A DNA stretch of 64,000 nucleotides from an uncultured Dehalococcoidia bacterium (GTDB lineage: Bacteria; Chloroflexota; Dehalococcoidia; Lucifugimonadales; UBA3495), in assembly GCA_951813535.1 (NCBI GenBank), contig OX638345.1, positions 1,795,158 to 1,859,157 on the forward strand. The letters run 5' to 3'. Below the pieces are notes generated by a model, which was not told where the DNA came from, searched no databases, and saw nothing but the letters and a program-made list of their open reading frames with translations. The translations under genes and the position numbers were made by a program. This document shows, piece after piece, positions 1-64,000 of this stretch; position 1 is the stretch's first letter, and every line of letters starts with the position of its first letter.

Positions 1-2683
1 GAAAGACGGCGGGAACAACTGGGAGCGGGTGCTGTATCGCAGCCAGAACGCCGGCGCAGTCGACCTGTCAATGGACCCCAACAACCCGCGCATCCTCTAC
101 GCTTCCATCTGGGAGACCCGTCGCACGCCCTGGAGCCTCATCAGCGGCGGAGAGGGAAGCGGCATCTTCAAGTCCGTTGACGGCGGAGACACCTGGACGG
201 AGATCACCGACAATCCCGGCCTGCCTGGCGGCCTCAAAGGGCGCATCGGCGTCGCCGTATGCCCCGCCAAATCCGGGCGAGTGTGGGCCACCATCGAGGC
301 CGAGGACTGCGGCCTGTACCGGTCGGACAACGGGGGCGACACCTGGGAGTTGGTCAGCGATGATCGCGACCTGCAGGGGCGGCCCTGGTACTACCAGCAC
401 GTCTTCGCCGACCCGCAGGACGCCGACTCCGTGTGGATCCTCAACTACCAGTGCTGGAAATCCGTGGACGGCGGGCGCAATTTCAGCCGCGTGACCACGC
501 CCCACGGCGATGACCACGACCTGTGGATCGACCCCAACAACCCGTTGCGGATGATCGAGGGTAACGACGGCGGCGCCTGCGTCAGCTTCAACGGCGGCGA
601 GACCTGGTCCAGCATCTACAACCAGCTCACCGCCCAGTTCTATCACCTGACCACCGACAACCGCTTCCCCCACCGGGTGTACGGCACCCAGCAGGACAAC
701 ACGGCCATCAGCGTCCCGTCCCGCACGCACAAGGGGGCCATACCCTGGGGCGACTGCTACGTGGTGGGCAACTCCGAGAGCGGCCACATCGCCCTGCATC
801 CGGATGATCCCGACACGGTGATCTCCGGCGCAATCGGCAGCTCGGCTGGCGGCGGCGGCAACCTGCTGCACTACGACCACGGCACCGGGCAGGTGCGGAT
901 CATCACGGTGTGGCCCGAGCTCTACACCGGCTGGGGCGCCCAGGACATGAGGTACCGCTTCCAGTGGACCTATCCCATCATGTTCTCGCCCCACGACCCA
1001 CAGACCCTGTACGTGGCCGGCAACGTGGTGTTCCGCAGCACGGATCTGGGCAGCAGCTGGGAGCCCATCAGCCCCGACCTGACGCGTCACGATCCTTCCA
1101 CCCTCGAACCTTCCGGAGGCCCCATCACCAAGGACACCTCCGGCGCAGAGGTCTACGCCACCATCTTCGCCTTCGTGGAATCTCCCCACGAGCCAGGCGT
1201 CTTCTGGGCCGGCTCCGACGATGGACTGGTGCATGTTTCCCGCGACGGCGGCGCCACGTGGGACCCGGTCACACCCGAAGGCCTGCCGGAATGGACGCTC
1301 ATCTGCATGATCGACGCTTCGCCCCACGACCCGGCGACGGCCTACATCGCGGCCACCCGCTACAAGCTGGACGACACGCGCCCGATGCTCTACCGGACCA
1401 CCGACTACGGCCAGACCTGGACTTTGATCACCGCCGGCCTGCCCGACGATGATTACACCCGCGTGGTTCGAGAAGACCCCGGCCGGCCGGGCCTGCTGTA
1501 CGCGGGCACCGAAACCGGAGCGTACGTGTCCTTCAACCAGGGGGATTCCTGGCAGCCGCTGCGGGCGAATCTGCCGGTGGTTCCGGTGTACGACCTGGCG
1601 ATCAAGGACGACAACCTGGTCGCCGCCACCCACGGGCGGTCCTTCTGGATCCTGGACGACCTGACCCAGCTGCGGCAGCTCGCACCGTCCCTGGCCGATC
1701 AGCAGTTTGCCCTGCTGCAGCCCCGGGAGACCTTACGGATCCGGTCACCCTTCCGCGACCGGAAGCCCAGTCCCGGCAAGATCTACCGGGCCGGCCTGGG
1801 CGCGGACGTGACCTACAGCGAATCCCTGGGCAGAGCCGGCGAAACCGTCCGCAAGTTCTGGGATGCCGGCGAGAACCCGCCCGACGGTGTGATGATCCAC
1901 TACCACCTTCGGGAGGCCTCCGAGGAAGTGACCCTCACCATCCTGGACGCAGCCGGGGAGGTCATCCAGATCTTCTCCAGCAAGCCCTCGGAAGCCGGCG
2001 CGGAAGCCGGGGAACCCCGGGTACCGGCCGAGGCGGGCATGAACCGCTTCGTGTGGAGCATGCGCTATCCGCCGGCCCGCAAGGTGCCCGAGGACAAGAC
2101 CACCGAGGACGCCGTCATCGGCCCCCTGGCGTCGCCCGGCGAGTATCAGGTGACGCTGCGCGTGGGCGACGACTCCCAGACCCAGGCTTTCCGCATCGTC
2201 AAGGACCCCCGGGTGGGCGCCAGCCAGGAAGACCTGGACGCCCAGTTCAAGTTCCTCATCGAGATCCGCGACAAGGTGTCGGAAACCCACGATGGCATCA
2301 ACCAACTGCGCCGGGTCCGCCAGCAGGTGGACCAGTGGGTGAGCCGCGCCGAGGGACATCCCTCGGCTGAGACGGTGTCCGATGCAGCGGAGTCGGTGCA
2401 GGAGAAATTGAGCCCGATCGAAGACCTGTTGATCCAGTCGGCGTACCGGGGCGCCCGTGACCGGCTGGACCTGCCGGCCCGGCTCAACCGCAAGCTGGCG
2501 GAACTCACCGCCGTTGTTGCCGCCGCCGACTTTGCCCCACCCCAGCAGGCGTACCAGGTGTTCGACTACCTCTCCGGTGAGATCGACCAGCAGCTGACGA
2601 CGCTACAGCAGGTCATCGATGAAGACGTGACCCAGTTCGCCAATCTGGTGCGTGACCTGGACATCCCGACCATCGCGACGTAA
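1..2683 (+). CDS. BNR/sortilin-like beta-propeller protein (5' truncated)
   Basis: The reading frame is already open at base 2, and the residues before the first possible start (KDGGNNWERVLY) match the family, so the gene begins outside the window. At least 893 residues remain. The first two thirds carry repeated Asp-box/BNR signatures (for example SVDGGDTW, SDNGGDTW, SRDGGATW), as in the WD40/YVTN/BNR-like 'glycosyl hydrolase' proteins related to the Vps10/sortilin propeller. The last third is a beta-rich region (from about residue 590) followed by a helical tail. Proteins of this kind are usually exported. A sialidase activity is not shown by the sequence, so a binding or peptidase-linked role is equally possible. 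No signal peptide can be judged because the start is missing. Confidence 0.85.
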   Translation, partial: KDGGNNWERVLYRSQNAGAVDLSMDPNNPRILYASIWETRRTPWSLISGGEGSGIFKSVDGGDTWTEITDNPGLPGGLKGRIGVAVCPAKSGRVWATIEAEDCGLYRSDNGGDTWELVSDDRDLQGRPWYYQHVFADPQDADSVWILNYQCWKSVDGGRNFSRVTTPHGDDHDLWIDPNNPLRMIEGNDGGACVSFNGGETWSSIYNQLTAQFYHLTTDNRFPHRVYGTQQDNTAISVPSRTHKGAIPWGDCYVVGNSESGHIALHPDDPDTVISGAIGSSAGGGGNLLHYDHGTGQVRIITVWPELYTGWGAQDMRYRFQWTYPIMFSPHDPQTLYVAGNVVFRSTDLGSSWEPISPDLTRHDPSTLEPSGGPITKDTSGAEVYATIFAFVESPHEPGVFWAGSDDGLVHVSRDGGATWDPVTPEGLPEWTLICMIDASPHDPATAYIAATRYKLDDTRPMLYRTTDYGQTWTLITAGLPDDDYTRVVREDPGRPGLLYAGTETGAYVSFNQGDSWQPLRANLPVVPVYDLAIKDDNLVAATHGRSFWILDDLTQLRQLAPSLADQQFALLQPRETLRIRSPFRDRKPSPGKIYRAGLGADVTYSESLGRAGETVRKFWDAGENPPDGVMIHYHLREASEEVTLTILDAAGEVIQIFSSKPSEAGAEAGEPRVPAEAGMNRFVWSMRYPPARKVPEDKTTEDAVIGPLASPGEYQVTLRVGDDSQTQAFRIVKDPRVGASQEDLDAQFKFLIEIRDKVSETHDGINQLRRVRQQVDQWVSRAEGHPSAETVSDAAESVQEKLSPIEDLLIQSAYRGARDRLDLPARLNRKLAELTAVVAAADFAPPQQAYQVFDYLSGEIDQQLTTLQQVIDEDVTQFANLVRDLDIPTIAT

Positions 2684-2759
2684 GCGGCCGCCGCGCCTCC
2701 AATCCGCTATCCATGTCCACACCACCCGTTGACACTACATCGATGGGTGGAAGGGCGAA

Positions 2760-3092
2760 TCAGTCCTCCAGGAGGATGTAGACCGCCCCCGACGGGGACA
2801 GATCGTGGTGCGAGTGTCCCTTGCCGGTGACGTCCTCCATGAGCCGGATGTCACCGGCCCGCAGCACCCGCTTGGAACCATCGCTGGCTCCGATCTCCAC
2901 CTCGCCGGACAGGTGGATGATCAGCCTGCGTTCGGGCAGAGGATGAAAGTCCATCTGCCGCGAACCGTCAAACTCCTGGACGCGCGCCTCGGAGATGTTG
3001 ATCAGCGCCCCCAACTCCGGATGCTCCTCCAGCTTCAGGTCTTCGATGTGGCTCTCGCCGTCGGCGTCCGAAAATATCCGATAAATTGCCAT
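2760..3092 (-). CDS. Small cupin-domain protein
   Basis: This 110-residue protein has a single cupin barrel: the FHPLPERRLIIHLSGEVEIG stretch and the later GDIRLMEDVTGKGHSHHDL stretch match the two halves of a cupin fold, with a His pair (GHSHHD) that could hold a metal. The open frame continues upstream, but the ATG at 3092 gives the normal cupin N terminus (MAIYRIFSD), and a G-rich stretch precedes it; the upstream extension has unusual composition. It converges on the preceding propeller gene and is divergent from the peptidase gene at 3250. The substrate is unknown. Confidence 0.75.
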   Translation of the reverse strand: MAIYRIFSDADGESHIEDLKLEEHPELGALINISEARVQEFDGSRQMDFHPLPERRLIIHLSGEVEIGASDGSKRVLRAGDIRLMEDVTGKGHSHHDLSPSGAVYILLED

Positions 3093-3249
3093 TTCGCCCC
3101 CGCATGTCCGTGGAAATTTCGCTGCTAGCGCGCACGACTCTAGCACGCCGATGCCATGACCGCGCTTTCTACGATCCCAATCCGGGCAAATCCTTTGGCA
3201 TATCGTCGCCGTAATAACTGAAATCGCTCCAAAAAGGTACGCAGCCGAT

Positions 3250-4701
3250 ATGCTCGATATTGCCCGTAAATCCCGTCTCTTCGGTCCCGTTTTGACCCTG
3301 AGCGTCCTGCTTTGGTTGATTGCTGCGGCCTGCGTCCCCGGGCCGCCGCCGGCGACCCCGGACGCGTCGTCGACGATCCGCCAGGCTGGGGAGGCGGCCG
3401 CAGAGCCCACGGTCGTACTCACCAAACCGCCGACGCCGACGCCGCAATCTACTGTCGCAGCTCCCGCTGCAACGTCCACCATCCTGCCGGAGGCGGCAAC
3501 CGCGGACCGAGAGCCGCCGTCCGCCGCAAGTGCGGCCATTTTTGACGACCTGCCCCGGCTGCGAGAGCAGACCTTCAGCTACCTGATCGAAATGGCGGAG
3601 GACGTGGGGGTCAGGACCAGCGGCACCGACCTGGAACACGCGGCCGCCCAGTTCCTGGTGGGACGCCTGGCGGAGTTGGGATACAGTCCCGAAGTCCAGG
3701 AATTCTCCTGGGACTCGCCCACGGCCAGCCTTGAAATTGTCGGGCACAACCTGGGCATCCTGGACGCCAACATCCTGACCGGAACCGCCGGCGGCCAGGC
3801 AACGGCGGCGCTGGTGTCAGTGGGTCTAGGCAAGCCGGAGGACATTCCCGCCGAGGGTCTGGAAGGCAAAATAGCCCTGATCGAGCGGGGCGAAATCACC
3901 TTTGGCAGCAAGGTGGCCCGGGTGCATGACGCCGGCGCCGTGGCCGCCATCATTTACAACAACGAGCGGGGAGGCTTCCGGGGCACCCTGGGCGGCAGGA
4001 GCCAGATACCCGTCGTCGCCCTGTCACAGGGTGACGGGCGCAAACTCAAGGAGTTGATGGACCGGGGCGAGCCAGTGGAAGCCACCGTTGCGGTCCAGGA
4101 CAACGCCGTTCCCTCCCGCAATGTGATTGCCGAACTACCCGGTGCCGGCGAGGGCGTCGTTTTACTGGGCGCCCACTACGACACTGTTCCCGACTCCATT
4201 GGCGCTTCCGACAACTCCTCGGGCATGGGCGCGCTGCTGGCGGTGGCGGAACGACTGGAGGGTCGCTCCTTACCGTTCACCCTGCGGTTTGTGGCCTTCG
4301 GTTCGGAGGAAACGGGGCTGCACGGCAGCGAGTACTACGTGGAAAGCCTTTCGCCGGAGGAACTGGCGGAAATTTACCTGATGATAAATCTGGACTCGGT
4401 TGGTTCCGGCGACGGCCTGGTGGTGTCGGGTGATCGCTGGGTGGTCGGCCACATCAGGGAGACGGCCAACCGGGAAGGCATTCCGCTGGAAGTCAGCGCC
4501 CGGGCCGAAATGGGCAGTGACCACGCCAACTTTCGGAATGCCTGGGTGCCCACCGTCTTTTTCCGGTCCAACGACCTGTCCCGCATCAACACCCCCGCCG
4601 ATACCATGGAAACCATAAACCAGGACCTGCCGGGCGACGTAACCGCCCTGGCGCTGGACCTGCTGGAAAACGTGGACACGCTGCCCGGCTACGGTCAGTA
4701 A
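3250..4701 (+). CDS. Lipoprotein M28-family metallopeptidase with PA domain
   Basis: The protein has 483 residues. A lipoprotein signal peptide with the lipobox-like LIAAAC near residues 22-27 is followed by a Pro/Thr-rich spacer to about residue 95. A protease-associated (PA) domain lies roughly at residues 150-275, and an M28 aminopeptidase domain at about 285-480. The zinc ligands of the family are all visible: H309 and D311 in AHYDT, D321 in ASDNSSG, E353/E354 in SEETG, D382 in NLDSVG and H425 in DHANF. It is expected to remove N-terminal residues from peptides outside the cytoplasmic membrane, anchored by a lipid. It stands alone, divergent from the cupin gene. Confidence 0.92.
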   Translation: MLDIARKSRLFGPVLTLSVLLWLIAAACVPGPPPATPDASSTIRQAGEAAAEPTVVLTKPPTPTPQSTVAAPAATSTILPEAATADREPPSAASAAIFDDLPRLREQTFSYLIEMAEDVGVRTSGTDLEHAAAQFLVGRLAELGYSPEVQEFSWDSPTASLEIVGHNLGILDANILTGTAGGQATAALVSVGLGKPEDIPAEGLEGKIALIERGEITFGSKVARVHDAGAVAAIIYNNERGGFRGTLGGRSQIPVVALSQGDGRKLKELMDRGEPVEATVAVQDNAVPSRNVIAELPGAGEGVVLLGAHYDTVPDSIGASDNSSGMGALLAVAERLEGRSLPFTLRFVAFGSEETGLHGSEYYVESLSPEELAEIYLMINLDSVGSGDGLVVSGDRWVVGHIRETANREGIPLEVSARAEMGSDHANFRNAWVPTVFFRSNDLSRINTPADTMETINQDLPGDVTALALDLLENVDTLPGYGQ

Positions 4702-5225
4702 CTCCCCTCACACGTCGTGGCTCAAGGGTACCGTGGTACGCCGGTGAACGCGGCGCTCCTGACGGGAAAATCGCACCCTGGATTCCTCTGTTTGCTCTGA
4801 TCGGCTCGCTGGCACGCCGCCGAGAACCGTCAACGCCGCGTGAAACTCGACCTCGGCATCGACTGCCCGAGCCGGGATACCAGCGAGCAGACCCTTGCCG
4901 CGATGCGCCGGGAAACGCTGGCACTCTCGGCAGCGCCCACGGAAGTAGGACAACTCCCACAACCTCGCGGCGCGCTACTGAATGGGATACACAACCTGTG
5001 TCGAGAAGACCTGTACCGCCAGGCGGAACGGCTCCAGCGCAAGGGAAAGTTTGAGCGCGCGGTCCGGGCGCGCATCAGGTTGACGCGCATCTTGAGCGGG
5101 CTGCATACTCACCGTCGTCAGCCAGCTTGGGCTGCGAACTCGCTGGACACCGAGTCGCGTCCCGAAGGGAAACGCGATATGCCCGGTCAAACGGGAACCT
5201 ATACAGTTTCAGAGGGAGGTGAACC
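4702..5225. other. Intergenic region, no supported gene
   Basis: These 524 bases lie between the M28 peptidase and the CoA-transferase. A GTG-started open frame at 4840-5250 runs into the CoA-transferase start but resembles no family I know and has no convincing ribosome-binding site. No RNA gene or terminator was recognised. A strong Shine-Dalgarno (GGAGGT) at the 3' end belongs to the next gene. Confidence 0.5.
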
Positions 5226-7694
5226 GTGGCAGGACCATGTACAGGCCTGACCGTCCTGGATTTCTCGTTGGGGATGCCAGGTGCCCTCTGTACCCTGGTA
5301 ATGGCCGACTACGGGGCCGAGGTGATCAAGGTCGAACCTCCCGGCGGAGACCCTTTCCGCTCTCAGCCCGCCTGGATTTCATGGAACCGGGGAAAGAAAG
5401 GCATCGTGCTGGATCTCAGCACTGAGGAAGGCCGCCAGCAAGCCATCCAGTTGGCTGCCGGCGCCGATGTTCTGGTGGAGTCCTTCCGGCCCGGCGACAT
5501 GGCCGATTGGGGTTTGGAGTACGACACCCTGTCGCAGCTTTACCCTCAACTGGTCTACTGCTCCATCACCGGCTTTGGGCAAAAGGGCCCGCTCCGTCGG
5601 GTCAAAGGATACGAGGGTGTCGTTGCGGCCAAAGCCGGCCGGATGCTCAACCTGGAGGGACAGCCCAACCGGGAGGGCCCGGTGTACTCGGCGGTGCACA
5701 CCGGCAGCTGGCACGCCAGCCAGGCCGCGGTGCGTGGCATCCTGGGCGCACTGCGCGTGCGTGACCTGTCCGGGCGCGGGCAATGGGTCCAGACCAGCAT
5801 CGTTCAGGCCCTGGCCTCTCCCCACGACAACAATGTCGGCGACGGCGGACTGGTGAACATGCAGCTCCGGCGCCGGGACCCGGAACGGTTCCCGGCGAGA
5901 CCCCGCGGCCGGGGCCTCTCGTCCATCGGCTACGTTCCCGTGCGTACCGGGGACGGCACCTGGCTTCAACACGCCAATCAGAGGGTCCCGCACATCCAGG
6001 GGCATCTCAAGGCCATTGGCCTCGGGCCGCTGCTTGAGGACGAGCGCTTCGCCAGGGTTCCCGCCTTGAACTTCGAGAACCAGGAACTCCTGCGCCGGGA
6101 GATACTGGACAAGCAGCTGGAGAAAACCGCCGACGAGTGGATGGAGATTTATCTCGAGGACGGCAACATCGCCGCCGAGCCCTATCGCACCAGCGTCCAG
6201 GCCATGGACCATCCCGCCGTGGTCGACAACGGGACCGTGGTAACGGTCGATGATCCCCGCGTGGGCCCCATGCGGACCCTGGCCCCGCTGGTGGATCTGA
6301 AGGGAACCCCCGGAGAGCCCAGCGGGCCGGCCCCGGATGTCGGACAGCACAACGCCGAAGTGCTCGAACGCCTCGGACGCGCCGCACCGGACGCCGCCGC
6401 CTCGACCGAAGCGAACGGCGCATCGGCCCCGCCCCACCCGCTGTCCGGGATAACGGTGCTGGACCTGGCGACAATCCAGGCCGGGCCCTACGGCGCCGCA
6501 TTGCTGGCTGATCTTGGCGCTAGGGTTATCAAAATCGACGCCACCGACCGGCGATTGGACGAGGGCCGGCGTTCCACTTCGGTGGCAATCGCCGACGCCC
6601 GGACCTACGCCGGCAAGGAAGGCATCCAGATCGACCTCCAAACCCCCGAGGGCAAGGAGATCATCCACAAGCTCATCGCCCGGGCCGACGCGCTCTCGCA
6701 CAACTTCCGCCTCGGCGTTCCGGAGCGTCTCCAGATCGACTGGGAGACCTGCCGGAAGATCAACCCCCGCCTGATCCACGTGTGGATGGCTTCCTACGGT
6801 GAGCACGGACCCCACGCCCGCCGGCCGGGCGCCCATCCCATCCCCGGCGCCATCATGGGCGGCGCCATGCGTCAGATGGGCCGGGGCATGCCCCCGCCTC
6901 CGGAACAGGTCATGGATGTTGAGGAGACCGTGGAGGCAACTCGCTGGCTCATGAAGTCTAACTGGGGGCCGGACCAGAACACCTCACCGGCGGTGGCCAC
7001 TGCCGTCATGCTGGGCCTGCGGGCGCGAGAAGCAACCGGCATGGGCCAGCCCATCCATCTCACCATGCTCAACGCCAATGCGTGGACCAACGCTGACGAG
7101 TATTACGACCACAAGAACCGCCCGCCCATCACCATGCCCGACGCAGACATCCACGGCCTTCACGCCCTCTACCGCCTGTACCGCTGCCGGGAAGGTTGGG
7201 TGTTCCTGGGCTGCCTGTTCCAGGACGAGTGGGAAACATTCTGCCGCACCGTGCAACGGGAAGAACTCCTAGCCGACCGCCGCTTCTCCACCGCGGAGGC
7301 GCGGCAGGCCAACGACGATGCCCTGGTCGCCGAAATTTCGGCGATCCTCGCCGGGCGCGCCGCCTCCGAATGGGAGGAGTTGCTGACCAATGCGGATGTC
7401 GGCTGTGTCCAGGCGGACGAAGCCGTGGAGGGTGACTTTTACGCCGACCATCCCCACGCCCGGGCCAACGATCTCAGCGTGGAGGTCGAGCACCCGCACG
7501 TTGGCAAATATCGGCGTTACGGGGGATTGGTCGAGTTTTCCCTGACCCCAGGTGTCTACGAAACTTCCATCCAGGTCGGGCAGCACACCAGGCCCCTGCT
7601 CCGCGAACTCGGATACGGGGACCAGGAAATCGAGGAGCTGGGCACGCGGGGCATCGTCCAGTGGGCCGACCCATCGGTGGGCGGGGCACCCTAG
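5226..7694 (+). CDS. Two-domain CaiB/BaiF family III CoA-transferase
   Basis: The 822-residue protein contains two complete family III CoA-transferase domains in tandem (about residues 1-395 and 405-800), separated by an Ala/Glu-rich linker. Each begins with the family signature: LTVLDFSLGMPGALCTLVMA then GAEVIKVEPP in the first, and ITVLDLATIQAGPYGAALLA then ARVIKID in the second. Single-domain members are about 400 residues and work as dimers, so this fusion may supply both halves of the interlocked dimer in one chain. The reaction is transfer of CoA between carboxylic acids; the acid cannot be predicted. The GTG start at 5226 is chosen because GGAGGT lies just upstream and the domain begins at once. 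Confidence 0.9.
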   Translation: MAGPCTGLTVLDFSLGMPGALCTLVMADYGAEVIKVEPPGGDPFRSQPAWISWNRGKKGIVLDLSTEEGRQQAIQLAAGADVLVESFRPGDMADWGLEYDTLSQLYPQLVYCSITGFGQKGPLRRVKGYEGVVAAKAGRMLNLEGQPNREGPVYSAVHTGSWHASQAAVRGILGALRVRDLSGRGQWVQTSIVQALASPHDNNVGDGGLVNMQLRRRDPERFPARPRGRGLSSIGYVPVRTGDGTWLQHANQRVPHIQGHLKAIGLGPLLEDERFARVPALNFENQELLRREILDKQLEKTADEWMEIYLEDGNIAAEPYRTSVQAMDHPAVVDNGTVVTVDDPRVGPMRTLAPLVDLKGTPGEPSGPAPDVGQHNAEVLERLGRAAPDAAASTEANGASAPPHPLSGITVLDLATIQAGPYGAALLADLGARVIKIDATDRRLDEGRRSTSVAIADARTYAGKEGIQIDLQTPEGKEIIHKLIARADALSHNFRLGVPERLQIDWETCRKINPRLIHVWMASYGEHGPHARRPGAHPIPGAIMGGAMRQMGRGMPPPPEQVMDVEETVEATRWLMKSNWGPDQNTSPAVATAVMLGLRAREATGMGQPIHLTMLNANAWTNADEYYDHKNRPPITMPDADIHGLHALYRLYRCREGWVFLGCLFQDEWETFCRTVQREELLADRRFSTAEARQANDDALVAEISAILAGRAASEWEELLTNADVGCVQADEAVEGDFYADHPHARANDLSVEVEHPHVGKYRRYGGLVEFSLTPGVYETSIQVGQHTRPLLRELGYGDQEIEELGTRGIVQWADPSVGGAP

Positions 7695-7700
7695 TGGAAT

Positions 7701-7829
7701 CGTCAGAATCAGGATTTTCCAGATTAGAAGATTGACAGGATTGGGAATGTTCTACTGCTGTAAGGTTTCAATCTGGCCAATCCTGAAATCCCGAAAATCC
7801 TGATTCTGACAAATTTACGAAGGAAGGTA
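7701..7829. repeat. Dispersed palindromic repeat R, copy 1
   Basis: The unit opens with CGTCAGAATCAGGATT (7701) and closes with AATCCTGATTCTGAC (about 7796-7810), so its ends are inverted repeats. The inside is built from shorter AATCCTG-like words. The tail TTACGAAGGAAGGTAAC supplies the ribosome-binding site of the HAD gene at 7834. Related copies lie at 15535-15570/16775-16894 (split by an IS110 element) and 63333-63572. Confidence 0.8.
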
Positions 7830-7833
7830 ACAC

Positions 7834-8193
7834 TTGGCAATACTGGTCAGTTTCGATATAGATGGCACGCTGGAAGCCGGGGATCCGCCCGGGCCGGTAA
7901 CCATGAGCATGGTCCGCAAGGCCCAGGCTCACGGATGCATCATCGGCAGCTCATCCGACCGCCCGCTTCCGGTGCAGCAGACCATCTGGGATAGATACCG
8001 GATCGAGGTGAGCTTTATCTCGCACAAGCAGGACCTTCCCGATGTCAGGTCGCGTTTCCCGGCCGAGGCGTACTACCATATCGGTGATACCGAGATGGAC
8101 CGCCAACTTGCCCAGGAAGCCGGTTTCGATTTCATCTGGATGGACGCCGGTCATACCGAGCCGTGGATCAGCAATGGAGCCAACCCGGAGTAG
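7834..8193 (+). CDS. Short HAD-like hydrolase
   Basis: The 119-residue protein begins with the HAD motif I (SFDIDGTLE; nucleophile D8 and acid D10) and ends with a motif IV-like HIGDTEMDRQLA stretch, the acidic end of a HAD core. There is no cap domain, and the length is small for a HAD phosphatase, which suggests a minimal C0-type member. The start is TTG at 7834, supported by GAAGGAAGGT six bases upstream, a site contributed by the repeat element R. The phosphate substrate is unknown. Confidence 0.75.
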   Translation: MAILVSFDIDGTLEAGDPPGPVTMSMVRKAQAHGCIIGSSSDRPLPVQQTIWDRYRIEVSFISHKQDLPDVRSRFPAEAYYHIGDTEMDRQLAQEAGFDFIWMDAGHTEPWISNGANPE

Positions 8194-8311
8194 GTGCGCG
8201 ATCTCGACGGACACACATCTTTAGACAAATGCCGCGCATCGCATATAATCCGCGCCAGATGATGCCGACAACGGCAGCGCGCCGCAAGCAAGTTTCGCAG
8301 GAGGGAGAACC

Positions 8312-8740
8312 ATGTCGACAATTCCCGGTCTGGAAAGACCCGGTCCAGTTCCCAATGATATGACCAGGCCTTTCTGGGACGCCTGCAACGAACGGCGACT
8401 GGTGCTGCAGAACTGTACCTCCTGTCAGAGGCTGCACTACCCGCCGGCCCAGCGGTGCGACCAATGCGGCTCGGCCGACAATTTCCAATGGAAAGAAGTC
8501 GAGGGCAAGGGACACATCGACGTCTACATGGTGATCCGCGACTCTCGAATTCGAGGGTTCCGGTCGGCGCAGCCCATCAACTTTGCGGTGATCACCCTGG
8601 ACGAGGACCCGGGCATCAACTTCCTGTCCAACCTGCCCGGGACCCCGACGGGGGAGGTCCCCGTGGGAGCCCCGGTGGAACTGATATTTGAGGAAACGAG
8701 CACCGGCCAGCTGGTACACGAATGGCAGGTGGTCACTTAG
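8312..8740 (+). CDS. DUF35 zinc-ribbon/OB-fold protein, thiolase partner
   Basis: The 142-residue protein has a rubredoxin-like zinc ribbon (C35-x2-C38 and C49-x2-C52) followed by an OB fold (about residues 60-140), the layout of the DUF35 acyl-CoA-associated family. AGGAGGG precedes the ATG. It lies 54 bases upstream of a thiolase-like gene on the same strand. In known pairs the DUF35 subunit binds next to the thiolase fold and shapes its acyl-CoA or sterol-chain substrate site, so the two probably form one complex. Confidence 0.88.
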   Translation: MSTIPGLERPGPVPNDMTRPFWDACNERRLVLQNCTSCQRLHYPPAQRCDQCGSADNFQWKEVEGKGHIDVYMVIRDSRIRGFRSAQPINFAVITLDEDPGINFLSNLPGTPTGEVPVGAPVELIFEETSTGQLVHEWQVVT

Positions 8741-8794
8741 TCCACCCGGGTCATGCGGATTCGGTAACAGCGCAGCAGGCATGAGGGAGCTGAG

Positions 8795-10090
8795 ATGGTT
8801 AGTAATACTGGTTGGATGAGAGATCAGGAAGGTTTGGGGCTCTGGGAGCACCGCGGCAAGGTCGCCGTCGTGGGTTGGGGTCAGTCCCACATCGACCGGC
8901 GCTGGGACGGCGTGAGCCTGGATCGCAGCTGCGGCGGCCTGACCAAGGAGGCCTGCCTGAAGGCAATCGCCGACGCCGGCCTGTCTCTCGACGACATCGA
9001 CGGGCTCATCACCAGTGCGGAGACTCGGGCCGAGCAGACCTGGGCGCCGCGCCCCTATTTTGACCCGCCCTACGACACCGAGGACGGCCTGACCTTCACC
9101 TCGGCGGATTGGATACAGCGTGAGCTGGGGCTAAAGAACGTGCAGTACCTCAAGTCCGACGCGCCCTACATCGGGCCGATGATGGGCCTGGCGGCCCAGG
9201 CGGTGGGCGACGGCCTGTGCGAGACCGCCCTGGTCTGGTATCCGATGGTCAACCTCGCCGGGCGGTACGGACACAACAATCCCGCGAACAACAGCGAGGA
9301 GGCGCCCGGGCCCAGCGCGTTCACCCTGCCCTGGGGCTACCAGAGCGGCGCCATGTTCAACAACCTGGTGATTTTCCAGCAATACTGCAAGAAATACGGC
9401 AAGTCCCACGACGGGCTGGCCGATCTCTGTTTGAACCTGCGCCGAAACGGCCTCATGACTCCCTGGAGCTACTACGCGCTCCACGAGCCGTATCAGCTCA
9501 CCCGTGAGGACTACCTGAACGGACGCGTGATCGAGGAACCGCTGGTGATCTATGACTGCGACCGGCCGGTGAACACCTGCGCCGCCTTCATCTTCACCAC
9601 CGCCGAGCGCGCCAAAGACCTGCGGCAAAAGCCGGTCTACGTTCTCAACCACGCCCAGAACGGTGGCCGCGGCCGGAGCACCATGTCAACCCTGGAGGAG
9701 CACCAGGAGGCGGTCGCCAGCCTGGCGCGGAAGATGTGGGAGGGTTCCGGATTGGGTCCCGACGACGTGGACATATTCAATCCCTATGACGGTTACCTCA
9801 CGTTCACGCAGCAGTTCCTGGAAGGCTTCCAGTGGCACGGCGTCAAGTGGGGCGAGGCCCACGACTTCTACGCCGACGATATCCGGGTCGAAGGTCCACA
9901 CCCCTTCCTCTCCAGCGGCGGAAACAACGGGACGGGCCGCACCCGCGCCTGTCTCTTCTCCGACAGCCTGGAGCAGCTTCGGGGAACGGCGGGGCCGAGG
10001 CAGGTGACGACACGGGCCGACACTGCCCTGGCGGGTTGTAACACCCCCGACAGCAACGGCTTCCTCATGCTCAGCAAGCACCCGAGCTAG
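8795..10090 (+). CDS. Thiolase-like protein of the SCP-x/lipid-transfer type
   Basis: This 431-residue protein has thiolase-fold sequence (VAVVGWGQSHID near the start, a TKEACLKAIADAGLSLDDID stretch, and a C-terminal HPFLSSGGNNGTGRTR glycine loop). It pairs with the DUF35 gene just upstream. The usual nucleophile cysteine around residue 120 is not seen: that stretch reads LKSDAPYIGPMM. The C-terminal His/Gly region is kept. It may therefore do a retro-Claisen/aldol type reaction, as some SCP2-thiolase homologues do, rather than classical thiolysis. It belongs to CoA-ester metabolism with the CoA-transferase upstream. Confidence 0.85.
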   Translation: MVSNTGWMRDQEGLGLWEHRGKVAVVGWGQSHIDRRWDGVSLDRSCGGLTKEACLKAIADAGLSLDDIDGLITSAETRAEQTWAPRPYFDPPYDTEDGLTFTSADWIQRELGLKNVQYLKSDAPYIGPMMGLAAQAVGDGLCETALVWYPMVNLAGRYGHNNPANNSEEAPGPSAFTLPWGYQSGAMFNNLVIFQQYCKKYGKSHDGLADLCLNLRRNGLMTPWSYYALHEPYQLTREDYLNGRVIEEPLVIYDCDRPVNTCAAFIFTTAERAKDLRQKPVYVLNHAQNGGRGRSTMSTLEEHQEAVASLARKMWEGSGLGPDDVDIFNPYDGYLTFTQQFLEGFQWHGVKWGEAHDFYADDIRVEGPHPFLSSGGNNGTGRTRACLFSDSLEQLRGTAGPRQVTTRADTALAGCNTPDSNGFLMLSKHPS

Positions 10091-10225
10091 AAACCACATC
10101 CCGCGCAGCGGATTCATAGCCCGCGGCTTCTCCCCTCGCACGATAGGGGTAGCGCCTCGGGCTCTTTGGTGACCGGTCGTTCTTGCCTGCGGGCGGAATT
10201 CTAATTGCGCCGAACGCGAATTTGG

Positions 10226-11401
10226 CTAACTGCCGGCTTCCGCAAACCCCCGGAGCGAAACGCCGGACCCCATGTCTTTGGCCTGCGCCAGCACTTTGAA
10301 ATCGCCGTACTCGTTCGGGTCCACGAGCGTCATCATCGCGATGCGGTCCAGTTCGGCGCGCGCCGCCGACAGGCCCTGCGTCCCCAGCGCGTCCAGAAGG
10401 GACTCGAAGCCAAGGTTCTCCAGGAACCGCCGCTGTAGCGTGTAGCCCACGGCGGCCAGTCCTTGGCGCTCGCCCAGCTCCATAAGGGACGTGAAGTCCA
10501 CCTGGCAGGTGATGTCCTGCTGCCCGATGTCCCGGTACGGGTCGCTGCTGATGACGTGCCGGTTGAAGCAGACCAGCGTACCCTCGGCGTTCTGCGGCGA
10601 GTACAGGTCGCTGGCGAGTTGACCGTAGTCGATGGTGAGAACAAATCCGCGCTCGAGGGCTCTGGAGAGCTGGGTCGTCCAATCCTCCATGGCCAGGTTC
10701 ACCTCACCTCGATACCCTTCAGGCAATGATAGCCCCAAGCTGTTCAGTCGCTCTTCGATGCCGGGTGAGGTTGGCTCGCCCAGGACTTCGGTGAGGTTCC
10801 CGTCCGCCAGTGTGACCAAGACCTCCTTGACCCTTCCACCCTGGACTGTGAACCGGTGGACCGGGAAGTTGTCGATCAACTCGTTGCACAGGACACAACC
10901 GACCAAGTTTCGGAACGCCTGAAGTCCTTCGGTTTTTATTCGCTGGATTCGACGGATCGGGTCTTGACTGCTTGAGGAAATCTGATCTCCGGTCCCGTTG
11001 GCCCGGCCCGGGTTGTGTTCCGGTGGTTGCGGCCATCCGGGTTCGTAGTCTGCGGCGACATAGTAGAGCGCCTCAGCGAACCTGGGATCCATCCGCCGGC
11101 CCGCATCCACGATGGATCGAGCCAGGGCGCCGTCGCCGGAACCCACCTCGATCACATGGAAAACTGGAGGGTTTCCGAGGAGATGCCACATCTGCTCCAG
11201 TTGCCATGCGATCAGGGCGCCGAAAACCGGGTGGCTCGTGGCAGACGTGCCGAAATGAGCGCTGATCCGGTTGCCCCGGGCGGCATAAAAACCTCCATTG
11301 GGCGAGTACAGGCAGGCCTGCATGAACCGGGCGAATGAAATTTGGCCGTCCTGTTCAATCAGCTCTCTGATCTCGTGTTCAACCGCTGAGCGCAACGTCA
11401 T
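10226..11401 (-). CDS. MidA/NDUFAF7-family SAM-dependent methyltransferase
   Basis: The 391-residue protein matches COG1565: an N-terminal GQISFARFMQACLYSPNGGFY stretch near residue 20, the SAM-binding glycine motif VIEVGSGDGALARSI near residue 85, and the LCNELIDNFPVHRF stretch that follows in this family. The eukaryotic relative NDUFAF7 methylates an arginine in a subunit of respiratory complex I; bacterial members are thought to act on proteins too, but the target here is unknown. The gene is single, convergent with the thiolase gene and divergent from the decarboxylase gene. Confidence 0.85.
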   Translation of the reverse strand: MTLRSAVEHEIRELIEQDGQISFARFMQACLYSPNGGFYAARGNRISAHFGTSATSHPVFGALIAWQLEQMWHLLGNPPVFHVIEVGSGDGALARSIVDAGRRMDPRFAEALYYVAADYEPGWPQPPEHNPGRANGTGDQISSSSQDPIRRIQRIKTEGLQAFRNLVGCVLCNELIDNFPVHRFTVQGGRVKEVLVTLADGNLTEVLGEPTSPGIEERLNSLGLSLPEGYRGEVNLAMEDWTTQLSRALERGFVLTIDYGQLASDLYSPQNAEGTLVCFNRHVISSDPYRDIGQQDITCQVDFTSLMELGERQGLAAVGYTLQRRFLENLGFESLLDALGTQGLSAARAELDRIAMMTLVDPNEYGDFKVLAQAKDMGSGVSLRGFAEAGS

Positions 11402-12106
11402 CTCCCGGAACGGCCAAGATTCTCTGATCCCTGAAAGCAGTCATATCAATGACCATTGTAGGCGAGCGGCCCATCCGTAGAACGCGGTTGAAGTATGGTC
11501 CAGCACCCGACGCCAAAATTGCGCCACTCGATCAACCAGATGAAAACCTGCAGAGCCGCATCCGCCGGTTGCACGCGGGAACAGTTTCGCGGGTGGGTTG
11601 ATCCGCAACCGAGCAGCATGGCGAACGGGCGCAGGACCATCGCTGCCCAACCGTCGCCAACGACATTGACAACTGAAACCACACCACCGGCCGGCACCCG
11701 GCAGGCGCAGCATACACTACGTCAACGAGGATGATGCCAATTGCGCTATCGACGATACGTGACCGACTGCGGCGCCGCGTTGCGAAGCGGGTTCAGCGCA
11801 TCCCTCCCAATGATGACGCCGGCCCGTAGCGTGGACCCATCGCCCGCTGGCACAATGCGCGTGTCGTCGGCGCCCTGGCAACGCCACGGTGCGCGTGCGA
11901 CCCTCCTCCCGGACCCGGTCATCAGCGCCGCCAGCGCCGCGGCCCGTTCCAATGTCGTCCGGATCCAACCTTGACTGACCAAACCGTCAGGGTACACAGG
12001 CACTGGTTCGCCCTGAACGGCCCCCAATGCGTAGAATAGCCAACAATTCCCGCACCCGACCCATCCACGACACTGTTCGCCGCAGCACGCTGAGGACGCA
12101 TCAACC
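11402..12106. other. Intergenic region, no supported gene
   Basis: About 700 bases between divergent genes. Some frames stay open, notably on the minus strand at 11746-12198, but none resembles a known family. A TAGAAT sequence near 12033 could be the -10 box of the decarboxylase gene at 12107; I see no matching -35 box. No RNA gene or terminator was recognised. Confidence 0.45.
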
Positions 12107-13702
12107 ATGACTGTCCAGCACGACATCGAAATCCGACTCGCGGAACTCCTCGAGATCCTCAAAGACGAGGAGCAGCGGCAGGTGGGGTACCCCACCAACC
12201 AGACCTTCGACTATTCCCCTCTCATCCCTTTCCTGAGCCATTCCCTCAACAACGTCGGGGACCCCTTCCACCAGACCAACTACCGGGCCAACACCCACCA
12301 GTTCGAGCGGGAGGTCATCCGCCACTTCGCCCAGCTCACCGGTTTGGATCCTGACGACGCCTGGGGCTATGTCACCTCAGGGGGCACCGAGGGCAACATG
12401 TACGGCCTGTACCTGGCCCGGGAACTCCACCCCGAGGGCATGCTGTACTTCTCCGAGGAAGCCCACTACTCCATTCTCAAGAACGCCCGCGTCCTCAACA
12501 TGCCCCACACCACCGTCAAACGACAGGCGGACGGCGAGATCGACTATGACGACCTGCGGGACATGCTCGCCGTCCATCGGGACCGGCCCGCCGTCGTCCT
12601 GGCCACCATCGGCACGACCATGCGGGGCGCCGTGGACGACATTCCCACCATCCGGGAGATCATCGACGATCTGGGCATCGCAGAACACTACATTCACGCC
12701 GACGCGGCGCTGAGCGGCATGATCCTGCCCTACGTGGCTGACCCGCAGCCCTTCGGGTTCGACGCCGGCATTGCCAGCATCTCCATCAGCGGCCACAAAC
12801 TCATCGGCGCGCCTCTGCCCTGCGGCATCGTCCTCACCCGCAATCACCTGGTGGAAACGCTGGGCCGGGCCGTGGAACTGGTCGGCGTGAACGACACGAC
12901 CCTGTCCGGCTCCCGCAACGGCCTCACCCCGCTCATGCTCTGGTACGCCATCCACCGCCACGGCGAAGACGCATGGAGCGAGACCGTTCGAGGGATGCTC
13001 GACACCGCCGAGTACGCCGTGCAAAAGTTCAACGAGCACGGCATCAACGCCTGGCGACACCGGAACTCCCCCACCGTTGTATTCGACCGTCCCCCGCAGG
13101 AAGTCTTCGACCGGTGGCAGATCGCACCCGAGGGCGACGTGGCCCACATCATCACCATGCCCCATGTGGACTTCCACACCATCGATCTGCTGGTCGATGA
13201 CTGCATCAGGCCGCGTCCCGAATCGCCGCCGGAACACGATCTGCAGCCGGCGGAAACCGGCCTGCCGGCTCCAGAGTGGGAGACCGAGCCCATTCACGCC
13301 GCAACGATGCAGCGCATTGTGATCATGGCCGAAAACCGCGTCGGCATCATTGCCCAGATTGCCGGCGCCCTGGCCAAGAACGGAGTGAACCTCAACAGCA
13401 TCGCGACCGAAACTGAGGGGCAACACGGCGTGGTGATCATCACCACCGACCGGACGGACCACGCCCTTGCCATCCTCAACCAGGCCGGCTTCAAAGCGGT
13501 CTCTGACGAAGCTGTGCTGGTCCAGTTGCCGGACCACCCCGGGGCCCTGGCCAACCTTGCCGGCGAACTCAAGGACGCCGGCCTCAACATCAGGACTTTC
13601 CACATCATCGAGCGCCGTGATGAGTTCGCCACCGCGGCCGTCACCACCGATGACCAGCAAAGGGCCAAGGCGGCCCTGGCCAGCGGCTATACCATCATTT
13701 AG
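12107..13702 (+). CDS. Group II PLP decarboxylase (histidine-decarboxylase-like) fused to two ACT domains
   Basis: Residues 1 to about 380 are a group II PLP-dependent decarboxylase closest in pattern to bacterial histidine decarboxylase: GYPTNQ near residue 27, YVTSGGTEGNMYGLYLAR, the HADAALSG stretch, and SGHKLIG with the PLP lysine K231. Residues 401-531 hold two consecutive ACT domains (MQRIVIMAENRVGIIAQIAG and LVQLPDHPGALANLAGEL). Histidine decarboxylases are usually about 380 residues, so the roughly 130-residue tail is extra. ACT domains bind amino acids and often give feedback control. The expected reaction is decarboxylation of histidine or a related amino acid, possibly regulated by its product or substrate; substrate identity is inferred. 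Confidence 0.85.
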   Translation: MTVQHDIEIRLAELLEILKDEEQRQVGYPTNQTFDYSPLIPFLSHSLNNVGDPFHQTNYRANTHQFEREVIRHFAQLTGLDPDDAWGYVTSGGTEGNMYGLYLARELHPEGMLYFSEEAHYSILKNARVLNMPHTTVKRQADGEIDYDDLRDMLAVHRDRPAVVLATIGTTMRGAVDDIPTIREIIDDLGIAEHYIHADAALSGMILPYVADPQPFGFDAGIASISISGHKLIGAPLPCGIVLTRNHLVETLGRAVELVGVNDTTLSGSRNGLTPLMLWYAIHRHGEDAWSETVRGMLDTAEYAVQKFNEHGINAWRHRNSPTVVFDRPPQEVFDRWQIAPEGDVAHIITMPHVDFHTIDLLVDDCIRPRPESPPEHDLQPAETGLPAPEWETEPIHAATMQRIVIMAENRVGIIAQIAGALAKNGVNLNSIATETEGQHGVVIITTDRTDHALAILNQAGFKAVSDEAVLVQLPDHPGALANLAGELKDAGLNIRTFHIIERRDEFATAAVTTDDQQRAKAALASGYTII

Positions 13703-14013
13703 GCCACACCCGCGACGCCCGGGCGCATCGTCTTTGCCGCCCTGGCCATCTACTGCCCCGGAACTGTCCCCAAGGCGACCCGCGAGCGTACAGACTGCGG
13801 GCGTGGATCCATGACCACATGGGCAATCACGGCGTCACCGAGGGAAACAGCAGATCAGCCGAAATGCAATTCAAGATATTTGCGGTCGGCCGGGCTCAAA
13901 ACGCGGCCGTTTGACAGCCATTTGCCGCGGTGATAGCGTCGCCACATCGACAACCGGGATTTCCGCAGACAAACGAACTCGGACACGGGCCAGCGCAGGC
14001 CAGGAGCGTGATC

Positions 14014-15207
14014 ATGGAGCGGCTACGTTTTATAGATGGGGACTCGCACGTTCTGGAACCGGAAAGTATTTGGACGGATTATCTGGAAAAGAAGTACCAG
14101 CACCTCATCAGCGGTCACGTTCGCTGGGTGCGGGCCGGTTCCGGCAACGGCTCTAACGGAGCAGCCTCCGACAACAACGCCCTCGCCTTTGAGCTCGAGG
14201 TGGAGGTGATGGGCCAGAGGCCGTTGGGCGAGCGAGACCCCACTGCCGCCACCAGGAACTTTCAGGATCGCGACCTGGACGAGCTGGATTTCGCTTACGG
14301 CAAGTGGGCCGACCAGGACTTTCCCGCCAGCGCCTACCGCGAGGTGATGGACACCCACGGCGTGGACCACATGATCCTCTACCCCACGGCCGGGTTCTGG
14401 ACCACCGGCGTCGCCGAGATGGATGGCGAGACCGCCATGGCCATCCGCCGGGCCTACAACCGCTGGCTCGGAGATTTCTGCCAGGAAATCGGCGCCGGGG
14501 CCTGCGGGGCGGCGTCCATAGACCTGCGCGACCCCGTAGCGGCGGCCGCGGAAGTGCGCCGGTGCGTGACGGAGTACGATTTCAAGGCGGTGCACTTGAA
14601 TCCGGCGCCGGTGCCCAACCTGCGGCTTTTTGACGAGGAATGCGACGTCCTCTGGGATACCTGTGCCGAGCTGGGCGTGCCGGTGGGGCTGCACCCGAGC
14701 GCCAACCACCCCTTTGACCAGGGACTGCTGGACTATCTGCCGGGGCTGCGCAACTGCCGCGCCACCGTGTCCTTCGTGATGGGCAGCATGCTGGCCTGCA
14801 CGGGGTTCATCATGGGGGGCGTTTTGGAACGGCACCCGCAGTTGAAGCTGGTGTTCCTCGAATCGGGCTGTGGCTGGGCCGCCTTCTGGCTCGACCGCCT
14901 CGAAGCTGGCATCCAGGGCGGCACGCGCCGCCTCAGGATACAGGGATTGAACCACAACCCCGTCGAGTACTTCCAGCGCCAGTGCTTCGTGGCCGCCGAC
15001 CAGGATGATCCAGGCATCGAGCCTTTGATCCAGGCCATCGGCGACCACGTCATCGTCGGGGCTACCGACTTCGGACATCCCGAGGGCAGAAAGTATTTCA
15101 AGGCCAAGCAGGATCTGATGGAACTGACCGGCGTGTCCGACGAGAGCAAGCGCAAAATCATGTGGGACAACGCGCTGCGAGCTTACCCCATCACCCCGGG
15201 TCACTAA
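14014..15207 (+). CDS. Amidohydrolase-2 family metal-dependent hydrolase/decarboxylase
   Basis: The 397-residue protein has the TIM-barrel pattern of COG2159: an early metal motif DGDSHVLEP, a mid-protein GLHPSANHPF stretch, FLESGCGWAAFWLDRL, and a late ATDFGHPEG with the last metal-binding Asp. The frame is open further upstream, but AGGAG at 14002-14006 lies seven bases before the ATG at 14014, which also gives the normal start of the family (MERLRFIDGDSH). Members hydrolyse or decarboxylate cyclic and aromatic acids; the substrate cannot be named. The gene is monocistronic. Confidence 0.88.
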   Translation: MERLRFIDGDSHVLEPESIWTDYLEKKYQHLISGHVRWVRAGSGNGSNGAASDNNALAFELEVEVMGQRPLGERDPTAATRNFQDRDLDELDFAYGKWADQDFPASAYREVMDTHGVDHMILYPTAGFWTTGVAEMDGETAMAIRRAYNRWLGDFCQEIGAGACGAASIDLRDPVAAAAEVRRCVTEYDFKAVHLNPAPVPNLRLFDEECDVLWDTCAELGVPVGLHPSANHPFDQGLLDYLPGLRNCRATVSFVMGSMLACTGFIMGGVLERHPQLKLVFLESGCGWAAFWLDRLEAGIQGGTRRLRIQGLNHNPVEYFQRQCFVAADQDDPGIEPLIQAIGDHVIVGATDFGHPEGRKYFKAKQDLMELTGVSDESKRKIMWDNALRAYPITPGH

Positions 15208-15534
15208 GGCCGCCGGCCGAAAAATATCGGGGCTGCAGGCCGAGCCGAATTCCCATCAGCGAGTTGGCGGGCCAACGTTCCCGCGATCCAGCGGCACGTC
15301 AATGCCTTTGAGCGCTTGGGCTTCCCGCCCAGGCGCTACCGGTGGGGCTGCATCAGCGTAAGCCAGTGTTCTTTCCCAAGCCGGCCGTCGCCGAAGCATG
15401 ATGTTGGTCCAGCCTCCGCATTGCTCCCGCAGGGATTCCGACCCATACCGGTTCACGGCCAAGGGTGGTGCGGTTTCATCCGCCAAGACCGGATGCCGAC
15501 CAGATCGATGAGCGACTTGATCCCAACGCTCACG
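15208..15534. other. Intergenic region, nothing recognised
   Basis: About 330 bases between the amidohydrolase gene and the split repeat element. No coding signal, RNA gene or terminator was found. Confidence 0.4.
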
Positions 15535-15570
15535 CGTACCCACCTTGGACGGCGGTATCGTCAGAATCAG
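15535..15570. repeat. Dispersed repeat R, copy 2, left part (split by IS110 element)
   Basis: The sequence opens with CGTACCCACCTT, the outer end of the R element, and runs to CGTCAGAATCAG, then stops. The continuation (GGATTTGCCGGATTTATGG) is found at 16776, on the other side of the IS110-family element. The two parts joined give one normal R copy. Confidence 0.8.
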
Positions 15571-15593
15571 CAACTGTCTGTAAGGTCAAGGGG

Positions 15594-16565
15594 TTAGGCG
15601 GCAGCGGCAATAGGGTTTTGCCAGGGGGTGTGGGATTTGATGATGGCGTTGCAGATGGCGAGCAACTTGCGCATACACGCGGTGAGGGCGACCTTCTGGG
15701 CCTTGCCCGCGGCCAGCAGACGCTCATAACAGGCTCGGATGGCTGGGTTGCATCGGGTGGCCGCCAGGGTTGCCATGTACAAGGAGGCGCGCAACTGGCG
15801 TCGGCCGCCCCACACGGAGCGTTTGCCGCGCCATTGTCCGCTGTCCCGGTTGTAGGGAGCAACGCCAGCCAGGGCGGCGATCACCTTGGGGCTGGCGTGT
15901 CCCAGCTCGGGCAGTTGGGCGATCAGTGTGGAGACCAGTACTGGTCCCACGCCGGGGATGGAGCGCAGCAGTTTGGCTCGGGCTTGCCAGACGGCGTGGT
16001 CTTGCAGCAGTGCGGCGATGTCCTGGTCCAGTTGGGCCACTTGCCTTCCCAACAGCGCCAGGTGGTCGTCAATCTGGGCAACCACCAGTTCCGACGACAC
16101 CTGCCGCCGCCGGTTGCGCTCCTGGGTCTGCATGGCGACCAACTGACGGCGCCGGAACACCCAGGATCGCAACTCCCGCTGGGCCGCGTCGGGCAGGGGA
16201 CGTACCGGCGGACGCAGCGCGGCCCCGAACTGGGCCAGTGCCTGGGCGTCCAGCCGGTCGGTCTTGGCCAGACGTCCCGTAGCCCGGGCGAACTCCCGCA
16301 CCTGACGGGGATTGACCACCACTGCGGGCAGTCCGGCGGCGCCCAACTCCGCCACCAGCCGGGTTTCCAATCCCCCGGTGGCCTCCACGATGACCCGATG
16401 AGGCCGCAGCGGGATCAGTTCCGCCACCAGCTCGCTCAGGCTGGCATCGGTGTACTCCACACGCCAGGCCCGGTCTGCCGGAAACGCCCAACAATCCAGG
16501 CAAGCTTTGGACACGTCAATGCCAATGATTGTCATTGTCCCAGTGGTCATTGTCGCGGTGGTCAT
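15594..16565 (-). CDS. IS110-family DEDD recombinase
   Basis: The 323-residue protein has the RuvC-like N-terminal domain with D17 (IGIDVSK), E61 (VIVEATGG), D103 and D106 (KTDRLDA), giving the DEDD set, then a coiled helical middle and a C-terminal Transposase_20 domain (IPGVGPVLVSTLIAQLPELG) with the candidate catalytic serine S242 in NRDSGQWRGKR. The length and residue numbers resemble IS621. The frame is intact, so the element may be active. It acts with the bridge RNA encoded just upstream to join element and target at a CT core. Confidence 0.95.
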   Translation of the reverse strand: MTTATMTTGTMTIIGIDVSKACLDCWAFPADRAWRVEYTDASLSELVAELIPLRPHRVIVEATGGLETRLVAELGAAGLPAVVVNPRQVREFARATGRLAKTDRLDAQALAQFGAALRPPVRPLPDAAQRELRSWVFRRRQLVAMQTQERNRRRQVSSELVVAQIDDHLALLGRQVAQLDQDIAALLQDHAVWQARAKLLRSIPGVGPVLVSTLIAQLPELGHASPKVIAALAGVAPYNRDSGQWRGKRSVWGGRRQLRASLYMATLAATRCNPAIRACYERLLAAGKAQKVALTACMRKLLAICNAIIKSHTPWQNPIAAAA

Positions 16566-16609
16566 GATGTTTTACACTCCCCGTACCTTTGGTTTGGCGT
16601 AGCCGGCCA

Positions 16610-16765
16610 TTCCCGGACTACCCTGCCTTGCAATACGGGGTCTGGTCAGCCAGCCCCTCACAACTGTTCGGGTTAGCCAAGGGTGAACGACGCGGCGACC
16701 TTGCTGATTCACGGCTTCGCACAGCGAGCCCCAGGATTAACGGTCTGCCGCGTCGTTGGCTTCTT
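16610..16765 (-). ncRNA. IS110 bridge RNA (predicted)
   Basis: Two hairpins with large internal loops can be drawn on the minus strand. The target-binding loop (16756 to 16687) is closed by a perfect 10-bp stem (ACGACGCGGC/GCCGCGTCGT) and an inner hairpin GGCTCGC-TGT-GCGAAGCC. Its left guide AATCCTG (16738-16732) equals the target left of and across the core, and its right guide GAATCAG (16710-16704) is the reverse complement of the target CTGATTC. The donor-binding loop (16676 to 16618) has an inner stem GGGGCTGG/CCAGACCCC, a left guide ACAGTTG (16667-16661) equal to the element's right end, and a right guide TGCAAG (16632-16627) that pairs with its left end CTTGTA, with one G-T wobble. RNA ends are approximate. 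Confidence 0.88.
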
Positions 16766-16774
16766 CAAGATACA

Positions 16775-16894
16775 AGGATTTGCCGGATTTATGGATTATC
16801 AGGATTAGGAGTGCTCTGCCCCAAATGGTCTCAATCCTGTCAATCCCGTAATCCTGAAAATCCTGATTCTGATGAACTACCCGAAGTGGGTACG
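16775..16894. repeat. Dispersed repeat R, copy 2, right part
   Basis: This starts at the junction with the IS110 element (AGGATTTGCCGGATTTATGG) and ends with CCTGATTCTGATG...CCGAAGTGGGTACG, the outer end inverted with respect to CGTACCCACCTT at 15535. Bases about 16777-16835 are nearly identical, in reverse orientation, to about 63409-63470 in copy 3. Confidence 0.8.
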
Positions 16895-17089
16895 ATTCAG
16901 GATCCCAGCGATCTTGCGGTACCCGTGGAAAGGCGCTGCTGTTCCGACTTTGAGCAGGAACAAGCGCCACGCTCCGTGCAGCTCTTGGCCGACGAGGTCA
17001 TCCCCCACCTGAAATAGGAAGCGGTCCTCGCGTTACAATAGCGGCGTCAACCGATGAGTACCCATCCAAACGATCAGGAGGTCATGAGC

Positions 17090-17971
17090 ATGACGACAGT
17101 AGGAAGCGGACAGTACACCTACGAAACCGTGGAAAACTGGGCCAGGCTGCCCGAGGGCGATACCTTCGCCATGGTGAGCGCCATCGCCACCGATTCCCAG
17201 GACCGGGTCTTCGCCTTCCAGCGCAAGGACCCGCCAATCCTCATCTTCGACCGGGACGGCAACCTGCTGGACAGCTGGGGGAACGGCGCCTTCACCTTCG
17301 CCCACGGCATCTACATTGACGAGAACGACACGGTTTACCTGACCGACCGGGACAACTCCGTCTGCCTGGTCTACACCATCGACGGCAAGCCAATCCAGAT
17401 GCTGGGACGCCACGGCGTCCACTCGGACACTGGCTGCGAAAATCCGGGCGACCTCTGCCCCCGGTCCGCCGGGCCCTTCAACTACCCCGCCGAACTGGTC
17501 CCTTCACCATCGGGCGACCTGTACGTAGCTGACGGGTACCGCAACGCCCGCGTGCACCGGTTCAGCTGGGACGGTCAGCTCAAGCAGTCATGGGGAGAAC
17601 CGGGGAAGAGCGAGGCAGGGCACTTCCACCTCCCCCACAGCCTGCTGATCCACAACGACACGATCTTCCTGTGCGACCGGGAGAACCACCGGATGCAGCT
17701 TTTCAACCTTGACGGTGAGTTCATCACCATCTGGGACGACATCCAGCGACCTATGGACATCTCTGCGGACAGCGAGGGCAACCTGGTGGTCAGCGAGGGC
17801 AGCGTCAACGATTCGTCGGCCCGCGTCAGCGTGCTGGACACTTCGGGGAACGTGCTGGCCCGCTTCGAGTGTCGCGGTCCCGGCCACGGCAGTTGGGTCG
17901 ACTCCCGGGGCGACATCTACGTCGGCCTCAGCGACGGCACCGGCATCGATAAGTTCGTGCGCCAGGGCTAA
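17090..17971 (+). CDS. NHL-repeat beta-propeller protein
   Basis: The 293-residue protein is made of NHL repeats (for example FAFQRKDPPILIFDRDGNLLDSWG, VYLTDRDNSVCLVYTIDGKPI, DLYVADGYRNARVHRFSWDG, IFLCDRENHRMQLFNLDGEF), the propeller also seen in peptidyl-alpha-hydroxyglycine lyases. There is no signal peptide, so it is probably cytoplasmic. Three starts are possible; AGGAGG at 17076-17081 lies two bases before the ATG at 17084 but eight before the ATG at 17090, which I therefore chose. The same AGGAGGTCATGAG arrangement precedes the paralogue at 27222. The function is unknown; a binding or lyase role is possible. Confidence 0.85.
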   Translation: MTTVGSGQYTYETVENWARLPEGDTFAMVSAIATDSQDRVFAFQRKDPPILIFDRDGNLLDSWGNGAFTFAHGIYIDENDTVYLTDRDNSVCLVYTIDGKPIQMLGRHGVHSDTGCENPGDLCPRSAGPFNYPAELVPSPSGDLYVADGYRNARVHRFSWDGQLKQSWGEPGKSEAGHFHLPHSLLIHNDTIFLCDRENHRMQLFNLDGEFITIWDDIQRPMDISADSEGNLVVSEGSVNDSSARVSVLDTSGNVLARFECRGPGHGSWVDSRGDIYVGLSDGTGIDKFVRQG

Positions 17972-18007
17972 CCGGTTCGTCTGGCTCAGCCGCCAGACCA
18001 ATCAGGA

Positions 18008-18036
18008 CGGCGGGGATTGCTCCCCGCCGTTTTTTT
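18008..18036 (+). terminator. Rho-independent terminator
   Basis: A 9-bp perfect stem (CGGCGGGGA/TCCCCGCCG, loop TTGC) is followed by seven T residues. It lies 37 bases after the NHL gene stop codon and ends that transcript. Confidence 0.93.
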
Positions 18037-18071
18037 CTGGCTGTGCGACTGGCCGTCGTTTTCAGCGTCGT

Positions 18072-18614
18072 CTAGTCGGCGGCAACTGGCGCCGACTTTG
18101 CGGCCTGCTTTTCCATGAAGTCCCTGATGGCGTCGGCGTACTCGGCCCGGGGGAACTGCTCGCCGTTGGGAACCTTCATGCCGTCGCAGAAGATTTCCAG
18201 CCGGTTGCCGTCCGGGTCGAGGAAATAGAAGGACCGGCTGCCGCTGCCTTCCAGGTTCCCGCCGGCCTCGATGCCGTGGGTCAGCGGGCCGCTGACGATC
18301 TCCGCGCCGTGGGTGTGGATGTGGGCCAGCGCCTTCATGAACTCGTCCCGGTTTTCCACCTCAAAGGCCACCTGCTGCACCAGCCGCGCGCGCCCGGGAA
18401 CGTTCTCGGAAACGTCCACGCCTTCTGGAGCGCTGGCGATGACGAAATCGTGGTGGGTCTCGTCAAACCGCAGGAAGGCCGTTTCGGCCCCGTCGGGCCG
18501 GCGGCGGCGCGAAGTCACCTTGCAGCCCAGCACCTTGGTGTAAAACTCGAAAGACCGTTCAAAATCGGATACCAGAATGCCCACGTGTCCAACGCGCTTG
18601 ATCTGAATGCCCAT
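18072..18614 (-). CDS. VOC-family (glyoxalase/dioxygenase fold) protein
   Basis: The 180-residue protein has two beta-alpha-beta-beta-beta modules: VGHVGILVSDFERSFEFYTK with a first metal ligand His, and RSFYFLDPDGNRLEIF with the terminal Glu ligand; HHDFVIAS and QVAFEVENRDEF lie between. One metal site per chain is expected. The frame is open upstream, but AGGAGG before the ATG at 18614 and the family N terminus (MGIQIKRVGHVG) fix the start. The likely role is metal-dependent lyase, isomerase or ring-cleaving dioxygenase; the substrate is unknown. Confidence 0.88.
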   Translation of the reverse strand: MGIQIKRVGHVGILVSDFERSFEFYTKVLGCKVTSRRRRPDGAETAFLRFDETHHDFVIASAPEGVDVSENVPGRARLVQQVAFEVENRDEFMKALAHIHTHGAEIVSGPLTHGIEAGGNLEGSGSRSFYFLDPDGNRLEIFCDGMKVPNGEQFPRAEYADAIRDFMEKQAAKSAPVAAD

Positions 18615-18840
18615 AACGATTTCCTCCTGCCCAATGTCCGACCCTTCCGCGAAAGCCGCACATCTTTCCTGCGACCAGCGGAATCTGCGTGGTATGGCGC
18701 CGATTATATGCTCTGCGGGAAAAATCGTCTGCACTCCTCGCCTCTTCAGTGAGCGGAGGCGAGAGGATGTTGAAATCGCCTGCCCTGCATCCGGAAGCGG
18801 TTTCGGTTACAATGCCACATCCCCCTGACCTGCGGCATCG

Positions 18841-20154
18841 ATGCAACTGAGAAACCGAATTCATTACGCGTGGATCATCGTGGCCATCGCCGCGATGATG
18901 GGGTTCATCACCTCTTCGGTGCGGTTTGCGGCCGCCGCCCTGGTTCCCCACCTCAGCGACCCGGCTGCGGGATTCGGCTGGAGCTACGGCGCCATCAGCC
19001 TTGCGTTCAGCCTCCAGTGGATAATCTTCGGGCTCGCGAGCCCCTATGTGGGCTGGCTCGGCGACCGCTACGGCGTGCGCTGGTTCCTGCTCGTCGGCGC
19101 CGTGCTGTTCATCATCGGCATGCTGTTGACCGGCATCATGAACAGCCTCTGGCAGTTCTACCTGTTTTTTGGCGTGATCCTGGGCGTCGCCTCGACCATT
19201 TTCACCGTGTTGCCGGTGTCCGGCATCACCCTGTGGTTCAGGCGGCGCCTGGGAATCGCCATGGGGGTTGTCTGGTCGTTCCAGGGAATCGGGGTGGTCG
19301 CGTTCCTGTTCCTGATCAGCGCAGCTTTCAACCAGCTGGGAATTCTGTGGATCTTCTGGCTCCCGGGCATAGCCGGCGGAGCGCTGCTGCTGGTGTTGGT
19401 CAAGTTCTTCTACAATGGACCAGCGGACATTGGCGTGCGCCCCTTTGGGGATCTCGGGGATGAACCGATCCAAAGGCCCAGGCGGGACGAGACCACCAAG
19501 GTAAGGGCGAAGGTATTCATCCAGCAGGCCCGGCGCACCACCACCTTCTGGAACCTCATCGGCATCCACTACTGGGGATGCATGGGCCACCAAATCATCA
19601 ATGTTTTGATCGTGGCCATTGCCGTGGACCGGGGCCTGTCCCTGGAAGCGGCCGTCGGCGTGCTTGCCGCCCAGCAGACCGTCGGCGTGGTCGTCCGTGG
19701 CGCCGTGCCCGTTGTCGCGGAACAGTTGGGCTGCAGGTTGGTCTGGGTCGTGGGCATGGCCCTTCAGGTTTTCCCGCTGCTGCTCATCCTCTTTTTCAAC
19801 GACCTTTGGGCGTATTACCTGTTCGGCATACTTTTCGGCATCGGCCAGAGTACCGAGGTGCCCACGTTCCCAATCGCCAATCGCCAGTATTACGGCAACG
19901 TCCCGCAGGGCAGCATTTACGGCTGGCAAAGCCTGGGCAGCGGCCTCGGCATGGGATTGGCGCCCGTGACCGCCGGATTATTGTGGGACGTGACGGGAAC
20001 CTACCTGGCGCCGCTGCTCATGTCCCTCGGGTTCAGCACCTTGGCCCTCGTCCAGTCCTGGTTCCTGCCGTCGCCCCGCGTGCGACAAATTCCCGACTGG
20101 GAGACCCACCTGCCCGCCAACCTCAGGCCCGCCCATCTCACGCCCGCCGGTTAG
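18841..20154 (+). CDS. MFS transporter
   Basis: This 437-residue polytopic protein has twelve hydrophobic segments and the MFS signature loop after helix 2 (GWLGDRYGVRWFLLVG). The WIIVAIAAMMGFITSSVRF start and the overall pattern resemble the monocarboxylate/oxalate-formate branch. It is expected to move an organic anion across the inner membrane. A second family member lies at 55105-56514 and a different MFS at 31853-33154. The start codon follows a short leader with no strong Shine-Dalgarno. Confidence 0.88.
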   Translation: MQLRNRIHYAWIIVAIAAMMGFITSSVRFAAAALVPHLSDPAAGFGWSYGAISLAFSLQWIIFGLASPYVGWLGDRYGVRWFLLVGAVLFIIGMLLTGIMNSLWQFYLFFGVILGVASTIFTVLPVSGITLWFRRRLGIAMGVVWSFQGIGVVAFLFLISAAFNQLGILWIFWLPGIAGGALLLVLVKFFYNGPADIGVRPFGDLGDEPIQRPRRDETTKVRAKVFIQQARRTTTFWNLIGIHYWGCMGHQIINVLIVAIAVDRGLSLEAAVGVLAAQQTVGVVVRGAVPVVAEQLGCRLVWVVGMALQVFPLLLILFFNDLWAYYLFGILFGIGQSTEVPTFPIANRQYYGNVPQGSIYGWQSLGSGLGMGLAPVTAGLLWDVTGTYLAPLLMSLGFSTLALVQSWFLPSPRVRQIPDWETHLPANLRPAHLTPAG

Positions 20155-20260
20155 CGCAAAACGCTCCTTGCCGGCGACGGACGACGGCAGGTAATCCTGG
20201 GCTCGGCCATGCCGGCATCAGCGGCGGGCTGAATTATGATCCAAGTACGTTTCTCGTATC

Positions 20261-20480
20261 TCAGTCGGTGTCCATGCGCAACCGCCTGACGAAGAGAGCT
20301 GCCGTCAAGCCGCTTACGACCGCGGCGCCGAGGCATAGGTACGCTATCCCCAGATAGCCCGTGGTTTCCAAGAGGGCGCGGGAAATTAGCCATCAGCAAT
20401 CCTGTTCCCAACATCGCCACGGCCACAGCGACCCAGAATTGGAGGTCTACGGCGAAGAACAGGAACCCGCCACAATCCCA
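20261..20480 (-). pseudogene. Relic of a multispan transporter C terminus (frameshifted)
   Basis: On the minus strand a membrane segment reads LFFAVDLQFWVAVAVAMLG then TGLLMANFPR in one frame, and continues in the next as ALLETTGYLGIAYLCLG, VVSGLTAALFVRRLR and MDTD before a stop at 20261-20263. Joining them by a one-base shift near 20380 restores a typical two-helix end of a transporter. The rest of the gene is gone. It lies between an MFS gene and an EamA gene. The family assignment is tentative. Confidence 0.5.
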
Positions 20481-20594
20481 CCCGCGTAACTTCCTATCCG
20501 AAAAGGACTGGGGCGTGGAAGATCGATCCCTGATCAAGTTTCTTCGGTCTTTCGATCTCCCCGGTTAATTGCTACCCGGTGAGTTTCATCGATG

Positions 20595-21512
20595 TTACGA
20601 GTTTTGTGTCTCGGGCCTGGGTGAAGACGGGACCGGCGGGTTGGCCGGCGCGCGACTGCTGACGGCAATCGCGCCCATCAGGATCAGCGCAAGACCGATG
20701 AAGGCCTCCAACGGCAGCCGCTCGCCCAACACCACGGCGCCCAGCCCCACGGCCACCACCGGGAAAAACAGCGGCACCAGCGAGCTTCGCATGGCTCCGA
20801 TCCGGCGGACCACCACGAAATAGATGCTCATGGCGATCCCTGTTGAAAAGACACCGGTAACCAATATGGCGGCGATCGCCAACACGCCCGGGTTCAGGCG
20901 GAGCGGCGTTTCCGCCGCAAACGCCAGCGGCACCAGTATCGCGCCGCAAAAGATCATCTGGCCGGTGGCCATGGCCGGCGGCGTCAGATTGGTCTGCCGG
21001 CGGGCGTAGATCGCGCCCAGCGTGTGACTCAACGGAGCAAGAAAGGTGATGGCGATACCCAGCACCTGGGCGCTCGCATTGGCCAGCACCGACGGACCGA
21101 TCAACAGAATGATGCCGGCGAGTCCGACCACGCCGCCTACCAGCCGCCTTCGGGTGAACTTTTCCTCAGCGAGGAACAGCGGCGCCAGCACGACGGCCAG
21201 AATTGGCATGGTCCCGAACAGGATGCCACCCATGCCGCTCTCGATATGTTGCTGGCCCCACGCGACGGTGCCGAATGGGATTGCCCCCGTCAGCAGACCG
21301 AGCCAGAAGAGTGCGATCCATCCCTTGCGGGTCCGTGGCAACTGCGCGCCGAAAGCGCGCATCAGACCCCAGCAGATCGGCGCCGCAACCAGGGTCCGGA
21401 GCGCGGCGGCCGTGATCGGCGAGATTTCCCGTACCGCGATGTTGAGGAACAGAAACGTACTGCCCAGAAGCAGCGCCGCAGTCAGGAGCAGGCCCCAGTC
21501 GGCCAGGTTCAT
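20595..21512 (-). CDS. EamA/DMT-family transporter
   Basis: The 305-residue protein has ten hydrophobic helices in two EamA halves (LGSTFLFLNIAVREISPITAAALR in the first; SHTLGAIYARRQ, VVLGERLPLEAFIGLALILMG in the second), the drug/metabolite transporter superfamily. The frame is open upstream to 21704, but the ATG at 21512 gives the proper N terminus (MNLADWGLLLTAALLLGSTF), and the upstream part is not membrane-like. It is expected to export a small metabolite. Its promoter region is shared with the divergent regulator genes. Confidence 0.88.
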   Translation of the reverse strand: MNLADWGLLLTAALLLGSTFLFLNIAVREISPITAAALRTLVAAPICWGLMRAFGAQLPRTRKGWIALFWLGLLTGAIPFGTVAWGQQHIESGMGGILFGTMPILAVVLAPLFLAEEKFTRRRLVGGVVGLAGIILLIGPSVLANASAQVLGIAITFLAPLSHTLGAIYARRQTNLTPPAMATGQMIFCGAILVPLAFAAETPLRLNPGVLAIAAILVTGVFSTGIAMSIYFVVVRRIGAMRSSLVPLFFPVVAVGLGAVVLGERLPLEAFIGLALILMGAIAVSSRAPANPPVPSSPRPETQNS

Positions 21513-21718
21513 CCTGCGGTTCACGGTTCCAGTCTCATCGAGGGCGGCGTACAAATCTTGCGATTGGCAGGCCACTATACAGCAACGCTTGCTGGCGGTG
21601 ATCGCCGGGCCAGAAAAGCATGATCCGGAAACCAACGTTCCCAAGGGTGCGCAGCAACTCACCCTTGCGCACCCTCCTCCTGTGGACGAACGACGCGTAT
21701 ACATTTGAAAACGGTCGA

Positions 21719-21768
21719 TTGTGAAATTTTTGTGAAGGCGATCCCAACATTTGTGAAAGCCTTGTGAA
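21719..21768. promoter_or_regulatory. Four phased TTGTGAA boxes, candidate OmpR-type operator
   Basis: TTGTGAA occurs at 21719, 21730, 21751 and 21762, so the starts are 11, 21 and 11 bases apart. Each pair has the 7-nt box plus 4-nt spacer design of sites bound by PhoB/OmpR winged-helix proteins. The cluster lies 235 bases before the first of two regulator genes that encode exactly such a DNA-binding domain, and 207 bases before the divergent EamA gene. Autoregulation is inferred. TTTACA at about 21776 directly after the boxes could be a -35 element. Confidence 0.65.
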
Positions 21769-22002
21769 CAAACTCTTTACAGTGTGTATAGGCCGTTTAT
21801 TTCTCTCTCAAATGACTGGTAGGATGACTCACCCACCGCACCGCAACCCCGGGCGTACCGTCTCCATGAGCGTGTGCTTCCTTACCAAAATAACGGAAGG
21901 TTCTCTGGATGACATCCCTGCCACATGCGCTCTGGGTGGTGAGAAGTATTGATGTAGTTGGTTGGGCCGTTCCACAATCCACACCGATTCATGAGGACGA
22001 CT

Positions 22003-24486
22003 ATGAGCCTTGCACAAATGAATGCTGCGACCATCGAAGTAGACGCGCCCAACCAGGAATATAATGTCCTGAAGGATCGCCTGGCCAGACTGAGCAAGGC
22101 AAGTATCCGCATCTCCGAAACCCTCGACCTCGAAGCCGCACTGCAGCAAATTGTCGAAAGCGCTTGAGCCCTCACCGGCGCCCGGTACGGCGCGCTGCTG
22201 ACCCTCGATTCCCCGGATGACATTCGCGGCCACTACGTATCGGGGGTTCCAGACGAAGACCTCGAGCGCATGACGCGGTCGCTTCAGGAAGCAGGCTTCC
22301 TGGACTGCTTGAAACAGTTAGAGAGTCCGGTCAGGCTGGATGGCATGGCCAACCACCCTGAACACGCCGGCTTGGCGGCAGTCCACCCGACCGCAAAGAC
22401 TTTCCTGGCAGCGCCAATCTGTTACGGGGACGAGTTCGTGGGAACCCTTTACCTCGCGGAGAAGGAAGGCGGACAGGAGTTTACCGAAGAAGATCAGGCC
22501 ATTGCGACGGTGCTTGCCGCGCCGGCGGCATCGCTAATCTTCAACGCCCGAAGATACGAAGCGGAACTCCGAACCAGGGCGGATCTGGAGAATCTGCTGG
22601 ATGATACCCCGGTGGGAGTGGTGGTCTTCGACGCACAAACTGGTCAGCTCGCCTACATCAATCAGGAAATACGCCGCATGATGAGCGTTTTGGACTTTCC
22701 TGAGGAATCGATGGAAAACGCCTTCGAGGTCATGTCTTTTTGTCGCCCGGACGGACGGGAACTCTCTTTTGAGGAGTTGCCCCTGTCTAGAGTGCTTCAA
22801 AGCGGCGAAAAGGTGGAACCTCAAGAAATCCTGGTGCGTCTGCCGAATGGGAACGAGATGACGACCGTGGTCAACGTCGCCCCCATTTTTTCGGATACGG
22901 GAGAGATACTGTCAGTTGTTACTGTCATGCAGGATCTAACTCCCTTGGGTGGTCTGGAACGAAAACGGGCTCAGTTCCTGGAGATGGTAAGTGAAGAACT
23001 GAGAACCCCCTTAATCAGCATCAAGGGTTCCGCCGTTGCCCTCAAGGACATTGTCGAACCGACCAACCCGGCTGAGTCAGTTCAATTGTTGCGGATCATC
23101 GACCAACAAGCGGACCTGATGCGCAGCCAGGTCAACAGCCTCATCGAGGTGGCCCAAATCGAGACCGGCACACTGTCGGTGGTGACGCAGTCCGTAGACG
23201 TCGCAGAATTGCTAAACGGGTCTTGCCAGGATTTTCTGCGAGACCACTCTGTCAATAAGATACAGACTGAGATCCCGTCTGGCCTGCCGAATGTGATGGT
23301 CGATAGGCAGCGCATTGGCCAGGTAGTTCATAATTTCCTCCGCCAGGCCGCACGACACGCGGACGATTCCTCACACATCAACGTGACTGCTGCAGCCGAG
23401 GATATCTACGTAGTGGTGACGATTGCGGTGGAGGGATCAGTTTCTTCGAGGACGGAACCCCCTCACCGCTATTGGAACCCCGATACGCCGGAAACGTTCA
23501 AGAATTTGTCTCGTTCACACGCCAGGCTGGTTGATCAAGCTTCACATGGTGAAGGTTTGGCAATCGCGTTTTGTCGCGGAGTCGTCGAGGCCCACGGAGG
23601 GCGGATCAGGACGGATTTCGATGCGGACCAGGGAAGCCCGGCGCTGACCTTCACCCTCCCCTCGGTAGAGGAAGTGCCCGAACCTGAAGTTCACGCTCCC
23701 GACACGCGTGAGATTGCCCATGAGTCATTGCCGGCCCCGATGCAGAAGACTGAGGTCCTCGTCTCCGTCGAAGACCCGAGATCGTTGCGCACGGTTCGAG
23801 AAGTGCTGGTAGACGCCGGCTACGTCGCGGTAACGACGACTGACCTGGGTGACATAGAGGAACTCGCGTCGTCGGGCCGGCCGAAGCTGATCATCCTGGA
23901 TATCGCGGGCAGAGAGGAGCAATCCTTCCGCACGTTGCGGGGCGCCGGAAATCCCCTGAACCTGCCGGCCATCGTGCTGTGCGACCGCGACGACGAGGAC
24001 TACGTCGTGCGGGCCTTCGAAATGGGCGCCGACGGCTATATGGTCAAACCGTTTTCGCCTTCCGAACTGATCGCCAGGGTGAGGGCGACCTTGCGTCGGA
24101 TGAATAGCGCCGGAGGCGTTGCCATCGACCGCATATATCAATTGGCAGACGTGCGAATCAACTTCAATGATCGCACCGTCAGCGTGGCCGGGCAACCGGT
24201 ACAGCTCACGGCCACGGAGTACAAGCTGATGGCCGAACTCGCCACCGGCGCCGGCAGGGTCCTCACACAGGACATGTTGCTGCAGAGGGTTTGGGGACCG
24301 GAGTATTCCGGGGAGTCCCAGCTCTTGCGCTCCTACATCAAATCCCTTCGCCAAAAGCTGGGGGACAACGCGCGGAAGCCCACGTACATCTTCACCGAGC
24401 ACGGCATCGGCTACCGCATGGCCAAGCCCGATCCGACCGGCGATGGGCCAGAACTCGTGAGTTCCAACCGCCAGGTTCCCCGCTAA
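22003..24486 (+). CDS. GAF-PAS-degenerate kinase-receiver-winged-helix regulator, copy A, with in-frame TGA at codon 55
   Basis: Read through the TGA at 22165-22167, the protein has 827 residues: a short coiled segment (1-30), GAF (about 30-185), PAS (about 190-310), HisKA-like (320-385), a weak HATPase (400-535), a receiver (about 585-700) and an OmpR-type winged helix (about 715-815). The TGA falls in a conserved GAF segment (IVESA-x-ALTGARYGAL). The H-box reads MVSEELRTPL: residue 331, normally the phosphorylated His, is Glu. The ATPase G1 glycines are missing, although GEGLAIAFCRGVVEAHGG remains. The receiver keeps D633 and K682. The chain would therefore be a one-piece transcription factor that senses through GAF/PAS, without canonical kinase chemistry. 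If the TGA stops translation, only a 54-residue peptide is made, unless translation restarts, for example at 22270. Confidence 0.8.
22165..22193 (+). promoter_or_regulatory. In-frame TGA with SECIS-like hairpin, copy A
   Basis: Ten bases after the TGA, GCGCC and GGCGC (22178-22182 and 22189-22193) can pair around the loop CGGTAC, which has G at its second position. The same 10-base spacing is seen between TGA and hairpin in the deiodinase-like selenoprotein gene at 30698. The stem is only 5 bp and GC-rich coding DNA forms such hairpins easily, so this is weak evidence by itself. Confidence 0.35.
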
Positions 24487-24512
24487 CCGCCCCCGCGAGC
24501 AAACTTTTCCCC

Positions 24513-24537
24513 GCTTGAAACGACGCCAGTTTCAAGC
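24513..24537. promoter_or_regulatory. Inverted repeat between regulator copies A and B
   Basis: GCTTGAAA (24513-24520) and TTTCAAGC (24530-24537) form a perfect 8-bp inverted repeat with a 9-base spacer, 26 bases after copy A and 18 before copy B. It could be an operator or a weak terminator; there is no T-run. Confidence 0.4.
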
Positions 24538-24555
24538 CGGTTCAGGAGGACGACT

Positions 24556-27018
24556 ATGAGCCTTGCACAAATGAATGCTGCGACCACCGAAGTGGAAGCG
24601 CTCAACCGCGAAAATAATACCCTGAAGGATCGCCTGGCCAGACTGAGCAAGGCAAGTATCAGCATCTCCGAAACCCTCGACCTCGAAGCCGCACTACAGC
24701 AAATTGTCGAAAGCGCTTGAGCTCTCACCGGCGCCCGGTACGGCGCGCTGCTGACCGTCGATATCGCGGGTGACATTCGCGATCGCTACATCTCGGGCGC
24801 CACCGACGCAGCGCGCGAATGCATGACACAGTCGCTCCAGGAACCAGGCCTGCTGGACTATCTGAGGAGAATAAACGATCCGCGCCGGGCAAACGACGTG
24901 GCGAACCACCCTGATTATGCGGGGCTTCCTTCAGATCACCCGCCTGTGAAAACCTTTCTGGCGATGCCAGTCCGCTATGGCGACGAGCGTGTCGGCAGCA
25001 TCTACCTTGCGGAGAAGGAAGGCGAACAGGAGTTTACCGAAGAAGACGAGGCCATAGCGGCGATGTTTGCCGCCCAGGCCGCAATGATCATCTCCAACTC
25101 CCAACGGCATGACGAGGCGCACCACGCGAGTCTCAATTTTGAGGCCATGTTGGACAACTGTCCTGTCGCTGTGTCGGTTTTCGACGTGCGATTGGGCACG
25201 ATCACCTACATGAACCAGGAAGCCCGCCGAATGATCGGGGCGTTGGGTCTTTCCGACGAAGAGCTCGCAAACTTCTACTCTGCTTTGAAAGTCACCAGAC
25301 CCGACGGGCGAGAACTCGCTTTCGCGGAACTCCCAGGCACCAGGGCGGTGCAAAATGGCGAGACCGTAGTCGCCGATGAGCTCGTGACTCATCGGCCGGA
25401 CGGCACGACCCTTACTTCCTTGATACATTGCCAACCCATTTTCTCGGGATCAGGGGAAATCGTGTCGGTCCTCACCATAGGGCAGGACCTGACGCCTCTA
25501 CAGGACCAGGAGCTGAGGCGGGCTGAATTTCTGGAGATGGTGAGTGCGGAGTTGCGGACGCCATTGATAAGTATCAAGGGTTCCGCCGCGGCTCTCCGCA
25601 GCATCGATGAGCCGATGTCCCGCACCGAACAACTTCAGTTGGTACGTATCATCGATCAGCAATCGGATCTGATGCGCAGCCAGATCAATAGCCTGATTGA
25701 ACTGTCTCAAATTGAGACGGGAACATTGCCCGTAGTCGCCGCACCAACCAACGTGGCCAGATTGATCGAGCGGTCCTGCGCAGAGTACCTGAGCGAACAC
25801 GCAGCCATCACGATCCATTCGGAAATCTCGGACGGACTGGCGGCGGCTTTGGCGGACGAGCAGCGCATCAGCGACGTGCTGCACAATCTCCTGCGCCAGG
25901 CGGCCAAGCATTCCGGCGAATCGTCTCCGGTCGTAGTGTCTGCCGCCATGGACGACATCCACGTCGCGATCTCAGTCTCCGCGGAAGGCTCAGTTGAGGA
26001 GCCCCACCGAACCCTGCTACCGAGCAATGTATCCGATGATCCTCAATTTTTCAGAACGGCTGACCAGGCCTTCACGAAAGCAGTTGAATTGACCTCCCAC
26101 GGCGAGGGGCTGGCAATGGCTTTTTGTCGCGGAGTTGTCGAGGCCCACGGAGGACGGATCAGATCAGATATCGACGAAGAGTTGGGCCGGCTGACCCTGA
26201 CCTTCACCCTCCCGTCGGTAGAGGAAGTGCCCGAACCTGAGGTTCACGCTCCCGACACGCGTGAGACTGCCCATGAGTCATTGCCGGCCCCGATGCAGAA
26301 GACTGAGGTCCTCGTCTCCGTCGAAGACCCCGGATTGTTGCGCACGGTTCGAGCAGTGCTGACAGACGCCGGCTACGTCGCGGTAACGACGACTGACCTG
26401 GGTGACATAGAGGAACTCGCGTCGTCGGGCCGGCCGAAGCTGATCATCCTGGATATCGCGGGCAGAGAGGAGGAATCCTTCCGCGCTTTGCGGGGCGCCG
26501 GGTATCCCCTGAACCTGCCGGCCATTGTGCTCTGTGAACGGGACGACGAGGAATACGTCGTGCGCGCTTTCGAAATGGGGGCGGACGGGTATATGGTAAA
26601 ACCGTTTTCGCCCTCCGAACTCATCGCCCGTATCAAGGCGACCCTGCGCCGGTTGAGCGGCCCCGGAAGCGTCAGCGGTGACCACACGTTCCATGTCGGC
26701 GACTTGCGGATCAATCTCGATGAACGAACCGTCAACGCATCGGAGCAACCCGTACAGTTGACCGCCACGGAGTACAAACTGCTCACCGAACTCGCCCATG
26801 CCTCAGGAAGGGTCCTCACGCAGGACATGTTGCTGCAGCGGGTTTGGGGACCGGAGTATTCGGGGGAATCCCAGCTTTTGCGCTCCTACATAAAGTCCCT
26901 TCGCCAGAAACTCGGTGACAACGCGCGGAAGCCCACGTACATCTTCACCGAGCACGGCATCGGTTACCGCATGGCGAAGTCTGAATCTGTGACCAATCGC
27001 CCGGCATCCGTGAGCTAG
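24556..27018 (+). CDS. GAF-PAS-degenerate kinase-receiver-winged-helix regulator, copy B, with in-frame TGA at codon 55
   Basis: This is the tandem paralogue of copy A, 820 residues when read through the TGA at 24718-24720. Domain order is the same. The first 60 codons and the receiver/winged-helix end are nearly identical to copy A, while GAF, PAS and ATPase parts have diverged. The TGA occupies the same codon, 55, in the same GAF segment (IVESA-x-ALTGARYGAL). The H-box reads MVSAELRTPL, so residue 331 is Ala, not His. The Shine-Dalgarno AGGAGG precedes the ATG by a few bases. No other stop interrupts the remaining 766 codons. Retention of both the TGA and an open downstream frame in two diverged copies argues for use of the downstream part. 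Confidence 0.8.
24718..24746 (+). promoter_or_regulatory. In-frame TGA with SECIS-like hairpin, copy B
   Basis: The TGA and the following GCGCC-CGGTAC-GGCGC hairpin are the same as in copy A; in the nine bases next to the TGA only one base differs. See copy A for the reservation that the hairpin may simply reflect the coded GARYGA residues. Confidence 0.35.
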
Positions 27019-27043
27019 AGCCCCCGGATGCCGCTCTAACCGC

Positions 27044-27070
27044 CCAGGCGGGCAAACGTTTCCCGCCTGG
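27044..27070. terminator. Hairpin after regulator copy B
   Basis: CCAGGCGGG (27044-27052) pairs with CCCGCCTGG (27062-27070) around a 9-base loop, 25 bases after the stop codon. There is no T-run after it, so it is a terminator-like or mRNA-stabilising hairpin rather than a certain intrinsic terminator. Confidence 0.5.
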
Positions 27071-27221
27071 AATCCCGGCGGCAGCTCCGGCGCTGCGCCC
27101 AGCGGTGCGGCTTCGGCCACCGTTGCCGCTTCAAGCCGGCAACGGCGCAAGGTCGGCGGACCCCGTGATATATTCCCTCACACAGTCGCACTGACGGACG
27201 GGGTTCAAGGAGGTCATGAGG

Positions 27222-28256
27222 ATGGTCGACAAGGAGCAGGACTGGGAATACGGTCTGCGCACTGAGGGACACGGGACCGAGGACGACAACGGCGGTCCGG
27301 TTGTCATCGGCGAGAACGGCTTTCACTACCGGGTGTCGGGCGAGAACTGGGGCCAGCTTCCCGAAGGGTGCGTCTACCGGGAAGGAACGGCCGTCGCGGT
27401 CGACTCCCGTGACCACGTCTACGTCTTCAACCGCGGCACCATCCCGATGATCGTATTCGACACCGACGGCAACCTGCTGCGCACCTGGGGAGAAGGAGTG
27501 TTCGCGAACCCCCACGGCGTGACCATCGCGCCGGACGACACCGTCTTCTGCGTTGATAACGGCGACAGCACGGTGCGCCAGTTCACTCCCGACGGCAAGC
27601 TGCTGATGACCCTGGGCACGCCCCATCAGCCGAGCCCCAAGATGAGCGGCGAACCGTTCAGCGTGCCCGCCCACGTGGCCTTCGACCGGCGCACCGGGGA
27701 GTTCTACGTGGCCGACGGCTATTCCAACGCCCGGGTGCACAAGTACTCGCCCGACGGCCGGCTCCTCTTCTCGTGGGGGGAATCAGGCACCGGAAACGGC
27801 CAGTTCAACATCGTCCACAACGTCATAGTGGACAACGACGGCTGGGTGTACGTCGCCGACCGCGAGAATCATCGCATCCAGGTCTTCAGCCCCGAGGGCA
27901 AGTACGAGACCCAGTGGGGCAACCTCTCCCGCGCCGCCGCCATCTGCATCGACGACCGCTCCGGCGAGGAACTGATCTACATCGGCGAGTACTTCTGCGG
28001 CATCGGCACCAATGACATCGGCACCGACCTCGGCCCCCGAGTGACGGTGATGAACACCCGGGGCAAGGTCCTGGCCCGAGTAGGCCGCGAAAGCTACGGC
28101 GACCAGTCCGGCCGGTTCTATTCCCCCCACGGTATAGCCATCGACTCCCATGGAGACCTGTACGTGGCGGAGGTGTCCTGGACCGACTATGGCCGGCACA
28201 TGGACCCGCCCCGGGAACTGCGCTCGATGCAGAAGCTGGTCAGGGTTCCGGACTGA
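27222..28256 (+). CDS. NHL-repeat beta-propeller protein (PAL-like)
   Basis: The 344-residue protein is built of NHL repeats (VYVFNRGTIPMIVFDTDGNLLRTWG, VFCVDNGDSTVRQFTPDGKLLMTLG, FYVADGYSNARVHKYSPDGRLLFSWG, VYVADRENHRIQVFSPEGKY), like the peptidyl-alpha-hydroxyglycine alpha-amidating lyase propeller and the paralogue at 17090. No signal peptide is visible. AGGAGG at 27208-27213 fits the ATG at 27222 better (eight bases) than the ATG at 27216 (two bases). Its function is not established; it stands alone after the two regulator genes. Confidence 0.85.
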   Translation: MVDKEQDWEYGLRTEGHGTEDDNGGPVVIGENGFHYRVSGENWGQLPEGCVYREGTAVAVDSRDHVYVFNRGTIPMIVFDTDGNLLRTWGEGVFANPHGVTIAPDDTVFCVDNGDSTVRQFTPDGKLLMTLGTPHQPSPKMSGEPFSVPAHVAFDRRTGEFYVADGYSNARVHKYSPDGRLLFSWGESGTGNGQFNIVHNVIVDNDGWVYVADRENHRIQVFSPEGKYETQWGNLSRAAAICIDDRSGEELIYIGEYFCGIGTNDIGTDLGPRVTVMNTRGKVLARVGRESYGDQSGRFYSPHGIAIDSHGDLYVAEVSWTDYGRHMDPPRELRSMQKLVRVPD

Positions 28257-28284
28257 CCGGCATCTCGCAAGAGCAAACCAGACC

Positions 28285-29439
28285 CTACTCCGGTATCCCC
28301 AGAGCCTTCCGCACCGCGCCACCAATGGGCGTCAGCGGGCTTTCTTCCGGGGGCCCGTGGGGAACCATGCGGTTGTGGTGGATGGCAACCGCCAGGCGAT
28401 GCTGGGGAACCGCCCAGCCCAGCGAGCCGCCGGCTCCGTTGTGACCGAATGCCATGGGGTTGTTGCCCATGGCCCCCATGCCCGGGCTGCCGGCGAAGTG
28501 GAAGCCGCCGATGGTCCCGTGATGGGGTCTGCCGTGAACCGGGTCGTAGTCGCTGGGAGGTCTGGGTATGTGGAAGGTCCGCACGCGTTCCTCGGAAAGG
28601 AGGCGCACGCCGTCCAGTTCGCCGCCGTTGGCCAGCATGGCGTAGAACCGGGCCTGGCTTCGCGCAGTCATAATGCCCTGGGCGCCGGGGATGCAGGCCT
28701 GGCGCACATCGGAGCGGCCGAACACCTCCTGTGTGGTGCCCACCTCCGGTGGCGTGGCGCGGAACCGCAGCGAGTCCGGGGGTAGTCCCGGAGCGCCGGG
28801 AGGAAGCGGCGGCGTATTGGTGAGCTTGGCCACGCGGGGCTCGACCTCAGGCGGGATACCCGCCCACAGATCGGTGATGCCCAGGGGCTGGCAGATTTCC
28901 TCCAGGATAAACTGGCCAAAGGGCCGGCGCTTCGGATCGGTGCGCCGCACCACCTCACCCACCACCCAGCCGAAGGTGTAGGCCATGTAGCCGCTGCGGG
29001 TGCCCGGCTCAAAGAGCGGATGCATCTCCGCGATCTGCCCCACCATCCAGTCCCAGTCGCACATCAACTCCGGCGTGACCCCCACCGGCATCAGGGGAAC
29101 CCCGATCCGATGGGTCAAGGCGTCGAACACCGTCCCCTTGTCCTTGCCGTACTTGCCGAATTCGGGCCAGTATTTGGCCACCGGCTGGTAGTAGTCCACC
29201 AACCCCCGCTCCGCCTGGATGTGGAGCGCGGTCGCCGTCACCGCTTTTATGTTGGAAAACACCGGGAACAGGGTGTCTCCATCGACCTCCTGAGCAGCGG
29301 TCTCGTCGGCCATGCCACCCCATTGGTCAACCACCAATTCGCCGTCCAGGTATGCTGCCACCTGGACGCCGATCTCCCCGCGTTCCCCGATTGCGACATC
29401 AATGGCGTCTTGTACGACGCTCTTCGGACTCACCACCAT
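28285..29439 (-). CDS. Serine hydrolase of the class C beta-lactamase/esterase family
   Basis: The 384-residue protein has the Ser-x-x-Lys motif as SNIK (in LFPVFSNIKAVTATAL), a later Tyr motif in SGYMAYTFGWVVGE, and a C-terminal HNGAGGSLGWA stretch in the place of the HxG/KTG box. This is the pattern of EstB-type esterases and DD-peptidase-like serine hydrolases rather than true beta-lactamases. No signal peptide is seen, which favours an intracellular esterase. The start at 29439 is chosen because GGGAGGTG lies just upstream; the longer start at 29475 has none. Confidence 0.88.
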   Translation of the reverse strand: MVVSPKSVVQDAIDVAIGERGEIGVQVAAYLDGELVVDQWGGMADETAAQEVDGDTLFPVFSNIKAVTATALHIQAERGLVDYYQPVAKYWPEFGKYGKDKGTVFDALTHRIGVPLMPVGVTPELMCDWDWMVGQIAEMHPLFEPGTRSGYMAYTFGWVVGEVVRRTDPKRRPFGQFILEEICQPLGITDLWAGIPPEVEPRVAKLTNTPPLPPGAPGLPPDSLRFRATPPEVGTTQEVFGRSDVRQACIPGAQGIMTARSQARFYAMLANGGELDGVRLLSEERVRTFHIPRPPSDYDPVHGRPHHGTIGGFHFAGSPGMGAMGNNPMAFGHNGAGGSLGWAVPQHRLAVAIHHNRMVPHGPPEESPLTPIGGAVRKALGIPE

Positions 29440-29770
29440 GGCGGCACCTCCCTCTTGTTGCTCGTGAAATGACAATTATGGTCTGTTGAATCCGGCTTGG
29501 AGGTTGTTTCGAAAGTCCCTTCACCTCGGGGACCGAGAAACACCGTAAAGCGGCGTCTCCCGGTGGTTGTATCACCTTCTACGACAGTCCGACAAGTAAT
29601 TCGTGCTGGGTGCATGCCGGTTCCAGCCACCTTATCCATGCCGCCCGGGCCATCAATCGGTTGCTGCACGCGGTTGGCAGCGGGCAGGGCAGGACCCGCT
29701 CCACGGGTCGACATGAGAGCCACGGAAAAGGCATAATTGGCGCTCACAGCAGGGATCAACGGAGGTAAAG
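29440..29770. other. Intergenic region, nothing recognised
   Basis: About 330 bases between divergent genes, presumably holding both promoters. A CATAAT at about 29733 could be a -10 box for the VOC gene, but no -35 box was found. No RNA or repeat was seen. Confidence 0.4.
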
Positions 29771-30325
29771 ATGTCGGCGAAAGTCACCGGGCTGGGCCAT
29801 ATCGGTTTCTATGTTCATGACCTCGAGCTCATGATGGACTTCTACGCAAATTTCATGGGCATGACACTGACCAAGGTCGGCCCGCTTGGCGCGTTTTTCA
29901 GCGCCGATCCGGAGGCCTGCGATCACGAAATCGCCCTGATAAACGGACGGACTTCGCTGGAGGACCCGCACTGGATCCAGCAGATTTCAATGCGTGTCGA
30001 GTCTCTCGATGATCTGCGCGATTTCAAGCAGCGCATCCTCGAACGCGGTTACCAGCTGGACCGCATCGTCACCCACGCCAGCGCCATCGGCTGCTACTTC
30101 CGGGATCCGGAGAACAACCCCACCGAGGTGTTCTGGCTGACCGGCCATACATCATGGGCCCAGGTGGGCATCCCCATCGACATCGACCAGTCGGATAGAG
30201 ACGTGATGGCGGATGTGCTTCGGTCCTGGGAGGCAGTGCGGGACGTCGAAATGGGCCAGCCGGCCGGCCCGGAAACGGTGGACGCCATTCGCGAGTTGAG
30301 CGCGACGGCGGTGGCCGCCCGGTAG
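29771..30325 (+). CDS. VOC-family protein (extradiol-dioxygenase-like)
   Basis: The 184-residue protein has two VOC modules: GLGHIGFYVHDLELMMDFYANFMG with the first His ligand, and ASAIGCYFRDPENNPTEVFW with the terminal Glu ligand. At the place of the second His (usually HxAF) the sequence reads QQISMRV, so one metal ligand may be replaced. A C-terminal extension of about 45 residues resembles that of catechol-2,3-dioxygenase-like proteins. GGAGGTAAAG precedes the ATG. It lies 36 bases before the deiodinase-like selenoprotein gene and is probably co-transcribed with it. Confidence 0.85.
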   Translation: MSAKVTGLGHIGFYVHDLELMMDFYANFMGMTLTKVGPLGAFFSADPEACDHEIALINGRTSLEDPHWIQQISMRVESLDDLRDFKQRILERGYQLDRIVTHASAIGCYFRDPENNPTEVFWLTGHTSWAQVGIPIDIDQSDRDVMADVLRSWEAVRDVEMGQPAGPETVDAIRELSATAVAAR

Positions 30326-30361
30326 ACGTTGCTGCAAACCCAAGCCCTCGTGGAGGCGAAT

Positions 30362-31108
30362 ATGCTAAAGGCGCAGCGCGACAGCGCAATCAGTGGGCTG
30401 AGCGACGAGCACCGTCGGCAACTCCGACAGATTGTCGACGGCATCAAGGAGGCGCGGGTATCCCATCAGAGTGCGGGACGAATTGCAGCGCGAGAATTGC
30501 TGGCGGGACGGCAACAGGACCCGCCCGCAGAGGTTCGCGCCGCCCTGGAAGCCATCCTGGTGCGGGATGAAACCGGTCCCAAAGTTGGCGAGGCGGCTCC
30601 CGATTTTTGCCTCAAGCGGTTGGGTTCCGAGGAACGGGTCCGATTGTCCGACTTTGTCGGGCAGCGGCCGGTGGCGCTGGCCTTCGGCAGCTATACTTGA
30701 CCCCCCTTCCGCGCTCAGTCTGAGCGCATGACCCAGATCTACCGCCGCTACAAGGACTCTGTGGAGTTCTTTGTCGTCTACGTCCAGGAAGCCCACCCCA
30801 CCGACGGCTGGCAGACCGACAGCAACATCGAGGAAGGCGTACTGTTCCGCCAGCACCGGAGCTACGCTGAACGGGCGTCGGCGGCCCAATCGTGCAGCAT
30901 CGACCTGCAGATCGGTCTTCCCGTCATCGTTGAGGAAATGGACAATGCCATCGATGAGGCCTACGGCGCAGCGCCGGAACGCCTGTACCTGGTGGACGTT
31001 GATGGCAAAGTGGCCTACCACGGCGGCGCCGGACCGCATTTCTTCGAGCTGGACGAATGGGAGCAGGCGATCCAGGCTTGCGCCGCTATCCCGGCCAATA
31101 GCCGTTAG
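30362..31108 (+). CDS. Deiodinase-like thioredoxin-fold selenoprotein, Sec at codon 113
   Basis: Read with TGA (30698-30700) as selenocysteine, the protein has 248 residues. The frame is the same before and after the TGA. The site reads FGSYT-U-PPF, which matches the iodothyronine deiodinase active site (FGSCT-U-PPF). Before it comes an AhpC/TSA-like start (GEAAPDFCLKRLGSEERVRLSDFVG); after it come typical deiodinase blocks: YRRYKDSVEFFVVYVQEAHPTDGW and ERLYLVDVDGKVAYHGG. GGAGG at 30352-30356 sets the ATG at 30362. A hairpin fit to act as bacterial SECIS follows. The likely role is reductive dehalogenation or thiol-peroxide chemistry in the cytoplasm. Without Sec insertion the product would stop at 112 residues and lack the active residue. 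Confidence 0.88.
30711..30727 (+). promoter_or_regulatory. Bacterial SECIS-like hairpin
   Basis: GCGCTCA (30711-30717) and TGAGCGC (30721-30727) form a perfect 7-bp stem with the three-base loop GTC. It starts ten bases after the TGA, so the loop G is 18 bases from it. From memory, bacterial SECIS elements need a G in the first loop positions and a short, fixed distance of this order; both hold. Confidence 0.8.
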
Positions 31109-31491
31109 GCCACATGAGCAGGGCGCCGTCGGCTGCAGGAACCACCAGCCGACGGCGTTGCTGTGGGCCCCTCTTTGGGCGGACCCGAGTTTGCGGATTG
31201 GGCCATCCGATAGCCGACCCGAGGCTCGGTCAGGATGTAGGTGGGGTTTTCTCCGTTGTGGCCCAGCTTCCGGCGCAATCGTCCCACGTGGGTACGAACC
31301 ACCCGCGGGTCATAGAAGTGAGAGTTCCGCCAGACCCGACGCAGTAGTTGCTTGTACGTCAGGGGTCTGCCCTCTGCGGCAGAGAGTTCCCGGATCAAGC
31401 CGTACTCGGTTGCAGTGAGTTCCATCGCCTGGCCGGCCAGGCGGACCTCACGGCTGTCGTAGTTGATCTCCAAATCCTCAATGAAAGCCAT
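31105..31491 (-). CDS. Stand-alone OmpR/PhoB-type winged-helix domain protein
   Basis: Nearly all of the 128 residues are one winged-helix domain (FIEDLEINYDSREVRLAGQAMELTA, then LLRRVWRNSHFYDPRVVRTHVGRLRRKLGHN and a PRVGYRMA end), followed by a 25-residue unstructured tail. There is no receiver domain, and a stop codon lies directly before the ATG. The domain resembles the C-terminal part of the tandem regulators at 22003 and 24556. It is either a receiver-less regulator or the remnant of a longer one. It ends four bases inside the convergent selenoprotein gene. Confidence 0.65.
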   Translation of the reverse strand: MAFIEDLEINYDSREVRLAGQAMELTATEYGLIRELSAAEGRPLTYKQLLRRVWRNSHFYDPRVVRTHVGRLRRKLGHNGENPTYILTEPRVGYRMAQSANSGPPKEGPTATPSAGGSCSRRRPAHVA

Positions 31492-31852
31492 CTACGTGGC
31501 GCTGTTTTTGCTTGGTTAGCAGGTCCAATTGCCGCCGGCTTTTTTCAGGCTGATTCGCCGGACCGTGAGTCCATGACTTGGACGCCCATTGCCAGCCTGT
31601 TGGGTTGGATTGCGGCGCTGTCCAATCTGGCGTTCGCCAAGGTCTTGCCCGCAAGCCGCCAGAGTGTCCACATCTTCCATCTCGTTCCTTCTTTGCTGGG
31701 TATCTTGGCGATGTTGACTTGGTTGCCATTCTGCTGGCTCCCATGACGAAGCGAACGTTGGAGTTCAGGATGAGCATAAATTTCCCGTTGCGCTTTCTGC
31801 GGCTAGACCGGACGGCGACGTGGCTCGCGTTGTAGCAGGGTGATTGCGAGAG

Positions 31853-33154
31853 ATGTGTGAGCGGGCTGCCAACGCTTCATTCTGGCAACTGATCCGGACA
31901 CGGAACTTCGGTTTGTTGTGGGGAGCCGGTGGTTTGTCCGCCATCGGCGATCAGTTCGATCTGATAGCTTTCCCGTGGCTGGTGTTGATGGTCACCGGCG
32001 ACCCATCAGCCGTGGGCATAGTCCTGGCGGTGGGCAACGTTCCTGCAATTTTCTTCATTCTTGTCGGCGGGTCGTTAGCGGATCGGTACTCGCCGCGGTT
32101 GATCATGCTCGCCAGTAACGGCATACGGATTGCCCTGGTTGCATCCCTGGCCGCCCTGGTTTTGACCGAGCTGTCAGACCTGTGGCTGATCTATGTGTTC
32201 GCGTTGCTCAAGGGCATCGCGGACTCGTTCTATTATCCGGCCCAATTGGCGATGTTGCCCCGCATCGTACCGGTCGAACTGCTGCGACAGTCCAACGCGG
32301 CGGTGCGCACGACGACCCAACTGAGCGGTTTCATAGGTCCGTCGCTGGCGGGCGGGCTCATAGCGTTTTTCAGCGCCGGACCACCCTCGGCGGACGGCGC
32401 GGACAAGACGGGGATAGGGCTGGTGTTCCTGGTGGTGGCCTTGGTTCTATCGGTGTCCTCGTTGATGCTTCTGCTGATGCGAACGGAAAATGCCAGCCGC
32501 GGGCTGGTCGGTGAAGAAACGGAAAATGCCAGCATACTTTCATCGATTCGCCAAGGGATTCAGTATGCGCGCGCGGACGGGGCCATGCTCGCGATCTCCC
32601 TGCTCATCGTGCAGATGGAACTCCTGATGCGGGGACCGGTAACGGTGGGAATGCCCGTTCTGGCACATTCACGGTTGGCGGGAGGCGCGCTGGCGCTGGG
32701 GATAATCACTTCCGCCTACGCCGGAGGTTCGGTGCTGGGTACAGTTCTTGCGGGAGCGTTGCCGGCCCCGAGGCGTGGGTTAGGGGCTATTGTGGTTGCG
32801 GTCTTCACCCTTTCCGGCATCCTCATGATGCCTTTCGGATGGCTGAACGCGACGTGGCTGGCGGCGACAATTACGCTGGCGATCGGAGTAATGGGCGGTT
32901 ACGTGGGAATTCTAATTATCTCGTGGATTCAGGGCCGAACGCAGCAGGCGATGTTGGGTCGAGTGATGAGCCTGTTGCTGGTTGCGCAGGTTACTGTGTC
33001 TCCAATTTCGATGGCGGCATCGGGCGCCCTGATCAAGGTGAGCCTGGGATGGGTATTTCTTGTCGCGGGTGCGTCAATGGCGACCCTCAGCGCAATCATC
33101 GGCTTGCGGCGCGAGATACGGGAGATGCTCATGGCTGAGAGCCAGGATGGCTAG
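31853..33154 (+). CDS. MFS transporter (MFS_3, macrolide/enterobactin exporter type)
   Basis: The 433-residue protein has twelve hydrophobic segments and the FGLLWGAGGLSAIGDQFDLIAFPWLVL start, the GGSLADRYSPRLIML loop and LPRIVPVELLRQSNA stretch characteristic of the MFS_3 exporters. It probably expels a hydrophobic compound or siderophore. I chose the ATG at 31853; a TTG nine bases upstream is possible because AGGGTG lies before it. The gene is monocistronic. Confidence 0.85.
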   Translation: MCERAANASFWQLIRTRNFGLLWGAGGLSAIGDQFDLIAFPWLVLMVTGDPSAVGIVLAVGNVPAIFFILVGGSLADRYSPRLIMLASNGIRIALVASLAALVLTELSDLWLIYVFALLKGIADSFYYPAQLAMLPRIVPVELLRQSNAAVRTTTQLSGFIGPSLAGGLIAFFSAGPPSADGADKTGIGLVFLVVALVLSVSSLMLLLMRTENASRGLVGEETENASILSSIRQGIQYARADGAMLAISLLIVQMELLMRGPVTVGMPVLAHSRLAGGALALGIITSAYAGGSVLGTVLAGALPAPRRGLGAIVVAVFTLSGILMMPFGWLNATWLAATITLAIGVMGGYVGILIISWIQGRTQQAMLGRVMSLLLVAQVTVSPISMAASGALIKVSLGWVFLVAGASMATLSAIIGLRREIREMLMAESQDG

Positions 33155-33438
33155 CCGTATCCGCGAAACCGTTGCGTCAAGCACGAGTGGCCTGACATCC
33201 CTGTTGCGTTGGGTACCTCAGGCGGTGGCGAAGAGTGTGATGCGGTCGGAGTCAGGTTCCTGCAGGTGGTCTGTGGCGCGTTCCAGCAACTCTGCGGCCA
33301 AGTGGAGAATTTCGGCTTCGCACTCCGTGTCGGGACGACGACGTTCTGGACTGGGTCTGGCGCTGGCGGTCGCTCCGCCTCTGTTCTCCTTACTGAAGTT
33401 GCTCGACTGGGTTCCGCAGCGCTCGGGCAATCGGCGCA

Positions 33439-33870
33439 TTGAAAAGCACGGTGATTGACCCGATTCTGTGGTCTTTGGGATGGAGCACCTGGTTGCCTTG
33501 GGAATGCGGACCCGAATTCAGCTTGGGCAGAAGAGGTCGTGTTGACTACGCGCTTTTTGACGACAGCGGTGAAATCATGGTCTACATGAACATCCAGGCT
33601 TCGTCTACGCGACGGAGATACGGCAGGATCAGGTTGCGGGAATGCGTACGGGGAACAACGCGTGGAATCGGCGTTTTGATTTATGGATCATCATGGGAAA
33701 TTTATGACTTGACCCGCAGAACTCGGCTTTTTGATGATAAGCACGTCGAGACCCTGGTGATTGGCCATGAAATCGGTGATGAACCCGAGTATATAGCCGG
33801 CGTCCTGGCCCGGTGGCTCGACAAAGCCCGCTGGTGGAGCGAGGGTGTTGAGGTTTCTGCCGGCGGCTGA
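33439..33870 (+). CDS. PD-(D/E)XK / HsdR-N-like protein without its active-site residues
   Basis: The 143-residue protein starts like the restriction-enzyme HsdR N-terminal domain: VIDPILWSLGWSTW, then CGPEF, GRVDYALFDDSGE. In active relatives the next strand ends with E-x-K (IEAK type); here it reads MVYMNIQAS, so the Glu and Lys are missing. The rest (LIYGSSWEIYDL, TLVIGHEIGDEPEYIAGVLARWL) keeps the fold pattern. It is either an inactive DNA-binding derivative or a decaying gene. The TTG start is uncertain, and the frame is blocked by a stop at about 33396. Confidence 0.55.
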   Translation: MKSTVIDPILWSLGWSTWLPWECGPEFSLGRRGRVDYALFDDSGEIMVYMNIQASSTRRRYGRIRLRECVRGTTRGIGVLIYGSSWEIYDLTRRTRLFDDKHVETLVIGHEIGDEPEYIAGVLARWLDKARWWSEGVEVSAGG

Positions 33871-34219
33871 GATCGCCTCATCAATCGGTTCGATGTAAAA
33901 CTTGGATCGCGCGTATTGGGTATGCCTCCAAACGGCCATTTCCGCCGAAGACGCCGTGAGCAGTTGTCGGGCCAGGTGGTTGCCAGCATCGGAACCAACC
34001 TGTGCCGACCCGATCTGTCGTGACCGCAAATGTGGATTTCTTCGCACGCCACGCGAACAGGTACACCGCATCCACCAGTGCGCGGTGTGAATAGATCGGA
34101 AGACCGGCGCCTGACCTGATCTGGCGGGCCACCACATTTACGGCGTAACCGCGTCCAGCCTATTCAATTGTCGCCGCCTGCCAGCCGGTTGGTGGAGCAG
34201 CAGAGGAACGAGTCGAGGC
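33871..34219. other. Intergenic region with possible frameshifted minus-strand coding remnant
   Basis: On the minus strand ARQIRSGAGLPIYSHRALVD, AVYLFAWRAKKSTFAVTTD in one frame and HLARQLLTASSAEMAVWRHT, QYARSKFYIEPIDEAI in the next look protein-like and would join by a frameshift near 33985. I recognise no family, so this is not called as a gene. Confidence 0.25.
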
Positions 34220-34501
34220 ATGAGAAGGCGCTTGGGGCGCGTGTCGGTCATCCTGTCGGTCGTTGGCATTCTATGGGCGGCAGCGGCCTGCGCAACCGAC
34301 TCGGAGGACCGGCTGTCGCGTGAGTACGCTGAATGCCTGACGGTCTCCAACGGCGTTCTGCATCGAACGCAGCTGGCCAATCGTGTCGGTACGGTGCCGC
34401 CGGATGCGGCGGCAATGGCACGATGGCTGCGCGGGGGCCTGGAGCGCGGCGACACAACCATGGACGAAATACGCGCCAACTACAGTCGATATTGCAAATG
34501 A
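34220..34501 (+). CDS. Small putative lipoprotein
   Basis: The 93-residue protein begins with a positively charged signal peptide and a lipobox-like ending (LWAAAACATDSE), then a soluble, helical domain of about 65 residues ending in NYSRYCK. With the lipobox Cys and two further cysteines (YAECLT, SRYCK), a disulfide is possible after export. No family was recognised. A weak GAGGAACGAG site lies upstream. Confidence 0.55.
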   Translation: MRRRLGRVSVILSVVGILWAAAACATDSEDRLSREYAECLTVSNGVLHRTQLANRVGTVPPDAAAMARWLRGGLERGDTTMDEIRANYSRYCK

Positions 34502-34574
34502 CCGCCGCAACGGCGCCAGGCAAATCCAACCCGGTAGCACGCCCGTGTTCCCCCCTCAAGCGTTGGCGCAGAGA

Positions 34575-36335
34575 CTAGTAACCCACGGCGTAGGCCTCGC
34601 ACCGAGGATCCGCGCCGCCCTGCAGCACCCCGGTTTCCGGGTTGCGGGTGATGACGCAGTACAGGGCAGAGCCCTCCCACCAGTCCGGATACTGCTCTAT
34701 CGTATGCCCCTTCTTACGCAGACCATCTACCACGTCATCCGAAATGCGGCCCTCCAGCCGCAGCATTCCCGGGTCATACCTCGAGGCCCAGTTGGAGCTG
34801 GGGAAGTTGTAGCTGTAGAAACGGGGTTCCTCCACGGCCTCCTGGGAGTCGCGGCCGAACTCCAGGACGTTCAGCAGCAGTTGCACCGTGCCTTGCGGGA
34901 TATGGTCGCCCCCGTGGGCGCCCAGGGCCATTACGGGTTCGCCGTCGCGCACCACCAGGGCCGGCGCGGGGGTGAGCCGAGGCCGCTTGCCACCCTGGAC
35001 CGAGGCGGGATGGTCTTCGACGAGCTTGGACTGGGTGCCCCGCAGCGAGAATGCCAGGCCTGTGCCCGGTATTATCGGCCCGCCGTTTTTGGTGCCCTCG
35101 CTGGGGGTGCAGGAGAAGATGTTCCCGTCCCGGTCGATCACGGCGAAGTAGGATGTCCCGCCGCCGCTCACGCCGGCAGTGCCAACCGGTTCGGCAGCCT
35201 CCCGGGGAGACTGTGGGGCGCCGTCGACCGTTGATTTACCCTTTCGCGGGTCGCCCGCCGGCGGCGTGCCCGGCCACGCGAGGTCCGGATCGATCAGTGA
35301 GCGACGCTTGGCCAGGTAATCCTCCGCCAGCATTTCATTGATCGGGACGTCCACGAAATCGGGGTCTCCCACGTACCGCTCACGGTCGGCGAAGGCCAGA
35401 TTCAATGCCTGGCTCACCGTGTGGATGTACTGGGCGGAGTTGTGGCCCATGGACGCCAGGTCGAATCCCTCCAGGATCTTGAGCGCCTGCGGGAACGTCG
35501 GCCCCTGGCCCCACGGCCCGGTGCTGTAGACGTCGTATCCCTTGTAGTTCACTGTCACTGGAGGCGCCACCTGCACGTGGTACGCGGCAAGGTCCTCCTC
35601 GGTGAGGAGACCGCCCATCTCCTGGTTGAACGCGACGATCTTGTGCGCCAGGTCGCCGGTGTAGATGTAGTCCCGGGCCGCCTTGAGCGCCGACTGCCGG
35701 CCCTTGCCGGCGTTGGATGCCTCGATGTCGGCGAGCCTGGACAGGGTGGCGGCGAGGTCCTTCTGGTAGAACATCTCGCCCTGTTTCGGGGCGTGGCCGC
35801 CTGGGAGGTAAACTTCCGCAGTCGACGGGTACGCGTTGTACTGGTCGAATGCGGTCTTGAATCGGCCGGCCAGGTAGCGGAACATGGGGAAGCCGTTCCC
35901 GGCCAGGTCGATGGCCGCGCTCGCCACCTGCCCAAAGGTCATCGTGCCGAATTTGGACAGAGAGGTGATCCACGAATCGGCGGCGGCGGGCGTCAGCGAC
36001 GAGAGAACGCCGGCCGGCATCCTGCCGCCGTGGTGCTTGTGGAAGTACTCGACCGACGCGGCCCGGGGCCAGACCCCGAGACCGTCGACGGTGACGACCT
36101 CATTCCGGTCGGCCAGGTATATGACCGTGGGCGCCACGCCCAGGAAGCTGCAATCGTCGACATGGACGACGTTCAGCGCCAGGCCAACGGCCACCCCGGC
36201 GTCGATGGCGTTGCCGCCGCGTTTCAGGATTTCCAGGCCGGCCATGGCGGCGCTGGGGTGGCTGGCGGCAACCATGCCGTTGACGCCCTGCATCAACGGG
36301 CGATAACTCTTGAGGGTGGTCCCTTGGACTGGCAT
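34575..36335 (-). CDS. Gamma-glutamyltransferase family protein
   Basis: The 586-residue protein is a full-length GGT: NGMVAASHPSAAMAGLEILK and GGNAIDAGVA at the start, the autoprocessing Thr T394 in SGGGTSYFAVIDRDGN, and the C-terminal GGDHIPQGTVQLLLNVLEFG block. The precursor is expected to cleave itself before T394 into two subunits and then transfer or hydrolyse gamma-glutamyl groups (glutathione and similar amides). No signal peptide is evident, unlike periplasmic GGT. GGAGG lies seven bases before the ATG. It is followed, in the direction of transcription, by no close gene; the nucleotidyltransferase-HEPN gene lies just upstream on the same strand. Confidence 0.92.
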   Translation of the reverse strand: MPVQGTTLKSYRPLMQGVNGMVAASHPSAAMAGLEILKRGGNAIDAGVAVGLALNVVHVDDCSFLGVAPTVIYLADRNEVVTVDGLGVWPRAASVEYFHKHHGGRMPAGVLSSLTPAAADSWITSLSKFGTMTFGQVASAAIDLAGNGFPMFRYLAGRFKTAFDQYNAYPSTAEVYLPGGHAPKQGEMFYQKDLAATLSRLADIEASNAGKGRQSALKAARDYIYTGDLAHKIVAFNQEMGGLLTEEDLAAYHVQVAPPVTVNYKGYDVYSTGPWGQGPTFPQALKILEGFDLASMGHNSAQYIHTVSQALNLAFADRERYVGDPDFVDVPINEMLAEDYLAKRRSLIDPDLAWPGTPPAGDPRKGKSTVDGAPQSPREAAEPVGTAGVSGGGTSYFAVIDRDGNIFSCTPSEGTKNGGPIIPGTGLAFSLRGTQSKLVEDHPASVQGGKRPRLTPAPALVVRDGEPVMALGAHGGDHIPQGTVQLLLNVLEFGRDSQEAVEEPRFYSYNFPSSNWASRYDPGMLRLEGRISDDVVDGLRKKGHTIEQYPDWWEGSALYCVITRNPETGVLQGGADPRCEAYAVGY

Positions 36336-36386
36336 TTTGTGGCCTCCGTGCTTGGGATATTTGCTTCTCGGTTGGGGCAGCTTGTT

Positions 36387-37178
36387 TTAGCCGGCTTCTT
36401 CTCTCGCGGCTTTGGCCCGCTCAATCAGAAACTGGGCATCGGCGACGGTCTTTTCCAGGTAGTCCGGCTGGTCGGTCAGACGCGGTTGCCGTCGCGCTCG
36501 GTAGCCGAGTCGTCCCGCATACTCCGCGTAGATGTCGGGGGCTACGGATAAGCGGAAGCCTCGCATTTCGGTGTGGAAGTGGCGAAGCGTGCCCAGCAGG
36601 TCCGCCATGCTGTGGTTGTAGCCATAGGGAATCCTTCGGGCTTCCAAAAGGGCTTTTAATCCGCACTCCAGGGCGAAGTGGGCCTGCTGGCCTATCGGGA
36701 AGTCGGGCTGGTCGTTTCTTGCTAGCGACTGGAACGCGGACAGGTGCGCCTCTGCTCTTTCGATGAGTATTTCGTAGCTCTCCCAGTCGTAGGAGTATTC
36801 GGTGTCCTCGTCTTCGTATTGTGACGAGCCGTACTGGTCCGGATCCCGGGGCATGACTATTCCGTCCTTTACGGCGTGGGTCTCGACGCTGTTGACGTAC
36901 CGGCGGTTGTACCGGAACTCTTCGATGGTTCTCCACACCAGTTCCACCGGCACTTCCCGTCCGTAGGTCTCCCAGGCGACCCTGGCAGCGGCGGCGGCGG
37001 CGGCCTTTTGGATGGCGTCGTCAGGTTCGGTGGCCTGCACCAGCATGACGTCGATATCCGATAGCGGTTCTTCGTGGTCACCCCGAGCGCGGGAGCCGAA
37101 GAGGATTACGAGTTCGGGCTGCTCACGTTGCTGCACTGCTTTCGCTATGCGTAGCGCTTTGGGGTCGTGATGCCGCAT
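36387..37178 (-). CDS. Fused MNT-type nucleotidyltransferase and HEPN protein
   Basis: Residues 1 to about 120 are a minimal nucleotidyltransferase with G28-S29 (LFGSRARGD) and D41-x-D43 (SDIDV). Residues 140-263 are a HEPN domain with QAHFALECGLKALLEARR and an R-x6-H arrangement (RIPYGYNH). In known MntA/HepT systems the two parts are separate genes; the nucleotidyltransferase AMPylates and silences the HEPN ribonuclease. Here both are in one chain, so toxin and antidote cannot separate; self-modification is likely. It could be a stand-alone defence or a substrate-binding HEPN of unknown role. Confidence 0.82.
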   Translation of the reverse strand: MRHHDPKALRIAKAVQQREQPELVILFGSRARGDHEEPLSDIDVMLVQATEPDDAIQKAAAAAAARVAWETYGREVPVELVWRTIEEFRYNRRYVNSVETHAVKDGIVMPRDPDQYGSSQYEDEDTEYSYDWESYEILIERAEAHLSAFQSLARNDQPDFPIGQQAHFALECGLKALLEARRIPYGYNHSMADLLGTLRHFHTEMRGFRLSVAPDIYAEYAGRLGYRARRQPRLTDQPDYLEKTVADAQFLIERAKAAREEAG

Positions 37179-37332
37179 CTGATTCGTCTCCCGGCTGTGT
37201 TGTCAGTCCCGCCTGGCTCCGGTCCAGTGGTTGATGGAGATCTTACTGAACTGGTAACGGTGTTTGGGTCGGATTTCTCCGCGCGTAGTATAGTCCCTAA
37301 ACTTGGCGCAACAAACTCCGGAGGTTACGATC

Positions 37333-38838
37333 ATGGCGGTAAGGCGACCCACTGTCGACGAGATTTTCCGAATAGCCGACGCCTACAACCTGAACCCCTC
37401 GCCGGCCGATGTCGAGTCCTACATCGAGCTGAGCCAGCCCATCCTGGACTCGTACGCGCGGCTGGACCAGCTGACCGCGCCCAGCCTGCCGGTCAAACAC
37501 CCGCGCTCTCCCGGCGCGCGCCCGCAGCCGGAAGACAACCCGCTGGGGGCCTGGTACTGGCGATGCGACATTGCCGGACCTCAGGGCGGTCTGCTCTCCG
37601 GCAAGACCGTGGCCATCAAGGACAACGTCTGCGTGGCCGGCATTCCCATGATGAACGGCACCAGCGTCCTGGAAGGTTACGTTCCCGACGTGGACGCCAC
37701 CATCGTCACGCGCATCCTGGACGCCGGCGGTTCCATCAGGGGCAAGGCGGTGTGCGAGAGCCTGTGCTTCTCCGGCGGCAGTCATACGTCGGACACAGGC
37801 CCGGTCCACAATCCCCATGACCCAGCGCGCACGGCCGGCGGCTCGTCCAGCGGCAGCGCGGCTCTGGTCGCGTCGGGTGAGGTGGACATGGCCATCGGCG
37901 GCGACCAGGGCGGGTCGATCCGCATACCGGCAAGCTGGTGCGGCATCTACGGGCTCAAGCCAACCTATGGCCTGGTGCCGTACACCGGCGTATTCCCCAT
38001 CGAGCTGACCCTGGACCACACCGGCCCGATGGCACGCACCGCCGCCGACGTGGCCCTGATGCTCGAGGCCATCGCCGGACCCGACGGTCTTGATCCCAGG
38101 CAAAGCGGCGGTCTGAATGGGCAGACCTACACCCAGGCGCTGACCGGAGACGTGTCGGGTCTGCGCATCGGCATCGTGCCGGAAGGGTTCGGTCTGGCGG
38201 AGTCGGAGGCGGACGTGGACGAGGCGGTGGAGACGGCGGCCCGCTCGTTCGAAAGCATGGGAGCGCAGGTGGGCAGGGTGTCGATACCCTGGCACCGGGA
38301 CGGCATCCACGTCTGGCGGGCCATCGCCGTGGAAGGGGCCACGATGCTTATGGTGGCCGGCAACAGCATGGGCACCAACTGGAAGGGCCACTACACCACC
38401 GGATTGCTGGACGTGTACGCCCGCGGCTGGCAGACCCGGGCCGACGACCTGTCGGAAACCACCAAGCTGGTGGTGCTCATGGGACAGTACATGCAGGATC
38501 GGTATCACGGCCGCTACTACGCCAAGGCCCAGAACCTGGCCCGGACGCTGACCGCCGCCTACGACGAGGCGCTCAGCGAATACGACCTGCTGGTGATGCC
38601 AACCCTGCCGATGAAGGCCACAATCATCCCGCCAGCCGATTGCAGCCGCCAGGAGTACACCGACCGTGCGCTGGAGATGATCCCCAACACCTGCCCCTTC
38701 GACGTCACCGGCCATCCGGCCATCTCGGTGCCCTGCGGAACGTCCGACGGCCTGCCCATCGGCATGATGCTGATCGGCCGCACGGGAGACGATGCCACGG
38801 TGCTGCGCGCCGCGGACGCCTACGACCGGAAGGGCTAG
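37333..38838 (+). CDS. Amidase signature family enzyme
   Basis: The 501-residue protein has the Ser-cisSer-Lys catalytic set: K96 in VAIKDNVC, the GGSSSGSAALV block with S171/S172, and the nucleophile S195 in GGDQGGSIRIPASWCG. An N-terminal extension of about 70 residues precedes the usual core, as in aryl/aliphatic amidases. It hydrolyses a carboxamide; the substrate is unknown. GGAGGT at 37320-37325 sets the ATG at 37333; an upstream TTG has no ribosome-binding site. A second, different amidase lies at 46086. Confidence 0.92.
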   Translation: MAVRRPTVDEIFRIADAYNLNPSPADVESYIELSQPILDSYARLDQLTAPSLPVKHPRSPGARPQPEDNPLGAWYWRCDIAGPQGGLLSGKTVAIKDNVCVAGIPMMNGTSVLEGYVPDVDATIVTRILDAGGSIRGKAVCESLCFSGGSHTSDTGPVHNPHDPARTAGGSSSGSAALVASGEVDMAIGGDQGGSIRIPASWCGIYGLKPTYGLVPYTGVFPIELTLDHTGPMARTAADVALMLEAIAGPDGLDPRQSGGLNGQTYTQALTGDVSGLRIGIVPEGFGLAESEADVDEAVETAARSFESMGAQVGRVSIPWHRDGIHVWRAIAVEGATMLMVAGNSMGTNWKGHYTTGLLDVYARGWQTRADDLSETTKLVVLMGQYMQDRYHGRYYAKAQNLARTLTAAYDEALSEYDLLVMPTLPMKATIIPPADCSRQEYTDRALEMIPNTCPFDVTGHPAISVPCGTSDGLPIGMMLIGRTGDDATVLRAADAYDRKG

Positions 38839-38978
38839 GATGGCGCACGATGCCGGCTCCGGGTGACGCACGCACGCAAATCAGGCAGCCCGAGCAAAGC
38901 GAACCGGGATTGTCGCCGGGCCCGGTCCCTGCCTGAGTGCCGGGTGAGCTCATCGACGCGAGCCGTGAGGCGTGAGCA

Positions 38979-39389
38979 TTGAATTGGCGTAGCGCGATAA
39001 CCGTGGCTGCTGCAATTGCCATGGCGGCTGTTCTCCTCGGCTGCGGTGCCGAACCGAAGACCGTCCCACCCGGCGCGGAAACTGCGGCTGCGGCGACACC
39101 TCCGGTTCCTGTTGATCCAACACCGACAACGGAACCTGGCGTTTCCCCCACCAACGCGCCTCCCGCCGCACCGAGCGCCACGAGCGTTCCGCCGCCAACT
39201 TCCGTGCCTTCGTTCCCTCCGGCACGCCAACCGGACCAGCGACTCGAGCGCCAGAACCCACTCCCAGTCCAACGACCGGGATGGGGTGCTACCGCTAGAC
39301 AGCCAGTTCCGACCAATGAACAGGCCGCATCAACCGCTCTTCCGCCCGCAATTGCGCCGCCATCATATCCTGTTCTATCTTTAACTTAG
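38979..39389 (+). CDS. Putative lipoprotein with Pro/Thr-rich body, 3' end eroded
   Basis: A clear lipoprotein signal (MNWRSAITVAAAIAMAAVLLGC) is followed by a low-complexity Pro/Thr/Ala stretch of about 75 residues and then sequence without structure. Its last 95 bases overlap a convergent small gene that looks more genuine, so the original domain behind the linker is probably lost or out of frame. The start is TTG at 38979, preceded by GAGGCG. Confidence 0.5.
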   Translation: MNWRSAITVAAAIAMAAVLLGCGAEPKTVPPGAETAAAATPPVPVDPTPTTEPGVSPTNAPPAAPSATSVPPPTSVPSFPPARQPDQRLERQNPLPVQRPGWGATARQPVPTNEQAASTALPPAIAPPSYPVLSLT

Positions 39390-39531
39390 TCACTGCGTCG
39401 ACGACCCTGACATCAATAGCAACCGGTTCTTCCGGCAAATCACTCAAATCTATATGGAAATCATGAGTAGGGTTTTCAGGCAGTAGGGGCACGTTTTTTA
39501 ATTGTTCTCGCAGCCCTGATCTAGGTCGCAT
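39295..39531 (-). CDS. Small conserved-looking hypothetical protein
   Basis: The 78-residue acidic protein (…DFHIDLSDLPEEPVAIDVRV then VDAVTKLKIEQDMMAAQLRA) has normal amino-acid composition and a good Shine-Dalgarno (GGGAGG, nine bases before the ATG). No family was recognised. It is the first gene of a zone that differs in composition from the surrounding chromosome. Confidence 0.55.
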   Translation of the reverse strand: MRPRSGLREQLKNVPLLPENPTHDFHIDLSDLPEEPVAIDVRVVDAVTKLKIEQDMMAAQLRAEERLMRPVHWSELAV

Positions 39532-40062
39532 AGCAAAAACCTCCCACCGGTCAGTGGTTGCAACTGAGCCCGGCGACTAGCACTCACCGGGCTCAACCTT
39601 TATTATCTCACTCCACCCAATCCACTTCACAAGTTTGCCCTTGGGGTTTTTTACTGGTGGGGAGCTAGGATAAGGGGGTGTTACCGTCTGCCGCTGGGCT
39701 TCTTACCCTTCTGGGGTAGGAGTGGTCCCGGTCGGTGGATGCTCGCTCCACCGCGACCTTTTCGCGATTTCGTTGCCACGATAAACCTCCTGGCTTGCCG
39801 GCCCGCACGATCTCGTTCATCGTGCGGGCCAATCCATTTCTATCTTATCAAATCCGCCTAATTCCTGATAATTGACCGTCCTATCTCCCCTGTGGTTCAA
39901 TCGGAGCGCGACAGTTCCCTAGCACCCCTGCCCGGCACCGTGCCGGCAGTGCGAAATCCATTTGATGCAATCGAGGCACCCGTGCCTCCTTGCGGGATTT
40001 CGCGTAAGAGTTCAGGGGACTGTCGCAAGTAACCTCGACCGGCGTCCGCAAGGGGGTTCCAT
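39532..40062. other. Gene-free region with two strong hairpins
   Basis: About 530 bases of lower GC than the surroundings. Hairpin 1: TGAGCCCGG (39565-39573) with CCGGGCTCA (39587-39595). Hairpin 2: see 39800-39830. No coding frame is convincing. Confidence 0.5.
39800..39830. terminator. 12-bp perfect hairpin
   Basis: GGCCCGCACGAT and ATCGTGCGGGCC pair perfectly around the loop CTCGTTC. It is followed by a mixed AT-rich stretch, not a T-run. The design (12-bp stem, 7-base loop) equals that of the terminator at 42368. It is probably a terminator or transcript end-stabiliser. Confidence 0.55.
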
Positions 40063-40752
40063 ATGAGACCTGTTTCCCGTCTCTCTGTATTCGCGCTTGT
40101 TCCGGTGGCTTTGTTGGGCCTGTTGGGCTGTGCTGATAGTCGAGTTGTCCCGACGCCAATCGCGATGTTCAAAACGAGCCGTCTCAAGTCATGGCTCTTA
40201 ATTTTAGGGGCGGGGTTGTTCGTTATTTTGACGGCTTGTTCGTCCTCGTCCGATTATATCCAAAGTAGTGATCCCTCTGGGGGTTCCAGCATTTCTATTT
40301 TGAATGGGCGCACTGATGGCATTTGGGACAGAGACCGCGACCTTACTTCACCGCACATCCAAATTAGATGCCGCACAGAGTGGCATCTTCCATCGTTGAG
40401 CATTGATATTTCCGGCGACGTTTCCGATGCCATAACTTATCTTCACTGGAGCGGGCATGGCATCTACGAGGTCAAGGTTACGGTGGGCGATTGGACAGGC
40501 GTCACAGAGCGCACCGGTAGCGTGCTTGCAAGATCAGGTGGCGTTCTTATGTCCAGATGGGATGTTACCTACGACTACAGAGACCCGTTCACATTGGATA
40601 TCTTCACCAACTTGGTCAATTCCTCCGCAGACCAATTCAGCGTGAAGGCCGGCAAAGCGGTCCATACGTTCTATCTGACCGATGAAATCCGTGCCGCGAT
40701 GCGGGAATCCATCCCACCCCACTGTTACGACGGGATGGAAATGTCCAATTGA
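40063..40752 (+). CDS. Putative lipoprotein with two successive signal sequences
   Basis: The 229-residue frame starts with one lipoprotein signal (VALLGLLGCADSR, Cys near residue 23) and, after 34 residues, has a second start and signal (MFKTSRLKSWLLILGAGLF then VILTACSSSS). The remaining 150 residues form a beta-rich domain (ISILNGRTDGIWDRDRDL, AITYLHWSGHGIYEVKVTVG) that I do not recognise. The second ATG at 40165 has no Shine-Dalgarno, while the first has GGGGG upstream. Either the first signal was acquired by fusion with a neighbouring lipoprotein gene, or the true start is 40165. Confidence 0.6.
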   Translation: MRPVSRLSVFALVPVALLGLLGCADSRVVPTPIAMFKTSRLKSWLLILGAGLFVILTACSSSSDYIQSSDPSGGSSISILNGRTDGIWDRDRDLTSPHIQIRCRTEWHLPSLSIDISGDVSDAITYLHWSGHGIYEVKVTVGDWTGVTERTGSVLARSGGVLMSRWDVTYDYRDPFTLDIFTNLVNSSADQFSVKAGKAVHTFYLTDEIRAAMRESIPPHCYDGMEMSN

Positions 40753-40767
40753 ATGTAGCGACTAACG

Positions 40768-41038
40768 ATGCCCGATGTAGGCGACATGTTTTCATCCCCA
40801 GGCAAGAAGACCTTTTTCATCACCTGGGCGGTCGTGGCGGTCATTTACGCCATCGTAATGGTTCCCGGACTTCATCCCAGGGGCGAGCGCGCCCGGGTTG
40901 CCCAATCTGTTTCGCAGCACTTGGAACTTCCTATGGGGATGCAGCGTTGTCATTCGATTGCTGGTGCTGGGAGCGTTACCCTTGGCGATCTTCGTTGCGT
41001 ACCGGCGGGGATTGTGGAAGGGGCGCGAGGAGAACTAG
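40768..41038 (+). pseudogene. Small two-helix membrane protein gene with a frameshift
   Basis: In frame 1 a start gives MFSSPGKKTFFITWAVVAVI and YAIVMVPG with one membrane helix. The continuation in frame 2 (PNLFRSTWNFLWGCSVV, IRLLVLGALPLAIFVAYRRG, LWKGREEN, stop at 41036-41038) is a natural second helix with a basic tail. A one-base shift near 40868 joins them. The product would have about 90 residues. The family is unknown. Confidence 0.55.
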
Positions 41039-41064
41039 GGGTGCGGTCGCCGTATCTGGTAGGG

Positions 41065-42147
41065 CTAAGCGGCCTGTTCGTCTGCCGGTCTCAGCCAGTC
41101 CGGTAGGTTGTAAATATCAATATCTGCTATCAATTTGTCAATGTCGGTATAGGTTCGGCCGGTCAAGTCCTTCCACGTGAGCCGCCTGCCCTCCATACCA
41201 CTGATGGTCTCGCCGATTATGTCGAAATCGTTCCCAGGACCTGAATTGAGACGGTGTGCGAATTCATTCGCGTACCGGTGCAAGTGCTTGTGGCTCATAT
41301 AATGATGGGTCCCCGTGTACCCGCGTCTGAACAGCGCCCAGAAGCTTTCGATACCGTTAGTGTCCACATCACCCAAAACGTACTGCTTTTGGGAATGATT
41401 GACCCATTCATGGTCATAGTCTGGATGACCCCGATAACCGGGATTACCGTCGGTATAGACCATAGCACCGGGCTCGATGTTCATGGTCATCTCTCGATGC
41501 AGGGTCTCGGTATCGACCCGCTCGATGGGGAACGCTACCACAGTTCCATCCTCCCGCTCACGGAAGCCGAGTAACGGTTGTTTCGGTGCTGGCCCATTCA
41601 TCCGCTTGCCGAAGTGCTTGTTGCGCTCCCTACCACCGATGTAGACCTCGTCGATCTCCACCGCACCAGCCAACAATGGACCGCGAAATTTCATAGCCTC
41701 ACGGATGCGGTGCCCGAGGAACCACGCGGCCTTTTTCGAAATGCTGAGTTCCTTCATCAACTGCCTAGCAGATATGCCCTTGCGGTGAGTATGGAACAGG
41801 TACAGAGCGTAGAGCCATTTTCTAAGTGGCAATAGTCTATGGGCCATCACCGTGTTGGTACGGACGCTGAAATACCGGCGACAGTCGGGACAATGCCACG
41901 GCATGGGTCGTTTATTTGGAACGCTTCGCACGTCGCGGGTACCGCAGCTCGGGCAGCAAGGCGTATCGCCCCACCGCTTCTTTTCCAGAAACGCCGTCGC
42001 CGCTTCCTCGTCGTGTATTTCGGACAAGAACTCAAAGACGCCAATGGTGCCTTCTCGTTCTTTCGCGGTTCGCTTTGGTACGGGCGTTCCATTCCGTTCC
42101 CTTATGATGATTTCGCCATCGGCGGTGATGCTTATCTTCCTATCCAC
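41065..42147 (-). CDS. IS1595-family (ISXO2-like) transposase
   Basis: The 360-residue protein has an N-terminal zinc ribbon (CPSCG then CPDCRRYF), a helix-turn-helix part (GISARQLMKELSISKKAAWFL) and the ISXO2-like DDE/DDN domain: EIDEVYIGGRERNKH (first Asp), YTDGNPGY (second Asp), and the HYMSHKHLHRYANEFAHRLN end. The frame is complete with GTG start and AGGAGG eight bases upstream. I could not find clear terminal inverted repeats, so element borders are not given. Confidence 0.9.
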   Translation of the reverse strand: MDRKISITADGEIIIRERNGTPVPKRTAKEREGTIGVFEFLSEIHDEEAATAFLEKKRWGDTPCCPSCGTRDVRSVPNKRPMPWHCPDCRRYFSVRTNTVMAHRLLPLRKWLYALYLFHTHRKGISARQLMKELSISKKAAWFLGHRIREAMKFRGPLLAGAVEIDEVYIGGRERNKHFGKRMNGPAPKQPLLGFREREDGTVVAFPIERVDTETLHREMTMNIEPGAMVYTDGNPGYRGHPDYDHEWVNHSQKQYVLGDVDTNGIESFWALFRRGYTGTHHYMSHKHLHRYANEFAHRLNSGPGNDFDIIGETISGMEGRRLTWKDLTGRTYTDIDKLIADIDIYNLPDWLRPADEQAA

Positions 42148-42240
42148 AATATGCCTCCTTTTCTCAAAACCATCAGGCCAATGCGTCGCTTGTCAATCAT
42201 CCAGGATAAACTGGCCTATCCCATTCATTGACACCGACAT

Positions 42241-42258
42241 CTAGAACATGTATTCTAG
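42241..42258. promoter_or_regulatory. Palindrome resembling a Gram-positive SOS box
   Basis: CTAGAACATGTATTCTAG is an inverted repeat (CTAGAA/TTCTAG) whose centre, GAACATGTATTC, is close to the Bacillus LexA box GAACATATGTTC. It precedes no strong gene start on either strand, so a role as operator is only a suggestion. Confidence 0.3.
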
Positions 42259-42367
42259 TATACGAGGGTGGTGGCGGCCCCGCTCCCGCGAGAGAACAGG
42301 GCCGATTTCATTGCAGAGCACGGATATTTTCTTCTGGCGTGCCCAATTGCTTTCACCTCCTCAGTCG

Positions 42368-42408
42368 CCCCGGGCGCGAGAACCATTCGCGCCCGGGGTT
42401 GGTTTTTG
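42368..42408 (+). terminator. Rho-independent terminator
   Basis: CCCCGGGCGCGA (42368-42379) pairs perfectly with TCGCGCCCGGGG (42387-42398) around a 7-base loop, followed by TTGGTTTTTG. Confidence 0.8.
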
Positions 42409-42440
42409 CCCCGGGCCTCTGGCGTCTCGTGCGACGCAAA

Positions 42441-42546
42441 AGAAGCACCGCCCTGTGAATATGCGAGAACGACCCCGAAGATCCGGGAGTGCGCCGAAGC
42501 GCGGGACCGTTATTCTCGCACCATTGCCTAGCAGGGCGGTGCTTCT
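42441..42546. ncRNA. Multi-stem structured RNA or small palindromic element (candidate)
   Basis: A perfect 15-bp outer stem joins AGAAGCACCGCCCTG (42441-42455) with CAGGGCGGTGCTTCT (42532-42546). Inside it, TGCGAGAA pairs with TTCTCGCA, and within that lie a hairpin CCCG...CGGG and a hairpin GCGC-CGAA-GCGC. Such nesting is unlikely by chance. The strand is not decided. It could be a small RNA, a large transcript-end structure or a MITE with 15-bp terminal repeats; no target duplication is seen. Confidence 0.55.
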
Positions 42547-42720
42547 CTGTGTGCGCCAGACTGCCACAGATTGATGATAGAGTCAAGTGGTGGTCCGGAT
42601 CATGGGGAATTAATGCGTTTCTCAAATTGCGCCATTTAGTACGCCTGTGCTACCGTAGAAGAATGGGTGAACGGCTGGTACACTGACCGCAAACCCGGTA
42701 ATCTAAATCGAGGTTAGAGC

Positions 42721-43368
42721 ATGACAACTGCGGGCGATAATCCTCTATACGGGCGATTTGATGAAATGTTAGATAACGTTCTTCACCCCCGGGCACAACG
42801 CGCCCCGGGGGTGATTTTTTGTGCTGACCTCTATTGTGGCGACGGCGAGGCCAATCGCGCCGCTTCTAATGCTGGCATCGATACCGTGTACGCCTACACG
42901 TTAGATGACGATGAAGCGGAGATTTACCTGGATAGGTTCCATATTGAGCCTTTTACCGGCATTACCGGCGATAGTGTTCGCATGGCACCGGATTTCGACT
43001 TGCTGCTTGTACGGATTGGCGGGGATGCCCTCATGCCACCGCCGCAGTCCAAACGTGGCCGGCAAAAATACGACGCTCCGGTGGAACACGCTCTGCGGTT
43101 CATGCTAGTAAAAAAACCAGCAGAAGTGCTATTCTGGGGACGTGATTTATCTGATGGCGTCGGTACCGAGATAGCCCGAGCAGTCTCGGATGACGCGGAA
43201 CGGTTAGGGTATCAGATCGGGAAGCAGTCGGGCGACGGTATGACGTTTGTTGTTGCCGTCCGCGCTAATGGGCCATTCCCGTGGCCTGATATGCCATCTC
43301 TGGAGAACGTAATAGCAGCGATGAAATTTGTGGTGTTGAGAGCGACAGCACAGGAGAATGGGGAATGA
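42721..43368 (+). CDS. C5-cytosine methyltransferase-like protein lacking catalytic motif
   Basis: The 215-residue protein keeps the SAM-binding start of the C5 DNA methyltransferase fold (VIFCADLYCGDGEANRAASN then GIDTVYAYTLDDDEAEIYL) and the order of following strands (DFDLLLV; KKPAEVLFW; LGYQIGKQ). The motif IV Pro-Cys, normally after DFDLLL-, is replaced by RIGGDALMPPPQ, and the ENV motif by WGRDL. It is short and has no target-recognition domain. It cannot methylate by the known mechanism; a role as SAM- or DNA-binding partner, or an erosion product, is possible. The start is uncertain: ATG 42721 or GTG 42811, with a terminator hairpin between them. Confidence 0.6.
   Translation: MTTAGDNPLYGRFDEMLDNVLHPRAQRAPGVIFCADLYCGDGEANRAASNAGIDTVYAYTLDDDEAEIYLDRFHIEPFTGITGDSVRMAPDFDLLLVRIGGDALMPPPQSKRGRQKYDAPVEHALRFMLVKKPAEVLFWGRDLSDGVGTEIARAVSDDAERLGYQIGKQSGDGMTFVVAVRANGPFPWPDMPSLENVIAAMKFVVLRATAQENGE
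42783..42820 (+). terminator. Intrinsic terminator-like hairpin inside the methyltransferase-like reading frame
   Basis: TCACCCCCGGG (42783-42793) pairs perfectly with CCCGGGGGTGA (42804-42814) and is followed by TTTTTT (42815-42820). It lies 62 bases after the ATG at 42721 and overlaps the in-frame GTG at 42811. It may attenuate the gene, or end a short upstream transcript with the gene starting at GTG 42811. Confidence 0.65.
43272..43350 (+). repeat. Direct repeat, upstream unit (methyltransferase-like gene tail)
   Basis: The last codons of the methyltransferase-like gene (SLENVIAAMKFVVLRATA) are repeated in diverged form at 43469-43549 (SLENMIAAVEFAVLRATA). Confidence 0.65.
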
Positions 43369-43463
43369 CCGACACCAGGATTATTATCTTCTCAATATTG
43401 GTCGGGATGTCGTGGGGTGCCACCATAACCTTTATACATGTTGCTTCCACGGGCACATTCTAG
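43365..43463 (+). CDS. 32-residue single-helix membrane peptide
   Basis: The ATG overlaps the stop of the preceding gene (ATGA) and AGGAG lies eight bases upstream, so translation is probably coupled. The peptide (MTDTRIIIFSILVGMS, then WGATITFIHVASTGTF) is one hydrophobic helix. Similar tiny membrane peptides can be toxins or regulators, but nothing in the sequence fixes a role. Confidence 0.45.
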   Translation: MTDTRIIIFSILVGMSWGATITFIHVASTGTF

Positions 43464-43468
43464 CACTG

Positions 43469-43549
43469 CCATTGCTACGGTCCGGTACGTTATCACTGGA
43501 GAACATGATCGCTGCCGTGGAATTTGCGGTGTTGAGGGCAACGGCGTAG
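43469..43549 (+). repeat. Direct repeat, downstream unit
   Basis: Diverged duplicate of 43272-43350. It keeps the reading frame of the methyltransferase-like gene tail up to a stop, so it was copied as coding sequence and then lost its upstream part. Confidence 0.6.
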
Positions 43550-43569
43550 AAGATCACTGATTTCTTTTC

Positions 43570-44505
43570 ATGCGGATGAGCCCGTTTTTACCGTCGTCTA
43601 GCGGTAGCACCCAATCCCCAACGACCGTCCCCACGCCCGAGCCCACGCACACGCCGTTACCCTCACCTATCCCTACCGTGACCGCATTGCCCACGCCGAC
43701 GCTCGCGCCCACCCAGACCCGGATGCCTGGCAGGGATTACCTCTACGATCCCATATCACCTCCGATGGCCCCGGCTTACATGTTCTGGCGTTGGGAAGAA
43801 GGGCAGGACGCTTTTCGGGAACTCGCAACCGATTTCACCATTCACAACGACGTGGGCGACTGGTCCGATGAGCACGGGTACTACCTGATCCTGCTCCAAA
43901 ACCAAATCTCTGGGGTGGGGTTCTATTTCGGAGTGCAGACCGACGCCAACGGGCGCGGCAAAGCTCTCATCTACTCCAGGTGGGCGACCCGCGACCTGGC
44001 TAATGCGAGATATTCCGAAAGTGACGGTTGGACCCAATCTTCGGGACGCGAAGGCGACTTTATAGGGGTGCGCCGGAACTATGATTGGGGCGCAGGAGAC
44101 TACCGGGTCCGGATAGCGGACGATGGTTTGGAAGAAGATGGGGAATGGTTCGGCTTGTGGATCACCGATTTGAATGCCGATGAAACCACCTGGATAGGCT
44201 CCTTGAAATTTCCGCTGGCGGATGGAGGCGCCAGGATCCAGCCATATTCCAACGCCACGATCGAGCTCTATGGAAACCCTGAAATACGTCCGATCGACAT
44301 CCCCCGGTGGCATGTGAGCGTCAGCAGACCATCGGGGGACGGCAAACGGTCGGAATGGGGATCCACGAGATATCCGTACGATGACAGCGAGAACGCCCTC
44401 TTCAATTCCGACGTAAAGTATGACCCGTTAGAACACCGCGCCCATCTGGTCATCGGCGGCCCGACGGAACGAGACATCCCAGAGCAAGTCATCGACTTCA
44501 GGTAG
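43570..44505 (+). CDS. Hypothetical protein with Pro/Thr linker and a beta-sandwich-like domain
   Basis: The 311-residue protein starts with a Ser/Pro/Thr-rich stretch to residue 55 (TVPTPEPTHTPLPSP...), typical of the linker behind a lipoprotein anchor, but no signal peptide precedes it, so the 5' end may be truncated. The following 250 residues (YMFWRWEEGQDAFRELATDF, LILLQNQISGVGFYFGVQTD, RVRIADDGLEEDGEWFGLWI) resemble the DUF3472-type sandwich domain of exported proteins; this is a tentative match. It is followed directly by transposase relics. Confidence 0.6.
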   Translation: MRMSPFLPSSSGSTQSPTTVPTPEPTHTPLPSPIPTVTALPTPTLAPTQTRMPGRDYLYDPISPPMAPAYMFWRWEEGQDAFRELATDFTIHNDVGDWSDEHGYYLILLQNQISGVGFYFGVQTDANGRGKALIYSRWATRDLANARYSESDGWTQSSGREGDFIGVRRNYDWGAGDYRVRIADDGLEEDGEWFGLWITDLNADETTWIGSLKFPLADGGARIQPYSNATIELYGNPEIRPIDIPRWHVSVSRPSGDGKRSEWGSTRYPYDDSENALFNSDVKYDPLEHRAHLVIGGPTERDIPEQVIDFR

Positions 44506-44560
44506 CTCGCCGTAGCCTCGTCCGCCGGGCCGGCTGGGCCAGCATAATACAGATTGGAGC

Positions 44561-44980
44561 CTATCCTGATAACCCGGCGGCTCTGAGAGCGATGAGGGCA
44601 CAGGCGAAATGCAGAAAGGCGATGTGGTTCTCGGGGGATTTGTCCCAACGCACCAGGATGCGCCGGAAACGGTCGAGCCAACTGTGGGTGCGTTCCACCA
44701 CCCAACGTCTGGCTTTGAGACCGGCCTCCCCTTTGATGGCCTTCGCCTCCTCGCCTCGACTGCGGATGTGGGCGGTGAAGCCGAACTCCTCCAGGGTGCG
44801 GCGCACCTCGCCGAAGTCGTAGCCCCCGTATCATGTGCGGGGCAGGCTCTTGTCCAGGCACATCCCCTGAGGACGCTCTGGGCTGGGCGCCGGTCGGGAT
44901 ACCGCCACGCTGTCCACCGTAACCCGCACCAGCTTCATGTCGTGGCGGTTGGCCCCATCCACCGCCAAGCCCACCTGATC
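44561..44980 (-). pseudogene. IS5-family transposase relic
   Basis: The C-terminal half of an IS5/IS4-type DDE transposase is readable on the minus strand: VGLAVDGANRHDMKLVRVTV, then CLDK, then YDFGEVRRTLEEFGFTAHIR, AIKGEAGLKARRWVVERTHS, WLDRFRRILVRWDKSPENH. Between LDK and GYDF a 24-bp insertion (44825-44848) adds eight codons including a stop. The N-terminal half is missing; the sequence passes directly into an IS630 relic near 44980. Confidence 0.85.
44825..44848. repeat. 24-bp micro-insertion element, copy 1
   Basis: Relative to the normal IS5-family sequence (CLDK-GYD), exactly 24 bases are added, starting CCCGTATCATG and ending CGGGGCAGGCT on the plus strand. It equals copy 2 at 21 of 24 positions. 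The ends CCCG/CGGG can pair. Confidence 0.8.
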
Positions 44981-45804
44981 GCCCTGGCGTGCAGCGACGC
45001 TCCCGAAGGCCACGACCACTGGACCCTGCGCCTGCTGGCCGACAAGGCGGTGGAGTTGGGCCTGGTGGAGAGCCTGTCATACGAAACGGTCAGGCTCCGG
45101 CTCAAAAAACACCCTCAAGCCCTGGCAGAAGCGACAGTGGTGCATCTCCCAGATGAACGGGGAGTTCGTGGCGGCTATGTGAGGACGTGCTCGACCTGTG
45201 CGCCGAGCCCTACGACCCCAGCCGACCGGTGGTGTGCTTCGATGAGACCTCCACTCAACTGCTGGCTGATGTGCGGGAACCACTGCCGGCCCAGCCGGGA
45301 CGACCCCGACGTCAGGATTACGAGTACCGCCGCGCTGGCACCCGTAACCTCTTCCTGTTCTGCGAGCCGCCGGCCGGCTGGCGCGTGCGGCTCTTGACCA
45401 ATCAGGCCATCACCGAACGCCGCACCATGGTGGACTTCGCCCACCAGATGCGGTGGCTGGTGGACGTGGCCTACCCCGACGCCACCATCATCCGCGTGGT
45501 CCTGGACAACCCCGTTTCAAGTACGGGGCAGGCTCTGAACACTCACCGCATGGCGAAGCGTCTCGAGTTTCACCACACCCCCAAGCACGCCAGTTGGCTG
45601 AACATGGCGGAGATTGAGTTCAGCGCGTTGAGCCGCGCCTGTCTCAAAGGGAGAAACCCTGACGCCGACGCCCTGCAACGCGCCATCACCGCCTACGAGA
45701 CCCGGCGCAACGCCGCGCGCATCCCGATCAACTGGCGCTTCGGAACCGACGACGCCAGGATCAAACTTCGACGTTTCTATCCCTGCGGTTCCAACGTTGA
45801 CTGA
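44981..45804 (+). pseudogene. IS630-family transposase relic
   Basis: Readable blocks on the plus strand: LIALACSDAPEGHDHWTLRL, LADKAVELGLVESLSYETVR, then after an A-run frameshift LKPWQKRQWCISQMNGEFVA, then in a third frame DVLDLCAEPYDPSRPVVCFD, ETSTQLLADVREPLPAQPGR and so on to WRFGTDDARIKLRRFYP. The DDE motifs CFDE, VVLDN and the AEIEF block are present. There are at least two frameshifts, a missing segment between NTHRMA and KRLEFHHTPKHASWL, and a 24-bp insertion after VVLDN. It is inactive. Confidence 0.88.
45511..45534. repeat. 24-bp micro-insertion element, copy 2
   Basis: The usual VVLDN-LNTH of IS630 transposases is interrupted by exactly eight codons, read as PVSSTGQA, then LNTH follows. 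The inserted DNA begins CCCGTTTCAAG and ends CGGGGCAGGCT. The frame stays open. Copy 1 lies in opposite orientation relative to its host gene. Confidence 0.82.
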
Positions 45805-46085
45805 GTACTAGGGAAACGAATTTTCCGTCGCCTTGTTCGAACGCGAGTACGCGTGAGACCTGACCGGCTCTGGACGGCCACGTGCCAACGGAGTACTCTG
45901 AAGTCCGGCACCGCCATCCGTGCTGAGGCGCGCGTAACATGAGCCAGAGCAGCGACTTGTAGCGGATATTCGACGTTGAACGTGCCGACGTTCACCCGGA
46001 CTTGGAGCCACTGAACCAGTAATGATCGGGGCTGGCATCGGCGCACCATTCTTGGCACCCGTGCCACCGTCTGTGAGGTTGAATC
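45805..46085. other. Intergenic region, nothing recognised
   Basis: About 280 bases between the IS630 relic and the amidase gene. No gene, RNA or terminator was recognised. Confidence 0.4.
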
Positions 46086-47441
46086 ATGCCTGAACTCCAC
46101 CAGCTTTCGGTGGCAGAAGCCGCCGCTGAGATTCGCCAAGGAACCCTGTCGCCGGTGGCGCTGGCGGAGTCGCTGCTGGCGCGCATCGACGCGCTGGACG
46201 GCGACCTGCAGGCGTGGGTCACCATTGACCGCGACGCCGTGATATCGGCGGCGCAGCAACGGGAGGCGGAGGTCCAGCGAGGCGATCCACTCGGTCTGAT
46301 CCACGGCGTCCCCGTGGGCCTGAAGGACATTTTCTACACCGAGGGAATGCTCACTGCCTGCGGGTCGAAGGTGAATGCCGATTTCGTGCCGGAATTCGAT
46401 GCGACATCGGTGGCCAAAATTAAAGCGGCCGGTGGGATCATCCTCGGCAAGGCGGTCACCACCGAGTTCGCCTCGGGCGACCCCTCACCGACGCGCAACC
46501 CGTGGAACCTGGACCACACTCCCGGTGGCTCCAGCAGCGGGTCGTCTGCGGCGGTGGCGGCCCGTATGGTTCCGGCCGCTCTCGGCTCACAGACCGGCGG
46601 GTCAACCTGCCGACCAGCAGGCTACAACGGCATCGTCGGCGTGAAGGCCACCTACGGGCGCATCTCGCGGTACGGGGTGGCCCCGTTAAGCTGGTCGCTG
46701 GACCACGTGGGCATCCTGACCCGCACGGTGGCCGATGGCGCGTTGATGCTAACCGTACTGAGCGGCTCGGACGACAATGATCCCGGCAGCCTGCGCGAAC
46801 CGGTGCCCGACTTCAGCGCGCAGATGGCAGAACACGACCGGCCGCCGCGCATCGGGCTGGTGAGACAGTACTACCAGGACTACGCCACGCCGGAGATGTG
46901 GGCGCACACGGAGGCCGTGGCCAATCAACTGGCGGAAGCTGGGGCTGAAGTCGAGGAAATATCCTTGCCCGACAGCTTCGCCGCGGTGCACAGCTTCCAG
47001 CGCATCGTGTCCAACGTCGAGTGCGCGGGAGTCCACGAGGTCAATCACCGCGTTCGCGCCGCTGACTATGGCCCGCGCATCCGCGCCGGCATGGAGATGG
47101 GCATGATCATGCCGACGTCGGCGTATTTGAAAGCGCAGCGGCTGCGGCGGCAGTTCCGCGCCGACTTCAGCGAGATGGTCGACAAGGTCGATGTCGTCAT
47201 GACGCCGGCGATGCCGGCGCCGGCTCCCCGTGACCTGAACACCACTGGCGATGCGGCGTTCCAGGTGCCGTGGACGGCAGCAGGGTTGCCCACTGTGGTG
47301 GTCTCGACGGGTTTGAGCGAGCTGGGCCTGCCCATGGCAGTGCAGTTCGGCGGGGCGTGGGCCCAGGAGGGCAGGGTCCTGGGTGCGGCGCAGTGGTGCG
47401 AGCGGATCGCTGGGTTGAACCAGGCGCCGCCTAACTATTGA
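46086..47441 (+). CDS. Amidase signature family enzyme (GatA-like fold)
   Basis: The 451-residue protein has the amidase triad: K80 in VPVGLKDIF, the cis-serine in PGGSSSGSS (S149-S151) and the nucleophile S173 in GSQTGGSTCRPAG. The length and the LSVAEAAAEIRQGTLSPVALAE start are as in GatA-related amidases, but gatB and gatC are absent nearby, so it is probably a free hydrolase. GAGGT lies six bases before the ATG. It shares only the catalytic core with the amidase at 37333. Confidence 0.92.
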   Translation: MPELHQLSVAEAAAEIRQGTLSPVALAESLLARIDALDGDLQAWVTIDRDAVISAAQQREAEVQRGDPLGLIHGVPVGLKDIFYTEGMLTACGSKVNADFVPEFDATSVAKIKAAGGIILGKAVTTEFASGDPSPTRNPWNLDHTPGGSSSGSSAAVAARMVPAALGSQTGGSTCRPAGYNGIVGVKATYGRISRYGVAPLSWSLDHVGILTRTVADGALMLTVLSGSDDNDPGSLREPVPDFSAQMAEHDRPPRIGLVRQYYQDYATPEMWAHTEAVANQLAEAGAEVEEISLPDSFAAVHSFQRIVSNVECAGVHEVNHRVRAADYGPRIRAGMEMGMIMPTSAYLKAQRLRRQFRADFSEMVDKVDVVMTPAMPAPAPRDLNTTGDAAFQVPWTAAGLPTVVVSTGLSELGLPMAVQFGGAWAQEGRVLGAAQWCERIAGLNQAPPNY

Positions 47442-48645
47442 CATCTGTCGTCCGTGAGGGGGGCACATGAGCGCACCCTAAACCCTTACGGAGCCAGTCT
47501 GGCGAGGACAGGCGAGTATGTGCTTCATGTGCTTCGACTGATGGAGTTCACATCATTCGCAGAGCCAGCGCGGCGCTGTTCAGATCCTGGGCCTGGTTCC
47601 GGTTTCGGTGTCCTGCGCCCGCTGGATGATGGTTGCACCACTCGCTTCCACCGGCTCAGCAGGAGCGGCGGGGCGCCGGTGATGTCGGGGAAGTGTTCGT
47701 ACGTATAGCCCTCGGCGTCCCTCGCTACATTGGCGTCGTTGTCGTGCAGGTTTTCGCAGAACCCCGAGTCGGGGTCACCGGCCATCAGGTTTCCGAACCC
47801 GCCGTCGTCGCCGCTGAAGAGCGCGTCGTCCATGCGGTCCACGCCAAAGGACCGGAAGATGGTTGGGTTGCCAGTGGGTACAGAACAGTCAGGTTCGGTG
47901 GCGGCGTGAGCAGACCAGCACCCGGTTGGGCTGCTTTGCGCGGTCGAAATCACTGGCAGAGTCGATGACTGGGGGGAGCTGCGGGTGGGTTGCCATGGGG
48001 TCGTAGGCTGCCCTGACGACCTGTGGCTCCTTCTCCTGCATGGCCGTGCAGGAACGGCACTCGGTCGTTAACGCGGCGGGTTCGTCCACATTCCTGCTGT
48101 CGGGTGATTCTACAGTCGCGCGGGACATGCCCGAATTCGTGCGCTGGAGCCACGGATGGGCCCTCTGTCCCTGCTGGTGGACATTTTTCTCGCATCTGCT
48201 GCCACGACAGGGGCGGCCAGTGGCGCGGCTGCCTCGGCATCGCGCAGCCCGTCGTGACGATCGCGGACGCGCCCGGATTCCTGCGCTGGGGCCTCTGTGT
48301 GGCTCTTCTGCCCCACGGGCACGAAGTTCCCTTCGGGACTCCGGTCGGCATCTTAGTGGCTCTGCGCGGATTTCCGCCAGTCGACAGTACCAGGGCATGT
48401 TGGCGGGTCAACCCTGTTGTGGGGTGTCACCAACGCTTTGCCGGTTCGCCGGGCAGTCGATAGGTAGCCGAATTTCCGTGCTGGACCCTCTCCGGGAGCC
48501 GCTGCGGCGCCGTGTCCGGCTGCCGGCGTCGTCGCGGGACTGGTCAATCCCGTTATAGCATTTCCCCCACCTTGTTTAGCAGCCCGTCTGAGGATTGGGG
48601 ATGATGGGTTGAAGGGGTATGGCTCGGGGTTGCCCTGGGAATGGA
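47442..48645. other. 1.2-kb region without a supportable gene
   Basis: Several frames are open because of high GC, but none has family features. A minus-strand stretch around 47660-47880 (SFGVDRMDDALFSGDDGGFG, ENLHDNDANVARDAEGYTYE) has normal protein composition and may be a gene remnant of unknown type. Words similar to CCGAATTCGTGCGCTGG recur four times between 48130 and 48490 with changes. Confidence 0.4.
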
Positions 48646-49752
48646 TCATGTTGAAGAGACAATGGGTGATCCCGGGCTTACGGTGAGGATACCGTTTCGG
48701 AAGAGCTTGAGCAGGTTGTGGCCGGTGCAGATCAGCGACCACTCGCCCTGCACCTGGTGCAAACCCCGCAGCAGGAACTGCCGGAACCCTCGGCCCTGCT
48801 TGATCCGGCCGAAGACCGGTTCCACCGTCGCCATGCGTAACGCGTAACGCTGGCGGCCTCGTTTGGTCTGCAGCTTGCGGCGCATCCGGTCTCTGGGTGA
48901 CAGATGCCTGGGGATGCGTCCTCGGGGCGCGGGCGGCGGTTGGTGGCCGTGGCGGGTCTTTTCCGGCGCGACGTACGGGTCCACGCCCAAGGCCTGCAAA
49001 TCGGCGACGGCCTGAGCAGAGTAGTAACTGGCGTCAGCGGATACTTCTTTGGGCACCGTGCCGATGTTGTCGATGGTCTCGGCAATCATGGCCGCGGCCT
49101 GCTGCTTGTCCGATGCCACGTTGGTGGCGCGAGTTGCCACGATCACCTGATGCTCATGATCGACCACCGCCTGGCAGTTGTAGGCTTGCAGGAAGTCCTT
49201 GCCACCAGAGGCGGGCATGATGCGGGACTGTGGGTCGGTGAAGTCGCGCTGGGCCTTGTCCTCAGGCACCCCAGAATGCTCTTTCCCCTCGGCCTCAGCC
49301 TGCTCAGCGGCGGCCTGGACCTCGGCTTCCAGCGCCACATGGCCCAGCTTCACCAGTCCAGACTGCTGGCACAGCATCAGCACCTGCAAGAACAGCCCCG
49401 ACAACGCCTCCAAGTGATCCTTCCGGAAGTCCGCGATGGTGCGGAAGTCCGGCGTGTTGTTCGCCGCCAGCACCCGGAAGGCAATGTCCTCGTGGAGCCT
49501 TCGGGCCATGCGTCGTGAAGACGGCACCCCGACGCAGTAAGCGTACAGCAGCGCCTTCACCATCATCAGGGGATTGTAGGGCGGCCCGCCCCGGCGCTCC
49601 CGCTCGTAGCGATCAGCGATCTCCGAGAGGTCCAACTGGTCCACCACGTCCGAGATGAAGTAGGCCAGATGGTCCTCGGGCAGCCACTCCTGCAGGGCCT
49701 GGGGCAGCAGCAGTTGTTGGTCCGGATCATAGGGAAGGTAGCTCTTGCTCAT
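48646..49752 (-). pseudogene. IS1182-family transposase with internal deletion
   Basis: The 368-residue frame matches IS1182 transposases at both ends: YLPYDPDQQLLLPQALQEWL, YERERRGGPPYNPLMMVKAL, then DKAQRDFTDPQSRIMPASGG, EVSADASYYSAQAVADLQAL, and RYALRMATVEPVFGRIKQGR. In the middle, LVKLGHVAL passes directly to EAEVQAAAEQAEAEG. The intact family has the first catalytic Asp in VALDGTKV at that place plus a helical segment, so about 30-80 residues are lost. The frame is kept, but the enzyme should be inactive. Confidence 0.85.
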
Positions 49753-50503
49753 CGTGGGTCACCGCCAGCCTCGTGCTCGGACCATCTTACGCCAACACCT
49801 CAACAACCGTGTTTCTCGGACACGCTGGTTAGGGGCAGGAGCTGGTGTTGGGTTAGCACCGGAAGCGAAACAGAGCTACTTGTTGGGGGCTCCAACAACC
49901 ACGACCGGATAATCGGCTCTGATCGAAGCGCGTCGGACTTTTCCTCGTCCGGATTGGGCAGCATAGGTCGTTCGGTCATAGGCTAAACGCGCGCGTTGTC
50001 AGCAATGTAATGACCCAGCCGTATCGGAAAACTTTGTCCGCTTCCCCGGTCACATGCGTCTGCTAACCGGATGCGCCATCCTGCCAACATTGACGATATC
50101 AATGCAGGGGTACGCGTAACCGCTTGCCCGCCGGCCAATCAACGTTCAAACCGCCCTGGGATTCCGGTCTGTCCAGCTGTCCTCGTAAGTTCGCGCCCAG
50201 AGGGTAGCGAGTCTCCGTCGCGCTGAAGATTCCGACAAAATGACCGGACTTTGCGCCGCAATATAGCTATTCGCAGCAGATGAATTCTTGCGGATCAGGT
50301 TATCGCCATCCCATTTCCTCGGCCGTTTCCGCTACCGATTGCTCGGCTACAAAGGTTCGGCGGCGGTACCCCTTCAACCGAACGGCACCGAGCCTACTCG
50401 TCGCAGGCGTTCCCATATCCGGCGAGCAATGAAACACGTCCCGTCACCATAGCGATAAATGTTGGGCACGCCATCGATTTTTGTACTCAAATGCGGAGCA
50501 AAT
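49753..50503. other. 750-bp region without a supportable gene
   Basis: No coding frame with family features, no RNA gene and no clear repeat were recognised between the IS1182 relic and the tRNA genes. Confidence 0.4.
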
Positions 50504-50580
50504 TGGTACCCCTGGAGGGACTCGAACCCCCGACGCGCGACTTAGGACGCCGCCGCTCTGTCCAACTGAGCTACAGGGGC
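50504..50580 (-). tRNA. tRNA-Arg (anticodon CCT)
   Basis: A 77-base cloverleaf can be drawn on the minus strand: acceptor GCCCCTG/CAGGGGT, D arm GCTC...GAGC, anticodon stem GCGGC/GTCGC with loop GTCCTAA, T arm with GTTCGAGTC, and an encoded 3' CCA. The anticodon CCT reads AGG. It follows tRNA-Ala by ten bases. Confidence 0.97.
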
Positions 50581-50590
50581 AGAAACGAAG

Positions 50591-50666
50591 TGGTGGAGAT
50601 AGCGGGGCTCGAACCCGCAACCTCGGCATTGCGAACGCCGCGCTCTCCCAGTTGAGCTATATCCCC
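50591..50666 (-). tRNA. tRNA-Ala (anticodon CGC)
   Basis: A 76-base cloverleaf on the minus strand: acceptor GGGGATA/TATCTCC, D arm GCTC...GAGC, anticodon stem CGGCG/TGCCG with loop TTCGCAA, T arm GCGGG/CCCGC with GTTCGAGCC, encoded CCA. The anticodon CGC reads GCG. It is the first gene of a two-tRNA unit. Confidence 0.97.
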
Positions 50667-50712
50667 ACTCGCACGGTCTGACTCCGCCAACAGCGTTGCC
50701 GACCGTGTTTCA

Positions 50713-50742
50713 ATCGTAGCCAACTGTTGCACGTAGTGTCAA
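50713..50742 (-). promoter_or_regulatory. Promoter of the tRNA unit
   Basis: On the minus strand TTGACA (50742-50737) and TACGAT (50718-50713) are 18 bases apart, about 47 bases before tRNA-Ala. The same opening (CCTTGACACTACG) is found in the outward promoter at 63592. Confidence 0.8.
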
Positions 50743-50776
50743 GGAACCACGCGAAAATCAGTCCGGCTGGTTCTTC

Positions 50777-51811
50777 CTAACCCACCACCCGAATCCGGTG
50801 GTTGTTGCTGTCCGCGACGTAGATCCGTCCGTCAGCCCCGATGCCGCATCCGTGCGGCCGGTCCATTCCGGCATCGGTCGCTGGGCCGCCGTCCCCGTGG
50901 CCGCCCAACGTGCCGCCGGCGATGGTGGTGACCACGCCGGTATTTACGTCGATCTTGCGGATGGCGTGGTTCTCCGTATCTACCACGATGACGTTGCCCG
51001 CCGCGTCGCAGCGCAGCGCCTTGGGCGCCCCCCAGGTGGCGTCCAAGGCGGACCCGCCGTCTCCGGTGTAGCCACGTTCCGCCGATGCGCCGGCAACTGT
51101 ACCCATGATCCCACCGGCGGTGACCACGCGGACGCCGTTGCCTTCGCGCTCCGCAATGTACGTGTTTCCGTGGTGGTCCATGCATACGGCGCGCGAGCCC
51201 AGTATGCTCGCCTGTCGCGCGGGCATGCCGTCGCCGCCTCGCGTCTTTTCGCCATTGCCGGCAAATGTATCGATGATGCCCGTCGCCAGGTCCAGCCGGC
51301 GGATGCGCTGGTCCTGGATATCGGCGATCAGCAGGCCGCCCCGTCCGTCCAGGAAGCAGTCGTTCGGCTCCCGCAGTTGGGCTTCGTCGCCAGGACCCCC
51401 GTCACCCGAATACCCCGGTTCCCCGGTACCCGCCACCGTGGTAATGACGCCAGTACTTCCATCGACCCGGCGCACGGCGGCGTTCAGGCGGTCGACGATG
51501 TATATGCTTCCGTCACCGTCAACTTCCAACGAATAGGGCTCATTCATGGTTGCCGCCGTCGCCGGACCTCCGTCGCCGGTGTAACCGACCTCACCCGTGC
51601 CGGCCACAGTCGTGACTTGCCCGGTGGACGCATCCACCCGTCGTACGATGTGATTTCGCGCTTCGCAGAAGAACATGTTGCCCGCAGTGTCGAAAGCGCA
51701 CATGAAAGGTTCTCGGAGGGTGGCGTCTGTGGCCGGCCCGCCGTCGCCGGTGTATCCGGCTTCGCCCGTGCCAACGACGGTTCGGATGTCCTCGCTGCTA
51801 CCTGTTGTCAT
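50777..51811 (-). CDS. Six-bladed NHL beta-propeller protein
   Basis: The 344-residue protein consists of six NHL units, each with a TTVAGTGEPGYSGDGGPA-like opening and a LFIADxxNHRIRRVD-like strand. This is a different NHL subgroup from those at 17090 and 27222. No signal peptide is visible. AGGAGG five bases before the ATG at 51811 decides the start over the longer frame. It follows dnaA by 37 bases on the same strand and may be co-transcribed. Its ligand is unknown. Confidence 0.88.
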   Translation of the reverse strand: MTTGSSEDIRTVVGTGEAGYTGDGGPATDATLREPFMCAFDTAGNMFFCEARNHIVRRVDASTGQVTTVAGTGEVGYTGDGGPATAATMNEPYSLEVDGDGSIYIVDRLNAAVRRVDGSTGVITTVAGTGEPGYSGDGGPGDEAQLREPNDCFLDGRGGLLIADIQDQRIRRLDLATGIIDTFAGNGEKTRGGDGMPARQASILGSRAVCMDHHGNTYIAEREGNGVRVVTAGGIMGTVAGASAERGYTGDGGSALDATWGAPKALRCDAAGNVIVVDTENHAIRKIDVNTGVVTTIAGGTLGGHGDGGPATDAGMDRPHGCGIGADGRIYVADSNNHRIRVVG

Positions 51812-51848
51812 GTCTGCCTCCTGAGGGGGGTCGTGGGACAAAGAGCGC

Positions 51849-53285
51849 TTACCTGGTCAGTGATTCGGTAATGGTGAGAACCGCATGCCTGAGCCTGCCG
51901 TCGGCCTCCATTCCTGCTCGGATTCTGCCGACCCCGTGGATCACCGTGCTGTGATTCCGACCGGCCAGGAAGCGCCCCGCTCCGGTCGGAGACATGCCCA
52001 GTTCGTTCACCAACAAATACATCGTCACCTGCCGAGCCTGCGCCACTGCTGCCGTGCGGTTGCGACCAAGGATCTGGTCTGCGGCAAGTCCGTAAAACTG
52101 TGCCACCTTGCTCAGTGCCTGCTGAGCCGTTACCTCAGCGCGGGCGTCCGGGCCTACGATGGCGTCCAGTTGCGCCGCGACGCTTTCGACGGTCAACGGC
52201 GCGTTCAATAGTTGGGAAGCGGCAACCACTCGGTTGAACGCTCCCAGGAGTTGGCGCACATTCCGGTTGACCCGCTGCGCGATGACATCCAGCACGGTGG
52301 CCGGCACCTCAGAGCTGTTGTCCGAAGCCCAGGAATGGAGCATGGCCAGCCGAGTTTCCAAAGACGGGGGACGGATGTCGGCGACCAGCCCCCATTGAAA
52401 ACGCGAGCGAAGCCGCTCCTCCAGCGGCGTGATGGTCTCGGGCGGGCGGTCACTGGTCAAAACGATCTGCGCCCCGGCCTGGTGCAGGTCGTTGAAGGTG
52501 TGGAACAGCGTCTCCTGCGTTTGCTCTTTGCCTACCAGGAATTGCACGTCGTCCAGCAACAGCAGGTCGATGCTGCGGTACCGTTCGCGAAATTCCGGCA
52601 TAGCCCTTCGATTGATCGCGGACACGAACTCGTTGGTGAACTGTTCGGACGTCACGTAACGGACCGCAACGCTCTGCTGCGCAGCCTGGTTCCCGATTGC
52701 GTGCAGCAGGTGGGTCTTGCCCATCCCGGATCCGGCGTAGAGCAGCAACGGGTTGTAACCTGGCGCAGCGTTCAGGCCTTCCGTGTTGATCGCCCGCGCC
52801 GCGTGGTAGGCCAACTGATTGCTTTCGCCTACGACAAAATTGTCGAAGGTATATCGGGGGTTGAGACCAACCGCTGCGCGAGATGTGTGGCCGAGCGTGG
52901 CCGGCTCGGCTTCTCGTCTCGATTGGTCACCCACGAGGTCAATCGGATCAGCGACGCGAGCCGCCGGTTCGGCGACTATTGAATGCACCGAGGCGGAGCG
53001 TCCGCGTGTTGTTTCATGGGAGGTTGCCGGCATGGCCTGGTAGCGGACGTTCGACTGGGCGCCGATTGTTTTCACCACTGCCTCACGGGCCATTTCCAGG
53101 TGCAATGGCAATTCGAGCCACGACACGGCAAACGCGGTCGCGGCACCGACTACCAGGCAATCGTCATCCCAGCGAAGGCCGGAGCAGGGCCGAAGGAAAG
53201 TAGTGAACTGCTCGTGGGGTATTTCCAGCTGCAGACGCCCGAGGGCTGCTTGCCATGCTGATACCGGGTCGGGGCGGTCTTGCAT
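51849..53285 (-). CDS. dnaA: Chromosomal replication initiator DnaA
   Basis: The 478-residue protein has the four DnaA domains: domain I (WQAALGRLQLEIPHEQFTTFL, 1-95), a variable linker (95-150), the AAA+ ATPase (YTFDNFVVGESNQLAYHAAR start; Walker A GSGMGKTHL; Walker B LLLLDDVQFL; sensor region LTSDRPPETITPLEERLRSRF), and the DNA-binding domain IV with RFLAGRNHSTVIHGV. The Walker A glycine loop is slightly unusual (GSGMGKT rather than GxxGLGKT). The long upstream extension of the frame lacks DnaA features; the ATG at 53285 gives the normal N terminus. It binds origin DnaA boxes and opens DNA with ATP. dnaN is not next to it and no DnaA-box cluster is seen, so the replication origin is probably elsewhere. 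Confidence 0.93.
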   Translation of the reverse strand: MQDRPDPVSAWQAALGRLQLEIPHEQFTTFLRPCSGLRWDDDCLVVGAATAFAVSWLELPLHLEMAREAVVKTIGAQSNVRYQAMPATSHETTRGRSASVHSIVAEPAARVADPIDLVGDQSRREAEPATLGHTSRAAVGLNPRYTFDNFVVGESNQLAYHAARAINTEGLNAAPGYNPLLLYAGSGMGKTHLLHAIGNQAAQQSVAVRYVTSEQFTNEFVSAINRRAMPEFRERYRSIDLLLLDDVQFLVGKEQTQETLFHTFNDLHQAGAQIVLTSDRPPETITPLEERLRSRFQWGLVADIRPPSLETRLAMLHSWASDNSSEVPATVLDVIAQRVNRNVRQLLGAFNRVVAASQLLNAPLTVESVAAQLDAIVGPDARAEVTAQQALSKVAQFYGLAADQILGRNRTAAVAQARQVTMYLLVNELGMSPTGAGRFLAGRNHSTVIHGVGRIRAGMEADGRLRHAVLTITESLTR

Positions 53286-53646
53286 TGTCTGTTTTCCTGC
53301 ATCCAACTGAACATAACCGTATGGTCGTATGGCAGACAATGTTAATGGAGCCGCTGCCGGTCCCGCTAGACGGAAGCGTAGATGTAATGTTTCGCCCCCA
53401 AACGAAAATTCACCCAGATTTGGGCGCATAACAAAACCTATGACGAAAACCAATCTTGCGCCCGCGCCGTGACGCCGGCATTGGAATATCCGTTTTGATG
53501 GGGCCGGGGGCGTGGCTGGGCGGAGGCCTTGCGCCACATCCAACCGTCGATAACAATATCTGGTAGAAAGCCGCGCCGGGGCGAACCGGGTTGCAGTTTG
53601 AAACTAGATCGCCGGGCCCAAACCGGGTTGCCCCGGTCCAAATTGG
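53286..53646. other. Upstream region of dnaA, no origin features seen
   Basis: About 360 bases between dnaA and the methyltransferase gene. I looked for TTATCCACA-type boxes and AT-rich repeats and found none. No gene or RNA was recognised. Confidence 0.5.
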
Positions 53647-54981
53647 TCAAGCAGTTTGCTGCTGCGGTCCGGGTTTTACCGCGCCGATGACGTACTCCGT
53701 ATGCATCCGCCTCTCGATCCCGGTTGCGGCCGCGTTGGCGATGTTGGCGGGTCTGGCCGGCATCATCCTCCGGTCGCGATCGAGATTGCGTGGGACTACT
53801 CCCACCAAGTCGAATCCCGCCTGCTTGGCGAGATCGGCCAGGCATTCGTGGGTGGGCACCAATTGCCCGCGCATCGTGGAAGGCCCCACCACGATCACGG
53901 CCGCCGACCCGGGCCTCAGGACCCTCTCCATCTCGGCGATCGATGCCGACATGTCGGCGAAATATCGCCGAAGCACGCGCGACTTCGTAGCATCTGCGGC
54001 GTCAATGCGCTCCACCACGGACTCCACGGTTGCCGGAAGCGGCGTTCTTTCAGTTATTGCTGCTTGGCCGCCTACCGACTCGGAGCCGATGTACTTTCCT
54101 CGGAGTTTGGTCAGAGACGGGATGGGGTCCCCCAGCCACGCCAGGGAGAATTTGTGCGCCCGCATGTAGTCCAGCGCGTTGGCGTAGGGAGGCGACGTCA
54201 CGATCAGGTCCACGCTGCAGTCTGGCAGCGGCAGGGACCGCGCATCGCCGGCGATGACACGGCTGTTCCCCACTGCGGCCCGGTCGATACTGGCGTAAGC
54301 GTCAGCGGCTCGTTCGACGAGGTTCGCGAACAAGGGAATGGGGCGTCTGGGGACCTTATCTGAAACTCGGTGGGGACGCGTGTGGGCCAGGTCGCGGGCC
54401 CGTGACACACCGCCGGACTTGGTAACGATCGTCGATGAAAAGATCACTTCCAGCAGGTTGCGAAGGTCCTCGTCGGGCTCTTCACGGATTGCCAGCGTCA
54501 GGCAGGCGAGATCGCGCTGCGTTTCCGGAAAGAACCAGTAATCCAGGAATTCGCGAGTTGGCAGATCCATAGCTGCCTTGATGGCCTCCAACGGGTCTCG
54601 GTGCGGACCCAAGCCGGCCATGAGGTCCTCAGCCTGCCGCACCGTTGCCTTCCCCGCATCGCCGATCTGCAAGGGATTCAGGGCGGTAGTGCGCGCCTTC
54701 GCCTGCCGTCGCGCCAGTGGATCCAGGTCCACGCCAACCACGGACCGCCCCGCAGCCCAACCCTCCAGAAGGGTGATACCCGACCCGCACATGGGGTCCA
54801 GCACCGTGTCTCCGGGCACAGTCAGGGCTTCTATGAAGTACCCCGGCAAGCCGTGGGGAAACCGGGCCGCAAACGGGTGCAGCGCGTACAGCGGATGGGC
54901 GAGCCGAGCCGGCGCCTGAAACGACAGGTCGCCGGACAACAGGCGGGCTACACGTTGAACAGGGTTTTCACTATTGGGCAT
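53647..54981 (-). CDS. Site-specific DNA methyltransferase (SPPY type)
   Basis: The 444-residue protein has methyltransferase motif I as VLDPMCGSGITLLEGWAAG, an acidic VVGVDLDPLA strand, and motif IV as VTSPPYANALDYMRAHK. SPPY is the form usual in N4-cytosine enzymes; DPPY is usual in N6-adenine ones. There is no restriction gene beside it, so it is an orphan methyltransferase. The start at 54981 is preferred because the upstream part of the frame (54982-55035) runs through a degenerate copy of the 24-bp micro-insertion sequence. Confidence 0.88.
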   Translation of the reverse strand: MPNSENPVQRVARLLSGDLSFQAPARLAHPLYALHPFAARFPHGLPGYFIEALTVPGDTVLDPMCGSGITLLEGWAAGRSVVGVDLDPLARRQAKARTTALNPLQIGDAGKATVRQAEDLMAGLGPHRDPLEAIKAAMDLPTREFLDYWFFPETQRDLACLTLAIREEPDEDLRNLLEVIFSSTIVTKSGGVSRARDLAHTRPHRVSDKVPRRPIPLFANLVERAADAYASIDRAAVGNSRVIAGDARSLPLPDCSVDLIVTSPPYANALDYMRAHKFSLAWLGDPIPSLTKLRGKYIGSESVGGQAAITERTPLPATVESVVERIDAADATKSRVLRRYFADMSASIAEMERVLRPGSAAVIVVGPSTMRGQLVPTHECLADLAKQAGFDLVGVVPRNLDRDRRMMPARPANIANAAATGIERRMHTEYVIGAVKPGPQQQTA

Positions 54982-54988
54982 GGTGACG

Positions 54989-55013
54989 CCGGATTCTGAT
55001 ACGGGGCAGGTCT
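54989..55013. repeat. Degenerate relative of the 24-bp micro-insertion element (copy 3)
   Basis: GGATTCTGATACGGGGCAGG shares the TTC...TACGGGGCAGG core with copies 1 and 2, with several mismatches. It lies directly upstream of the methyltransferase start. Confidence 0.4.
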
Positions 55014-55104
55014 TGCCAACGGGGCCCATCCACATCGGCGAATGTCATCAAGTGATGCCGGCCTCTTCCCGTCGTCAGGGGTACCGGGCGTCCCCTGGCG
55101 TGTG

Positions 55105-56514
55105 CTAGTCAGCGGGCTCCGGCGCCGCACCCACCGCCCGGTTGCGGCGGTCAGTGCTGCGCTCCTGCTGCAATTGCAATCGCCTTGGAAGCGGAGGCCG
55201 TGGCAGGAACCAGTAGCCTATGGCTGCGGCAATGTAAAGGACCACCAGCGGGAACAGTGCCCAGTAGAAACTGTTGGTGTAGTCGTAGATGGCCCCCATC
55301 CACATCGCCGTCCACATGGAGGCCAGCTGGTCCGGCAAATGCTGCCATCCTCGCAGGGTGGCGTAGGCCCTTCTTCCGAAGAAGTCGCCCATGATGGCCC
55401 AATTCAGCGGGTTTGCGCTCTCGGCGAAGGCCAGCAACAGGACGAACAGGACAACCTGCCACATTTGCCCGCTCTGGGTGATCAGCGAACCTAGTGCCGC
55501 CGCTCCGGCCAGCATGCACAAGGCGCTCAGTTTGCGCCGGTCCACCTTGTCGCCGATCCACCCCATGCACGGGTTGAACACCATGTTTGCAAAGGAAAAA
55601 GCGCTGACGAATGCCGCGGCGATGATGATGTGTCTCTGGCCCTGTTCCGAGGCCGGGTCGACCGGCACTCCGGCCTCCATGAACCATATGATCATCGGAG
55701 CCATCAGGAACGAAGCGCCGGCATGGACAATGTTGCGGAAACCCGTCGACATGACCAGCAGCCAGTACGACGGCGTTCGCATCGCCTCGCGAGCCGTGAA
55801 GTCGGTATCTCCACCGTTCGCCGAACGGCGGCGCGCCACCGGGTCCCGGTCCGATGCAATGCCATCGGCGAGTTCGGGCGGGTCCCCATCGGGTAGTTGA
55901 CCCATGTCCTCGGGAGAGCGGCGCAGAAAATACGATAGTGGTATTACCACCGCCAGGATGGCGACCCCCAGGATAGTGCAGGCGTCGCGCCATCCCACCA
56001 TGAAAACCAGCAGGCCAACCAGATAGGCGGACGCGCCGCCCAGACCGTTGCCCATGCTGACCACTGACATCGCCAACCCGCGCCGTCGCCGGAACCAGTT
56101 GTTCACGGCGGCTATCGACGCGTTGTTGTAGCCCGACCTGAACCCCACCGAAACGAAGACCACGAACACGAACAGAAACCACCAGAAGTTGGTGGTGCGT
56201 GCCAGCAGAATGAACCCCAGGCCGGACATCAACCCGCCGAAGGCCAGCATTACGCGCGGGCCAAACCGGTCGGTGCAATATCCCATGAGCGGACCCTGCA
56301 CGCCGCCCATGAATCTGCCCAGACCCTCCGCCAGTCCCAGCATGGTCCTCGATTGCGGACTGAAGCCCAGAACGCTCTTCGGGAAAATGATGTCGCTCTC
56401 TATCGGCACGTAGAGAACGGTGAATCCCCGGTTGAAACTGCCGTGCTTCATCCCGTCGGCAACGAGGCTGACGATGACGATCCACCACCCGTAAAAGATC
56501 CTGGGCCGGCGCAT
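55105..56514 (-). CDS. MFS transporter (monocarboxylate/oxalate-formate type)
   Basis: The 469-residue protein has twelve hydrophobic segments, the RIFYGWWIVIVSLVADGMKH start, a GYCTDRFGPRVMLAFGGL signature loop, and a VNNWFRRRRGLAMSVVSMGN motif typical of this MFS branch. The last 30 residues are basic and Gln-rich and lie in the cytoplasm. It probably imports or exports an organic acid. The frame extends 70 codons upstream, but the ATG at 56514 gives the family N terminus with GGGG upstream. Confidence 0.88.
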   Translation of the reverse strand: MRRPRIFYGWWIVIVSLVADGMKHGSFNRGFTVLYVPIESDIIFPKSVLGFSPQSRTMLGLAEGLGRFMGGVQGPLMGYCTDRFGPRVMLAFGGLMSGLGFILLARTTNFWWFLFVFVVFVSVGFRSGYNNASIAAVNNWFRRRRGLAMSVVSMGNGLGGASAYLVGLLVFMVGWRDACTILGVAILAVVIPLSYFLRRSPEDMGQLPDGDPPELADGIASDRDPVARRRSANGGDTDFTAREAMRTPSYWLLVMSTGFRNIVHAGASFLMAPMIIWFMEAGVPVDPASEQGQRHIIIAAAFVSAFSFANMVFNPCMGWIGDKVDRRKLSALCMLAGAAALGSLITQSGQMWQVVLFVLLLAFAESANPLNWAIMGDFFGRRAYATLRGWQHLPDQLASMWTAMWMGAIYDYTNSFYWALFPLVVLYIAAAIGYWFLPRPPLPRRLQLQQERSTDRRNRAVGAAPEPAD

Positions 56515-56615
56515 TAGCCCTGGCCCCTGCTTGCTTGGAGACTCTGAGTCTCGGACGGGTGGGATGCAATAGTGAATGCCATTATTGGGATGGTGCGATA
56601 AGCCAGCGTAACGTA

Positions 56616-56662
56616 GGGGCGCGGTACAATACCCGCGCCCCGCCGTGCGGGCGGATTGTACC
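56616..56662. promoter_or_regulatory. Two mutually exclusive hairpins in a divergent intergenic region
   Basis: Hairpin 1: GGGGCGCGG (56616-56624) with CCGCGCCCC (56633-56641). Hairpin 2: GGTACAAT (56623-56630) with ATTGTACC (56655-56662), whose interior also pairs (CGCCC with GGGCG). They share bases and cannot form together. The region lies between the MFS gene and the oxidase gene, about 100-150 bases from each start. Confidence 0.45.
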
Positions 56663-56780
56663 ACAGGGCGGTGACGGGGGCCCCGCGTACGCTCGGGACT
56701 CTGTCGGCGGATGCGAAAGATCACCCCTTCCCGAACTGGATCCGCAAGGAGCGCACGGGTGCGGAATCGCCGACCCGACC

Positions 56781-56808
56781 TTGGGCCGGCTGCCGGCTAT
56801 GGTATGAT
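56781..56808 (+). promoter_or_regulatory. Candidate promoter of the flavin-oxidase-like gene
   Basis: TTGGGC (56781-56786) and TATGAT (56803-56808) are 16 bases apart; the start codon follows 65 bases later at 56874. Confidence 0.5.
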
Positions 56809-56873
56809 AATCGCATCCCTGACCTTGCACGCCGAAAACCGTGCGAGGTCGCCGGCCGGAAACAGAGGTAACG

Positions 56874-57296
56874 ATGCCGCGACTGACCCCACAGGAGATT
56901 GACGCCTACCTTGCGGGCCCGCACGTTGCCCACTTCGCTTCGATTCGCGAGGATGGCTCTCCCCACGTTTCGCCGGTTTGGTACCAGTGGGAAGACGGCA
57001 AGGTCACCGTGGTTTCAGGCGACGCGGCGGTCAAGACCAGGAACGTGCGGCGCAACCCCAGGGTTGCCATCTCGGTTGCCACCGACGAGTGGCCGTATCA
57101 ATACGTCATTCTCGAGGGCGACGCTACGGTCCGCAACGACAACCTCAAGGACGCGGTGCGCCGGATCTTCTCCCGGTACGAAGGCGAGGAACGGGGCGAG
57201 CAGGACGCCGCGGACCTGGCCGAAGGCGACCAGAAACTGGTTGCCATCGAGATCGACGTGAACCGCGTCATGTCGTGGAAAGGCATTGACCAGTAA
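56874..57296 (+). CDS. PPOX-class flavin/F420-dependent oxidoreductase
   Basis: The 140-residue protein has the split-barrel pattern of the pyridoxamine-5'-phosphate-oxidase-like family: HVAHFASIREDGSPHVSPVW, KTRNVRRNPRVAISV and a C-terminal IEIDVNRVMSWKG. Such small members use FMN or F420 to reduce small molecules. AGAGGT before the ATG at 56874 sets the start. The last codons overlap the start of the next gene by 11 bases, so the two are translationally coupled. Confidence 0.87.
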   Translation: MPRLTPQEIDAYLAGPHVAHFASIREDGSPHVSPVWYQWEDGKVTVVSGDAAVKTRNVRRNPRVAISVATDEWPYQYVILEGDATVRNDNLKDAVRRIFSRYEGEERGEQDAADLAEGDQKLVAIEIDVNRVMSWKGIDQ

Positions 57297-58473
57297 CAGT
57301 CTCCCCAACGTAGCCGACGCGGTGATCATCGGCGGCGGCGTCATCGGTTGCGCCATCCAGTATCATCTGGCGCAGCTGGGAATCCCCAATACCGTCCTGC
57401 TGGAGCGGGACGTGATTGCCTCTGGCAGCACCGGCCGTTCCCAGGCCATCTGCCGTATGCACTACTCCAACCGGGTAACCACGCAGCTCGCGTGGCAGAG
57501 CCTCCAGGTTTTCGCCGACTTCGACGCGCGCGTGGGCGGGACCTCGGGTTTCGTGCGAACCGGCTACCTGGTGGTGGTTGACGAAGTTGACCGGGGCGGT
57601 TTGGAACGCAACGTTGCCATGCACCAGGAACTGGGCGTGCCCACCTCGGTGGTTTCGCAGGACGATCTCACTCGGTTGGCCCCCATGGTGGCGCTGTACG
57701 ACGACGAGCGAGCGGCCTGGGAACCCAATTCAGGCTATGCCGATCCCTACCAGGTTACCGTGTCCTACGCCGCCCGCTCCCGGGAGGCTGGGGCCATCAT
57801 CGCCTCGCGCAACCCGGCGTCCGGGATCGACACCGCCTCGGATAGGGTACAGGGCGTTTTCACCGCAGCCGGCGAACGCATCGCCACCGATACCGTGATT
57901 GTTGCGGCCGGCCCCTGGTCCAAACGGGTGTTGGCGGACGTCGGGGTGGACGTGCCGTTGCTTCCCGTGCGCCATCAGGTCGCCACCGTGGCCCGACCCG
58001 TCGAACTGGTGCCGCAGCATCCCACGGTCGGCGACATCAGCCAGTCCTTCTCCTTCCGACCGGACGGCACAAACTTCACTACCATGGGTTTCGGTGACGA
58101 CGAAGAGCAGCCGGACCCTGAGGAATATCCCCAGGGCATCGATTTGCAATCCGCGGCCTCGGCGCGCGCGAAACTGGCCCGCCGCGTCCCTGGTATGTCC
58201 GACTCCTACTACCGCGGCGGATGGTCCGGACTGTTCACCACCACGCCGGACTGGCATCCCATTTTGGACAGCGTGCCCGGCGTCGATGGCCTTTTCTGCG
58301 CCGTCGGTTTCAGCGGGCACGGCTTCAAACTCTCGCCTGCCATCGGAAAGGCGGTTGCCGAACTGGTGGCTGAGGGCAAGGCTCGCGACGTGGACCTCTC
58401 ACCCTTGCGTTTCAGCCGCTTTGCCGAGGATGATCTCATGGAATCGAGCTATCGCTACCGGGTGCTGGCCTGA
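57286..58473 (+). CDS. FAD-dependent oxidoreductase of the DAO family
   Basis: The 395-residue protein begins with an FAD-binding Rossmann motif (AVIIGGGVIGCAIQYHLAQLG), followed by ASGSTGRSQAICRMHYSN and ends with VDGLFCAVGFSGHGFKLSPAIGK, as in sarcosine-oxidase beta/dimethylglycine-dehydrogenase-like enzymes. It should oxidise an N-methylated or secondary amine, producing a methylene group or aldehyde. The TTG start at 57286 overlaps the preceding gene. With the glycine dehydrogenase genes downstream, a link to methylglycine breakdown to glycine is plausible but inferred. Confidence 0.88.
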   Translation: MTSNSLPNVADAVIIGGGVIGCAIQYHLAQLGIPNTVLLERDVIASGSTGRSQAICRMHYSNRVTTQLAWQSLQVFADFDARVGGTSGFVRTGYLVVVDEVDRGGLERNVAMHQELGVPTSVVSQDDLTRLAPMVALYDDERAAWEPNSGYADPYQVTVSYAARSREAGAIIASRNPASGIDTASDRVQGVFTAAGERIATDTVIVAAGPWSKRVLADVGVDVPLLPVRHQVATVARPVELVPQHPTVGDISQSFSFRPDGTNFTTMGFGDDEEQPDPEEYPQGIDLQSAASARAKLARRVPGMSDSYYRGGWSGLFTTTPDWHPILDSVPGVDGLFCAVGFSGHGFKLSPAIGKAVAELVAEGKARDVDLSPLRFSRFAEDDLMESSYRYRVLA

Positions 58474-58589
58474 TCCTCGATGATTATCGGTCAGCGCTTG
58501 TGAAAAACGCGGCGAAAAATCTCGAATTTGCCACGCGAACCGCGTGATCGCCGCGCCAACCAATCCTTCGCCAAACGGAGCAATCCCGA

Positions 58590-59915
58590 ATGGTCACGAA
58601 CTTTCAATCGCACTACATCCCCAACACCATCGCCGAACAGGACGACCTGCTGGCCGCGGTTGGCCTGAGCAGCGTAGACGAGCTGTTCTCCGACATACCC
58701 GATGATTACAGAAATCCGCCGCTGCGACTCCCCGACCCCATGTCGGAACTGGAGATCCAGCGAGAGCTTGGAGAGATGGCCGGGCGAAATCGGCCGTTGG
58801 CCAGCGGCCCGTCCTTCCTGGGCGCCGGCAGCTACTACCATTTCATCCCGTCCATAGTGAAAGCGGTCATGACCCGTGGCGAATTTCTGACCGCCTACAC
58901 CCCCTATCAGCCGGAGGTGTCCCAGGGCACCCTGCAGGTCATCTTCGAGTTTCAAACGATGATCAGCGCCCTGTACGGGATGGAAGTGGCCAACGCCGGC
59001 ATGTACGACGGCGCCACCAGCCTCGCCGAGGCGGTACTGATGGCCTGCCGGGTTACCCGGCGCCAACAGGTCGTCGTCAGCGATACCGTGGCTCCTGCCT
59101 ACCGCCAGGTGATCGCAACCTACTGCCAGGCCCAGGGAGTCGCCATCGACATTGTCCCGACCGCGGATATTGGCGCCAACGTCACGGAAGCCACCGCCGG
59201 CGTAGTTGCCCAGTATCCAAACTTCTATGGCGGGCTCGACGACCTTGCCGGCCTGGCCGCAACTGCCCACGATGACGGAGCCCTGCTGGTGGTGTCAGCC
59301 GACCCGCTGGCCATGGGAATGCTCAAGCCCCCGGGCGGATTCGGCGCTGACATCGTGACCGGCGAAGGCCAGCCCATCGGTATCCCGCCTTCATTCGGCG
59401 GCCCGTATCTGGGGTTGTTCAGTTGCAAACAGCAGTACATCCGCCAGATGCCCAGCCGGTTGGTCGGTCGAACTACCGATACCCGGGGTCGCACCGGCTA
59501 CGTGCTGACCCTGCAGACCCGCGAGCAGCACATCCGGCGGGAGCGTGCCACGTCAAATATTTGCACCAACGAAGCCCTGTACGCCCTGGCGTCGACCATT
59601 TACCTGGCGGCGATGGGCCGCAACGGACTGCGCCAGGTTGCTGAACTCTGCTATCACAAGGCGCACTACGCCGCCTCTGCCATCGCCGGCTTGGACGGAT
59701 ATTCGCTGGCCCAGTCGGGAGAGTTCTTCCAGGAGTTTGTGGTCAGCTGTCCAGAAGCTCCGGCAAAGATCAACCGCCGGCTCATGGAGCGCAACATACT
59801 GGGCGGTCTCGATGTCAGTGACCGGTTCGAAAACGGCATGCTGCTCTGCGTGACCGAGATGAACTCCCGCCAGGATATCGACCTGCTGGTGGGCTCATTG
59901 CCTGCTGCGAAGTGA
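58590..59915 (+). CDS. gcvPA: Glycine dehydrogenase (decarboxylating) subunit 1
   Basis: The 441-residue protein is the P-protein alpha subunit of the two-subunit type: DELFSDIPDDYRNPPLRLPD, the SFLGAGSYYHFIPSIV block, TAYTPYQPEVSQGTLQVIFE, GMYDGATSLAEAVLMA, and the FGGPYLGLFSCKQQYIRQMPS block. Together with subunit 2 it decarboxylates glycine and passes the aminomethyl group to the lipoyl H-protein. No glycine riboswitch was found upstream. Subunit 2 lies 820 bases downstream, with a membrane gene between. Confidence 0.95.
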   Translation: MVTNFQSHYIPNTIAEQDDLLAAVGLSSVDELFSDIPDDYRNPPLRLPDPMSELEIQRELGEMAGRNRPLASGPSFLGAGSYYHFIPSIVKAVMTRGEFLTAYTPYQPEVSQGTLQVIFEFQTMISALYGMEVANAGMYDGATSLAEAVLMACRVTRRQQVVVSDTVAPAYRQVIATYCQAQGVAIDIVPTADIGANVTEATAGVVAQYPNFYGGLDDLAGLAATAHDDGALLVVSADPLAMGMLKPPGGFGADIVTGEGQPIGIPPSFGGPYLGLFSCKQQYIRQMPSRLVGRTTDTRGRTGYVLTLQTREQHIRRERATSNICTNEALYALASTIYLAAMGRNGLRQVAELCYHKAHYAASAIAGLDGYSLAQSGEFFQEFVVSCPEAPAKINRRLMERNILGGLDVSDRFENGMLLCVTEMNSRQDIDLLVGSLPAAK

Positions 59916-59992
59916 CCGAGACCGTCGGGACCGCCGTCCGGCAGTGGCTGCCGAGCGTGGTAGCCGGCCCGTGACGACGCCACCGATCCACC

Positions 59993-60616
59993 ATGATTGA
60001 CCGCAACTTGTACGAACTGAGCCGGATGCGGCGCTATACCGATCCCTTCGAGGACGAAGAGCCTTCGCCGGATCAAGAGGGATACGTTAAATGGTTTGGG
60101 CTGTGGGTCAAAGAGCCCACGCTGTTCGCCGTCGGATTCGTTTTGGCCGGGTTCCTGGTGGCCCTGGTAATCGCCCGGGCGCTGCTCGTCGGTCGCGCCG
60201 ACTGGCTGCCCGCCGGCGAGTGGTGGTTCGAGATCGGATTCATGGCCATCATCGTGCTGATGTGCGGCGTTTCCTGCAGCATGTTTATTTGCGGGTCCAT
60301 CGCGGTCCGGCGGCAGATCCGCCACATGAACGCCCGGATCGCCCGCTGGGACGACGCAACCCCCGATGAGGTCGAGCAAATCGTCCGCGCGGCGGACCGG
60401 AGGCTCAACCAACGCATTTTATGGCGCGTCGTTTTTTGGCTCGCCGCCATGGGCGGCCTGTTCGCGATTTTCGGAACCACGTTGCTGTTCCCGTGGGGAG
60501 GCACGCCGGCCTTTATTGCGAGTACGGCGGCCGCGGTGGTGGTCAGTGTGTTGTGGAATTGGCAGGCCAACCGGGTGTTTGCCTTTGCGAACCGGTGGAT
60601 GAAACGCCCGTCGTGA
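59993..60616 (+). CDS. Four-helix membrane protein of unknown function
   Basis: The 207-residue protein has a charged N terminus (MIDRNLYELSRMRRYTDPFE), two helices (LFAVGFVLAGFLVALVIARA; IGFMAIIVLMCGVSCSMFIC), a basic cytoplasmic loop with a helix (RRQIRHMNARIARWDDATPD), and two more helices (VVFWLAAMGGLFAIFGTTLL; FIASTAAAVVVSVLWNWQAN). No family was recognised. It lies between the two glycine dehydrogenase genes on the same strand. Confidence 0.7.
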   Translation: MIDRNLYELSRMRRYTDPFEDEEPSPDQEGYVKWFGLWVKEPTLFAVGFVLAGFLVALVIARALLVGRADWLPAGEWWFEIGFMAIIVLMCGVSCSMFICGSIAVRRQIRHMNARIARWDDATPDEVEQIVRAADRRLNQRILWRVVFWLAAMGGLFAIFGTTLLFPWGGTPAFIASTAAAVVVSVLWNWQANRVFAFANRWMKRPS

Positions 60617-60737
60617 TGGCAGGCCACGCCGAAGTTAGAGACTGAACAAAACTGTGCAATGGCGGTTCCATCCCGCAACCCCATGACCCGGGTAAGCGAT
60701 GGCAGGAACGGCCACAAAAACCAGGAGACAACGGACG

Positions 60738-62207
60738 ATGTTGAATAAAGGCGGCAACCGAGACACCACGAGGCTGCTGATGGATCGCAGCGTGCCGGGC
60801 CGGGTCGGGGTGGTTACTCCCGGCCTGGATGTGCCGGCCGCCCCGCTGCCGGATGCGGCATACCTGCGCGACGATCTGCCGCTCCCCGAGGTTTCAGAGC
60901 CCGAGGTGGTTCAGTACTTCACTTCTCTGAGCCAGTTGAACTTCAGCATCGACACCCACTTCTACCCGCTGGGTTCGTGCACAATGAAGTACAACCCCAA
61001 GATTAACGACGAAGTCGCCTTCCTCCCCGGATTCGCCGGGATCCATCCGCAGCAGCCGGCCGAACAGTCCCAGGGAGCATTGGAGTTGCTGTATCGGTTG
61101 CAGGACTTCCTGACCGAAGTCACCGGCATGGCTGCGACCAGCCTGGCGACCCTCGCCGGCGCCCACGGCGAACTGGGCGGCGTGCTCATGATGCGGGCAT
61201 ATCACCTGGCCCGTGGCGACTCCGGCCGTACCAAGATGGGCATCCCGGACAGCGCCCACGGCACCAACCCTGCCTCAGCGGCGATGGCCGGCTTCGACGT
61301 GGTCACCATCCCGTCGGATGCGGACGGCAACACGGACCTCGTTGCGTTGAGGGAGATCGCCACCGATGACCTGGCCGGCGTGATGATCACCCTGCCCAGC
61401 ACCCTGGGCCTGTTCGACACCAACATCCTCGAGGTATGCCAGATCGTCCATGAATGCGGCGGCCTCGTTTACGGCGATGGCGCGAACATGAACGCGCTGC
61501 TCGGACGCGCCAAGCTGGGCGAGTTGGGCTTCGATGTCTGCCACCTGAACCTGCACAAGACCTTCAGCACGCCACACGGCGGCGGCGGACCCGGCGCCGG
61601 CCCGGTTTGTTGCGTCGAGAACCTGGCGCCTTATCTGGCCGCTCCGGTCGTCGCGGTGAACGACGCTGGCGAATATTCCCTGGCTGAACCCGACCAGAGC
61701 ATCGGCAAGATCAGCGGCTTTCACGGCAACTTTGGCGTCCTGGTCCGCGCCTACACCTACATCCGCACCCTCGGCGCGGCCGGCTTGCTCTCCATCAGCG
61801 GCAACGCCGTACTCAACGCCAACTACATCATGGAGTCGCTCAAGGACATTTACGAACTGCCCTATGATCGAACGTGCATGCACGAGGTTGTTTTCTCCGC
61901 CGACCGCCAGCGTGAACGTGGGGTCAGCGGCCTGGAGGTGGCGAAGCGGCTACTGGACTACGGTTTCCACGCCCCGACCATGTACTTCCCGCTGATCGTC
62001 CACGAAGCCCTGATGATCGAGCCCACCGAATCGGAAACCATGGAAACGCTGGACGCATTCATTGACGCCCTGCGCCTCATCGATTCGGAGGCGACCGCCG
62101 AACCCGAACTGGTCCAGCACGCTCCGCACACCACGCCGGTCTCCCGGCTCGATGAAGCAACGGCAGCACGCCGCCCCGTGCTGCGCTGGGAGGCAGCCGC
62201 GGACTGA
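60738..62207 (+). CDS. gcvPB: Glycine dehydrogenase (decarboxylating) subunit 2
   Basis: The 489-residue protein has the subunit-2 pattern: SQLNFSIDTHFYPLGSCTMK and YNPKINDEVAFLPGFAGIHP, DSAHGTNPASAAMAGFDVV, and the PLP lysine in VCHLNLHKTFSTPHGGGGPG. It carries the PLP of the P-protein. AGGAG before the ATG at 60738 is preferred over the ATG at 60699. The end of the protein has a variable tail. gcvT and gcvH are not in the window. Confidence 0.95.
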   Translation: MLNKGGNRDTTRLLMDRSVPGRVGVVTPGLDVPAAPLPDAAYLRDDLPLPEVSEPEVVQYFTSLSQLNFSIDTHFYPLGSCTMKYNPKINDEVAFLPGFAGIHPQQPAEQSQGALELLYRLQDFLTEVTGMAATSLATLAGAHGELGGVLMMRAYHLARGDSGRTKMGIPDSAHGTNPASAAMAGFDVVTIPSDADGNTDLVALREIATDDLAGVMITLPSTLGLFDTNILEVCQIVHECGGLVYGDGANMNALLGRAKLGELGFDVCHLNLHKTFSTPHGGGGPGAGPVCCVENLAPYLAAPVVAVNDAGEYSLAEPDQSIGKISGFHGNFGVLVRAYTYIRTLGAAGLLSISGNAVLNANYIMESLKDIYELPYDRTCMHEVVFSADRQRERGVSGLEVAKRLLDYGFHAPTMYFPLIVHEALMIEPTESETMETLDAFIDALRLIDSEATAEPELVQHAPHTTPVSRLDEATAARRPVLRWEAAAD

Positions 62208-62250
62208 TTCCGTCCGCGCCACCAGAGCCGCGGGCTCACCGCAACGAAGA

Positions 62251-62276
62251 GGCCGTCCTTCGACTGAAGGACGGCC
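62251..62276. terminator. Hairpin between convergent genes
   Basis: GGCCGTCCTTC (62251-62261) pairs perfectly with GAAGGACGGCC (62266-62276), loop GACT. On the minus strand it is followed by TCTTCGTT. It probably ends transcription of the dehydrogenase gene and perhaps of gcvPB. Confidence 0.7.
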
Positions 62277-62303
62277 CATCTGTGTCCGGGTGCGTCCGTA
62301 CGA

Positions 62304-63239
62304 CTAACCGCCCTGCTCCTCCAGCGCCCGCCGCAAATCCTCGGGATCAACCTCGACTTCGATGCCGGCCCGTTCCTCCTGCAAAAGCATTGCCACCCGC
62401 GAGTCGCGACCGGCCCAACCTCGGTTGATAGCCTCGGTCATCTCAGCCAATGTGGTGTTGGCCAGTTTCATGGGCACGTCGAACTCTCGGCCGACCGCCA
62501 CGGCCAGGTCCACGTCCTTGCGCGCCAGCCGCAGGGCGAAGTCCGGCGGATCGTAGTCATTGATCAGGAAGTGCTGGGCCAGTCCCTCAAACATCCCGCG
62601 GCGTCCGCCGGCCCCCTTGCGCACGGCCAGCCACAGCGCCAATGGGTCGACCCCAGCCTTGATGCCCATGGTGAACACCTCGGCCAGCGCGGTCTGGACG
62701 ATGTAGCCGGCGCAGTTGTGCACCAGTTTGGCGACGGCGCCGCTGCCGATGGGACCGACGTAATAGGCGGCGTCGCCGATGGAGTCGAGGACCGCTTTGT
62801 GCTGGTCGAACACCGCCTTGTCCCCGCCGACCCAGATGGCCAGCCGGCCACTGGAGGCGCCGGCCGGGCCCCCGCTCACGGGGGCGTCCAGCACGTTGAT
62901 CCCCTGCGCCGCCACTCGGTCATGTATCTGCCGGATCAGCGTGGGCGAACTGGTGCTGAGGTCAAAGTAGGTTTTGCCCGCTGACATGCCCGACATGATC
63001 CCGTCTTCGCCCAGCGACACCGCCTCGACTTCCACCGGCCCGGGCAGCGAGGTGAACACCACGTCGGTTGCTTCTGCCACCTCTCGGGGGTTGTCGGCCC
63101 ATTGTGCCCCCGCTTCCAGATGTTGGGTTGCGGCCTCGCGTCGGATGTCGTGGACCACCATCTCGTTTCCGCCGCGCAGGCAGTTGTATGCCATGCTGGC
63201 GCCCATCGTCCCGAGACCTATAAATCCTACTTTCGCCAT
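62304..63239 (-). CDS. 3-hydroxyisobutyrate-dehydrogenase-like NAD(P)-dependent beta-hydroxyacid dehydrogenase
   Basis: The 311-residue protein has the family motifs in order: VGFIGLGTMGASMAYN (NAD(P)-binding), FTSLPGPVEVEAV, FDLSTSSPTLIRQI, DAPVSGGPAGASSG (substrate binding) and GSGAVAKLVHNCAGYIVQ with the catalytic Lys. It oxidises a short beta-hydroxy acid or reduces the semialdehyde. AGGAG touches the ATG at 63248 but lies nine bases before the ATG at 63239, so 63239 is chosen. Repeat R copy 3 lies just upstream. Confidence 0.92.
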   Translation of the reverse strand: MAKVGFIGLGTMGASMAYNCLRGGNEMVVHDIRREAATQHLEAGAQWADNPREVAEATDVVFTSLPGPVEVEAVSLGEDGIMSGMSAGKTYFDLSTSSPTLIRQIHDRVAAQGINVLDAPVSGGPAGASSGRLAIWVGGDKAVFDQHKAVLDSIGDAAYYVGPIGSGAVAKLVHNCAGYIVQTALAEVFTMGIKAGVDPLALWLAVRKGAGGRRGMFEGLAQHFLINDYDPPDFALRLARKDVDLAVAVGREFDVPMKLANTTLAEMTEAINRGWAGRDSRVAMLLQEERAGIEVEVDPEDLRRALEEQGG

Positions 63240-63332
63240 CACTTTCATCTCCTGGGAAAATAGTCCCTCCGAAGGAGGGTCTCGCCGGCATTCTATCAGA
63301 GGGGCGTTGCTGAAAGTGGCGCCGCGCTCGTG

Positions 63333-63572
63333 CGTACCCAGTATGGGCAGTCGGTCAGCATCAGGATTATCAGGATTCATGGATTGCCCGGCTTGAGGGA
63401 TTAGCCGGATTGAGACCATTTGGGGCCGAGCCCTCCTAATCCTGATAATCCATAAATCCGGCCAATCCTGATTCTGACGTTTCCCCGCCCGCAATGACGC
63501 AGAGCCCTCGTAATCCCGATAATCCATAAATCCGGCAAATCCTGATTCTGACGATTTACGAAGGTGGGTACG
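63333..63572. repeat. Dispersed palindromic repeat R, copy 3 (longest)
   Basis: The element is about 240 bp, opens with CGTACCCA, contains two internal units each ending AATCCTGATTCTGACG, and closes with AAGGTGGGTACG, the inverse of the opening. Bases 63409-63470 match copy 2 in reverse. Confidence 0.8.
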
Positions 63573-63591
63573 TATGACCAACACCCTCCCC

Positions 63592-63621
63592 TTGACACTA
63601 CGCGAACGTCTGTTCCATAAT
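63592..63621 (+). promoter_or_regulatory. Strong outward promoter at the window end
   Basis: TTGACA (63592-63597) and CATAAT (63616-63621) are 18 bases apart. It shares CCTTGACACTACG with the tRNA promoter. Confidence 0.75.
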
Positions 63622-64000
63622 GGTCTCCGTCAGGTTAGAAACTTTTGCCAGAGCCGCGAGGTCGTTTACGACCATTCGTTAGCATCAAAATCGCATAACC
63701 GGCCATGGGAACCACCCGGGACTGTCGTCAGCCCAACAACTCAGCGCGTAGTCCAAATGGCCACAGGAGCAGCTGCCTTCCTGGACGTGCCAGCGTCATG
63801 CCGCAACCGTCGATCCTGGCAGTAAAAGCCCATGCGTACCACCCCCGGCCGTGGGGCTAACGAACGACCATCCGGCTCTGGCACTCATTGATCGATCACC
63901 ACCTGACCACCGCCAGCAACCAGCCAGCCACCTTCCCGGAGACCACCAGAATGCACGAACCCTAACGCCCGTTCCACCGGAGCGAAACATGATCCATCGC
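63622..64000 (+). other. Possible long leader to a gene beyond the window
   Basis: No gene is supported in these 380 bases. An ATG at 63989 with GGAG upstream could start a gene cut by the window edge, which would give the promoter at 63592 a leader of about 360 bases. I recognised no riboswitch or RNA gene in it. Confidence 0.3.

Follow-up and report, generated by a model that had tools for sequence, protein, structure and literature searches.

We analysed a window of 64,000 nucleotides from an uncultured Dehalococcoidia bacterium, in which an IS110-group element of 1206 bp occupies positions 15571..16776 of the minus strand, from the core CT of its left end (LE) to the ACAGTTG of its right end (RE). 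The ends were set by aligning four copies of the element with their flanks, which when joined give an uninterrupted repeat. Read along the minus strand, the element starts at its 5' side with the core CT followed by the LE sequence CTTGTATCTT, and finishes at its 3' side with ACAGTTG, which the sequence places at 15571-15577. The core dinucleotide CT was located at 16775..16776 for the left junction and at 15569..15570 for the right junction, both from the four-copy flank comparison and the sequence. Adjoining them are the left target half AAATC (16777..16781, flanks of four copies and sequence) and the right target half GATTC (15564..15568, flanks of four copies), all on the minus strand. The noncoding LE, on the 5' side of the gene, measures 211 nt, and the RE just 23 nt. 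The element is complete by anatomy, and every sequence that an earlier note on this DNA had named was found on the minus strand where that note placed it.

The gene of the element (15594..16565, minus strand) encodes an intact DEDD/Ser RNA-guided recombinase of 323 aa, as seen from matches to Pfam, NCBIfam and the PDB. Both PF01548 and PF02371 scored above cut-off, and so did NF033542, an NCBIfam equivalog titled 'IS110 family RNA-guided transposase', at 210 bits; a DEDD RuvC-like domain and a C-terminal Tnp domain with a catalytic Ser, as expected of the IS110 group, are present. The PDB matches were ISCro4 and IS621, and almost the full length of the protein aligns with these solved homologues. 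The frame, which the earlier note had called intact, is indeed open, and the catalytic residues D17, E61, D103, D106 and S242 that it listed are all in place. A TIGR-Tas endonuclease model also matched the recombinase weakly over 15594-16565 of the minus strand (30.5 bits, below cut-off). At the start of the gene we observed an in-frame tandem repeat of ATGACCACTGGGACA (window 16518-16565), present in L002 and L003 as well; the number of repeats differs between copies, giving N-termini of unequal length.

The host genome (4.38 Mb, one contig) carries four full copies of the element, with a protein identity of 95-100%. Every copy has AATC-CT-GATTCTGAC as its insertion site and lies in the same orientation at one particular end of the repeat, while the sequence past the repeat differs; no copy bearing the same loops was found at an unrelated target. 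The earlier note had claimed that the element interrupts a repeat, and joining the flanks restored, in 4/4 copies, an intact repeat of ~110 bp whose ends, GTCAGAATCAGGATT, are inverted; it can be aligned to 18 copies in the same genome that are not interrupted. In the window the interrupted repeat spans 15559..16873 of the minus strand, its arms being 16777-16873 and 15559-15570. In all four cases the joined flanks also place the insertion at the core dinucleotide, with no longer target duplication. The target sequence of the element is AATCCTGATTCTGAC. Exact matches to the 11-mer AATCCTGATTC numbered 90 in the genome, and the reversed control gave 0. Several genomes of the genus carry the repeat dozens of times, while it is essentially absent from 293 other genomes sampled from the class (three single hits). 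With this count and this genus-confined abundance, the idea that the near-palindromic repeat is a chance motif was rejected. It may be a MITE or a REP-like element; a literature search with the repeat sequence turned up nothing relevant. This genus-wide interspersed inverted repeat, with its arms of spaced AATCC/GGATT, was noted in the window at 7702-7810, 15559-16873 (the interrupted copy) and 63354-63552.

The RNA encoded by the LE folds into two hairpins with internal loops, as the earlier note had described, and the fold of the 209-nt region beats 200/200 shuffles (z -3.07). The target-binding loop hairpin (16686..16757, minus strand) has a 13-pair outer stem with compensatory change at 10 pairs among 19 relatives, and the donor-binding loop hairpin (16621..16683, minus strand) was delimited by the fold and by compensatory pairs. 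Across 19 related elements, 96.8% of the cells in these two hairpins (four helices, 25 pairs) are paired. Compensatory change is strong, since 16/25 pairs have changed on both sides, where slid controls give 2-3, and 0/500 shuffles reach the observed values. The wobble cells comprise 20 GU against 2 AC, which indicates that the structured RNA is on the recombinase-sense strand. The IS621 bridge RNA has a 5' stem-loop. Unlike IS621, our element has no such stem-loop ahead of the target loop, the first 13 nt being unpaired in the fold; a 5' hairpin can be seen in several relatives, whereas none is visible in L001, L046, L064 and L065.

Four guide segments can be assigned within these loops on the minus strand. 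The left target guide (LTG) AATCCTG, at 16732..16738, corresponds to the left target AATC, the core CT and a G, and is backed by a permutation test. The claim that it equals the left target with the core held over AATC and the core only, and failed at position -5, which is A in 4/4 targets and U in the RNA. The right target guide (RTG) GAATCAG, at 16704..16710, had been read as the exact complement of the right target with the core, and this it is: it is the reverse complement of CT-GATTC at 7/7 positions. In the donor loop, the left donor guide (LDG) ACAGTTG (16661..16667) is identical to the RE end, as proposed, and covaries with it in relatives. The right donor guide (RDG) TGCAAG (16627..16632) does pair with the LE start CTTGTA as had been supposed, with the reservation that one of the pairs is a G-T wobble.

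We compared guides and targets in related elements that range from 73% to about 47% identity, come from Chloroflexota, Nitrospira, Binatus and others, and have differing targets; a search of viral sequences gave one distant relative and no more. In 18 elements the loop was searched for the reverse complement of the core plus five right-target bases. The RTG matched its own target at 7/7 positions in 15 of them and at 6/7 in the remaining 3, where the odd base forms a G-T wobble, so that differing targets go with correspondingly differing guides, a comparison that the earlier note had proposed. The summed match of own guide with own target was 242 over the 18 elements; among 100,000 permutations the best reached 205, the mean was 170 and 0 were as good. 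Since close relatives with similar targets (e.g. L010, L071, L076) are included, the number of independent retargetings is below 18, yet the separation is large. The LDG likewise follows the RE end through the variants ACGGTTG, ACAGTCG and ATGATTG (132/133 letters; 4 of 100,000 permutations as good), though this test rests on few variants, ACAGTTG being common to most elements. These two covariations support the design with target and donor guides of IS621 type that had been suggested for this locus.

The nearest relative, L046 (73% identical), comes from a Chloroflexi MAG in the host's genus and has the same sequence as L063. Its RTG is TGAACAG, its left guide reads CATC-CT, and it is inserted at CATC-CT-GTTCA; its left flank is a partial copy of the LE, so the left match tells less than the right. 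At about 1230-1330 of L046, the first 49 bp of the LE, up to the LTG, form a tandem duplication whose two copies show three differences. The LTG being equal to the left target, short direct repeats arise at each insertion; slippage, or insertion into the guide of another copy, would both explain the duplication.

The anatomy, the RNA structure, the covariation of guides with targets and donor ends, the repeated use of one target and the restored empty site are all observed directly, and we consider the locus to be an IS110-group insertion sequence guided by its own bridge RNA, with a probability of about 0.96. In the mechanism we propose, the LE-encoded RNA would be bound by the recombinase, with one internal loop pairing with the two target strands (AATC-CT-GATTC) and the other with the joined ends of an excised circle (ACAGTTG-CT-TGTATC). 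Strand exchange at the CT core would then place the element in the end of the interspersed inverted repeat, with no target duplication. The ribonucleoprotein, the circle and the chemistry we infer by analogy with experiments on IS621 and ISEc21. The joined ends of the circle may in addition form a promoter for the bridge RNA: an RE segment carrying a -35 TTGACC (15578..15591, minus strand) would, in the circular form, meet the LE TATCTT across a 17-nt spacer, and the register is shared among elements. When RE was joined to LE, TTGAC(A/C/T)-17-TATCTT (TATATT in L075) was found in the same register in 18/21 elements, and the integrated junctions score below this promoter in nearly all of them. 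A promoter scan of the integrated LE found no ordinary promoter on either strand. RNA expression from an excised circle has been published for ISEc21 (PMC11187229), and the sequence of the RE-LE promoter would agree with such expression.

Recognition of the repeat by the recombinase protein itself, with the loop matches coincidental or left behind when target sequence was copied into the element, would also fit the use of one target by all four copies, taken alone. Guides and targets nevertheless change together among relatives with similar recombinases (L046, at 73% identity), and not one of the permutations equals the observed agreement; we therefore reject recognition by protein only and regard it as highly improbable. 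Membership in the IS1111 group, whose elements have the RNA downstream and subterminal inverted repeats, could be argued from the DEDD recombinases of the same superfamily. It is contradicted by the anatomy of the element, with its noncoding region upstream, its short RE and its RNA hairpins in the LE; it was rejected on these grounds, and we give it even less weight than protein recognition.

It is also conceivable, although we think it rather unlikely, that the element is dead, its RNA non-working and its four copies old relics. The ORFs of the copies do differ at 21-42 of about 970 positions (2-4%), which suggests that transposition was not very recent. Against this stand the open frame with its five intact catalytic residues and the bridge RNA loops, which are conserved above the ORF, with 0-1/157 differences between copies; the target loops are identical among all four. 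Moreover, the element was found at this identity in none of 13 further genomes examined from the genus, which points to spread at the species level. The intact parts, the four copies and the conservation of the RNA between them make it plausible that this bridge RNA-guided element is active.

All of these features are those of the published IS110 bridge RNA design (PMC11208160), and the locus is thus a newly found element of a known system. It resembles IS621 and ISCro4 (PMC11208160, PMC11208158; PDB 8wt6, 9t56) in the domains and catalytic residues of the recombinase and in the bridge RNA of the LE upstream of the gene, with the target loop followed by the donor loop. Shared too are an LTG that resembles a bottom-strand guide, an RTG that pairs with the top strand, the CT core, a predicted RE-LE junction promoter and the use of interspersed palindromic repeats as insertion sites. 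In IS621 the LTG is longer and the RTG measures 4 nt, whereas here the strong match is concentrated in an RTG of 7 nt (core+5) and the LTG is short (4+core). Some IS110 orthologues carry longer RTGs (PMC11208160), so this right-shifted guide balance is within the known range. The target also differs from those of IS621 and ISCro4, being an inverted repeat (AATCC/GGATT) that belongs to a single bacterial genus. With the ISEc21 seekRNA (PMC11187229) the element shares an upstream noncoding region and an RNA holding both target halves, and the natural redirection described there in a 72% identical relative has its counterpart here in L046. Unlike the ISEc21 seekRNA, for which 58-74 nt were described as sufficient, both loops are conserved in our elements. 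With its four copies and the empty targets in the same genome, the locus is an unusually clean natural test, by sequence only, of the bridge RNA model, and the retargeted relatives supply ready-made guide-target pairs for bench work.

An Rfam scan of the bridge RNA gave a sole credible match, sX15 (RF02234, a Xanthomonadaceae sRNA), at window 16599-16768 on the plus strand, opposite to the bridge RNA. The match spans the model from end to end (1-159) at 36.5 bits, below the gathering score. In six more relatives the same family also matches at the bridge RNA, with 52.4 bits in L064 (1083-1235), and in L085 the match at 2501-2659 is the reverse complement of the IS110 bridge RNA. The sX15 locus on plasmid pXCV183 of Xanthomonas euvesicatoria scores 150.9 bits, and its opposite strand is bridge-RNA-like and contains CCGAACAGTTG, after which comes a truncated IS110 recombinase start, MNGIGIDVCKAKLFVG; the Xanthomonas locus therefore sits on a decayed IS110 element. 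The family thus matches the same DNA at full length, yet is annotated on the strand opposite to the bridge RNA. To judge by these matches, sX15 is an IS110 bridge RNA locus annotated antisense, and this reverse-complement relation between RF02234 and a bridge RNA locus may be new. We would suggest, tentatively and with some doubt, that both strands of IS110 bridge RNA loci are transcribed and that sX15 is a natural antisense RNA, which, by binding to the bridge RNA, could hold transposition in check. Alternatively, the strand given for RF02234 may simply be wrong, or the family may describe incidental antisense transcription from a decayed copy. The sX15 link amends how an RNA family is annotated and turns antisense control into a testable question.

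Two other IS110 types were observed during the comparison. L006, L007 and L008 are near-identical copies of a second element (52% identical), which has the repeated target GATTCTGCCCC-CT-ACCGGAATC and an exact empty site at G000:C1:3366740. L005 represents a third type, which by eye appears to lie inside an IS1380-type transposase gene (AQRHN-CAGQRGYHPLL across the flanks).

Follow-up and report, generated by a model that had tools for sequence, protein, structure and literature searches.

To our knowledge, the thyroid-hormone deiodinases are the only characterised selenocysteine (Sec) enzymes that take halogen off aromatic rings. Deiodinase-like selenoproteins of bacteria have been known since 2005, when Zhang and colleagues described Sec- and Cys-containing forms from the Sargasso Sea (PMC1088965), and 22 Sec forms were reported from GOS in 2008 (PMC2398784); neither report includes enzymology. 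Reviews give UxxC as the motif of the bacterial proteins (PMC9312934, PMC13188914), and a literature search returned no publication that connects a deiodinase selenoprotein with SAR202 or Chloroflexota.

Here we describe a member of this known family encoded in a stretch of 64,000 nucleotides from an uncultured Dehalococcoidia bacterium (hereafter the window). Like the Sargasso and GOS proteins it belongs to PF00837, contains Sec and has a bacterial SECIS hairpin. It differs from them in having UPPF in place of UxxC, a long loop of the type found in the animal deiodinases (Dio) and a candidate resolving cysteine at position 178; this distinction is drawn by the published motif, and some of the earlier proteins may belong to the same clade. 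Added here are the host lineage, the complete Sec machinery, statistics on the SECIS hairpin, the grouping of a long-loop clade with Dio, the absence of the hormone clamp, and Cys178.

Decoding of the in-frame UGA

A preliminary description, made from the sequence alone, had proposed a deiodinase-like selenoprotein whose reading frame is broken only by the TGA at 30698, in the context FGSYT-TGA-PPF. Translation bore this out: the frame at 30362-31108 (+) contains a single TGA, at residue 113, and a GGAGG Shine-Dalgarno-like sequence lies 5 nt before its ATG (Table 1).

Table 1. Coordinates of the selenoprotein gene, its parts and the adjoining gene in the window
Feature	Position	Strand	Description
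Deiodinase-like selenoprotein gene	30362..31108	+	248 aa with Sec113, ATG start, TAG stop; PF00837 E 3.1e-36
In-frame UGA codon read as selenocysteine	30698..30700	+	Sec113, equivalent of Dio3 Sec170; TGA in homologues and Sec machinery in genome
Bacterial SECIS hairpin	30711..30727	+	7-bp stem GCGCUCA/UGAGCGC, apical loop GUC; folding, covariation and shuffle tests
Thioredoxin-fold deiodinase domain	30584..31108	+	Residues ~75-243; AlphaFold2 model, fold match to Dio2/Dio3, alignment
Cys178 codon, candidate resolving cysteine	30893..30895	+	Invariant in long-loop bacterial homologues, absent from Dio2/Dio3
VOC (glyoxalase/extradiol dioxygenase-like) gene	29771..30325	+	36 nt upstream of selenoprotein ATG; PF00903 E 5e-10

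The preliminary description had proposed aligning homologues to see whether residue 113 is U or C, and had named a decayed downstream half in relatives, or a genome lacking Sec machinery, as findings that would speak against a selenoprotein. From 22 loci in GTDB species genomes, and from about 30 genomes within the genus and family, we obtained 30 distinct close homologues, all from SAR202-type Chloroflexota and full-length over the site. The catalytic codon was TGA in 30/30, with no Cys or sense codon at this position in any of them, and no relative had a decayed 3' half. dN/dS was 0.12-0.23 after the TGA versus 0.07-0.24 before it; judged by these ratios, purifying selection is similar in both halves of the gene, and thus the 3' half is not decaying. 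The window genome (4.38 Mb, single contig) also proved to carry the whole machinery, dispersed over the chromosome: selA (445 bits), selB (355 bits, the sole match above the cut-off), tRNA-Sec (selC; 66 bits, anticodon TCA, i.e. UCA) and selD (370 bits). The selD gene (C1:1105770-1106690, locus L045 of genome G000) has one in-frame TGA of its own and is likely a selenoprotein gene too.

The hairpin noted earlier, a perfect 7-bp stem with loop GTC starting ten bases past the TGA, was likewise recovered (GCGCTCA-GTC-TGAGCGC); its apical loop begins 18 nt past the UGA and, counting its palindromic extension, its arms are 8 nt around one base. On its own it folds at -11.4 kcal/mol (z -2.4), and 1 of 200 shuffles folds equally well. 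Across the close homologues the seven stem pairs were formed in 195 of 217 cells, a number reached by 0 of 2000 synonymous recodings with the genes' own codon usage (109 ± 6 paired cells) and by 0 of 2000 column-wise synonymous codon shuffles (187.5 ± 1.5). Compensatory changes on both sides occurred at 4 of the 7 stem pairs, and the signal was lost in slid pairings. In nearly all homologues the apical loop reads GGU, GUC or GGC, and the distant homologue L051 has a perfect stem at the same place with unrelated sequence. No Rfam family matched the coding strand over the hairpin. The Sargasso report describes the bacterial selenoprotein element as a hairpin immediately downstream of the UGA whose small apical loop contains a G (PMC1088965); the hairpin found here has that position and such a loop, and covaries.

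One could instead take the TGA as a true stop, the gene being split or pseudogenised with a restart at ATG 30728, which is in frame 27 nt past the TGA. We found no Shine-Dalgarno sequence before this ATG on reading the sequence, and the reading is at odds with the constant place of the TGA, the same catalytic codon in every homologue, as well as with the SECIS covariation, the Sec machinery in the genome and the purifying selection on the 3' half; it is barely credible, and the comparative evidence refutes it. A general code in which TGA means Trp was also ruled out, as the long genes nearby contain no TGA and a tRNA-Sec is encoded in the genome. Because of the conservation of the TGA, the statistics and covariation of the stem and the selection on the 3' half, decoding as Sec is, on comparative grounds, close to certain. 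The UGA would be read through by the SelA/SelB/SelC/SelD pathway, the hairpin serving to bind SelB. The gene is a clean case of a TGA at which automatic annotation likely splits a gene in two.

At least five further thioredoxin-fold genes of the window genome have an in-frame TGA at the active site (L153, C1:1144272; L154, C1:2632862; L156, C1:2556795; L157, C1:3209870; L159, C1:2363996). The motifs in this set are FWAPW-U-PHC (twice), GVW-U-PYC, TYC-U-VNC and FATW-U-PEC, and the GVW-U-PYC gene has a hairpin of -20 kcal/mol. The thioredoxin-fold selenoproteome of the lineage thus seems rich.

Fold and active site compared with Dio

With Sec read as Cys, the protein matches the PF00837 profile at 125.3 bits against a gathering cut-off of 27 (E 3e-36), and the part downstream of the TGA does so alone at 5e-25; it is the only PF00837 copy in the genome. 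NCBIfam NF038285 (deiodinase_rel) matches at E 1.6e-61 over the catalytic domain, its 208.7 bits lying below the curated cut-off of 250; the window protein lacks about 170 N-terminal positions of this model. By sequence, mouse Dio3 (1.7e-27) and mouse Dio2 (3.8e-23) come first among proteins of solved structure, and the predicted fold (AlphaFold2 with 38 window and locus sequences; pLDDT 89.6, pTM 0.86) also ranks Dio2 (Z 21.6) and Dio3 (Z 21.2) first by Foldseek and VIA-align, in agreement with the deiodinase-like protein with catalytic Sec proposed at the outset. The first 75 residues read as hydrophilic and are modelled as helical, with no N-terminal transmembrane segment. We conclude that the selenoprotein of Pfam T4_deiodinase is real, and comparative sequence evidence makes it almost certain that the product is a soluble 248-aa member of the iodothyronine-deiodinase family.

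In the model and alignment, a beta strand is followed by Sec at the start of a helix, by the omega-loop EAHPTDGW...RQHRS at residues 143-167, by a helix containing the invariant Cys178, and by a cis-Pro-like LPV at 186-188. The likeness to Dio1-3 (mouse Dio3, 4tr3; mouse Dio2, 9h48) extends over the thioredoxin-fold core, FGSxT-U-PPF, the omega-loop EAHPxDGW...H, the proton-relay residues and a GGxGP motif, with Z 21-22 and 31-34% identity to mouse Dio2 and Dio3. Sec170, Ser167, Thr169, Tyr197, Glu200, His202 and His219 of Dio3 map to Sec113, S110, T112, Y140, E143, H145 and H165, and the last six of these are invariant in 30/30 close homologues; in Dio3 a proton relay and phenol binding have been proposed for these residues (PMC11592359, PMC12025243).

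Other parts of the Dio active site differ. The position of Dio3 Arg275, whose replacement by Ala cuts Dio3 activity sharply, is Ala223 in 30/30 close homologues, and the carboxylate clamp (Arg275/Lys241) is missing. The distal Cys239 of Dio3, conserved across isoforms, is not Cys in any of the 30, and the proximal Cys168 is replaced by Tyr111. The preliminary description had pointed out this Tyr two residues before Sec; the Tyr is there, but the Cys it called usual is not universal even in Dio, Dio2 having Ala at the proximal position (PMC9141512). Compared with Dio1-3 the window protein further has the new invariant Cys178, no hydrophobic N-terminal anchor and a bacterial SECIS inside the coding region.

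The next fold matches are ResA and AhpE-type proteins near Z 18 (top 18.3), and they bear on two other readings of the function. AhpE, a 1-Cys peroxiredoxin (Prx), and ResA-type oxidoreductases share the fold with the window protein (Z 17-18), which differs in lacking the Prx Arg and CxxC; AhpE and ResA have no deiodinase loop. The main rival to a dehalogenase is a Sec-dependent peroxidase that would reduce H2O2 or organic hydroperoxides in the manner of an atypical 2-Cys peroxiredoxin, Sec113 being the peroxidatic and Cys178 the resolving residue, with the deiodinase loop only shaping the substrate pocket. It is consistent with the matches to AhpE and other peroxiredoxins (Z 16-18), with an AhpC-TSA HMM match of E 3e-10, with Ser at Sec-3 as in the Prx motif, and with the several other thioredoxin-fold proteins of the genome that have an active-site TGA. 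However, Dio is the better match by sequence and by 3 Z units, the Dio-specific loop and relay residues are invariant, and the catalytic Arg position of Prx is Glu206, as in Dio, when set by eye against the genome's own Prx (L149) through the shared Asp of the RxxxxxD strand. We therefore consider a peroxidase rather unlikely. Another selenium redox function, in which the protein exchanges thiols and disulfides or reduces a substrate without halogen, such as a quinone or a small oxidised molecule, would fit the closeness in fold to ResA-type thiol-disulfide oxidoreductases and the general redox role that the discoverers of the bacterial family proposed (PMC1088965), but it is improbable given the lack of CxxC or UxxC and the Phe or Tyr after UPP in all long-loop members.

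Long-loop and short-loop homologues and Cys178

The closest homologues come from SAR202-type Chloroflexota and include proteins of two described bins from the sponge Aplysina aerophoba, bin87 and bin22 (PMC5649159). We built a tree of 83 bacterial homologues (Chloroflexota and one plasmid-borne) with Dio2 and Dio3. It places 52 long-loop bacterial proteins and Dio on one side of a branch supported at 99/94, and 31 short-loop proteins on the other; the branch stands when the loop, Sec, Sec+3 and Cys178 columns are removed. Sec and Cys178 are present in each of the 52 long-loop bacterial proteins, together with Phe or Tyr at Sec+3; in the window protein the Sec+3 residue is Phe116, where UxxC has Cys. 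Sixteen members of the short-loop group are UxxC, three are UxxF with Cys178, three are other Sec proteins, and in nine the Sec is replaced by Cys, Ser, Gly or Thr. Counted over the bacterial Sec proteins, Cys178 alone is found in 55, Cys at Sec+3 alone in 16, both in 0 and neither in 3, and no non-Sec protein has Cys178. On the tree, only one or two independent events account for the swap between the two cysteines. Because the two never occur together and Cys178 is confined to Sec proteins, these patterns suggest, as a hypothesis, that Cys178 may fill the resolving role of the Cys at Sec+3.

Some short-loop PF00837 homologues (L057, L059, L126 and L143) carry Ser, Gly or Thr where others have Sec, which suggests that redox function was lost within the family. 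We found no phage relatives and no match among IMG/VR viral contigs. The sole plasmid match was a distant Cys-form relative (26%) on Mycolicibacterium vanbaalenii plasmid NZ_CP126902.1 (L105); its gene is flanked by genes for a carboxymuconolactone decarboxylase and a glutaredoxin-domain protein, redox surroundings that might point to the reductant of the Cys-form protein.

Proposed chemistry and gene neighbourhood

Taken together, a Sec-decoded, soluble, reductive dehalogenase-like oxidoreductase of the deiodinase family, acting on a halogenated phenol or other aromatic, is the reading we favour with moderate confidence. In its favour are Dio as the best match in sequence and fold, the invariant loop and relay residues, the branch joining the long-loop proteins with Dio, and Glu206 at the Prx Arg; it is weakened by the change of Arg275 to Ala, the absence of Cys168 and Cys239, the lack of an organohalide-related neighbour across lineages, and a fold near AhpE and ResA. 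The chemistry could take the following course, which we hold about equally apt to prove right or wrong. The substrate would be an activated aryl halide, probably a phenol, whose halogen Sec113 would attack and remove reductively, His145 holding the phenol and the Ser110/Thr112/Tyr140/Glu143/His165 network giving the proton, on the lines proposed for Dio3. The invariant Cys178, or else an external thiol, would then resolve the selenenyl halide, giving a selenenyl sulfide for thioredoxin or a low-molecular thiol to reduce. Since the Arg275 carboxylate clamp is lost, and Arg275Ala cuts Dio3 activity, the substrate is probably not an iodothyronine but, more likely, a marine halo-aromatic that is smaller or carries a different charge.

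A bolder and rather doubtful extension is that the SAR202 long-loop clade consists of free-standing Sec-dependent aryl-halide reductases for marine halogenated phenols, with a relocated resolving Cys178; these would be the equivalent in bacteria of the animal deiodinases, and perhaps their origin. A soluble bacterial clade with the Dio loop and relay and without the hormone clamp offers a tractable system for the first, pre-animal role of the fold, and there may be a cofactor-free dehalogenation route in the abundant marine and sponge-associated SAR202 bacteria.

The preliminary description had also taken the VOC gene 36 bases upstream as a hint at halogenated aromatic or peroxide substrates. 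The spacing is as described (the VOC ORF ends at 30325 and the ATG is at 30362), but the hint fell away in other lineages: by synteny the VOC gene adjoins the selenoprotein gene only in the close relatives L001, L002, L005 and L006, the upstream gene being a molybdopterin oxidoreductase in L007-L009 and L011 and a dienelactone hydrolase in eight loci (L012, L014-L017, L020-L022). No neighbour gene is common to all lineages or points to organohalides in all of them. With no shared partner, genome context does not name the substrate, and VOC operon logic is ruled out as general functional evidence; halogenated-aromatic chemistry is something we continue to infer, and the VOC context lends it no support. 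Within the window genome itself co-transcription of the two genes is plausible, because a weak promoter-like site precedes the VOC gene and no terminator-like site lies between them.

Downstream, a 128-aa winged-helix ORF at 31105-31491 (-) matches, at about 78-80% identity, the C-terminal part of sensor/response-regulator-like proteins of 700-800 aa that are syntenic in L001 and L006, and looks like a truncated remnant. Just past the selenoprotein stop, within the 3' end of this converging ORF, reading of the sequence shows a strong inverted repeat without a T tract at 31125-31162 (CGCCGTCGGCTG...CAGCCGACGGCG); the terminator scan gave no call there, and the repeat is possibly a shared terminator.
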